NCBI GenBank assembly: GCA_012517435.1
Contig: JAAYUY010000207.1
Span: 1-34,940, forward strand
Direction: 5' to 3'
DNA length: 34,940 nt
Source of the DNA: Sphingobacteriales bacterium
GTDB lineage: Bacteria > Bacteroidota > Bacteroidia > CAILMK01 > JAAYUY01
Part shown: positions 1 to 34,940 of the stretch, one piece after another
Layout of the letters: every line of letters starts with the position of its first letter
How positions within the stretch are numbered: position 1 is the stretch's first letter
Translations under genes and position numbers: made by a program
The notes under the pieces: generated by a model
Seen by the model: the letters and a program-made list of their open reading frames with translations, nothing else
Database searches by the model: none
What the model was told of the DNA's origin: nothing

Positions 1-1542
1 GGAAAGTTTTTCTTTGACCGTTCCATCGGCATTGACGGTTACCGGAATGAATTCAAATTCAACATTATAATTTTCAGCAACCATTTCAAGGTTTCTGAGA
101 AAATTACCCTGAGCATAAGCTTTGATAAGCTCTGTGACATCTTTAATTATCTGATTTCCTTTTGTTTCCGAATAACTTTCATTGTAAAGTATCATGTCTT
201 TGGCTGAAAAAACCTGAAGGTTGTTTCCCCTTGTATATTTGTTCCCATATTCGATAATCAGGTCAGGATTTTGTTCGGTAAACTGAACAAAGGCAAGGCT
301 TTTCAAGCTTTCTTCCATTTGCTTTTTCAGATTTTCTGCTGCAATATCGAGTTTGACACTTACTTTCAAATCACCATAACTTTGCTCGGTTACAAAGACC
401 CAGTAGTTCTTAATGTTTTCTTTAGATATATCTTTATCAAGGCTGATCATGGCATTGAAATTAGTGGAAGATACCACTTTTCCTGTAGCAAATGGTGCTG
501 ATTTTGAAGGATCGGTGGTTCCGATCGGGTAAAGTCCGACTTTAGAATTTTCATAAATACCAACGATTTTGCCTCCATTAATCTGAATATTGTTGGCATC
601 CTGCCACTTTTCAATGATGTAATATGCTTTCTGTTCGACCACATTACCACCGAAAACAGGGACATCCATGCTTCCTTCAGCCTGAGGTTGCTGATTGGGT
701 GCCAACACACTCATATCGACTTTTATTTTTTCAAACAAAGCACGGTAAGTTGTATTTTTATCAGATGTTCTCATGGCTCTGTTGAAGGCATAGGAAAGAG
801 AGCCAACCGAATTGCCTTCTTCATCAAAAGCTTCGTAATTTAACTGGCTTGGAGATGCTCCGCTAAGGACAAACATGGGGGCTATTCCCTGATTGGCTCC
901 TCTCGAAGCATTGCCTTTTGTAATCATTCCACTTTCTTTTGCAGCACTGGTAACAGGGTTGTACCCGGCAGGACACATTTTTTCAAAAGTTCCCCTCGCT
1001 TTGGCTATCCCTCTTGTGGCTGTCCCCGAATGGCAGGCATCAAGAATAACGAGCAGGTTACCTGTTTCACCGAGCTTAAGTCTTAATTTGATGAACAGTG
1101 AATCCAGCTCATCATCACGTAGGTGTTTTTCTCCTTCATAAACACCCTTTTCATATCTCATATGGGCATCAAAAGGCACCAATGCTTCATCAAATCCATC
1201 CATTTCATCTCCGTTGTCATCCATAATCTGCTGGCCGTGTCCTGAATAATGAAAAACCACTACATCTCCCTTCTGTGCTCGTTTTGTCAGATCATTAATG
1301 GCTTTCACAATTCCATCTTTGGTAGCTTCTGCATCCTGAATAATTTTTATATCGGTAAACCCCTGAAGTTTCAAAGCATTTGTAATCAGAGGAATATCCT
1401 TCTCGGAACTAATGGTTCCCCATCCCCCTTCTTTCGGATATTTTCCAACAGCAACTACAAGGGCTAGTTTATTTTGTGCCAATACCAGATTTGACATTAA
1501 GATACCGGCAATCAGCAGGATAACAAGATTTAACCTTTTCAT
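1..1542 (-). CDS. Caspase-like (C14 / metacaspase family) secreted protease, 3' end outside window
   Basis: This frame is open from an ATG at 1542 to the window edge, giving 514 codons with no stop. The N-terminus is a signal peptide (MKRLNLVILLIAGILMSNLVLAQ), so the mature protein should act outside the cytoplasm. The caspase-fold signatures are clear: HYSGHG places the catalytic His near residue 102 and DACHSG the catalytic Cys near residue 170. An acidic, Gly-rich stretch (DDNGDEMDGFDEAL) lies between them, as in bacterial metacaspase-like proteins. The p20-like domain ends near residue 290. The remaining 220 or so residues are a C-terminal region I do not recognise. The start lies 11 bases after the stop of the upstream serine protease gene, so the two are almost certainly co-transcribed. 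The fold is certain; the substrate is unknown. Confidence 0.9.
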   Translation of the reverse strand, partial: MKRLNLVILLIAGILMSNLVLAQNKLALVVAVGKYPKEGGWGTISSEKDIPLITNALKLQGFTDIKIIQDAEATKDGIVKAINDLTKRAQKGDVVVFHYSGHGQQIMDDNGDEMDGFDEALVPFDAHMRYEKGVYEGEKHLRDDELDSLFIKLRLKLGETGNLLVILDACHSGTATRGIAKARGTFEKMCPAGYNPVTSAAKESGMITKGNASRGANQGIAPMFVLSGASPSQLNYEAFDEEGNSVGSLSYAFNRAMRTSDKNTTYRALFEKIKVDMSVLAPNQQPQAEGSMDVPVFGGNVVEQKAYYIIEKWQDANNIQINGGKIVGIYENSKVGLYPIGTTDPSKSAPFATGKVVSSTNFNAMISLDKDISKENIKNYWVFVTEQSYGDLKVSVKLDIAAENLKKQMEESLKSLAFVQFTEQNPDLIIEYGNKYTRGNNLQVFSAKDMILYNESYSETKGNQIIKDVTELIKAYAQGNFLRNLEMVAENYNVEFEFIPVTVNADGTVKEKLS

Positions 1543-1553
1543 TTTTTTTAATT

Positions 1554-3047
1554 TTAATACCAAAGAGTTTCTTTTAAGATATTTTCATCTCCTGAAAGAT
1601 AATGACGCATGGTCTGAACATTTTCAATATTGTCGTTGGGCTTTAACAAATAAAAGTCAACCACTCCGGCAATACCGCAAATTCTCATAACAGCACCGAA
1701 ATATTTCAGTTGTTCGGTTTTCCACATATTAACGAAATCCTTATTGACAATTCCTGCAGCGATAAGATAGTAGTTTGAATAGGAAGGAGAAGAAGGTGAG
1801 TTAGAGGCTTTGTTCAGAGGTGCACTGCTGTATTTATTCCCCTGGTATTTGTAATATTTGTTTTCATTAAGAGATACAAGCAGGTTGGGTTGTTTTTCGA
1901 CTAAACTCATTTTGGTTATCTGATCCATTACATACAGACCAATATCCTCCAATTGCTGATCTAATAATTCGCCAGCAGTAATGCTGACTTTTTTTACGGT
2001 ACTTCCTGATTTTAAGGTCAATACAACCGAAGCACCGGGTAGCACTTTTTCAAATTCACCAAGAACCTCTTCCACACTTCTGACTTCGACATTGCCGACA
2101 TGTGTAATACCCCATCCCATGTATTGATTAAAGATAGTGGCTGCCGGTGAATTTGGTATTATACCTGAAATAACAGGTATTGAATCAGACAACACGTAAT
2201 CATAGGTACTTTTGCTGATGTATCTGTAATTTGATTTTTGGGAGATTTCAAGGCCGAAATAGGCTCTTCTGACCCTTCCATTGTTGTTAATGATATCATT
2301 GACAACTCTTTCTGCAATTTTAGCCTCAAGGGCAAAATTTATTTGAGACTGGATAACCTGTTCACCTGTCGGAGAAGTGGCATAAGCTATTTTGGTGTTG
2401 ACCCCGGCTACTTTGCCGGCCTGATCTACCAGAGGCCCGCCACTGTTACCCCAAATAATGGTGGCAGTTGTTTGAAGGAATCCGAATTTTCCTGTATAAC
2501 CACCTCTGACCCTGTTTTTGGCACTGATAATACCACTCGAAACAGAATAGGGAAATTCTCCAAGCGGGTTGCCAATGGCATAAACAGATTCGCCAATACG
2601 TGGTTCTGTTTTTTTGAAGTCGAGGGTGGTAATTTCTGCCCCCGGCTGTGTGATAAACTCAAGAACAGCAATATCATAAAATGAATCTCCTCCGAGAATT
2701 CTGACATCATAAGCTTTTCCGCTGATGCTGTAAACCTTGATGCTCCCTCTTTCATCTGAGGCATCCTGTACCACGTGAGCATTGGTAATAATGTATTTTT
2801 TACCGTTTCTGGTAATTACAAAACCGGAACCCGAACCTTTTGCTCCATCGAGGCGAAGGGCATGGTCGTAGGCCATATCCACGTTGTTATCTCCGCGATA
2901 ACCAAGAGTTTTATTGGCATAATCCATTTTATAAACAGCTACAGTTACCACTGCACTCAGCGCATTCTCGAGCATATCGGAAACTGTCTGAGCATGAAGT
3001 GAGATGGTGATGAAGATGGCTGTCAATATTGCTGATATCTTTTTCAT
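1554..3047 (-). CDS. HtrA/DegP-like secreted serine protease with one PDZ-like domain
   Basis: This 497-residue protein has a signal peptide ending LHA|Q near residue 20. The trypsin-fold triad is visible: His91 in TNAHVV, Asp125 in YDIAVLE and Ser202 in GNSGGPL. After the protease domain, RAYFGLEIS (about residue 261) starts a PDZ-like region to about residue 355, ending in VVLTLKSGSTVKKVSI. This order is that of the S1C (HtrA/Deg) family with a single PDZ domain. The last 135 or so residues are an unrecognised tail, including a Ser/Asn-rich stretch near 415. It lies between the small secreted protein gene, with an intergenic hairpin upstream, and the caspase-like gene downstream. DegS-type relatives cleave anti-sigma factors in the periplasm; whether this one acts on the anti-sigma-like protein of the same cluster is inference. 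Confidence 0.9.
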   Translation of the reverse strand: MKKISAILTAIFITISLHAQTVSDMLENALSAVVTVAVYKMDYANKTLGYRGDNNVDMAYDHALRLDGAKGSGSGFVITRNGKKYIITNAHVVQDASDERGSIKVYSISGKAYDVRILGGDSFYDIAVLEFITQPGAEITTLDFKKTEPRIGESVYAIGNPLGEFPYSVSSGIISAKNRVRGGYTGKFGFLQTTATIIWGNSGGPLVDQAGKVAGVNTKIAYATSPTGEQVIQSQINFALEAKIAERVVNDIINNNGRVRRAYFGLEISQKSNYRYISKSTYDYVLSDSIPVISGIIPNSPAATIFNQYMGWGITHVGNVEVRSVEEVLGEFEKVLPGASVVLTLKSGSTVKKVSITAGELLDQQLEDIGLYVMDQITKMSLVEKQPNLLVSLNENKYYKYQGNKYSSAPLNKASNSPSSPSYSNYYLIAAGIVNKDFVNMWKTEQLKYFGAVMRICGIAGVVDFYLLKPNDNIENVQTMRHYLSGDENILKETLWY

Positions 3048-3070
3048 AATTTTGATTTTTTAGCTTTTTT

Positions 3071-3125
3071 ACACTTCGGGCACTGCAGGAATAACCTATT
3101 CATCTGCAGTGCCCGTCAAAAGTGT
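3071..3125 (-). promoter_or_regulatory. Long intercistronic hairpin between the small secreted protein and protease genes
   Basis: A perfect 12-base inverted repeat (CGGGCACTGCAG at 3077-3088, CTGCAGTGCCCG at 3104-3115) is extended outward by ACACTT/AAGTGT after a 4-base bulge, and inward by GAAT/ATTC. It begins just after the stop codon of the 143-residue protein gene and ends 24 bases before the protease start. On the transcribed minus strand it is followed by an A-rich stretch, not a U-run, so it is not a classical intrinsic terminator. A role in mRNA 3'-end protection or partial attenuation, raising the small protein relative to the proteases, is inference. Confidence 0.7.
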
Positions 3126-3128
3126 AGT

Positions 3129-3560
3129 TTAGTAAAGGGTTACATTCCATTCCTGGTTGTCGCAGGATTTGGTCTGCGGTCCCCAGGTAAGTTTGCTTCC
3201 GTCATCAAAGAGAGCTTCTGCATAAACTTTTGTGCTGCCGCCTGAAACGGTTACAGAACCTTTACCCCATGGTGCAACATATCCCTGCAGTACATTATTG
3301 ACATAGCAGTCAATGTAGTAGTTAGTCCAGTTGTCAAAAGTAATGTAACAGCTTCCACCACGTGTGGCTGTTCCACCTTTTGTAGCTGGGCGAACTGCTT
3401 CAGGAGCTTTTGTTGCACTGTTCAAAGGTTTTTCAACGGCAGTACCTCTTGAGGCAGCTGCTTTGGTTGATGACATCTGATCTGTGAGTGGGAGTACTTG
3501 AGCGTACAGAAATCCACTTACTAAGAAACCTGCGAATAAGGTTAAGAAAACTTTTTTCAT
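3129..3560 (-). CDS. Small secreted protein of unknown function with a basic linker and C-terminal beta-rich domain
   Basis: I do not recognise a named family. The 143-residue protein has a signal peptide (residues 1-20, ending LYA|Q). A Lys/Arg/Ala/Thr-rich, probably disordered linker follows (about 30-69), with basic residues spaced every few positions. The compact C-terminal domain (about 70-143) is rich in aromatic, Gly and Val residues (ITFDNWTNYYID, GYVAPWGKGSVTVSGG) and contains Cys71, Cys85 and Cys133. The pattern suggests a small beta-sandwich. It sits in the sigma-factor operon, upstream of the two proteases. The unusual linker makes it a plausible substrate or prodomain-regulated product, but this is conjecture. 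Confidence 0.8.
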   Translation of the reverse strand: MKKVFLTLFAGFLVSGFLYAQVLPLTDQMSSTKAAASRGTAVEKPLNSATKAPEAVRPATKGGTATRGGSCYITFDNWTNYYIDCYVNNVLQGYVAPWGKGSVTVSGGSTKVYAEALFDDGSKLTWGPQTKSCDNQEWNVTLY

Positions 3561-3593
3561 TGCATTAAAATTTATTGGTTAATAAAATAGTTC

Positions 3594-4115
3594 CTAATTA
3601 CAAAAATAGTTAATAGCATCTTCCACAACAGTCAATCCCTTAAAATATGCTTTTTTCATATAATAACAACCTTCTGTTGTATTTTCCATTTCCAGATAAA
3701 GGCGGCCTTTGTTGTAAATGGCCACAAGATAATTGCTGTCAAGATCGATGGCTTTGTTGTACAAATTCATTGCTTCCTCAAACTTTCCGATTCTGACATT
3801 CATCATAGCCAGATTGTTGTAGTACACCGGCATGGGTTTAATTGAAATTGCTTTACTATAATCGGTTAATGCCTGTTCGTTATTGCCAAGTTCATCCTGA
3901 GTCAATCCTCTTCTGAAATAGGCATCCGCAAAATCAGGCCTCTGTTCTATTGCTAAGCTAAAGTAGTAAAGAGCACTGTCGTATGAACGTTCACTGAATT
4001 TTTCCATTCCCTTGCTGAAGTATATGTCGGCTTTGTCCTGACTAAAGGCTGGTGTTATGCTGGCGGTGATCAATATGCTGACTGTGGTTAACATCATGGT
4101 TCTAAATTTTCTCAT
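3594..4115 (-). CDS. Exported TPR-repeat protein
   Basis: A tetratricopeptide-repeat protein of about 173 residues. I chose the ATG at 4115 because MRKFRTMMLTTVSILITASITPAFSQ then forms a normal signal peptide. In-frame ATGs also exist at 4133 and 4154 and would add a basic leader. About four TPR units follow (ADIYFSKGMEKF, ADAYFRRGLTQDEL, PVYYNNLAMMNV, LVAIYNKGRLYLE), filling almost the whole mature protein, which ends in a Cys-containing tail. TPR proteins act as protein-protein scaffolds. Here the gene lies between the anti-sigma-like gene and the secreted protein/protease genes, so it may assemble the exported components. No catalytic function is visible. Confidence 0.85.
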   Translation of the reverse strand: MRKFRTMMLTTVSILITASITPAFSQDKADIYFSKGMEKFSERSYDSALYYFSLAIEQRPDFADAYFRRGLTQDELGNNEQALTDYSKAISIKPMPVYYNNLAMMNVRIGKFEEAMNLYNKAIDLDSNYLVAIYNKGRLYLEMENTTEGCYYMKKAYFKGLTVVEDAINYFCN

Positions 4116-4171
4116 CTTTTCTCTTTTTTTCATTTTGATTGTTAAATACCACATCTTTCAAAAAGGTAAAT

Positions 4172-5035
4172 TTATTGTTTTAAGATTTTTAAAATTGATT
4201 CAGCCTGTGCTGAATATGGGTTCTTTTCAACTGTAAGTTTCTGAAACTCCAGAATAGCCTGTTCAATATTTTCAAGCTTTAAACAGGCCATTCCTGCATA
4301 CCAGATACTTGGGTAATAAAATTTGAATGAAGGTTCAGCCTGGAGTTTTAAAAGCAAACTCAATGCAGATTTGTTTTTATCTAAAGAGAGTAGAGTCATG
4401 GCATAGTAAAACTGAGCTTCTTTTATATCCTTTAGATTTTTCAATAACTCTTCTGCTTTCAAATAGTCTTGCTGATCGTAGTAGTACATTGCCCTTTCAA
4501 AACTATCCACCGGGATTTCTCCCCTGCTTTTGGGGAATACTTTGTTGGGATATTGGGTGTAGTAGTCATTATATGCATTCATTGCAAGCAGTTTCATGCG
4601 TTCACCGGCAGGTTTCTGCGGCTCAACAGGTTTATTAGCAGATTGTGAAGTATCTTTTGGTGAAATCAGATTGGAATCGGTTTGTTGTTCCTGAGCCAAA
4701 AATTCTTTATGTTTTTGTGTTTGCTGAATTTTTATAATAACAGAAATGCCCACTACTACGAAAAGGACGATAGCAGCAGCAATAGCCAAATAAGTAGACA
4801 GTTTTCTGCCTGAAAGCAAGGTTTTTTCCTGTAAATCAATTTCTTTGAATTTTTCACGGAGATAATCTTCTGAAGCAGCTTTAATTCCTTTAACGATACT
4901 AAGGTAGATTTCAAAATCTGCTTTTAATTCCGGGTCTTCCGACAGTTTTTTATCGAAAGATTCTTTTTCACTTTCGCTAAGTTCGCCTCGGATATAACTG
5001 TCAAAAAGTTCAATATTGCTGTTTGTTTCTTCCAT
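4172..5035 (-). CDS. Membrane anti-sigma-like protein with C-terminal TPR-like sensor region
   Basis: This 287-residue protein begins with a short acidic helical domain (FDSYIRGELSESEKESFDKKL) typical of Bacteroidota anti-sigma factors. It lacks the HxxxCxxC zinc motif of the classical ZAS family. One transmembrane helix (about 81-103) follows, then a polar linker rich in Gln, Ser and Lys, then TPR-like helical pairs (about 170-287: AMYYYDQQDYLKAEELL, AQFYYAMTLLSLDKNKSA). The predicted topology puts the sigma-binding domain in the cytoplasm and the TPR region in the periplasm. It starts 30 bases after the sigma-factor gene, the usual arrangement for a sigma/anti-sigma pair. Its role as anti-sigma factor is inferred from topology and position. 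Confidence 0.8.
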   Translation of the reverse strand: MEETNSNIELFDSYIRGELSESEKESFDKKLSEDPELKADFEIYLSIVKGIKAASEDYLREKFKEIDLQEKTLLSGRKLSTYLAIAAAIVLFVVVGISVIIKIQQTQKHKEFLAQEQQTDSNLISPKDTSQSANKPVEPQKPAGERMKLLAMNAYNDYYTQYPNKVFPKSRGEIPVDSFERAMYYYDQQDYLKAEELLKNLKDIKEAQFYYAMTLLSLDKNKSALSLLLKLQAEPSFKFYYPSIWYAGMACLKLENIEQAILEFQKLTVEKNPYSAQAESILKILKQ

Positions 5036-5065
5036 GAAATTAAAATTCAGACTTAAATACCATGT

Positions 5066-5641
5066 TTAATTGGTTTGTAAATTAATTCTGCTGAAATTTT
5101 TTAGCACAGCCTCCTTAAGTTTTTGAAAACAATTGTATTTACTGCTTTTTGCACTGTCAACATTGGTATAATTCAGCTCAAAGGCTATCGTTTCCATGCT
5201 TTTTTTCTCATAATAAAATGCATATAGCAGTTTAAAACATTTCTCCCCAATCCGTTTTAATTCCTGTCGTATTAATTCCTCGTTTTCATTCATTTCCATC
5301 TTTGAAAACAAATCAGCATCCTTATCCTGATAGGTATTTTCCAGATGTTCAGGCATTCTGACTTCATGCTGTTTTTTACGTATTTCTTTACCTATCAGAT
5401 GAATTCCTATTTCAAACAAATAGGTTTTTGGCTTACAGGTAAATTGTGTTAATCGTCCTTCTACTATATTGTTTCTGAATGCCAATACAGCATCCTGATA
5501 AATTTCTTTGAGAATTTCATGGTCTAATCCATATTTTTTATAAGCATAAGCAATAAATGAATTACGGTTTTCTGTATAAAACCTTATTAAAACTTTTTCA
5601 TTACCGTTCCTGATTTCCTCCAAAAGTTTCTGAGGATTCAT
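5066..5641 (-). CDS. ECF-like sigma-70 family RNA polymerase sigma factor
   Basis: At 191 residues this matches ECF sigma factors. Residues about 10-100 form region 2 (EILKEIYQDAVLAFRNNI, then FTCKPKTYLFEIGIHLIGKEIRK). Residues about 130-185 form region 4 with a helix-turn-helix (SMETIAFELNY, SAKSSKYNCFQKLKEAV). There is no region 3, as expected for the ECF group. It is the first gene of the minus-strand cluster running to the caspase-like protease, and a -7 element lies just upstream. ECF sigma factors usually activate their own operon when an extracytoplasmic signal releases the anti-sigma factor; self-regulation is therefore likely but not shown here. Confidence 0.88.
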   Translation of the reverse strand: MNPQKLLEEIRNGNEKVLIRFYTENRNSFIAYAYKKYGLDHEILKEIYQDAVLAFRNNIVEGRLTQFTCKPKTYLFEIGIHLIGKEIRKKQHEVRMPEHLENTYQDKDADLFSKMEMNENEELIRQELKRIGEKCFKLLYAFYYEKKSMETIAFELNYTNVDSAKSSKYNCFQKLKEAVLKNFSRINLQTN

Positions 5642-5664
5642 ATTTTCGATATACTTATTTTAAG

Positions 5665-5672
5665 CAAAGATA
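5665..5672 (-). promoter_or_regulatory. Bacteroidota -7 element for the sigma-factor operon
   Basis: On the minus strand the sequence reads TATCTTTG, a full match to the TAnnTTTG -7 element, 23 bases before the sigma-factor ATG. No convincing TTG element is seen at the expected upstream distance, so the promoter may be a housekeeping promoter with a weak -33 box or may be partly sigma-specific. Confidence 0.5.
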
Positions 5673-5704
5673 CAAATTTAGAATAATCCTAAAATAATAT
5701 TTTT

Positions 5705-8185
5705 CTATTCATTTTCCCAATAAAATTCCATTTCCTGCTGATTTTCTTTTCTGGGCGTTTTTATTTTCTCCTTAAGCTCTGTTTTTTTTATTGATTCACT
5801 TCTTTTGAATGCCTCTTTCGCTTTAGTTTGTTCATATTTAAGCTTATAGTCATCAACAGTACCGGTCATGTTCACATAAATGTTGATGCCTCCATTGCTG
5901 CTTTTCTCAGAAGCTTCAAATTCTGTTATATTCCGGTTATATCTTTTGAAAAATAAATCCGTAAGATTTACTTTAAAATAGTAATCTATATGATTATCAA
6001 AAGTATGCGTGCCAGACAATGCAATATTGAAAGCCGTGTTTGAAACATTCATATATGGAATGGTTATAACTCTTTCTTTAATTAAAATGGTATTTTCAAG
6101 CTTGTCAAACTTAACATCTTCAAGCTTTTTCATCCTGACAAAACCAAAAAGGTCTTTTAATGGCTCAAAATTCCTGATATTACCATTACTTACAACCACA
6201 TCTGCCAGACAAAACAAACTTGCTTCATCCGGGATAAACAAATAATCAAATTTCAAACTAAATTGAAGGTTCCCGTCAGTAATTCCGCTTAAATGCCTGT
6301 CTGTAATGTAATCCTGATCAAAATTATCCATTTCCCTGAAAATTTCTTTGATTTCCATATCCGAAACATGAACAATTCCATCTATCTGAAATTTATCATT
6401 GCCGGAAGGGAAAATTTTTCCATAGCCACTCAGTTTTCCTTTTGCAGTGGTCAATCTTGCATCCGAAACGCTTATTTCATTATCTAAATATTTAAGTCTG
6501 GCTTTTACATTTTCTGCTGTAAAATTCTGATATTTGAGTCTAACTACTTCAATATCTGCAAGATATAATATTTTCTCAGGAAAAACTACGGATTTATAGC
6601 CTTCACTTTGGTCATTATTACCAGATGATTCTGATTTCAGATATTTGTCAAGTGTCAGAGAGCCGGCATTTAGTTTTATATTGAAAGCAGCAGGTTTTCC
6701 TGAGCTGTCGAGTAAACTTAAATAATTTTGTATTTTTCCACTCATTTTAAAATCAGTCTGGTCGAAAATTCCACTCAAACTATTGATTATTAAAATCCTG
6801 GAATTATTCTCTTCGGTATTGACTGTTCCTGTAAGTTTTTTTATATCATAGTCATCATATCTGAAGCTGAATTCTTTTAATGTAAGCTTGATTCGGATAT
6901 CGCTCTGATTGAAATTAAGAGACTTCAGGCTGTCCATATATCCATTAACCTTAATGTTAAAATCAAGCTTTCCCGAAATGTTTTTGAATTCATCCAAACC
7001 ACCTAATAATGCTAATAAATCCGGTTCAAGCGTTGACTGACATTCCATTCGAATAAAAGGATGTATCAGATCATCAGCTGATAATTTCAAATTCAAACTG
7101 GTGTTCTGATGAAATACCTCTGCCCTGTCAACTGTCAGCCGTCCGTTTTTATGATTGGCAAAACCAGCATTTGAAAAATTCCCTGACAGGTTTATTTTGT
7201 TGAATAATATATCTTTATCAATAATTCTGACAGCAGCATCTGCTAAATTGAAATTAATTTTGATTTCAGGTAAAACAGTATCCGAAATCATCCCTTTTAT
7301 AGTGGATTTAAAGGAGACTTTCCCGTTAAATTCAAAGTTTGAGAGTGTATCTTTGTCTTTAACCGGAAGAATTCGAATAGCTTCAGCTAAGTTAATGTTA
7401 TCAGAATTGAGTTTTAAATCAAGAAACATTTTTTCACGACTCTTTAATTGACCGGAAAGAAGCCATGAGGTTTCATCAAGGTTTGCCGTAAAATGATTGA
7501 TTTTATAAAGATTTTGTGAAGTATTTACCTGAATATCAGCATTCATTGCTATTGGAGTATTGTTGAAAATCCGGATTGAATCGACATAAAAGCTGATGAT
7601 TTCACCATTTAACTTTGAAACCATATTAAACTCTTCAGATTGAAGTTTTCCTTTCAGTTGTAGTTTTTCAAAATTACCTTTAAACGATGTGTGATCTTTC
7701 TCAGATAAAAAATTCAGTCTGGTATTTTTCAAAATTATTTTATTTAAGTCAAGGTCAAAATCACCGGATTTTTGATCTGAACTGGTCAGGACATTAAAAT
7801 TGGTGATGCCATTCTGGTCGATATATGCTTGAATGGCAACCTCATCGATCTCAAGTTTTTCAACAATGAAATTTTTCCTGAAAAAAGACCAGAAATCGAG
7901 CTGTAGGTATAATTTATTTATTGTAATTAGCGGTTTATTTCCCGATTGGGGATTTTCATAAATAATGACATCTTTTGCCAGAATAGCGATATTTGGAAAA
8001 TTACGAAAAGGAGATATATGAGCCGTACCAATCTGATAAGGAGACGAAATATAATTCTTTAACTGCTTATTGAGTATTTTGGCAAAATCTTCCTGAAAAG
8101 TCAGTAAATATAGAAAAAAAACTGAAGAAAGAGACAAGAGGGCTATCAGGGAAAGCAGCAAAGTATTTACTTTTCTGTACGTCAT
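5705..8185 (-). CDS. AsmA-family outer-envelope protein
   Basis: This 826-residue protein has one N-terminal membrane anchor (about 8-29). A long periplasmic region of repeating beta-strands follows, as in the AsmA/TamB-like bridge proteins (IGTAHISPFRNFPNIAILAKDVIIYE near the N-terminus is a typical AsmA start). Its C-terminal part (about 700-790) contains the alternating strand pattern NTAFNIALSGTHTFDNHIDY found in Bacteroidota AsmA proteins. The protein ends in a charged Lys/Glu tail. AsmA-like proteins are linked to lipid transport between membranes and outer-membrane homeostasis. It lies upstream of the sigma-factor operon on the same strand, 63 bases away, but that operon has its own candidate promoter, so functional linkage is not implied. 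Confidence 0.82.
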   Translation of the reverse strand: MTYRKVNTLLLSLIALLSLSSVFFLYLLTFQEDFAKILNKQLKNYISSPYQIGTAHISPFRNFPNIAILAKDVIIYENPQSGNKPLITINKLYLQLDFWSFFRKNFIVEKLEIDEVAIQAYIDQNGITNFNVLTSSDQKSGDFDLDLNKIILKNTRLNFLSEKDHTSFKGNFEKLQLKGKLQSEEFNMVSKLNGEIISFYVDSIRIFNNTPIAMNADIQVNTSQNLYKINHFTANLDETSWLLSGQLKSREKMFLDLKLNSDNINLAEAIRILPVKDKDTLSNFEFNGKVSFKSTIKGMISDTVLPEIKINFNLADAAVRIIDKDILFNKINLSGNFSNAGFANHKNGRLTVDRAEVFHQNTSLNLKLSADDLIHPFIRMECQSTLEPDLLALLGGLDEFKNISGKLDFNIKVNGYMDSLKSLNFNQSDIRIKLTLKEFSFRYDDYDIKKLTGTVNTEENNSRILIINSLSGIFDQTDFKMSGKIQNYLSLLDSSGKPAAFNIKLNAGSLTLDKYLKSESSGNNDQSEGYKSVVFPEKILYLADIEVVRLKYQNFTAENVKARLKYLDNEISVSDARLTTAKGKLSGYGKIFPSGNDKFQIDGIVHVSDMEIKEIFREMDNFDQDYITDRHLSGITDGNLQFSLKFDYLFIPDEASLFCLADVVVSNGNIRNFEPLKDLFGFVRMKKLEDVKFDKLENTILIKERVITIPYMNVSNTAFNIALSGTHTFDNHIDYYFKVNLTDLFFKRYNRNITEFEASEKSSNGGINIYVNMTGTVDDYKLKYEQTKAKEAFKRSESIKKTELKEKIKTPRKENQQEMEFYWENE

Positions 8186-8221
8186 TTTCTGTTTGTTTGA
8201 TGCAAATAAACTGCAAAAATT

Positions 8222-8235
8222 CTGAATTATTTCAG
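8222..8235 (-). terminator. Possible weak terminator after tRNA-Val
   Basis: On the minus strand a 5-base stem CTGAA/TTCAG with loop ATAA is followed by AATTTTT. It lies between the tRNA-Val gene and the AsmA-like gene. The stem is short and AT-rich, so the call is tentative. The rest of 8186-8370 holds no gene I can see. Confidence 0.25.
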
Positions 8236-8370
8236 TGCGTTATTCACATTAGCGGAAATCAGGAAATTTTCTTTAGAAATTCATGTTTTGATAATTATTA
8301 TTTACCTGAAATACAATACTTTACTTAAAGAGATATGAAAGTGATATTGGAGAAAGTGGTGTGAAGGAAG

Positions 8371-8445
8371 TGGGCGCTACAGGATTCGAACCTGTGACCT
8401 TCTGCTTGTAAGGCAGACGCTCTAAACCAACTGAGCTAAGCGCCC
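8371..8445 (-). tRNA. tRNA-Val (anticodon TAC)
   Basis: The minus strand folds as a complete 75-nt cloverleaf. The acceptor stem is GGGCGCT/AGCGCCC, the D-arm GCTC...GAGC, and the anticodon stem TCTGC/GCAGA. The anticodon loop CTTACAA gives anticodon TAC. The T-arm is ACAGG-TTCGAAT-CCTGT and the discriminator base is A. The 3' CCA is not encoded (the next bases are CTT), so it must be added by the CCA nucleotidyltransferase encoded further on in this window. Confidence 0.97.
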
Positions 8446-8490
8446 TGAAAACAATCTTTTTCGGTCGTATTACCTATCGTAATGACGCTG

Positions 8491-8498
8491 CAAAGATA
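8491..8498 (-). promoter_or_regulatory. -7 element for tRNA-Val
   Basis: The minus strand reads TATCTTTG followed by C, a full match to TAnnTTTG, about 45 bases upstream of the tRNA. No clear TTG -33 box is visible. A small imperfect hairpin (CGTATTAC/GTAATGACG, 8467-8488) lies in the leader. Apart from the two promoter elements listed, 8446-8724 holds no gene I can see. Confidence 0.45.
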
Positions 8499-8693
8499 GA
8501 ATCCTTATTTGAATACCTGCTATCTGTTTAGCTAAATTTTTTATTTATCCTTACCTTATTCATTATCAATAGGCTACAATTTTAATTTCGATAAATTTAT
8601 AGCCGGGAATTTCATCCTGCTTACCTGTGAAGCATACCGCTATGGTAGATTACTACAATATAAACATTATTTCCCTTTTATACTATTGTCGTG

Positions 8694-8701
8694 TATTTTT
8701 G
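8694..8701 (+). promoter_or_regulatory. -7 element for the histidine kinase gene
   Basis: TATTTTTG matches TAnnTTTG and lies 23 bases before the kinase ATG. The -33 region has no clear TTG at normal spacing, so this is a partial promoter call. Confidence 0.4.
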
Positions 8702-8724
8702 AATGAAAATAAAAGTTTCTTTGA

Positions 8725-9915
8725 ATGATAAATTATCAACAAAAGAAGTACTGGAAACTAATTTTACTGAATTTTGCCATACTTATTTCCATTGGATCGC
8801 TTGTTTATACCCGCTATTTGGTTGAAGACCTGAAAAAAGACCAGTACAAAACTGTTTCACTTCTGGCAGATGCCTATACAGAATTAATAAGCAGTTTTAC
8901 TGATCCTGAAAGCGTTCACGACATTTCTTTTTTGTTTAGAATCATAATGTCGAACGAAAACATACCTGTTATACTGGCAGATACCAACGACAATATTCTT
9001 GAGTTCAGAAACCTTGATTCATCAATTGTTTTAAAAGATTCGACCTATCTGAAACGCCAGCTTGCAAGCATGAAAAAACAATATCCACCTATTCCGATTA
9101 CCTTTTCGAATCATCAGGTTCAGCTCATCTATTATAAAAATTCAAAACTCATTACCCAACTTACAATTTATCCTTATGTTCAATTGTTTTTGGTCATTTT
9201 ATTCGTTTTAGTTTCCTATTTTGCATTCAATTCATCCAGAAAATATGAGCAAAACAAGGTTTGGAGCGGGATGTCAAGAGAAACGGCCCATCAGCTTGGT
9301 ACCCCTGTCTCATCGCTTATCGCACTCAAGGAAAACATTAAATTATCAGGAGGAGTTATTAGTGCCGAATTGCTGGATGAATTTGAAAAAGATACTAAAC
9401 GTCTCGAATTAATCACCGACAGGTTTTCAAAAATCGGGTCTATCCCAAAACCTGAAATAAGGAATATTTATGAACTGATAACAGAATCTGTCAATTATCT
9501 TAAGCCAAGACTCTCAAAAAGAGTGAAAATAGTTTTTGAACCTGAAATCAATAAAGAAATCACTGCCCCTGTCATTCCTTCACTGTTTGACTGGGTCATT
9601 GAAAACTTATGTAAAAATGCCATCAATGCAATAGAAGGTAACGGGGAGATAAAAATCAACATTACTGAAAATCAGAAAAACGTATTCATTGATATCAGCG
9701 ATACGGGAAAAGGAATTCCCAAATCAAAATTCCGCACAATTTTTAAAGCCGGCTATACAACAAGTCAGCGGGGATGGGGTTTGGGTCTTTCTTTAAGCAA
9801 ACGCATCATTGAAATGTTTCACAAAGGAAAAATCTTCGTAAAGGATTCAGTGCTTGGCAAAGGAACAACCTTCAGGATTGTTTTACGAAAAAAGCCCTTC
9901 AGACCATTAAAATGA
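8725..9915 (+). CDS. Membrane sensor histidine kinase (orphan)
   Basis: This 396-residue kinase has TM helices at about 11-28 and 150-168 that flank a periplasmic sensor region of about 120 residues. No HAMP or PAS domain is evident. The phosphoacceptor is His189 in the H-box SRETAHQLGTPVSSL, the HQLGTP variant common in Bacteroidota. The ATPase domain follows with an N-box (NLCKNAINAI), a G1 box (DISDTGKGIP) and a G2 box (GWGLGLSLSKRI). It therefore autophosphorylates and should pass phosphate to a response regulator. None is adjacent, so the partner is unknown; three lone receiver proteins exist elsewhere in the window but are not linked to it by position. Confidence 0.93.
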   Translation: MINYQQKKYWKLILLNFAILISIGSLVYTRYLVEDLKKDQYKTVSLLADAYTELISSFTDPESVHDISFLFRIIMSNENIPVILADTNDNILEFRNLDSSIVLKDSTYLKRQLASMKKQYPPIPITFSNHQVQLIYYKNSKLITQLTIYPYVQLFLVILFVLVSYFAFNSSRKYEQNKVWSGMSRETAHQLGTPVSSLIALKENIKLSGGVISAELLDEFEKDTKRLELITDRFSKIGSIPKPEIRNIYELITESVNYLKPRLSKRVKIVFEPEINKEITAPVIPSLFDWVIENLCKNAINAIEGNGEIKINITENQKNVFIDISDTGKGIPKSKFRTIFKAGYTTSQRGWGLGLSLSKRIIEMFHKGKIFVKDSVLGKGTTFRIVLRKKPFRPLK

Positions 9916-9926
9916 TTAATGTCAGG

Positions 9927-9956
9927 TTGTTAAATATTGAACTTATCCTATATTTG
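9927..9956 (+). promoter_or_regulatory. Complete Bacteroidota promoter for the acyl-CoA ligase gene
   Basis: TTG at 9927-9929, a 19-base spacer and TATATTTG at 9949-9956 match the Bacteroidota TTG/TAnnTTTG promoter in both boxes and spacing. Transcription should begin near 9963, leaving a leader of about 40 bases before the ATG. Confidence 0.65.
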
Positions 9957-10000
9957 CTCCCTTTTGTTTTTATTTTTGTGTTTCATTCAAAAAATACATC

Positions 10001-11764
10001 ATGATGAAATTTACCCGCCTGTTTGATATCCTTGAATATCAGAAAAGTTATGACAAAGAGATTTCCATTTGTTCAAAAGTAAACGGGAAATGGACACCTG
10101 TTTCGTCATCCGATTACATTTTGCAAGCAAATTATTTCAGTTATGGTCTGCTTGCCCTTGGAATAAAGCGTGGCGATAAAATAGCCACTATCACCAACAG
10201 CCGTCCGGAATGGAACATTGCTGATATGGGAATCATGCAGATAGGTGCAATTCACATTCCTATTTATCCAAACATCACGGAAGAAGAATATGACTACATC
10301 CTTCGTCATTCAGAAAGTAAATATGTCTTTATATCGTCTGATGCCATTTATTCGAGAATCAGAAAAACCTATGAAGAATCCGGATCAATATCAGCTATTT
10401 ACAGTTTTGAAAAAATAAATGGTATCGATAAACTCTGGACTGAAATATTAGAACTTGGTAAAAACAACCAGGTACCTGAAAAACTGGAAGAAATCAAATC
10501 ATCCATACAACCTGATGATGTTGCTACCATCATCTATACCTCAGGAACAACCGGAAAGCCAAAGGGAGTAATGCTTTCACACAATAACATTATCAGCAAT
10601 GTAAAAGCCTGCCGGCCGAATTTTCCCATTGATGAAACCTCAAGAATATTATCCTATCTGCCTGTTTGCCATGTTTATGAAAGAATGGTGCAATATGTTT
10701 TTCAATATGCAGGATGTTCGATTTATTATGTCGAAAATATGGGTACCATTGTAGATAACATTCAGGAAATCAAGCCTCATGCATTTACAACGGTTCCCCG
10801 CTTACTCGAAAAGGTTTACGACAGAATCATGTTTAAGGGACGCAACCTGAAAGGCATAAAGAAAGCTATCTTTTTCTGGGCAGTTAAACTTGGTGATCAA
10901 TATAAGGAAGTCGGTAATTCAGCATGGTATCTTTTCAAACTTAAAATTGCAGATAAACTGGTTTTCAGTAAATGGAGAGCCGCTTTTGGAAATGAGATTT
11001 TATTCATCGTTTCGGGTGGGGCTGCCCTTCAGGAAAGACTTGCAAGAATATTCTGGGCTGCAGGTGTTCCTGTTCTCGAGGGCTATGGTATGACAGAATC
11101 TTCTCCCGTCATTGCTGTCAATGAACTAAAACGGGAAAAACTCAGGTTTGGAACAGTTGGGGTTCCATTAAACAACATTGAAGTTAAAATTGCTGAGGAT
11201 GGCGAAATACTGACGCGTGGTCCTCATGTGATGAAAGGCTATTACAAGGCTCCCGAGCTGACAGATGAAGTCATTGATGATGAAGGCTGGTTGCACACTG
11301 GCGATTTGGGTATTTTGGTAGATGGTAAATTTCTCAAGATTACCGGACGTAAAAAGTCAATGTTCAAAACTTCGATGGGAAAATACATCATTCCTGAACT
11401 TATGGAGACCAAGCTGAGAGAATCAAAATTCATCGAACAATGTATGATACTCGGTGAAAATCAGAAGTTTGTTGCGGCAATTATCAGCCCTGATTTTCAA
11501 TATTTAAAAAACTGGTGTAACATTAAAGGACATGGGTTTGGGAACAAAATAAATGTTGTTAAAAATCCTGAAGTCAGAAAGCGTTTTCAGAAAGAAATAG
11601 ACTATTACAATCAGTTTTTCAATCCACATGAGCAAATTATCAAATTTGAACTGGTTCCTGATGAATGGGCAGTCGAAACAGGGGAACTTACCCCTACCCT
11701 AAAAGTCAAACGAAGTGTGATAGAAAAAAAATATGAAGATGCGATTAAAAAGCTTTTTAAATAA
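10001..11764 (+). CDS. Long-chain fatty acid--CoA ligase (AMP-forming)
   Basis: This 587-residue member of the ANL adenylating superfamily should activate fatty acids with ATP to acyl-AMP and then acyl-CoA at the inner face of the membrane. Signatures are in order: the P-loop YTSGTTGKPKG (179-189), YGMTESSP in the middle, GWLHTGDLG, and the hinge ITGRKKSMFKTSMGKYI that carries the C-terminal domain. The length and the K-rich hinge match FadD/FACL15-type long-chain ligases. ATG codons at 10001 and 10004 are both possible starts. The gene has its own promoter and faces the nitroreductase gene tail to tail with only 5 bases between stops. Substrate chain length cannot be read from the sequence. 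Confidence 0.93.
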   Translation: MMKFTRLFDILEYQKSYDKEISICSKVNGKWTPVSSSDYILQANYFSYGLLALGIKRGDKIATITNSRPEWNIADMGIMQIGAIHIPIYPNITEEEYDYILRHSESKYVFISSDAIYSRIRKTYEESGSISAIYSFEKINGIDKLWTEILELGKNNQVPEKLEEIKSSIQPDDVATIIYTSGTTGKPKGVMLSHNNIISNVKACRPNFPIDETSRILSYLPVCHVYERMVQYVFQYAGCSIYYVENMGTIVDNIQEIKPHAFTTVPRLLEKVYDRIMFKGRNLKGIKKAIFFWAVKLGDQYKEVGNSAWYLFKLKIADKLVFSKWRAAFGNEILFIVSGGAALQERLARIFWAAGVPVLEGYGMTESSPVIAVNELKREKLRFGTVGVPLNNIEVKIAEDGEILTRGPHVMKGYYKAPELTDEVIDDEGWLHTGDLGILVDGKFLKITGRKKSMFKTSMGKYIIPELMETKLRESKFIEQCMILGENQKFVAAIISPDFQYLKNWCNIKGHGFGNKINVVKNPEVRKRFQKEIDYYNQFFNPHEQIIKFELVPDEWAVETGELTPTLKVKRSVIEKKYEDAIKKLFK

Positions 11765-11769
11765 TCGTG

Positions 11770-12513
11770 TTATTGCAAAAATCCCTGCCTTCTGATTGCT
11801 TTCAGGAATTCTTCCGAAAAAAATTCGTTGTCTTTTTTAGTATATCTCTTTTCCGTAAAAACCTGAGCCAGTGATTCAAGCTGATGCTCATCAACAAATT
11901 GCTGATAAATTCCCATACTTTCTTTTAAAGAATAAATCATGTCAATATCGTGGGGAGTATAGTCCTTATAGGTATTCTGATGAATAATTCCTTCCATGGG
12001 CAGTCTGTCAGTGAGTCCGGGTTGTTCATCAGGATAGCCAAGCACGACAGTCGTTACAGGCACAACAAGTTGAGGAAGTTTTAAAACATCAATAATTTTG
12101 TTTGCCATATAGGTCGTAGTACCTAAATAACAGATGCCTAATCCGTTTTCTTCTGCTTCAATGCAAACATTCTGGGCAGCGAGAAGTGCATCGATGGCAG
12201 CAGTAAAAAAAGAAAGGAAATTATTGTATCCGGGTTCAGCTTTCCTGAGCCGGCACCATCGGCTAAATCTGTTAAAATCGGCACAAAAAGTCAGAACAAC
12301 AGGAGCCTCCAGTACCATGTTCTGTTTAAAATGACACTCCCAGAGTTGTTTTTTTAAATCCTCATCTTTTGTAACAATGATGGAATATACCTGCATGTTT
12401 CCTGTTGTCGAGGCTCTTGAGCCGGCTTCGAGTATGTTTTTTAATAAATCTTCAGGGATAGGATCTGATTTGTATTTACGGATACTTCGATGCGAAAATA
12501 TTGCTTTGTTCAT
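11770..12513 (-). CDS. Nitroreductase-family FMN oxidoreductase (NfsA-like)
   Basis: This 247-residue protein belongs to the nitroreductase superfamily of FMN-dependent NAD(P)H oxidoreductases. The N-terminal HRSIRKYKSDPIP and the following RASTTGNMQVYS are the FMN phosphate and ring contacts of the NfsA/FRase I type. LGICYLGT and VPVTTVVLGYPDEQPGLTDRLP are the conserved glycine-rich and C-terminal core motifs of this branch. The physiological substrate is not predictable; quinones, flavins or nitro compounds are typical. It is the last gene of the minus-strand run, 40 bases after miaA. Confidence 0.9.
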   Translation of the reverse strand: MNKAIFSHRSIRKYKSDPIPEDLLKNILEAGSRASTTGNMQVYSIIVTKDEDLKKQLWECHFKQNMVLEAPVVLTFCADFNRFSRWCRLRKAEPGYNNFLSFFTAAIDALLAAQNVCIEAEENGLGICYLGTTTYMANKIIDVLKLPQLVVPVTTVVLGYPDEQPGLTDRLPMEGIIHQNTYKDYTPHDIDMIYSLKESMGIYQQFVDEHQLESLAQVFTEKRYTKKDNEFFSEEFLKAIRRQGFLQ

Positions 12514-12553
12514 GCGTTTGTTTTTGTTTTATTTCCGGTTCAAAAATCAGAAT

Positions 12554-13465
12554 TTATTCCTGATTAAGCATTTCAATCAGATATTTTTCTGCGCTTTCCT
12601 TTTCATTTGCATCGAACCATCTGATGCTGCTATCTTTTCTGAACCATGTCATCTGTCTTTTTGCATAATTGCGGCTATGCTGTTTAAAAAGTTTAATCGC
12701 TTCCGGTAAACTTGTTTTATTCTCCATGTAATCAAAAAACTCCTGATAACCAATTGTTTTTAATGCCGGTAAATCCTTCCATTGATATAGAAATTTAACT
12801 TCTTCAAGCAATCCCTGTTGAAGCATCTGCTCACATCTTTCATCAATTTTTGCATAAAGAATATTTGTCGGCAAATAAAAACCTGTTTTCAAAATATTGA
12901 AGTTTCTTTTCTGAGGAGCCTTTTGCCGGAAATAGGAAAAAGGTTTCCCTGTCGAAATGCAGACCTCAAGTGCACGGATAATACGCCTTGGATTGTTTTT
13001 ATCCACTTCATTAAAATATTGATTATCAAGATTTTTAAGTTTTTCAAGCAAAACATTTATTCCATCATTTTGAAGCTCCTCAACCAACTGTTTCCTGATT
13101 GCAGGGTCTGTCTCGGGGATTTTGTCGAGGCCTTCAGAAATAGCTTTGGCAAAAAGGCCGGATCCACCAACAATGATAGGTACACGGCTTTCCCTGAAAA
13201 GTTTTTCAATGATTTTAAGAGCATCCTCTTCAAAATCTGCAACAGTGTATGGCTGATGAACCGATAAAGAATTGATGAAATGATGTTTAATTTCATTCAG
13301 CTGATTAGTTGTCGGTTTTGCAGTACCAATATTTAACTCCCGGTAAAACTGCCTGGAATCGCAGGAAATTATTTCACCGTTAACCTTTTTAGAAAATGAA
13401 ATTGAAAAATCGGTTTTACCGGTGGCGGTAGGGCCTAATATAAAAACTGCCGTCAGACCGGGCAT
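12554..13465 (-). CDS. miaA: tRNA dimethylallyltransferase MiaA
   Basis: This 303-residue enzyme transfers the dimethylallyl group of DMAPP to N6 of A37 in tRNAs that read U-starting codons. It shows the P-loop GPTATGKT (residues 11-18), the catalytic SCDSRQFYRELNIGTAKP, the substrate-binding VGGSGLFAKA and the NPRRIIRALE motif. The ending RNYAKRQMTWFRKD is the characteristic C-terminal motif. Length is normal for bacterial MiaA. The DMAPP donor would come from the mevalonate pathway encoded at the far end of this window. The gene begins 9 bases after the upstream pRiA4b-type gene, so the two are co-transcribed. Confidence 0.97.
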   Translation of the reverse strand: MPGLTAVFILGPTATGKTDFSISFSKKVNGEIISCDSRQFYRELNIGTAKPTTNQLNEIKHHFINSLSVHQPYTVADFEEDALKIIEKLFRESRVPIIVGGSGLFAKAISEGLDKIPETDPAIRKQLVEELQNDGINVLLEKLKNLDNQYFNEVDKNNPRRIIRALEVCISTGKPFSYFRQKAPQKRNFNILKTGFYLPTNILYAKIDERCEQMLQQGLLEEVKFLYQWKDLPALKTIGYQEFFDYMENKTSLPEAIKLFKQHSRNYAKRQMTWFRKDSSIRWFDANEKESAEKYLIEMLNQE

Positions 13466-13474
13466 TCCATTTAA

Positions 13475-14053
13475 TTAGTATTTATATTCATCATCTTCAA
13501 AGTCGGAATAATCTTCAAAATCTTCATCAGTAAAATCTGAGTCAAAGCCAAGCTCATCATCGAACATTTCTTCGTTGCTTTGCATCAGTTCCCGCATAAG
13601 TTCCATATCCTCAGGGCTTAGATCTTCAAGATTAAATCCTGATCCATCTTCGGGTTTAGGAGGTTCTCCGATGGATTCAACAACAGCAGGATATTTTGCT
13701 CCTTCTTTTTCTTTCATGTTGGTTTGAATCGCCTCGATATCGAAAGTCCACATGTTCAGAAAATCATATATATACGTCAGTTTATCTTCCGTTGTTTTAA
13801 TAACATCCCGTATTCTGACATTTTTCATGAGTGTACATTCCCCATCCTTTTGCATATCAGAAAGACATATTTCAATCATATCTTTTCTGTTCTCATAATT
13901 CAGATAAAAAGATGCAAACTCTCCGGGGTCGAATTCATAGGCTTTTAGGATGAAGTGATGCAACTGTGCCAGATTGTAAGTATCGGGTATTTCCATTACA
14001 CGGTAAACATGCGGATTGCTTTTCAGTGATACTTTAAGTTTTACTACTCCCAT
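13475..14053 (-). CDS. Plasmid pRiA4b ORF-3 family protein
   Basis: This 192-residue protein matches the pRiA4b ORF-3-like fold. VVKLKVSLKSNPHVYRVMEIPDTYNLAQLHHFILKAY is the N-terminal strand-helix signature (W/Y-R-x-ΦxΦP...LH..I). TYIYDFLNMWTFDIE corresponds to the family's YxYDFGDxWxHxIxΦ motif in a diverged form. The C-terminal 50 or so residues are extremely acidic (Asp/Glu-rich) and probably disordered. The biochemical function of the family is unknown; members occur on plasmids and next to transposases but also as chromosomal housekeeping neighbours. Here it sits between two tRNA-maturation genes, with no transposase nearby. Confidence 0.8.
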   Translation of the reverse strand: MGVVKLKVSLKSNPHVYRVMEIPDTYNLAQLHHFILKAYEFDPGEFASFYLNYENRKDMIEICLSDMQKDGECTLMKNVRIRDVIKTTEDKLTYIYDFLNMWTFDIEAIQTNMKEKEGAKYPAVVESIGEPPKPEDGSGFNLEDLSPEDMELMRELMQSNEEMFDDELGFDSDFTDEDFEDYSDFEDDEYKY

Positions 14054-14100
14054 AAAAAATTCCTTATTTGTTGCTGTTTTTCATTGTTTAGAAGTGACTC

Positions 14101-14108
14101 CAAAAATA
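14101..14108 (-). promoter_or_regulatory. Possible internal -7 element ahead of the pRiA4b-like/miaA genes
   Basis: The minus strand reads TATTTTTG in the 69-base gap after the CCA nucleotidyltransferase gene, matching TAnnTTTG. No TTG -33 box is clear. It could give the pRiA4b-like, miaA and nitroreductase genes expression independent of the upstream genes. Confidence 0.35.
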
Positions 14109-14122
14109 ATTTGTGTTAAGAA

Positions 14123-15556
14123 TTAATCAACCGGATAAAGACCTAATTTTTCAGCAAAATTAATCATAAATCTATAGGCTTCTTCAAAATTATTGTTAAT
14201 TGTACCTTCCAGAATAGCCTCTTTAACGGCTTCCTTGATCATTCCTACTTCCTTTGATGGTTTTAACCCGAATGTCTTCATGATTAACTCGCCTTTTACA
14301 GGGTTTTCCCAGTTTCTTAGTCTGTCTTTTTCCTGTACCAAAAGGATTTTCTCTGCTACTTCATCAAATTTTGAGCGGTAATTGCTGACCTTGTACGGAT
14401 TTTTCGAAGTAATGTCGGCTTTACATAAAAGCAACAGTTCATCAAGATCCTGCCCTGCCTCAACAATTAACCTTCTGAATGCAGAATCTGTTACTTCCTC
14501 CTTGGTCAATGCGATAGGACGTAAATGCAAAAAGACAAGTTTTTTAACAAATTTCAGCTTTTCATTCAATGGTAGCCTGAATCTTCTGAAAATATCGGTA
14601 ACCATTTTTGACCCAACCACCTCATGTCCGTGAAAAGTCCATCCGTTTTCTTCATCATATTGTTTGGTTTGTGGTTTTCCGATGTCGTGCAGCAAAGCTG
14701 CCCAGCGAAGCCATAGGTTATCTGAGGTTTCAGCCACATTGTCGAGCACCTGAAGGGTATGAAGAAAATTATCCTTATGTGATTTATTATCAACGGTTTC
14801 CGTTCCTTTCAAATCTACCAGTTCGGGAAAAATCAACTGCAAAATACCTGTTTCATACATCAATAAAAATCCTGTAGAAGGAAGATTTGCTGAAATTATT
14901 TTATTCAGCTCATCGCTTATCCGCTCAGGTGAAACAATCTGTAATCTTTGAACATTTCTGCAGATAGAATCGAAAGTCGCCTGCTCAATTCTGAAATTCA
15001 ACTGGGTAGCAAATCGTATTGCCCTCATCATTCTTAAAGGATCATCAGAAAAAGTCTGATCAGGGTCGGAAGGGGTTCGTAAAATTTTATCTTCAAGGTC
15101 GTCAAGGCCATGAAAAAGGTCAATCAACTCAAGAAAATCTTCCTTGTTCAGACTGACGGCAAGTGCATTTACTGTAAAATCCCTCCTGCTTAAATCGTCT
15201 TCAAAACTACCTTCCGAAACCAGCGGATTTCGTGAGTCCTGCAGGTACGATTCTTTTCTTGCTCCGACAAATTCAATTTCGTAGCCTGCAGTTTTCAGGT
15301 TGACCGTTCCGAAATTTTTAAAAAAAACTATTTCAGGATTTTTACCTGTTTTTGAGGCAAAATGTCTGGCGAATTCAAAGACATTTCCCATGATCATAAA
15401 ATCAATATCTTTGGATTTGATGCCGAGCAACATATTGCGTACCCAACCACCAACAATATATATTTTTTCCTGACGCTCTTCAGCGGTTTCTTTCAGCAGC
15501 CTGAAAATCCTGCCATACCGAACGGCTTTGGAAATATTTTCAAAGTTTAGAGTCAA
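14123..15556 (-). CDS. CCA tRNA nucleotidyltransferase with HD domain
   Basis: This 477-residue class II nucleotidyltransferase adds or repairs the 3' CCA of tRNAs. The head has YIVGGWVRNMLLG and the metal-binding DxD in SKDIDFMIMG. RRDFTVNALA and the RMMRAIRFATQL motif follow, then the template-reading region VSPERISDELNKI. A C-terminal HD domain carries WAALLHDIGKPQTK. The start is a TTG at 15556; an in-frame stop lies 10 bases upstream and no suitable ATG lies close downstream. The requirement for this enzyme is illustrated by the tRNA-Val in the window, which does not encode CCA. It lies 27 bases after yidC on the same strand. Confidence 0.95.
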   Translation of the reverse strand: MTLNFENISKAVRYGRIFRLLKETAEERQEKIYIVGGWVRNMLLGIKSKDIDFMIMGNVFEFARHFASKTGKNPEIVFFKNFGTVNLKTAGYEIEFVGARKESYLQDSRNPLVSEGSFEDDLSRRDFTVNALAVSLNKEDFLELIDLFHGLDDLEDKILRTPSDPDQTFSDDPLRMMRAIRFATQLNFRIEQATFDSICRNVQRLQIVSPERISDELNKIISANLPSTGFLLMYETGILQLIFPELVDLKGTETVDNKSHKDNFLHTLQVLDNVAETSDNLWLRWAALLHDIGKPQTKQYDEENGWTFHGHEVVGSKMVTDIFRRFRLPLNEKLKFVKKLVFLHLRPIALTKEEVTDSAFRRLIVEAGQDLDELLLLCKADITSKNPYKVSNYRSKFDEVAEKILLVQEKDRLRNWENPVKGELIMKTFGLKPSKEVGMIKEAVKEAILEGTINNNFEEAYRFMINFAEKLGLYPVD

Positions 15557-15583
15557 GGAATAATTTTAAATGTAGAAACTTAC

Positions 15584-17449
15584 TTATTTTTTCACCTGAG
15601 AAGCTCTCTGACGTTGTTGCTTCTGCAGTTCTTCGAGTCGCTGCTGCCATTTGCTGGCAGGTTTTGACGACTTTTTCTTTTTGTTTTCCTCAATCTTCTT
15701 CCTGAGCTTTTCTTCATTGATGGCCAGCTTGAAAAGATATTGCTGTCCAAAAGTGAAAATGTTGGCTAAAAAGTAATAATAGCTCAATCCTGCAGAGTAA
15801 TTATTGAAAAACCCAAGAAACATAATCGGCATGATGTATTGAAGAATCTGCATCTGTTTGGCCATGGCATCATTGCTTGTTCCCATCATTTTTGAATTCA
15901 TACGGGTATAAATCAAGGTCGAAATGGTCATCAGGATGGTGAATAAGCTGACATGGTCGCCATAGAACGGAATAGAAAAATTATTTGGAAAGTTCCAGAT
16001 AGAATCATAAGTGGAAAGGTCTTTTGCCCAAAGGAAAGATTCCTGCCGCAACTCAATCGAGGCAGGGAAAAACCTGAAAAGAGCGATGAGTACCGGCATC
16101 TGAAGCAACATAGGTAAACATCCGCCCATCGGGCTGACTCCTGCACTCCTGTACAATTTCATGGTTTCGGTCTGTAATTTTGCCGGATCTTTCCCGACCT
16201 TTTCTTTGATGGCATCAATTTCGGGTTTTAATACACGCATTTTGGCAGTAGAAAGGTAGGAACGATAAGTCAGAGGAAGCAATACAATCTTGATGATAAT
16301 GGTTAAAAGCAAGATAATCAGACCGAAATTTCCTATAGCGTTTGAAAGTATGTTAAAGGTAGGAATAACAATTCCAACGTTTATCCAGCGGATAATTCCT
16401 TTTCCGAGATTGATTTGATTTTCAAGCTTTAGGTTGTACTTCGCCAGCGTTTTAAAATGATTGGGGGCAAAGAGAAAACTAAGGTTGTAAGTTTGTTTGG
16501 GCTGATGTGTAAAAGCCATACTTAGTGTTGCTTCCATTTTTCGCTGGTAAAGGGAATCTCCGGTAATGCTTTCAGTTTTCACCAATCCTCTTAAAAAACC
16601 ATCCTTATTAATTAATGTCTGTGTGAAAAAATGTTGTTTAAAAGCCACCCATTCAATTTTACCAACCGAGATATCCTGCTTAACGTCTTTATTTTCAGTT
16701 AGTTTGAGTGGTTTTTCATTGACATAGCGATAATGAATGGTCGGAGCTGTACCAAGAATTTTATTATTGGCATTACTTCTTTCGGTTTGCCTGATTTTCC
16801 CGTACCAATTCATGTCTATGTAAGAAATAGTGCGGGGAATAATTTTATCCAGCCCGTTCATTTCGATTTTAAAATCAAGCATGTAATTGTTGGGTTGCAG
16901 CGTGTAAATGTGGTCGATGTAAGAATTGCTGTCAACTTTTAACCTAAAAACGAGTTGTTTATTATTGCTGTTTGTATCTGCTCTGATGAGTTCAAAATTG
17001 AGCATGCTTGTGTTTACGACCTGATTCTGAAAGATAAACTGATAGCCAAAATCTCCGTCCATGCTGTCCATCAGAATCAAAGGTGTTTTGTTAAAAGTTT
17101 TATATTTTTTAAGTTCAACATAAACTATTTTTGCTCCTTTGGAAGAAAATTTAAGCTTAAGAAGTTCATTTTCAAGCGTCAGAATATCTGATTTATCAGA
17201 AACAAGTTTTTTTAGCGGTTCGGGTAATACGGTTTCCTTTGAAGTATCTGTCTTCGTAACGAAGCTGTCAGCTTTATTTTGTAAGGCAATGGATTCTTTA
17301 GCTTTGGCGATAGAATCCTGAACAGCAATAATGGAATCATTTGCACGTTTCCTTGCTTCAATCTCGGCCTGAGAAGGTTTGTTGATGTAATAAAAAAATA
17401 CAAGCACAACAGTGATAAGTGCGAAGCCAATCAGCGAATTACGGTCCAT
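15584..17449 (-). CDS. yidC: Membrane protein insertase YidC
   Basis: This 621-residue Oxa1/YidC/Alb3 insertase helps inner-membrane proteins fold and insert, alone or with Sec. It has an N-terminal helix (about 4-22) and a large periplasmic beta domain. The conserved five-helix core begins near residue 345 (NFGLIILLLTIIIKIVLLPLT, GCLPMLLQMPVLIALFRFFP, MPIMFLGFFNNYSAGLSYYY). A Lys occupies the position of the groove arginine (Arg366 of E. coli) in the first core helix. The C-terminal tail is strongly basic, as needed for ribosome docking. Length and domain order are those of Gram-negative YidC. The ATG follows a -7 element closely. Confidence 0.97.
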   Translation of the reverse strand: MDRNSLIGFALITVVLVFFYYINKPSQAEIEARKRANDSIIAVQDSIAKAKESIALQNKADSFVTKTDTSKETVLPEPLKKLVSDKSDILTLENELLKLKFSSKGAKIVYVELKKYKTFNKTPLILMDSMDGDFGYQFIFQNQVVNTSMLNFELIRADTNSNNKQLVFRLKVDSNSYIDHIYTLQPNNYMLDFKIEMNGLDKIIPRTISYIDMNWYGKIRQTERSNANNKILGTAPTIHYRYVNEKPLKLTENKDVKQDISVGKIEWVAFKQHFFTQTLINKDGFLRGLVKTESITGDSLYQRKMEATLSMAFTHQPKQTYNLSFLFAPNHFKTLAKYNLKLENQINLGKGIIRWINVGIVIPTFNILSNAIGNFGLIILLLTIIIKIVLLPLTYRSYLSTAKMRVLKPEIDAIKEKVGKDPAKLQTETMKLYRSAGVSPMGGCLPMLLQMPVLIALFRFFPASIELRQESFLWAKDLSTYDSIWNFPNNFSIPFYGDHVSLFTILMTISTLIYTRMNSKMMGTSNDAMAKQMQILQYIMPIMFLGFFNNYSAGLSYYYFLANIFTFGQQYLFKLAINEEKLRKKIEENKKKKSSKPASKWQQRLEELQKQQRQRASQVKK

Positions 17450-17469
17450 TAAAAATTTTTTTTGAACCG

Positions 17470-17477
17470 CAAAAATA
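17470..17477 (-). promoter_or_regulatory. -7 element for yidC
   Basis: The minus strand reads TATTTTTG, matching TAnnTTTG, 20 bases before the yidC ATG. No TTG at the normal distance is evident, so only the -7 half is supported. Confidence 0.4.
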
Positions 17478-17581
17478 AGGCTTCTCTGTTAAGCAGACTG
17501 TTATTGACTAATTAAAATTTATTTATTTCCGCCTGCATACAGTTTTTGAAATGCCTTGGTATCTTTTAAAAAAATTATTTA

Positions 17582-17610
17582 TTGCAATTTTTCATAAAAT
17601 TATACCTTTA
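17582..17610 (+). promoter_or_regulatory. Candidate promoter for the lone receiver gene
   Basis: TTG at 17582-17584, an 18-base spacer and TACCTTTA at 17603-17610 fit the Bacteroidota promoter except for A in place of the last G. It would give a leader of about 50 bases. Confidence 0.35.
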
Positions 17611-17666
17611 CAGTTTGAAAAAATCATTTTAGTAAATCAAAAAATGGCATTTTAATATTTCTTTTC

Positions 17667-18038
17667 ATGGAAGATAGATGGAAGAATAAAAAAATACTGA
17701 TAGTTGAAGACAACACTTCAAATTACAGATTACTTGAAGCCATTTTAAGATCGAAAAAAATTGAATTTGATTGGGTAACGGACGGATTGCAGGCCATGCA
17801 GGCAATTCAGAATAATAAATATGATTTGATAATCATGGACATTCAGCTCCCGGAACTTGACGGTTTTGAAGTAACCCAAAAGGTCAGGGAGTTTGACAAA
17901 GACGTTCCCATTATTGCCATTACTGCCTTTGCCATGTTTACTTCAAAAAGCAAATGCATGGAATATGGATGTAATGATTTTATAATCAAACCCTTCAGAT
18001 CATCCGCACTGCTGCCTTTATTAAACAAATACCTGTAA
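17667..18038 (+). CDS. Single-domain response regulator (CheY-like receiver)
   Basis: This 123-residue protein is only a receiver domain. The acidic pocket is ILIVEDN, the phosphoacceptor is Asp58 in LIIMDIQLPELDG, the switch Thr lies in IIAITAFA and the conserved Lys in FIIKPF. It has no output domain, so it must signal by protein-protein contact or serve in a phosphorelay. The sequence is most like the receiver modules of hybrid histidine kinases. It stands alone before the threonylcarbamoyladenylate synthase gene (24-base gap) with no kinase adjacent. It resembles the two tandem receivers near 31-32 kb. Confidence 0.93.
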   Translation: MEDRWKNKKILIVEDNTSNYRLLEAILRSKKIEFDWVTDGLQAMQAIQNNKYDLIIMDIQLPELDGFEVTQKVREFDKDVPIIAITAFAMFTSKSKCMEYGCNDFIIKPFRSSALLPLLNKYL

Positions 18039-18062
18039 TTAAAATCACAAATAAAAATTCAG

Positions 18063-19028
18063 TTGGCTCTGATAGGATCAGATATAGGTTTTGCACGTAA
18101 ACTGCTTGAAAACGGGGAAATTATTGCCATTCCGACCGAAACAGTATATGGACTTGCAGGCAATGCCCTGAATGTTGATGCCATCATTAATATTTTTAAA
18201 GTTAAAAACCGGCCTTTTTTTGACCCATTAATACTTCATATTGGCAAGCAAGAAGATATTGAAAAATACGGCACTGATATTCCAGCTGTCCTTTTTCAGC
18301 TTGCAGAACGTTTCTGGCCGGGGCCACTGAGCCTCATCGTCAAAAAGAATGAAATAATCCCCGATATAGTAACCAGCGGATTGCCAACAGTTGCTATCAG
18401 GATGCCGGATAACAAACTGACGCTTTCATTGTTAAATAAGATTTCTTTTCCTCTTGCCGCTCCGAGTGCCAATAAATTTGGCAGGGTAAGCCCCACCTCT
18501 CCTGCTCATGTTGACAAGCAGTTAGGAAATGAAATTCAATATATTTTAGACGGAGGACCAACAAAAATCGGTATCGAATCAACAATTGTGAAATTTCATC
18601 AAAATCAATTGATGATACTTCGTAAAGGAGCTATCAGTGCTGAGGAAATTGCCGAAGCTACCGGAATATTTCCTGTAATGGCCAATGAGCAATCTAAAGT
18701 GGAAACTGCCGGTCAGTTGAATAAGCATTATGCGACACAAACTCCTATTAAAATTATTGATTTTCAATCATTTAAAAAAGAATATTTTGTGAAAAATGTC
18801 TGCTTGCTGAAGTTTAATACATATTCAAAGGAATTCCCACATGAGCATCAACGTATTTTATCCCCCAATTCAGAGCTTACAGAAGCCGCAAGGAATTTCT
18901 TTCAGTTTCTCCACGAACTTGATGAATTAAAATTCGATTTGATTTTAGCTGAACTTGTACCTGACAAAGGAATCGGAAAGGCTATTAACGACAGGATCAG
19001 AAAAGCTGCTGCTACTTTTGAGCAATAA
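18063..19028 (+). CDS. L-threonylcarbamoyladenylate synthase (Sua5/YwlC type)
   Basis: This 321-residue enzyme makes threonylcarbamoyl-AMP from threonine, bicarbonate and ATP, the first step of t6A37 tRNA modification. The YrdC domain shows IPTETVYGLAGNA, KNRPFFDPLILHI, FPLAAPSANKFGRVSPT and IESTIVKF. A C-terminal Sua5 domain follows (AGQLNKHYATQTPI after a linker), so it is the two-domain type, not the short TsaC. The start is a TTG at 18063. An in-frame TAA lies shortly upstream and no ATG fits the conserved N-terminus. It follows the receiver gene closely on the same strand and ends tail to tail with the signal peptidase gene, 25 bases apart. Confidence 0.95.
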   Translation: MALIGSDIGFARKLLENGEIIAIPTETVYGLAGNALNVDAIINIFKVKNRPFFDPLILHIGKQEDIEKYGTDIPAVLFQLAERFWPGPLSLIVKKNEIIPDIVTSGLPTVAIRMPDNKLTLSLLNKISFPLAAPSANKFGRVSPTSPAHVDKQLGNEIQYILDGGPTKIGIESTIVKFHQNQLMILRKGAISAEEIAEATGIFPVMANEQSKVETAGQLNKHYATQTPIKIIDFQSFKKEYFVKNVCLLKFNTYSKEFPHEHQRILSPNSELTEAARNFFQFLHELDELKFDLILAELVPDKGIGKAINDRIRKAAATFEQ

Positions 19029-19053
19029 CACAAGATTGATCTCGAAACTACTT

Positions 19054-20478
19054 TTAATGAATTGCCTGAAACAGGCGGTTCCATCTGATTTTGTTGATAC
19101 CTCTTCCCTCTTTATCCCACGACATCCAGATAAACAATGCTTTACCAACAATATGATCTTCAGGAACAAAACCCCACATGCGGGAATCAGCTGAATTGTG
19201 GCGGTTGTCCCCCATCATCCAGTAATAATTCATTTTGAAAGTATAGTGGGTAATTTCTTTTCCGTTTAAGTAAAACTTACCGTCTTTCATCGTAAAGTCC
19301 GGGTTATTTTCATAAACACGAATCGGACGTTGATAAATGGCATAATTATCTTCATTCAGTGCAATCTTATCACCCTTTTTAGGGATATAAATTGGCCCGT
19401 AATTGTCAACATTCCACTTCAATCGCTCTGAGAACGGATAAAAATTAGGATCAAAAGTTCCTTCCGGATCTATCAGAGGTTCTATCTTTTTCACATTCTG
19501 AAACTTACTGATTCTATTGGCATTTTCGATGGTTAGCCACATAATATACTCCGACCCGTCACCAAGTAACGACTGATAATCAGTTATTCCTAAATCGTGT
19601 AAATGTCGTTTGCTGAATCCGGAACCATCAGTTTTGACATAATAACGATATTGACCATCGGGAGGCAGTTTTACGTGTTTTGAATTGATATAAACCTGTC
19701 TGTTTTTAATGAATAAGGTGTCTCCCGGAATGCCGATACATCTTTTTATGTAGTTTTCCTGCTTATCAACAGGCCTGAAATCCTCCATCGGATAATTAAA
19801 AACTACTACATCGTTGTTTTTTATTTTTTGAAATCCGGGTATTCTGGTATAAGGAATTTTCCACCAGGTTACATATGATTTTGTTTTAATAACAGGCATC
19901 GTATGATGGGCGAAAGGGAAAGCAATTGGTGTCATGGGAATCCGGGGACCATAATTTACTTTGCTGACAAACAGAAAATCACCTACAAGCAATGATTTTT
20001 CCATTGAAGGTGTCGGGATGGTATAGGCTTCAATAAAAAACCAACGGATAATGGTTGCAGCAATAGCGGCAAAAATGATGGCATCTGCCCATTCCCTTGA
20101 TTTACTTTTTTTTCTGCTTTCTTTAAATGCTTCATCTCCTCCTGCCCCAACATATTTGAGTTTTTTATCAAATGACAGATAAATCAATGATAAAGGTGCG
20201 AAAACAGTATACCATGTATTTTTTGAGCCATAAATACCGAAAGATTTCAGCAAGGCAATCACCATCAGCAATAACATCAGCAGGTTGACTCCCGGCACTA
20301 TCAACAGGAAAATCCACCACCATGGCCTGCCTGAAAATTTAAGCATCACCAGAAGATTGTAAACAGGGACAAGCCCTTTCCAGTTTTTTTCGTTTCCATG
20401 AGGGAACAATCTGTATAGACTTACTGATAACAGCAAATAATACAGGGCAATGAAGATATAAAAACCGGGAGATAACAT
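19054..20478 (-). CDS. lepB: Signal peptidase I with N-terminal multi-helix membrane domain
   Basis: This protein removes signal peptides from Sec-exported proteins at the outer face of the inner membrane. The Ser/Lys dyad is visible: Ser158 in IPTPSMEKSLLVGDF and Lys245 in ENYIKRCIGIPGD. The C-terminal box is YYWMMGDNRHNSADSRMWGFV. At 474 residues it is longer than E. coli LepB. It has an extra N-terminal block of hydrophobic helices (about 1-100, resembling DUF5684) before the anchor helix, and a long insertion between the catalytic and C-terminal boxes, as in other Bacteroidota enzymes. It is the last gene of the parA operon, 6 bases after dapB. Confidence 0.95.
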   Translation of the reverse strand: MLSPGFYIFIALYYLLLSVSLYRLFPHGNEKNWKGLVPVYNLLVMLKFSGRPWWWIFLLIVPGVNLLMLLLMVIALLKSFGIYGSKNTWYTVFAPLSLIYLSFDKKLKYVGAGGDEAFKESRKKSKSREWADAIIFAAIAATIIRWFFIEAYTIPTPSMEKSLLVGDFLFVSKVNYGPRIPMTPIAFPFAHHTMPVIKTKSYVTWWKIPYTRIPGFQKIKNNDVVVFNYPMEDFRPVDKQENYIKRCIGIPGDTLFIKNRQVYINSKHVKLPPDGQYRYYVKTDGSGFSKRHLHDLGITDYQSLLGDGSEYIMWLTIENANRISKFQNVKKIEPLIDPEGTFDPNFYPFSERLKWNVDNYGPIYIPKKGDKIALNEDNYAIYQRPIRVYENNPDFTMKDGKFYLNGKEITHYTFKMNYYWMMGDNRHNSADSRMWGFVPEDHIVGKALFIWMSWDKEGRGINKIRWNRLFQAIH

Positions 20479-20484
20479 TTGATT

Positions 20485-21222
20485 TTATTTATTGTTGTCG
20501 AAAAGGTGTTGCATGGTGTAAATTCCTTTTTTACCAATGAGCCATTCGGTTGCAATTAATGTACCAGTGGCAAAACCAGCTCTGCTAAATGCCTCATGTT
20601 CAATAACTATTCTATCAATATCAGATTCAATGCTTACTTCATGAATGCCAACAATTTCTCCTTCACGATGATAGTAAACCGGCAGAATTCCGGCATCAGG
20701 ACGTGCGTCAGAATGATCGGGATAGGCTTTCCACTCTTTGTAGCTATCAAGTTCTCTAAGCATGGTGTTGGCTATGGTGATGGCGGTACCGCTGGGAGCA
20801 TCCTTTTTGTGCTCATGATGAGCTTCTGAAATGCTTATTTTATAGGATTTGTATTGATTGACCATTTTGGCCAGCAATTCACATGCTTTTAACATAACAT
20901 GAACCCCAATGCTGAAATTGGAAGCATAAAACAAGGCTCCGTTGTGTTTTTTACATTGGTTCTCAACTTCATCAAATTCATGATACCAGCCTGTTGTACC
21001 AACTACAATGGGCTTATTGGCTTCAAAACATTTAATGATATTGTAAACTGCACTTCCGGGTGTGGTAAAATCAATCACAATATCCGCATTTTCAAATGCC
21101 TTACTGTCAAATTTAAACACAAAGTAAGGATCATAGATACCTGTAATTTCGTGTCCGCGTGAAAGGGCCATTTTCTCGATTTCTTTGCCCATTTTTCCAT
21201 AACCAAAAAGAAAAATCTTCAT
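20485..21222 (-). CDS. dapB: 4-hydroxy-tetrahydrodipicolinate reductase DapB
   Basis: This 245-residue NAD(P)H-dependent reductase makes tetrahydrodipicolinate for lysine and diaminopimelate, and hence for peptidoglycan. It has an N-terminal Rossmann motif (FGYGKMGKEIE), IDFTTPGSAV, the GTTGWY loop, and the catalytic and substrate-binding SEAHHEHKKDAPSGTA with its His pair and Lys. Length is normal for the shorter DapB type. It lies between the DUF5683 gene (2 bases) and lepB (6 bases) in the par operon, so supply of cell-wall precursor is co-expressed with chromosome segregation. Confidence 0.96.
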   Translation of the reverse strand: MKIFLFGYGKMGKEIEKMALSRGHEITGIYDPYFVFKFDSKAFENADIVIDFTTPGSAVYNIIKCFEANKPIVVGTTGWYHEFDEVENQCKKHNGALFYASNFSIGVHVMLKACELLAKMVNQYKSYKISISEAHHEHKKDAPSGTAITIANTMLRELDSYKEWKAYPDHSDARPDAGILPVYYHREGEIVGIHEVSIESDIDRIVIEHEAFSRAGFATGTLIATEWLIGKKGIYTMQHLFDNNK

Positions 21223-21224
21223 AA

Positions 21225-21794
21225 TTAAAATTTATAAGTGATTCCAGTTAATGCAAATAATGACCCATCAAGAGGCAATTTTATTATTTCCGTAGAAAAT
21301 CCAATATCATCCATCCGGTCGAAGCTCCTGAGATGGGCGCTCACATAAGCATCAATTATGTTCAGAATATACACTCCTGTCGTAGCTATCAATGATAATT
21401 CAAGATTTCTTCTGTAATAGTCACGAAGTGATTTTAACTGTGTAGCTTTTTCATAGCGGTCCTTCGCTGTACCATTGACCGGATCATATTTATCGATGGT
21501 CAATGGATTGTTATCAGTTCGAAGAAGATATGCTTCTTTAAAATCAAGATAATTCAGGCGATTGGTGTTAAAAAAATAATAACATGTACCTAAACCTGCA
21601 TAAACAATAGGAGTTTTATACCATTGTCCGTTTAAAATCTGTCCGGTTCCGGGAATAATAGCAGAGGCAATCGTTGAGGTTTTTGGATTGATTTCCTTTT
21701 TCTTCTGTGTATTCTGTGCAGTTGACTGAAAGAAGATGGCTACAATAAAAAATGATAATAGGATTGCATTATTATGTCGGAAACAAATAATCAA
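21225..21794 (-). CDS. DUF5683-type envelope protein
   Basis: This 189-residue protein has an N-terminal signal or anchor (ILLSFFIVAIFFQSTAQ). The DUF5683 hallmark follows: STIASAIIPGTGQILNGQWYKTPIVYAGLG, then a strand-rich region with FNTNRLNYLDFKEAYLLR. A second hydrophobic segment, IATTGVYILNIIDAYVSAHL, completes the usual pattern. Function is unknown. The family is regularly found between parB and cell-envelope genes in Bacteroidota. The start is a TTG at 21794, 1 base after the parB stop; the nearby ATG is out of frame and runs at once into a stop. Translational coupling to parB is likely. Confidence 0.85.
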   Translation of the reverse strand: MIICFRHNNAILLSFFIVAIFFQSTAQNTQKKKEINPKTSTIASAIIPGTGQILNGQWYKTPIVYAGLGTCYYFFNTNRLNYLDFKEAYLLRTDNNPLTIDKYDPVNGTAKDRYEKATQLKSLRDYYRRNLELSLIATTGVYILNIIDAYVSAHLRSFDRMDDIGFSTEIIKLPLDGSLFALTGITYKF

Positions 21795-21795
21795 A

Positions 21796-22689
21796 TCATT
21801 CCCTGTTTAAAATCCTCGTAATAGACTCCAATTCTTCTTCACTGTTAAATGGTAAAATCAGTTCTCCTTTCCCCTGCTTTTTAATCTTGATTTTTATTTT
21901 TAACTGTGTTTTCTCCGATAACTCTTTTTCTAATGCAATGATTTTCTCGGGCTTTTCGGCTTTCTTTTTTTCAGGAGTCTGTGGCTTGACTTCAATTAAT
22001 TCATCCTTTGACTGACGGGCTAATTCTTCTACTTCCCTCACAGAAAGATCTTCTTCAATAATAAGTTTTAACAGATGTAACTGAACTTCAGGCTCTTCAA
22101 TACCAATTAAACAACGTGCATGCCCCATGCTGATTTGCTGATCGCGTATGGCTACTTGTATTTCCACCGGAAGTTTTAATAAACGAAGGTAGTTGGTTAC
22201 TGTCGAGCGGTCTTTGCCGATACGTGTCGCCACATCTTCGTGTTTCAGGTTACATTCTTCGATAAGTCTTTTATAACTGATGGCTATTTCGATAGCATTC
22301 AGGTTTTCACGATGTATATTTTCAATCAACGACATCTCCAGCATGCCTTGATCGTCTGCTACCCTGATGTATGCCGGTATTTTTTCAAGTCCTGCCCTGA
22401 TGGCGGCTCTAGTTCTTCTTTCCCCTGAAATGAGCTGATATTTTCCATACCCCATCTTCCTGACGGTAACTGGTTGAATAAGTCCGTGAACTTTAATAGA
22501 TTCTACCAGTTCGTCAAGCTCCTTGTCATTGAAGTTTTCCCTTGGCTGAAAAGGATTGGCTTCAATATCAGAAATAGGAATTTCGGCCACACTGAACAAA
22601 GGTGGGGCATTTTTCCCTGTAATATCTGTTTCAGTATTTTCAAGCAACGCATTTAAACCTCTTCCTAATCCTTGTTTTTTTGCATTCAT
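21796..22689 (-). CDS. parB: Chromosome partitioning protein ParB
   Basis: This 297-residue protein binds parS and spreads as a CTP-dependent clamp to organise the origin region. The CTPase N-domain shows ANPFQPR, ELVESIKVHGLIQPV and the GERRTRAA box, with ENIHRENLNAIEIA. The central helix-turn-helix (HEDVATRIGKDRSTVTNYLRLL) reads parS, followed by ISMGHARCLIG. A Lys-rich linker leads to a C-terminal dimerisation segment. The start follows the parA stop by 15 bases. I could not find a parS-like palindrome in the window. Confidence 0.97.
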   Translation of the reverse strand: MNAKKQGLGRGLNALLENTETDITGKNAPPLFSVAEIPISDIEANPFQPRENFNDKELDELVESIKVHGLIQPVTVRKMGYGKYQLISGERRTRAAIRAGLEKIPAYIRVADDQGMLEMSLIENIHRENLNAIEIAISYKRLIEECNLKHEDVATRIGKDRSTVTNYLRLLKLPVEIQVAIRDQQISMGHARCLIGIEEPEVQLHLLKLIIEEDLSVREVEELARQSKDELIEVKPQTPEKKKAEKPEKIIALEKELSEKTQLKIKIKIKKQGKGELILPFNSEEELESITRILNRE

Positions 22690-22704
22690 ATCTTAAAAGT
22701 AAGT

Positions 22705-23487
22705 TTACTTTTTTACAAGCGGTAAATTGTTATTTGTCAGAATTTCTTTGGCAAGATTCAGATAATTCACTGATCCCCTGCCCTCATGGTCGTGAAGTAA
22801 AACAGGAACCCCAAAACCCGGTGCTTCACTTATCCTTATATTCCGGTGAATAATGGTATCAAAAACAAGTTGCTGAAAATGCATTTTAACATCTTCAACT
22901 ACCTGATTGGCAAGCCTTAACCTGACATCGTACATGGTCAGTAAAATACCTTCTATTTCAAGGGCAGTATTTAGATTGTTCTGTACAATTTTAATTGTGT
23001 TAAGCAGTTTTCCAAGCCCTTCCAGGGCAAAATATTCACACTGCACAGGAATAATCACCGAATCAGCTGTTGTCAGTGCATTTGTTGTTATAATTCCTAA
23101 GGAAGGAGAACAGTCAATTAAAATGAACTCATAGTCTGATTGTATTTTTTTTAAAACCTTTTGCATCATTCTCTCCCTTTCTGGCATTCCGATTAATTCA
23201 ATTTCAGCACCTACCAGATCGATGTGAGAAGGCAGAATGTACAAATTCTGAATCTGAGTCGATAAGACGGCTGTCTTTGGATTCAAATTATTGATGATAC
23301 ATTCGTAAATCGAAGTTTTTACAGTTTTGGGATCACAACCTACTCCGGAAGTGGCATTTGCCTGCGGATCGGCATCTACTATCAGGGTTTTATATTCAAG
23401 GGCAGCCAGACTTGCAGCAAGGTTAATGGCTGTAGTGGTTTTTCCTACCCCGCCTTTCTGATTTGCAATTGCGATAATCTTTCCCAT
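22705..23487 (-). CDS. parA: Chromosome partitioning ATPase ParA
   Basis: This 260-residue ParA/Soj ATPase has the deviant Walker A motif KGGVGKTTTAIN (residues 11-22), the A' region DADPQANAT and Walker B FILIDCSPSLG. PVQCEYFALEGLGKL is the conserved ParA segment after it. It forms an ATP-dependent, nucleoid-bound gradient that moves ParB-parS complexes. It is the first gene of the five-gene minus-strand operon and has a candidate promoter and a DnaA-box sequence in the 141-base gap upstream. Confidence 0.97.
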   Translation of the reverse strand: MGKIIAIANQKGGVGKTTTAINLAASLAALEYKTLIVDADPQANATSGVGCDPKTVKTSIYECIINNLNPKTAVLSTQIQNLYILPSHIDLVGAEIELIGMPERERMMQKVLKKIQSDYEFILIDCSPSLGIITTNALTTADSVIIPVQCEYFALEGLGKLLNTIKIVQNNLNTALEIEGILLTMYDVRLRLANQVVEDVKMHFQQLVFDTIIHRNIRISEAPGFGVPVLLHDHEGRGSVNYLNLAKEILTNNNLPLVKK

Positions 23488-23543
23488 CTTATTTGTTGCC
23501 TTTTATGAATTAAATCGCTATTTCGGTCATTTTATTCTTCATG

Positions 23544-23551
23544 CAAATATA
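23544..23551 (-). promoter_or_regulatory. -7 element for the parA operon
   Basis: The minus strand reads TATATTTG, a full TAnnTTTG match, 56 bases before the parA ATG. A TTG lies upstream with a 24-base spacer, a little longer than usual. Confidence 0.5.
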
Positions 23552-23600
23552 TCGACTTAAGTTTTTTATTGAAGGCAAGTTTAACCCGCTCAGGGTGAAT

Positions 23601-23609
23601 TGTGGATAA
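23601..23609. promoter_or_regulatory. DnaA-box-like 9-mer upstream of parA
   Basis: TGTGGATAA is the exact complement of TTATCCACA, the consensus DnaA box, in an AT-rich gap between parA and the next gene. A single 9-mer can arise by chance; another exact copy occurs inside the PspC gene at 27074-27082. Confidence 0.25.
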
Positions 23610-23628
23610 ATAATTTAATAATTGAATA

Positions 23629-24093
23629 TCAGCTATTTGCAGATGAATCCTCCCTTTTTGACAAAAGCTCTTCTACCTCTACTGATTCGTGATGATGTTT
23701 CTGACGCCAGTAAAAATCATTCCTTTTACTTAAGGTTGCAAAGTAAAAAAGAACGCCAAGAAAGAGCAATTTATCAGAAAATTCAGAATCAATAGATTTG
23801 TAGAGGATAAAAGAGGCAGCCAGATGGGCCGTCAGAACAATGGCTGTAATGACAGCAAAAGTTCTTGTTATTTCAGAAGTTTTGGAAAATCCTCCTAGAA
23901 AAATAAAGATTGCCCCCAGAAAATAGACAACTGAGAGTAAGAAATACTCACTACTGAAGTCAAAATACATGAGCCTTTTGCCATAATTCACATAAACATA
24001 AACCAGCAATGCTATTCTCAGCAGCCATTGGGCAAGGCCATAATATTTGGCTAAACCTTTTAAATCTCGTCTTAAAGCACTTAAAATACCCAT
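23629..24093 (-). CDS. Small membrane protein of unknown function
   Basis: I do not recognise a family. The 154-residue protein has about four hydrophobic helices (around 22-36, 49-68, 77-98 and 107-120). A basic N-terminus (SALRRDLKGLAKYYG) precedes them and a charged His/Glu-rich C-terminal tail of about 30 residues follows. No catalytic motif is seen. It lies 42 bases after the PrsW-like gene on the same strand, so the two may be co-transcribed. Confidence 0.65.
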   Translation of the reverse strand: MGILSALRRDLKGLAKYYGLAQWLLRIALLVYVYVNYGKRLMYFDFSSEYFLLSVVYFLGAIFIFLGGFSKTSEITRTFAVITAIVLTAHLAASFILYKSIDSEFSDKLLFLGVLFYFATLSKRNDFYWRQKHHHESVEVEELLSKREDSSANS

Positions 24094-24135
24094 AATTATT
24101 GTTTCAATTCAGTTTGAAGTAAGGTTCAAAAATAG

Positions 24136-24804
24136 TTAAATTAAATCTTCTTTTGATAAATCTGAGAGTGTTTTCATCTTCCTGAACGATTTAATCCACA
24201 GGTAAATAAAAAAAGGTAACCAGACAGCAATCATTATTGCCTGCTGTGTCATCAGGAAAAAATCGTATAAACCATGAATCAGAAAAGGGATAACAAAGGC
24301 AAGAATAAAATTTGCCATTTTGTTCCCGACCTGAAAACGTGCAAAACCGAGATAAAAACCCATGAATATTCCTGTAAAGGCATGAAGGGGAATAGCCGTA
24401 AATGCCCTGACTACTCCTGTTGACATTCCACCTGAATAGACATAAAACAGATTTTCTATCATGGCAAATCCGAGTGATACAAAAACAGCATAGACAATTC
24501 CGTCAAATCGCTCATTGAAGTTTTTATTGCGCCATATTAACAGGTAAAGTGCCAGAAACTTACATGTTTCTTCAGAAAAGGAAGCTACTACAAAAGCATT
24601 GTATGCTGCAGAGCGGTACGTTTCTGTATAAGTATTGAAAGTACTGAGAAAATTTTCAATCAGAATGGCTGCCACAGCAACCAGACTTCCTGAGAAAAGA
24701 CTAAGTAGTAAAAGTCCTATCGGTTCCTTTTCGTATTTATCGCGGAAATAGATATAAACCAGAATGATGAAGACAGGTGCAACTGAAATAACAAGCAGGT
24801 TCAC
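24136..24804 (-). CDS. PrsW-family intramembrane metalloprotease
   Basis: This polytopic membrane protein of about 223 residues carries the PrsW signatures. These are the putative metal-binding SEETCKFLALYLL (EExxK) in an early helix, HAFTGIFMGFYLGFA in a middle helix, and FLIHGLYDFF near the end. The founding member cleaves an anti-sigma factor in the membrane to start release of its sigma factor. I prefer the GTG at 24804, which gives the usual N-terminus MNLLVISVAPVFIILVYIYF. A TTG at 24840 would add 12 residues and no in-frame ATG exists upstream. The gene is divergent from the pyrophosphatase gene. Protease activity is inferred from family membership. Confidence 0.85.
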   Translation of the reverse strand: MNLLVISVAPVFIILVYIYFRDKYEKEPIGLLLLSLFSGSLVAVAAILIENFLSTFNTYTETYRSAAYNAFVVASFSEETCKFLALYLLIWRNKNFNERFDGIVYAVFVSLGFAMIENLFYVYSGGMSTGVVRAFTAIPLHAFTGIFMGFYLGFARFQVGNKMANFILAFVIPFLIHGLYDFFLMTQQAIMIAVWLPFFIYLWIKSFRKMKTLSDLSKEDLI

Positions 24805-24902
24805 AAACTTTTTTTTGGGGTCAAAGATAATTTTTTGCAAATGATAAACAGAAAATCCTTTTTGGCTTAAATATTGTCAGAATAGCCCGAAAAAACAAAT
24901 CT

Positions 24903-25577
24903 ATGAATCCAAACATACTGATGGATCCTATTGGACGTTTAATGGGTTTACGCTATAAATCGCACCCATGGCATGGCATTGATATAGGAAAAAACGCACC
25001 CAATACCGTTACAGCTTACATTGAAATCGTTCCAAGGGATACTGTGAAATATGAAGTTGATAAAGCAAGCGGATATTTGCGCATCGACCGTCCACAGAAA
25101 TATTCCAACACCATTCCGGCCCTTTACGGGTTTATTCCTCAGACTTATTGCGGACAAAGTGTCGGCAAATTCTGCGAAGAAAAAACAGGTAAAAAAGATA
25201 TAAAAGGTGATGGTGATCCGCTTGATGTTTGTGTACTCACTGAAAATGAAGTCGTTCACGGAAATATTATTGCAGAGGTCAAACCTATTGGCGGATTCAG
25301 ACTTATCGACAACGGTACAGCTGATGATAAAATTGTGGCTGTTCTGGTCAATGATGCGGTATATAATGATTATGATGACATTAAAGATTGTCCTCCGCTT
25401 GTCATCAAACGTTTGCAACATTATTTCCTTACCTATAAAGACATGCCCGGCAACAAGCGTGATTGTGAAATCACACATATTTATGGTGCTGAAGAAGCAA
25501 GAGAAATTATTTCACGTTCCATCAATGATTATCACGACAAATTTTCCCTACTGGGCACAGCCCTCTCAAACGTCTGA
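24903..25577 (+). CDS. ppa: Inorganic pyrophosphatase (soluble, family I)
   Basis: This 224-residue enzyme hydrolyses pyrophosphate to phosphate, pulling biosynthetic reactions forward. The family I signature is GDGDPLDVCVL, preceded by the substrate-binding YLRIDRPQKYSNTIPALYGFIPQTY. A later conserved stretch, KPIGGFRLIDNGTADDKIVAVL, carries the second group of metal-binding acids. It is a little longer than the E. coli enzyme, with an N-terminal extension containing SHPWHGIDIG, as in other Bacteroidota. Its stop overlaps the convergent oxidoreductase gene by 12 bases. Confidence 0.95.
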   Translation: MNPNILMDPIGRLMGLRYKSHPWHGIDIGKNAPNTVTAYIEIVPRDTVKYEVDKASGYLRIDRPQKYSNTIPALYGFIPQTYCGQSVGKFCEEKTGKKDIKGDGDPLDVCVLTENEVVHGNIIAEVKPIGGFRLIDNGTADDKIVAVLVNDAVYNDYDDIKDCPPLVIKRLQHYFLTYKDMPGNKRDCEITHIYGAEEAREIISRSINDYHDKFSLLGTALSNV

Positions 25578-26546
25578 TAACCCGCATATTTTTTCCATCC
25601 AATAGTTTACGCTGACAGCTGCATCAAGATCGGCATTTGATTTTCCCTTACCCGTCATTTCATTTACAACTGATTGAATGAAAGGATGTTGTATGTTTTC
25701 CGGGAAATCTTCCGTATGTGTTAATTCCATCCCGTTCTTGATTATTTTAATTACTGATTTAGAAAAAGTTGAAAATTCAATAACGCCTTTTTCAAATTCT
25801 GCAGAAAACTGATCAGTTTTTTCCGCTTCAGAAGATGTAAAATACCAGATTCCATTCCCTTTGACATTTCCTTCAAGAAGAAATTCAGCTTCAACGTAAT
25901 CCGGAACACCATACAGTCTGTTTCTGTTCTCTGCTATCCCTCCGGCATCAGTAATTTTACCAAATAAAAATAAAATCAGGTCAATCTGATGAGGGGCTAA
26001 ATCGTAAAAATAGCCCATTCCACCAATTTCAGGGATTAATCTCCATGGTAAGTTTTCAGAATTAAAATCTTCTTTTCGTGGTGGTTGAACCAATTGAATT
26101 GAAAAGCTTTTCAAATTACCTAATTCTCCCGATTCTATTATTTTTTTTATGTAGAGAAAATAAGGAAGTGCTCTTCTGTAATAAGCCACAAACAACTGGC
26201 TTTCTGATTGTTTTGCCACACTGGACATACGGAGTGCATCCCTGTAGTGTAATGCCATTGGTTTTTCGACATATACAGCTTTTCCTGCTTCCAAAGCTTT
26301 AATGGAGTAAAAAGCATGAGAATCCGGGGGTGTTGCGATATAAACAGCGGATATATGTTCGTTGGCAATTAGTTCTTCAAAAGTGTTAAAAACATGAGGA
26401 ATTCCGAGCCTTTCGGCACAATGTTCCGCTTTTTCAGTATTCCTTGAAAAGATGGCAAAAAGCTGTGAATCCTTTACTTTATTGAATGCAGGTGCACTCT
26501 TGTGCAGTGTTACATTTCCGCATCCAATCATTCCCCATCTGATCAT
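25566..26546 (-). CDS. Gfo/Idh/MocA-family NAD(P)-dependent oxidoreductase
   Basis: This 326-residue protein has the two-domain Gfo/Idh/MocA form. The Rossmann fold begins GMIGCGNVTLHKS, continues AVYIATPPDSHAFYS and ends with the EKPMAL motif (Lys in EKP). The C-terminal alpha/beta domain includes GGMGYFYDLAPHQIDLILFL with the conserved Asp/His pair. Members oxidise or reduce sugars, cyclitols or biliverdin-like compounds, and the substrate cannot be told from sequence alone. It lies 5 bases after the LiaF-like gene but has no carbohydrate-pathway neighbours. Confidence 0.92.
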   Translation of the reverse strand: MIRWGMIGCGNVTLHKSAPAFNKVKDSQLFAIFSRNTEKAEHCAERLGIPHVFNTFEELIANEHISAVYIATPPDSHAFYSIKALEAGKAVYVEKPMALHYRDALRMSSVAKQSESQLFVAYYRRALPYFLYIKKIIESGELGNLKSFSIQLVQPPRKEDFNSENLPWRLIPEIGGMGYFYDLAPHQIDLILFLFGKITDAGGIAENRNRLYGVPDYVEAEFLLEGNVKGNGIWYFTSSEAEKTDQFSAEFEKGVIEFSTFSKSVIKIIKNGMELTHTEDFPENIQHPFIQSVVNEMTGKGKSNADLDAAVSVNYWMEKICGLSDV

Positions 26547-26551
26547 TTTTT

Positions 26552-26830
26552 TCAGATGACATTATCAAATTCTTCCCAATTTCCGCTTTCATGCGGATTT
26601 TTAAAAACCCAGTAGAGAGCAAGGCCTAAAATAATGACTTTTATTATCAGCTTTAGTGATTGCCTGCCAGGCATCAGGTTAATTCCCCAAAAGATAAAAA
26701 GCAGAGGCCATAGTTGAAGAAGGTCGTGCCAATGAAATTGAATAACATTCATATTATCAAGCAATAACAACACACCTATTGTTAACAGGAAGATTCCCCA
26801 GAAAGCCCCTTTGGAATTGTTTTCATTCAT
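26552..26830 (-). CDS. Small LiaI/LiaF-like membrane protein
   Basis: About 92 residues, mostly three hydrophobic segments (FWGIFLLTIGVLLLLDNMNV, LLQLWPLLFIFWGINLM, LIIKVIILGLALYWVFK). This is the LiaI/LiaF-like transmembrane pattern seen next to PspC proteins. I chose the ATG at 26830, because it overlaps the stop of the upstream PspC gene in ATGAATGA and gives a normal short N-terminus. A longer reading from 26866 lies inside the PspC gene. Translational coupling with PspC suggests a shared membrane-stress role, which is inference. Confidence 0.75.
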   Translation of the reverse strand: MNENNSKGAFWGIFLLTIGVLLLLDNMNVIQFHWHDLLQLWPLLFIFWGINLMPGRQSLKLIIKVIILGLALYWVFKNPHESGNWEEFDNVI

Positions 26831-27242
26831 GATGATTAGTTTTTTGAAGACTGAACAAAATAACAACTACACCAGCGAGTATTAATATGACAGGCCAGTA
26901 TCTGTGTAAGGAGACCATCCGGAAAAATCTCTCAAAAACAAAGAATAGCCCGATCAAAATCAGTATAATGCCAAGAATAATGTTTGTGTTTCCCTGTTTT
27001 GATTCTGATAAAAATTCCGGTTCATTCCTGACTTCCTGATATTCAGGGGTATAAATGGTATTCTCAGGAATAATTATCCACAATACCAGATACGCAATCA
27101 ATCCTCCGCCTCCAAGTATCATGGCTAAAATGAATAAAACCCTGATCAGACTGACATCTATTTCAAAATAATCTGAAAGGCCGGAACAAACGCCTCCCAG
27201 CATGCCATCTCTTTTGTTGCGATAAAGTTTTCTCGTTCTCAT
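26823..27242 (-). CDS. PspC-domain membrane protein
   Basis: This 139-residue protein has an N-terminal PspC domain (KLYRNKRDGMLGGVCSGLSDYF, then VSLIRVLFILAMILGGGGLIAYLVLWIIIP) and a C-terminal LiaF-like pair of helices (IILGIILILIGLFFVFERFF, YWPVILILAGVVVILF). In other bacteria PspC takes part in membrane-stress sensing. No pspA or pspB is nearby. It starts 11 bases after the universal stress gene and overlaps the next small membrane gene. Confidence 0.9.
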   Translation of the reverse strand: MRTRKLYRNKRDGMLGGVCSGLSDYFEIDVSLIRVLFILAMILGGGGLIAYLVLWIIIPENTIYTPEYQEVRNEPEFLSESKQGNTNIILGIILILIGLFFVFERFFRMVSLHRYWPVILILAGVVVILFSLQKTNHHE

Positions 27243-27253
27243 TTTAAATTTTC

Positions 27254-28090
27254 TTAATCATTTGTTATTGAATATTTTACACTTAAAACAGGATAGTTGC
27301 TTCTGTTCACCAGCTTTTCAGCAATACTTTCATTAAAAATCTGATAGAGCTGTGAACGCCCTTCCGTGATCAGGGCTATGAGTGAGGGTTTCAGCCTTTC
27401 GGCAAAATCATTTATCCCCTCATGAATACTTGAATGATTGATAATGTTGATGTTATAGTTTTTTAGGCCCAAAACCTTTACAAAGTTCTCCGCTTTTTCC
27501 AGACTTTCGTATGTCGTTTCAAACTCTTCCCTTGTAATTACCTTTAAAAGATGAATTTTAGTCTGATAAATTCTGAACAGTTTATTGAATTTTTCAAAAG
27601 ACATAATGGACGATTCTCCGAAATCGGTTGCAAACAAAACATTATTAATATTCACTTTTTGAACAGGATGTTTAATGGTCAATACAGGACATTCCGACAT
27701 TCGCACCACCTTCTGGGTATTGCTTCCGATAAAGAACTCCCTGAAACCTGAAGCCCCGTGTGAGCCCATGACAATCAGGTCAATCTGGTTTTCTTCCGCA
27801 AAGTTGATAATGGTCTGGTAAACATTCTCAAACAGAATGACTTCCATGGCATTTACATCCCGTAAAAAAGGCATCTTCAACAATCCGGCAAAGTTTCTAC
27901 GAATCAATTGAAGAGTTTCGGAACCTCCGGGAATTTGTTCAATCACTTCAAGTTTATCAGAGAGATATGCAGGTAACGAAACGATGTGAAGCAGAAACAG
28001 TTTCCCATCACTTTTCCGTGCTATAGAAGCCGCAGCCTTTACTGCATTCACAGAGCATTCTGAAAAATCAACCGGCACCAATATTCTCAT
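27254..28090 (-). CDS. Tandem universal stress protein (two UspA domains)
   Basis: At 278 residues this contains two UspA domains (about 1-147 and 148-278). The first starts ILVPVDFSECSVNAVKAA and carries an intact ATP-binding motif, GSHGASGFREFFIGSN (G-x2-G-x9-G-S). The second starts VLFATDFGESSIMSFEKF but has a degenerate motif (ITEGRSQLYQIFNESIAEK), so it may not bind ATP. UspA proteins act in stress resistance, growth arrest or signalling. The gene heads the short group with PspC and the LiaF-like protein. Confidence 0.93.
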   Translation of the reverse strand: MRILVPVDFSECSVNAVKAAASIARKSDGKLFLLHIVSLPAYLSDKLEVIEQIPGGSETLQLIRRNFAGLLKMPFLRDVNAMEVILFENVYQTIINFAEENQIDLIVMGSHGASGFREFFIGSNTQKVVRMSECPVLTIKHPVQKVNINNVLFATDFGESSIMSFEKFNKLFRIYQTKIHLLKVITREEFETTYESLEKAENFVKVLGLKNYNINIINHSSIHEGINDFAERLKPSLIALITEGRSQLYQIFNESIAEKLVNRSNYPVLSVKYSITND

Positions 28091-28135
28091 TTGGCTTTTG
28101 CTTTTAGATATGATACGTCAATAATGCCTTCAAAG

Positions 28136-28873
28136 TTACTTTGAATTTTTAATTGCTGAGGGAAGTAAAGTATTTTTTACTAAAACCAGATCAGGTTCAA
28201 TACTCAATATCTTCCTGTAAATTTCCACGGCTGTTCTGTAATCTCCCATGTTTTCATAAACAGTTGCCAGATTGATATAGGTGTTCAGATATATCCATGT
28301 TCGTATCTTCCCATTTTTTTCTAACAAGTTCAATGCTTTTTGATAATACCTGATAGCTTCCTGCTTAGAGCCGCCAAATACAGGAGGCATATGATATTCA
28401 ACATTCGCTTTTTCAATATAACCAAAGGGGCTCTCTTTATCAAGTTCTATTGCTTTGTTGATCAGTTCAACGCTTCTGGGACCAAGGTATATAGCTTTAT
28501 ATGGGGCAATACTCATTCTGAATCCATAATAGGCTCCCCTTAAAGCATGTATTTCAGACCACCCGGGATATTTTTTAATTAAATAATCCAGATAAGATTC
28601 TCCTTTTTCTATATAATTAATGGCCTTTGACGGATTCCCTTCTGAAATGAAGAAACCAATATATCCATAATACGCATGCGTCATTTCGAAGAGCAATCTG
28701 TCACTCTTTTTTTCCATATACGATTTTTCCATTTCCCTGATGGTTTTCTGCCATTCATCCATCTTGCTGTAAACGTAAGCATTATAAAGCTTTTCTGTGT
28801 ATGTCTGGCTCTTTGATTCATCGGAGAATCCAAGTAAAAGGATGACAGTTAATAATAATCCCGCTGCTTTCAT
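28136..28873 (-). CDS. Exported TPR-repeat protein
   Basis: A protein of about 245 residues. I chose the ATG at 28873 because MKAAGLLLTVILLLGFSDESKSQ is a normal signal peptide; the ATG at 28894 would add seven residues. Several TPR-like helical pairs follow (AYYGFRMSIAPYKAIYLGP, ESPFGYIEKANVEYHMPPVFGGSKQEAIRYYQKAL, TYINLATVYENMGDYRTAVEIYRKILSIEP). The repeat type with PPVFGGSKQEAI is common in Bacteroidota periplasmic proteins. Function is unknown; a scaffold or binding role is typical. Confidence 0.82.
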   Translation of the reverse strand: MKAAGLLLTVILLLGFSDESKSQTYTEKLYNAYVYSKMDEWQKTIREMEKSYMEKKSDRLLFEMTHAYYGYIGFFISEGNPSKAINYIEKGESYLDYLIKKYPGWSEIHALRGAYYGFRMSIAPYKAIYLGPRSVELINKAIELDKESPFGYIEKANVEYHMPPVFGGSKQEAIRYYQKALNLLEKNGKIRTWIYLNTYINLATVYENMGDYRTAVEIYRKILSIEPDLVLVKNTLLPSAIKNSK

Positions 28874-28994
28874 AAACTCTTTTGAAGTTAACAATTAAAA
28901 TGCCTGATTGTTTCAGATTCACAAATGTTTTTGCTGTTGAACAAAATAAATGCTTCAGCTGTTAGTTAATTAAACGCTTTAGATTAATTTTAAA

Positions 28995-29002
28995 TAATTT
29001 TG
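28995..29002 (+). promoter_or_regulatory. -7 element for the HMG-CoA reductase gene
   Basis: TAATTTTG matches TAnnTTTG, 23 bases before the ATG. No clean TTG lies at standard spacing in the AT-rich upstream sequence. Confidence 0.42.
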
Positions 29003-29025
29003 CTCCGAATTTTAAACCTTCAAAA

Positions 29026-30351
29026 ATGAATCAGATTATTTCAGGCTTTTCAAAACTCAGCAAAGATGATAAGATAAAACTGGTAACCTCGAAGCTTTTC
29101 GACCCCTCATCTGCTGAGAACCTATTAAAATCCTACTGGCACAGATATCCGGAGGTTCAGAAACTTTTGGATGAATTCAGCGAAAACACTTTGACCAATT
29201 ATTTTATCCCTTATGGCGTAGCTCCTAACTTTCTGATAAATGGAAAATTCTATTTTGTCCCCATGGTCATTGAAGAAAGTTCGGTGATTGCCGCTGCGGC
29301 CAATGCTGCCAAGTATTGGGCTTCACGCGGAGGATTTCATGCTCAGATTATATCATCTGTCAAAATAGGACAGGTTCATTTTATCTGGAAAGGTGATTAC
29401 AATAAGCTAAATTCGGTATTTAATGAATTGAAATTCAGGCTAAAAGATGAAACCCAGCACATCACGGCCAATATGATAAAAAGAGGGGGCGGTATTCTTG
29501 ATATACAGCTGGTAGATATGCGTCACGAAATTGAAGACTATTTCCAGTTAAAAGCTACTTTTGAAACGGTAGATTCGATGGGTGCCAACTTTATTAATTC
29601 CTGCCTCGAAGACTTTGCCCAGATTTTAAAGGATTTCATTGCCAATCATCCAGCTTTTGATGAAAATGAACGGGATTGCAGAATTATCATGTCTATTTTA
29701 TCAAACTACACACCTGAATGCCTTGTCAAATGCTGGGTAGAATGTGATTTGCCTGAAATGGGCATGTTTGAAGATGGAGACACACCTGAATCATTTACCT
29801 GGAAATTTGAAAGAGCCATTCGCATTGCACAGGTCGATGTCAACAGGGCTGTTACCCACAATAAAGGTATTTTCAATGGAATTGATGCTGTGGTTATTGC
29901 TACCGGCAACGACTTTCGTGCTGTCGAAGCCTGCGGACATGCCTATGCCTCAAGAGATGGAAAATACAGAAGTCTGACTACTTTCAGCCGCACCAACAAC
30001 AGATTCTACTACTGTCTTACCGTTCCTATGGCTCTTGGTACCGTTGGCGGACTGACTTCCCTCCATCCTTTGTCGAAATTTTCACTTGAATTACTGGGTA
30101 ATCCTTCAGCTAAAGAACTCATCATGATTGCTGCTGCTGCCGGATTGGCAAATAACTTCGGAGCTGTTACCACTTTGGTCACAAAAGGAATTCAGAAAGG
30201 GCACATGAAGATGCACCTGCTCAATATTCTAAATCATTTTGAAGCAACTGAAGAAGAAAAAAATAAAGCCATTGAATATTTCAAAACCCGGAAAGTATCC
30301 TTTAATGCAGTGAGACAACTGTTGAATGAAATCAGGGATAACAGGGCATAA
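29026..30351 (+). CDS. Hydroxymethylglutaryl-CoA reductase (class II type)
   Basis: This 441-residue enzyme reduces HMG-CoA to mevalonate, the committed step of the mevalonate route. Class II features are seen: the catalytic Glu in MVIEESSVIAAAANAAK (about residue 83), the Lys in HNKGIFNGIDAVVIATGND with the nearby catalytic Asp, and the His in KGHMKMHL near the end. No membrane region is present. Class II enzymes are often labelled degradative after the Pseudomonas mevalonii enzyme. Here the linked kinase and decarboxylase genes argue for biosynthesis. The downstream GHMP kinase gene overlaps its end by 26 bases, a sign of translational coupling. Confidence 0.95.
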   Translation: MNQIISGFSKLSKDDKIKLVTSKLFDPSSAENLLKSYWHRYPEVQKLLDEFSENTLTNYFIPYGVAPNFLINGKFYFVPMVIEESSVIAAAANAAKYWASRGGFHAQIISSVKIGQVHFIWKGDYNKLNSVFNELKFRLKDETQHITANMIKRGGGILDIQLVDMRHEIEDYFQLKATFETVDSMGANFINSCLEDFAQILKDFIANHPAFDENERDCRIIMSILSNYTPECLVKCWVECDLPEMGMFEDGDTPESFTWKFERAIRIAQVDVNRAVTHNKGIFNGIDAVVIATGNDFRAVEACGHAYASRDGKYRSLTTFSRTNNRFYYCLTVPMALGTVGGLTSLHPLSKFSLELLGNPSAKELIMIAAAAGLANNFGAVTTLVTKGIQKGHMKMHLLNILNHFEATEEEKNKAIEYFKTRKVSFNAVRQLLNEIRDNRA

Positions 30352-31273
30352 TAGATCTTTCTCTTCCCATGGCAAACTGCTTCTGACAGGGGAATATCTT
30401 GTACTTCACGGAGCCGATGCTTTTGCAATTCCTTTGAAAAAAGGCCAGAGATTAATTATTTCGGAATCTCAGTCAGATGAAAGTATCTTACAATGGGAAA
30501 GCCTTGAAGGTGAAGTGAAATGGTTTTCAGCTTCATTCAGTACAACAGATTTCAGTATAATTCAGACAAATTCTTTCCAAATAGCCAAAAGGCTATCCGG
30601 AATTTTAACTGCCGCCAGAGAACTGAATCCCTCTTTTCTGACTAATTCCAATAAAACTGAAGCCCAATCAATCCTCGAATTTAACAGGGAATGGGGTTTG
30701 GGATCAAGTAGTACACTAATTTCAAATATTTCGTTTTGGGCTGATATTAATCCCTTTCAACTGCTTGACATGACTTTCGGGGGTTCGGGTTATGATGTGG
30801 CCTGTGCCAGAAGCTCCTCAGCCTTGATTTACAACTTAAATAAAAGAAATTCAATCAAATACATCGATTTTAAACCGGATTTCCGCAACCACCTGACAAT
30901 TGCCTATCTCGGACATAAACAAAATACAGCCAGAGAGATAAAAAATATTTCAGTCAAACCACCAGACAAAAAACAACTTTCTCAGATTTCGGATATCAGC
31001 AGGAAAATTGCCTTATCCAAAAGTCTTGACTATTTTATTTCATGCCTGAAAGAAAACGATTCAATAGTTTCGTCTTATCTGCAAAGGCCAACTCTCCATG
31101 CTGCAGAATTCAGTGATTTTATTGGATATATTAAAAACATGGGTGCATGGGGTGGCGATTTTATTCTGGCTGCCAGCCCTGAAAGTCAGGATTATGTAAA
31201 CCACTATCTTGATGCTAAAGGAATAGGTGTCAGGTTTTCATACGATGAATTGGCTTTGTCTCCTACTTCCTGA
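30326..31273 (+). CDS. GHMP kinase, probable phosphomevalonate kinase of the mevalonate cluster
   Basis: This 315-residue GHMP kinase has the N-terminal SHGKLLLTGEYLVLHGADAFAIP, the glycine-rich ATP loop WGLGSSSTLISN and GGSGYDVACARSSSAL. The last resembles the GYDIA-type GHMP kinases of Bacteroidota, with Val for Ile. A C-terminal MGAWGGDFILAA motif corresponds to GHMP motif 3. In a cluster with HMG-CoA reductase, diphosphomevalonate decarboxylase and mevalonate kinase, the missing step is phosphomevalonate kinase, so this is its most likely role. That is inference. It overlaps the reductase gene by 26 bases and the convergent receiver gene by 11 bases. Confidence 0.88.
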   Translation: MKSGITGHNRSFSSHGKLLLTGEYLVLHGADAFAIPLKKGQRLIISESQSDESILQWESLEGEVKWFSASFSTTDFSIIQTNSFQIAKRLSGILTAARELNPSFLTNSNKTEAQSILEFNREWGLGSSSTLISNISFWADINPFQLLDMTFGGSGYDVACARSSSALIYNLNKRNSIKYIDFKPDFRNHLTIAYLGHKQNTAREIKNISVKPPDKKQLSQISDISRKIALSKSLDYFISCLKENDSIVSSYLQRPTLHAAEFSDFIGYIKNMGAWGGDFILAASPESQDYVNHYLDAKGIGVRFSYDELALSPTS

Positions 31274-31658
31274 TGTATTTATCGCATTTTTTAAGCAGGA
31301 TTTCCTTTTTAATCGGTTTTGTGATAAAGTCATTGCAACCTGCTTCGAAAACCTGATGTTTGTTATTATCATAAATATAGGCTGATTGTGCAATAATGGG
31401 TAAATCAGGACGAAATTTCCGTATTTCACGGGTAGCCTCGTAACCATCTATTCCGGGTAACCTGATGTCCATTAAAACCAGATCAATTTCCGGATGTTCT
31501 CTGCATATTTCTATCGCTGTTTCTCCATCCATAGCCCACATCACATTGCAATTTGTGCGCTTTAAAATGCTGTCAATCAACAGATGATTTGTTTCAATAT
31601 CTTCAACAATTAAAACCAACTTGTCATACCAATCAAATTCAAGTTTTCTGTCAACCAT
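31263..31658 (-). CDS. Single-domain response regulator (second of tandem pair)
   Basis: A 131-residue receiver domain with a short N-terminal lead (KLEFDWYDKLVLIVEDI). The phosphoacceptor is Asp64 in LVLMDIRLPGIDGYEAT, the switch residue lies in IIAQSAYI and the conserved Lys in FITKPI. No output domain is present. It is closely similar to the upstream gene, sharing WAMDGE, the LMDIRLP...DGYEAT core and a KYxxK ending. It lies 4 bases after that gene, so the pair is probably a tandem duplication in one transcript. Both run against the mevalonate genes. Confidence 0.93.
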   Translation of the reverse strand: MVDRKLEFDWYDKLVLIVEDIETNHLLIDSILKRTNCNVMWAMDGETAIEICREHPEIDLVLMDIRLPGIDGYEATREIRKFRPDLPIIAQSAYIYDNNKHQVFEAGCNDFITKPIKKEILLKKCDKYIRK

Positions 31659-31662
31659 TTGA

Positions 31663-32103
31663 TTAGTTTTTTTTCTTCATGTATTTGTCGATCATTTTGA
31701 GCATTTTTTCCCGCTGCAGGGGCTTGGTAAGCAAATCATCGCACCCGACATCGGTAACTTTATACTTTTCCTCTTCCATCACATAGGCTGTCTGGGCAAT
31801 TATCGGCACCGACTGATTGAATTCCCGTATTTTTTTTGTTGCCTCATAACCATCCATTTTGGGTAGCCTGATGTCCATCAGTATCAGGTCTATATCTGGA
31901 TTTTCCTGTGCCAGTTCCACTGCTTTTTCTCCATCCATTGCCCAAAGCAATCTGGCACTTGTTGGCCTGAGTATCAGATCTATCAGCATGTGGTTGCTTT
32001 TTTCATCTTCCACTACGAGTATCTTTTTGTCAAACCACTTGTATTTTCGCTTTGAATCTGATTTCTTTTTTTTCCATGTCCCTTTTGTAATTTTTTCAAC
32101 CAT
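31663..32103 (-). CDS. Single-domain response regulator (first of tandem pair)
   Basis: A 146-residue receiver domain with a strongly basic N-terminal extension of about 24 residues (TKGTWKKKKSDSKRKYKW) before KKILVVEDE. The phosphoacceptor is Asp77 in LILMDIRLPKMDGYEAT, the switch residue lies in IIAQTAYV and the Lys in LLTKPL. No output domain is present. The basic extension could bind nucleic acid or a partner, which is speculative. It is the upstream member of the two-gene unit that lies antisense between the GHMP kinase and diphosphomevalonate decarboxylase genes. No histidine kinase is adjacent. Confidence 0.93.
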   Translation of the reverse strand: MVEKITKGTWKKKKSDSKRKYKWFDKKILVVEDEKSNHMLIDLILRPTSARLLWAMDGEKAVELAQENPDIDLILMDIRLPKMDGYEATKKIREFNQSVPIIAQTAYVMEEEKYKVTDVGCDDLLTKPLQREKMLKMIDKYMKKKN

Positions 32104-32284
32104 AGCTTTTTTTTTAAAAAAAAATGGGTTTTTTCAGTTCTGCATGCAATTAATTACAAGCGTAAAAATACGGTTTTTTAGTATTTTAAATAACACATGA
32201 AATTTTTTGTTTTGTTGTTAATTTGCCATGAAACAATTTACTGCTTTTTATTGTTTATTAAACATATAGCCAATTTCTTTGATA

Positions 32285-33343
32285 ATGACAATTAGTGAAA
32301 AATCAGGAACAACTTTCTGGCAATGTCCATCTAATATTGCTTTGATCAAATATTGGGGAAAATATCCCGGTCAACTTCCGGCTAATCCTTCCCTGAGCAT
32401 GACGTTAAATACCTCCGTAACAAAGATGAAAATAGACTATGAATTTGATGCCCGACTTGATTCCCCTGAAATATCTTTACTTTTCAACCATCAGGCTGCT
32501 CCTCGCTTTGAAGAGCGTATCATAAAATACCTTCCTTCCATCTTTGATATTTTGCCTGCGATACGTCATTGCCGTTTACATATTCTTACCGAAAATACTT
32601 TCCCGCATTCTGCCGGAATTGCTTCCTCTGCCTCCGGTATGGGTGCTCTCGCATTGAATCTTTATGAGATTAATGCTAGTATCACAGGCATTTCTGAACC
32701 GGAAGCAGACAAATGGAAAAAGATTTCAGAACTGGCACGATTAGCTTCAGGTAGTGCCTCGCGTTCAGTCTATGGCGGATGGGTTACATGGGGAAAAATC
32801 GATCGTTTACCTGAAACTTCAGATTTGTATGCTTCTCCGTTAAATACCGGTATTCATTCTGAATTCCTTTCACTCAGGGATTTTATCATCATTGTTGACA
32901 AAACTGAGAAAAAAGTTTCCAGCAGTGCCGGACATGCCCTGATGAATAATCATCCTTATGCTGCCTGCCGCTATGCTTCAGCAAGAAAAAATATTTCTGA
33001 TTTAATTGACATATTGGTTGCCGGTGATGTTGAACAATTCATACAAATTGTTGAAAATGAGGCTTTAACACTACATGCACTTATGATGCAATCGACACCT
33101 TCCTACCTGTTGCTTAAGCCTGATACACTCCGGATTATCGAACTTATTCAGGATTTTCGTGAACAAAATAAAATCCCTCTTTGTTTTACGCTCGATGCTG
33201 GTCCAAACATTCATTTGTTATTTCATGAAAATGTTGAAAAGAAAGTTATGGTGTTATTGAAAGAAATATCAGACCTTTGCAGCAAAATTGAAATACTGAA
33301 GGATGGCATTGGACAAGGTCCTCAAACGTTATCAAAATCTTAA
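32285..33343 (+). CDS. mvaD: Diphosphomevalonate decarboxylase
   Basis: This enzyme of about 352 residues converts mevalonate diphosphate to isopentenyl diphosphate with ATP. It shows NIALIKYWGK with PANPSLSMTL, the ATP loop SAGIASSASGMGALAL, the substrate-binding GSASRSVYGGWVTW and LDAGPNIHLLF with the catalytic Asp. Presence of that Asp and of the Lys/Arg residues favours a true decarboxylase over the mevalonate-3-kinase variants. I chose the ATG at 32285; a TTG two codons earlier is less likely. The stop is 1 base before the mevalonate kinase ATG. Confidence 0.94.
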   Translation: MTISEKSGTTFWQCPSNIALIKYWGKYPGQLPANPSLSMTLNTSVTKMKIDYEFDARLDSPEISLLFNHQAAPRFEERIIKYLPSIFDILPAIRHCRLHILTENTFPHSAGIASSASGMGALALNLYEINASITGISEPEADKWKKISELARLASGSASRSVYGGWVTWGKIDRLPETSDLYASPLNTGIHSEFLSLRDFIIIVDKTEKKVSSSAGHALMNNHPYAACRYASARKNISDLIDILVAGDVEQFIQIVENEALTLHALMMQSTPSYLLLKPDTLRIIELIQDFREQNKIPLCFTLDAGPNIHLLFHENVEKKVMVLLKEISDLCSKIEILKDGIGQGPQTLSKS

Positions 33344-33344
33344 A

Positions 33345-34313
33345 ATGGAAAAATCCGAAAGAGAATTTTTTGCGAAAATCCTGCTTTTTGGCGAGTACGG
33401 GGTCATTTGTAATTCCATGGGATTAAGCATTCCCTATCTTGAATTCAAAGGAAAACTGACTTTCTTCAATGAAAAATCCGGAGTATCTGCTGAATTTGCC
33501 CAAAAATCAAACAAATCCATCCGCCAGTTTTTCAAATACCTTTCAAATCTTGCCGAAAAAAACGAGTTGAAAACAAGACTAAATTTCGAAGAATTCAGCA
33601 AAGAACTCGACCGGAATATTTTCTTTGATTCCAACATTCCTCAGGGTTTTGGCATCGGCAGTTCAGGTGCATTGGTTGCCGCCATTTACGACAGATATGC
33701 CATCGATAAAATTCCTGCTGAAAAAAAACACACCAAACGTGAATTAAGAAAACTAAAGGATATTTTTGCACAGATGGAATCCTTCTTTCATGGAAAAAGC
33801 AGTGGCCTCGACCCAATCAACTGTTACCTGAACAAACCCCTACTGATTGAAAATATTTCAACCATTTCCGAAATAGGCTTAAATAAAATTGCTACTGAAG
33901 AAAAAAGCGGTATTTTCCTGATTGATACCGGCACTGTCGGAAACACCGGACCTCTGGTCAATTATTTCCTCGAACAATGTAAAGATGATAAATTTTATTC
34001 CTCTCTTCAGCAGGAAATGATTCCGGCTAATAATAAATGCATTAAATCATATATTAAAGGTGAGCTTTATGATTTTTATGTTCATGTCAAAGCTCTTTCA
34101 AAATTTTTACTTCATCATTTCGGGCCTATGATTCCCGATCCTTTTATTGAAGTCTGGAAAAAAGGCCTTGAAACCAGTGCTTATTATCTTAAATTATGTG
34201 GTTCCGGTGGTGGTGGCTATTTACTGGGTTTTGCCCGTGACCTCGAATATGCCAAGGAAGAACTCGAAAAACTTCAGGTTAAAATCATCCCTGTTGCAGT
34301 AACCTCTAAATGA
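33345..34313 (+). CDS. Mevalonate kinase-like GHMP kinase
   Basis: A GHMP kinase of about 322 residues that should phosphorylate mevalonate. Motif 1 is FFAKILLFGEYGVI (GEYG rather than the usual GEHA), the ATP loop is GFGIGSSGALVAAIY, the catalytic-Asp motif SSGLDPINCYLNKPLLIE and motif 3 LCGSGGGGYLLGF. I chose the ATG at 33345 (MEKSEREFF), directly after the decarboxylase stop. A longer reading from 33303 would overlap that gene by 41 bases and adds only a non-conserved N-terminus. Assignment as mevalonate rather than phosphomevalonate kinase rests on the DPIN motif and on cluster logic. Confidence 0.9.
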   Translation: MEKSEREFFAKILLFGEYGVICNSMGLSIPYLEFKGKLTFFNEKSGVSAEFAQKSNKSIRQFFKYLSNLAEKNELKTRLNFEEFSKELDRNIFFDSNIPQGFGIGSSGALVAAIYDRYAIDKIPAEKKHTKRELRKLKDIFAQMESFFHGKSSGLDPINCYLNKPLLIENISTISEIGLNKIATEEKSGIFLIDTGTVGNTGPLVNYFLEQCKDDKFYSSLQQEMIPANNKCIKSYIKGELYDFYVHVKALSKFLLHHFGPMIPDPFIEVWKKGLETSAYYLKLCGSGGGGYLLGFARDLEYAKEELEKLQVKIIPVAVTSK

Positions 34314-34320
34314 ATTAAAG

Positions 34321-34940
34321 ATGAATCTTTATTCCATCAATACCGGTTATTTTAAACTGGATGGCGGAGCCATGTTTGGCGTAGTACCAAAAGTCATCTG
34401 GCAAAAAACAAATCCTGCCGATGAAAATAACCTTTGCAGCTGGGCCATGCGGAGCCTTCTGGTCGAATCCGGTAACAAATTGATTCTTATTGACAATGGT
34501 ATTGGCAACAAACAAAAAGAATCTTTTTTCGCTCATTTTTACCTCCATGGAGACGATTCACTTGAGAAATCCCTTAAAAAATATGGCTTTACTCCGGATG
34601 ATATTACCGACAATGTACTCACCCACCTGCATTTCGACCATGCCGGAGGCGGAATCATCAGAGATAATGAAACCGGACAACTAAAGCCACTTTTTAAAAA
34701 CGCTACTTACTGGACCAGCAGAAGACAATGGGAAAACGCCATCCATCCGAATGATCGCGAAAAAGCATCCTATTTTGAAGAAAACCTACTCCCCATGCAG
34801 GAGGCAGGACAACTGAAATTTATTGAAAATGAAGGACAACTGTTCCCAGGTTTTGATGTCAGAATTTATGATGGTCATACTCCGGGACAGGTCATACCTT
34901 TTATCACTTATAAAGACACCAAAGTAATTTTTGCAGCCGA
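34321..34940 (+). CDS. Metallo-beta-lactamase-fold hydrolase, 3' end outside window
   Basis: The frame is open from the ATG at 34321 to the window end (206 codons). The MBL zinc motif THLHFDHAGG (His102, His104, Asp106, His107) and DGHTPGQ (third ligand His, near residue 190) are present. The first strands (MNLYSINTGYFKLDGGAMFG, SLLVESGNKLILIDNGIGN) resemble the lactonase/quorum-quencher-like group of MBL hydrolases. Two zinc ions and hydrolysis of an ester, lactone or thioester are expected, but the substrate is unknown. It starts 7 bases after the mevalonate kinase stop, so it is probably in the same transcript. Confidence 0.92.
   Translation, partial: MNLYSINTGYFKLDGGAMFGVVPKVIWQKTNPADENNLCSWAMRSLLVESGNKLILIDNGIGNKQKESFFAHFYLHGDDSLEKSLKKYGFTPDDITDNVLTHLHFDHAGGGIIRDNETGQLKPLFKNATYWTSRRQWENAIHPNDREKASYFEENLLPMQEAGQLKFIENEGQLFPGFDVRIYDGHTPGQVIPFITYKDTKVIFAA

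What the first reader, a model, noticed from the sequence alone, without database searches (positions are those of the whole stretch)
1..5641. Sigma/anti-sigma-controlled exported protease module with HtrA-like and caspase-like enzymes
Six consecutive minus-strand genes join an ECF-like sigma factor, a TM anti-sigma-like protein with a periplasmic TPR region, an exported TPR protein, a small secreted protein, an HtrA-like protease and a caspase-fold protease. Both catalytic sets are intact: His91/Asp125/Ser202 in the serine protease and His102/Cys170 in the caspase. The operon-like spacing and shared export signals suggest one system, perhaps an envelope proteolytic cascade or a developmental or death-like pathway. 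Trypsin-caspase pairings are known in cytoplasmic conflict systems. An exported version under its own sigma factor is, as far as I know, not described.
Basis: partly seen in the sequence, partly recalled or inferred. Interest (0 to 1): 0.75.

Follow-up and report, generated by a model that had tools for sequence, protein, structure and literature searches.

The report
Exported bacterial caspase cascade with cut-site code
A gene set in Bacteroidota exports a caspase-type protease, two further proteases and a small secreted protein; the caspase, the small protein, one partner protease and the protein that restrains the set's own sigma factor share a short Ser/Thr-Arg-Gly tag at flexible joints, which predicts what this bacterial caspase cuts.

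Summary
The six genes exist as described, with both catalytic sets intact. The window ends inside the caspase gene; contig C123 completes it and adds a seventh gene, an exported TPR-CHAT protease. The set recurs in Bacteroidota as a mix-and-match neighbourhood, not a fixed operon. The main new finding is a shared [ST]-R-G motif. It sits in disordered segments of the caspase, flanks the propeptide of the small secreted protein just before its beta domain, and precedes the CHAT or second caspase domain of the partner protease. It also lies in the periplasmic linker of the anti-sigma factor in the four loci with the full set (two of them split across contigs). It is far above shuffles (small protein 17 vs 0.8; caspase tails 90 vs 3.1), while reversed and Lys controls and background exported proteins are flat. 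The caspase is closest to Arg/Lys-specific metacaspases. Small protein and caspase co-occur across genomes, even on different contigs (Fisher p = 5e-17, uncorrected for phylogeny). Best reading: an exported Arg-specific orthocaspase matures itself and its partners at [ST]R|G sites and may cut the anti-sigma factor to feed back on its own expression. Cleavage is inferred, not shown.

The parts
5066..5641 (-). ECF-like sigma factor (191 aa)
   Evidence: homologues near related caspases
5665..5672 (-). TATCTTTG, matches the Bacteroidota -7 box TAnnTTTG (consensus from general knowledge), 23 bp before the sigma start codon
   Evidence: read; not tested statistically
4172..5035 (-). Anti-sigma-like protein: cytoplasmic N-terminal part, one TM helix, periplasmic linker, TPR region (287 aa)
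4520..4525 (-). R171-G172 of the anti-sigma (FPKSRGEIP) in the periplasmic linker; SRG/TRG also in G002, G003 and L032 homologues
5053..5083 (-). Copy 1 of AATTTAC-N14-TGGTATTTAA, upstream of the anti-sigma gene (candidate sigma target or control element)
   Evidence: only two copies in the genome at up to 1 mismatch
4142..4172 (-). Copy 2 of AATTTAC-N14-TGGTATTTAA, upstream of the TPR gene (real start probably ATG at 4133)
3594..4154 (-). Exported TPR protein (186 aa as called)
3129..3560 (-). Small secreted protein (143 aa): signal peptide, disordered segment with two [ST]RG sites, C-terminal beta sandwich (70-142)
3447..3452 (-). R37-G38, first cut-site candidate of the small protein (AASRGT)
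3357..3362 (-). R67-G68, second cut-site candidate, directly before the beta domain (ATRGGS)
3070..3126 (-). Strong RNA hairpin after the small gene (-32.7 kcal/mol, z -7.0), possible attenuator; hairpins at the same place in 7 of 7 relatives
1554..3047 (-). Exported HtrA-like serine protease (497 aa), His91/Asp125/Ser202, own C-terminal domain, R51-G52 invariant in the four aligned relatives
1..1542 (-). Exported C14 caspase (orthocaspase), first 514 of 667 aa, His102/Cys170; RG at 177, 183, 214, 438 in the window part, 626 and 644 on contig C123; C-terminal DUF4384 in homologues

Best explanation
This is an exported, Arg-specific orthocaspase (C14B) processing module. Under the sigma/anti-sigma pair the cell makes the small secreted protein, probably in excess because of the hairpin after its gene, and smaller amounts of the HtrA-like protease, the caspase zymogen and the TPR-CHAT protease, all exported. 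Once active, the caspase cuts after Arg in Ser/Thr-Arg|Gly motifs in flexible joints. (1) It cuts itself beside the catalytic Cys, in the p20 loop and twice in its C-terminal tail, as in metacaspase maturation. (2) It cuts the small protein on both sides of its propeptide, freeing the C-terminal beta domain. (3) It cuts the TPR-CHAT or TPR-caspase partner just before its protease domain. (4) It cuts the periplasmic linker of the anti-sigma factor, which could release the sigma factor and close a positive loop. Shown: gene content, recurrence, motif enrichment, motif placement, co-occurrence of small protein and caspase. Inferred: that the caspase makes these cuts, their order, the feedback step and what the freed beta domain does. 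HtrA most likely acts alongside (further cutting or clearing products); its role is the least certain. The trigger is unknown.
For: Motif enrichment after collapsing at 60% identity: [ST]RG in small proteins 17 vs 0.8 expected by shuffling, caspase tails 90 vs 3.1, caspase bodies 109 vs 11.7, a 510-aa exported operon partner 17 vs 2.8; GR and [ST]KG controls not raised; background exported proteins 23 vs 22.2 (first look). Placement: in the small protein both sites lie in low-confidence or unstructured sequence and the second directly precedes a confident beta sandwich; in the caspase model each of the three segments with pLDDT below 50 (178-181, 205-224, 650-663) holds an RG. In the tails of 31 caspases RG sites shift with indels while flanks vary, as expected of a linear site. 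An RG precedes the CHAT domain by 3-21 residues in nearly all CHAT partners and the C14 domain of L024, L032 and L083. Specificity: nearest solved structures are metacaspases; the C14B family cuts after basic residues and two pocket Asp residues matter for this in TbMCA2 (PMC6426788); the Asp two before the Cys (D168) is invariant. Linkage beyond gene order: 12 of 14 genomes with the small protein have the full-length caspase against 15 of 296 overall, p=5e-17, four of them on different contigs. Anti-sigma: SRG/TRG in the linker in window, G002, G003 and L032; no [ST]RG at that place in the other anti-sigmas aligned.
Against: No cleavage was measured. R181-G182 and R187-G188 (L024 numbering) are invariant and near the active site, so they may be structural. 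HtrA's RG sites are not of the [ST]RG type (1 vs 2.6 expected). The anti-sigma evidence rests on four sequences, three from one family; in other homologues a Gly without Arg often occupies the spot, so the Gly may be structural, and in G002 and G003 sigma/anti-sigma are not proven adjacent to the rest (contig ends, no overlap). The CHAT comparison between genomes with and without the caspase is small (3 of 3 against 1 of 6 alignable cases; overall p=0.04), and the domain start depends on where I cut the seed. Co-occurrence p-values ignore phylogeny. G291 has the small protein but no full-length caspase of this type at E 1e-15. Most related caspases lack a linked sigma gene.
Confidence: 0.6

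Rival explanations
1. Ordinary envelope protein quality control: HtrA and the caspase degrade misfolded exported proteins under an ECF stress response like sigmaE/RseA/DegS; the small protein is a periplasmic or surface component and RG motifs are incidental.
For: HtrA matches the Do/DegS families; sigma with TM anti-sigma is the usual envelope-stress layout; DegS cleaves RseA in E. coli (cited in PMC10028731).
Against: [ST]RG enrichment and placement are far beyond chance and specific to this set; the small protein follows the caspase across genomes, while HtrA is present in only 13 of 80 caspase loci.
Confidence: 0.2
2. The module is a self-killing or neighbour-killing system: the caspase frees a membrane-active beta domain of the small protein, in the way proteases activate gasdermins.
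For: Propeptide plus beta sandwich layout; weak Foldseek hits include actinoporins and a pneumolysin domain; bacterial caspases are discussed in death pathways (PMC3501461).
Against: No Foldseek hit reaches E 1e-3 and the top hits are AlgF and other generic beta sandwiches; no TM or amphipathic segment is evident; the small protein also occurs in sigma-OMP-small-TPR operons without a killing-type neighbour.
Confidence: 0.1
3. RG sites are processed by another Arg-specific enzyme (a gingipain-like or trypsin-like protease), and the caspase is itself only one of its substrates.
For: Flavobacterial loci pair the caspase with an exported trypsin-like protease; the HtrA-like gene is adjacent here.
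Against: HtrA enzymes do not favour Arg (general knowledge); most loci with RG-rich caspases lack the trypsin-like gene; metacaspases self-process after Arg/Lys (PMC9622860 abstract), which fits the sites inside the caspase.
Confidence: 0.1

Closest known systems
Orthocaspases/metacaspases (C14B), including p20-DUF4384 proteins
   Same: His-Cys dyad, metacaspase-like p20, acidic Asp before the Cys, DUF4384 at the C-terminus in homologues; DUF4384 with p20 and trypsin-like domains is reported (PMC6426788)
   Different: Signal peptide, repeated [ST]RG sites with a floating C-terminal RG-NPxE-RG tail, gene partners carrying the same site
EACC2 caspase systems with ECF sigma factor and TPR gene (PMC8195603)
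   Same: [quoted passage not shown] autoproteolytic activation proposed there
   Different: As described there, a distinct EACC2 domain and variable C-terminal sensor; here no EACC match above cutoff (34.9 vs 140 bits for EACC1) and the proteins are exported
Craspase: Csx29 TPR-CHAT, Csx30, CASP-sigma (PMC10028731)
   Same: TPR-CHAT protease, an ECF sigma factor and its inhibitor, with proteolysis relieving inhibition
   Different: RNA-triggered with Cas7-11; here exported, with a TM anti-sigma; I saw no cas genes among the neighbouring ORFs (read by eye)
sigmaE-RseA-DegS envelope stress response
   Same: Sigma factor, TM anti-sigma and an HtrA-type protease
   Different: DegS is membrane-anchored and its gene is not part of such a set (general knowledge); the candidate cutter here is the caspase, at an Arg-Gly site

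Membership tests
C14B orthocaspase/metacaspase | Catalytic His and Cys | tested here: met
   H102 and C170 invariant
C14B orthocaspase/metacaspase | Acidic S1 pocket for basic P1 | tested here: inconclusive
   Asp two before Cys (D168) invariant and metacaspases are the nearest structures; second pocket Asp probably D49, mapping not verified
C14B orthocaspase/metacaspase | Cleavage after Arg or Lys | not testable with these tools
   needs an assay; [ST]RG enrichment is indirect
HtrA/Do protease | Trypsin-fold domain with His-Asp-Ser triad | tested here: met
   Trypsin_2 E=6e-31; triad invariant
HtrA/Do protease | PDZ domain | tested here: inconclusive
   no Pfam PDZ hit, but TIGR02037 aligns to residue 367 at 163 bits, below its 416 cutoff
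ECF sigma factor with anti-sigma | Sigma2/sigma4 without region 3 | tested here: inconclusive
   TIGR02937 40.0 of 42.9 bits; L032 homologue passes Sigma70_r2
ECF sigma factor with anti-sigma | Anti-sigma gene adjacent, one TM helix | tested here: met
   (TM read by eye); weak anti-sigma family hits only
TPR-CHAT protease | CHAT domain with His-Cys dyad after TPRs | tested here: met
   CHAT E=2e-60, His in HIATHG (match starts at 1046), Cys in SACETG (match starts at 1122)
EACC1/EACC2 conflict systems | EACC domain with caspase | tested here: not met
   EACC1-type caspase model 34.9 bits against cutoff 140; EACC2 itself not tested
Craspase (type III-E) | Cas7-11 and crRNA partner | not tested
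   no systematic cas search was run; none seen among the neighbouring ORFs by eye

The most novel reading that the evidence does not exclude
A self-contained exported caspase cascade with a written cut-site code: one Arg-specific caspase matures itself, a second caspase-fold protease and a secreted effector at [ST]R|G joints and also cuts the anti-sigma factor that controls the set, giving an all-or-none switch outside the inner membrane, comparable in logic to clotting or apoptosis cascades.
Probability: 0.35. Interest if true: 0.88.

Novelty: new variant of a known kind. Interest (0 to 1): 0.72.

Why it matters
What bacterial caspases cut, and why, is largely open. Here the sequence itself names candidate substrates, cut sites and a feedback step, and caspase relatives with the same [ST]RG tail sit in cultured bacteria such as Leeuwenhoekiella, Winogradskyella, Lacibacter and Hymenobacter, so the question can be tested with purified proteins and simple deletions. 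It also gives a genome-level tie (12 of 14) between a caspase and an otherwise unannotated secreted protein family.

Tried and rejected
Pfam on the small protein and on the 510-aa partner: no hit. Foldseek on the small beta domain: only weak generic beta-sandwich hits, so no function was assigned from it. HtrA RG sites as caspase targets: not enriched as [ST]RG, left open. Window hairpin as an ordinary intrinsic terminator: no U-run after it in the window, though some relatives have one. Paper searches for this exact arrangement found none; the library lacks most subscription papers.
Full report
What is there. The window is a whole contig (C207) of a 3.19 Mb Bacteroidota draft genome. Six minus-strand ORFs at 1-5641 match the finding, with C14 caspase, Trypsin_2 and TPR domains above cutoff, HtrA-family matches and intact catalytic residues in relatives. 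The caspase gene runs off the window. The first 141 bases are identical to the end of contig C123, which completes the caspase and then encodes a 1208-aa exported TPR-CHAT protein with the CHAT His and Cys motifs. The join is an assembly overlap, not a sequenced junction; the protein search found this stretch at only these two places in the genome.

Recurrence. A search of 84,980 species genomes with the caspase alignment gave 402 relatives, of which the best 80 were kept, all Bacteroidota by record title. Around these caspases recur the small protein (27 of 80), sigma (23), CHAT (21), another C14 (21), anti-sigma (16), HtrA (13) and TPR (5); in the same operon the numbers are 27, 6, 14, 11, 6, 10 and 5. 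The sigma baseline is about 10 hits per 3.5 Mb genome, or roughly 0.06 per 20 kb, against 23 of 80 seen (the profiles used for the two counts were similar, not identical). L032 holds sigma, anti-sigma, TPR-caspase, small, TPR, HtrA and caspase on one strand. In G002 and G003 the sigma/anti-sigma pair and the TPR-small-HtrA-caspase block lie at contig ends in matching orientation, without overlap, so adjacency is likely but unproven. In three genomes of one genus (G108, G205, G295) the small gene sits in a sigma-OMP-small-TPR operon while their single full-length caspase is on another contig.

The shared motif. Reading the small proteins side by side showed two [ST]RG sites, the second directly before the conserved domain. 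I then tested it. With relatives collapsed at 60% identity and residues shuffled within each protein, [ST]RG is 17 against 0.8 in small proteins, 90 against 3.1 in caspase tails, 109 against 11.7 in caspase bodies and 17 against 2.8 in a 510-aa partner without Pfam match found in 24 loci; the reversed GR and the Lys version are not raised, and exported background proteins give 23 against 22.2. HtrA does not show it. In structure models the small protein is poorly ordered up to residue 68 and a confident beta sandwich after it, and in the caspase each of the three low-confidence segments contains an RG. In CHAT and TPR-caspase partners an RG lies just before the protease domain; close CHAT relatives from genomes without this caspase mostly lack it, a small comparison.

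Why the caspase is the likely cutter. The profile's nearest solved structures are metacaspases; C14B enzymes cut after basic residues, with two pocket aspartates identified in TbMCA2 (PMC6426788), and the Asp before the Cys is invariant here. Candida glabrata metacaspase matures by several internal cuts and cleaves after Lys/Arg (PMC9622860 abstract). Across the same 296 genomes the small protein (14) and the full-length caspase (15) share 12, p=5e-17 without phylogenetic correction. Exceptions: G291 has no full-length caspase of this type, and G047 has a divergent one next to its small gene.

Control. The anti-sigma carries SRG in its periplasmic linker in the window, G002 and G003, and TRG nearby in L032; the other anti-sigmas aligned have no [ST]RG there. 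This is four sequences, three of one family, so the feedback step is a proposal. AATTTAC-N14-TGGTATTTAA occurs twice in the genome at up to one mismatch, both times in this operon; the pattern was chosen after seeing the two copies, so its significance is uncertain (8 of 100 shuffles of the window gave at least two matches at up to three mismatches). Hairpins follow the small gene in the window and in all seven relatives tested, suggesting more small protein than protease.

What is known. Caspase neighbourhoods with ECF sigma and TPR genes (PMC8195603), TPR-CHAT cleavage of a sigma-factor inhibitor (PMC10028731), metacaspase operons (PMC3501461) and p20-DUF4384 proteins (PMC6426788) are published. 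I found no paper on an exported version with a shared cut-site motif, in a library that lacks most subscription journals. I therefore call it a new variant of a known kind.

Noticed in passing
L115:1-3071 (contig C69 of the same genome): A second CHAT gene lies convergent to another sigma/anti-sigma pair of the same families, so the CHAT and sigma association occurs twice in this genome.
   Followed up: partly
window 4142-4172 and 5053-5083, minus strand: AATTTAC-N14-TGGTATTTAA, two copies in the whole genome at up to one mismatch, both upstream of genes of this operon.
   Followed up: partly
L034:10133-11746 and 23 other loci: A roughly 510-aa exported protein family without Pfam match next to the caspase in 24 loci, enriched in [ST]RG.
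   Followed up: partly
L074:5498-7054 and 7 other loci: Mostly flavobacterial loci carry an exported trypsin-like protease with ankyrin repeats and a TRG near its N-terminus, upstream of the caspase, where the window has HtrA.
   Followed up: partly
L141, L142, L144: Sigma, probable anti-sigma, outer-membrane barrel, small RG protein and TPR operon with the caspase on another contig of the genome.
   Followed up: partly
L145: Three caspase genes in tandem next to a small RG protein gene (genome G158, eight C14 matches).
   Followed up: no
window 2892-2897 (HtrA R51-G52): RG invariant in the four aligned HtrA relatives, in the stretch where DegP has its LA loop (position from general knowledge); not of the [ST]RG type.
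   Followed up: partly
window 29026-34313: Run of genes that look like HMG-CoA reductase, GHMP kinases and diphosphomevalonate decarboxylase, a mevalonate pathway cluster (by eye).
   Followed up: no
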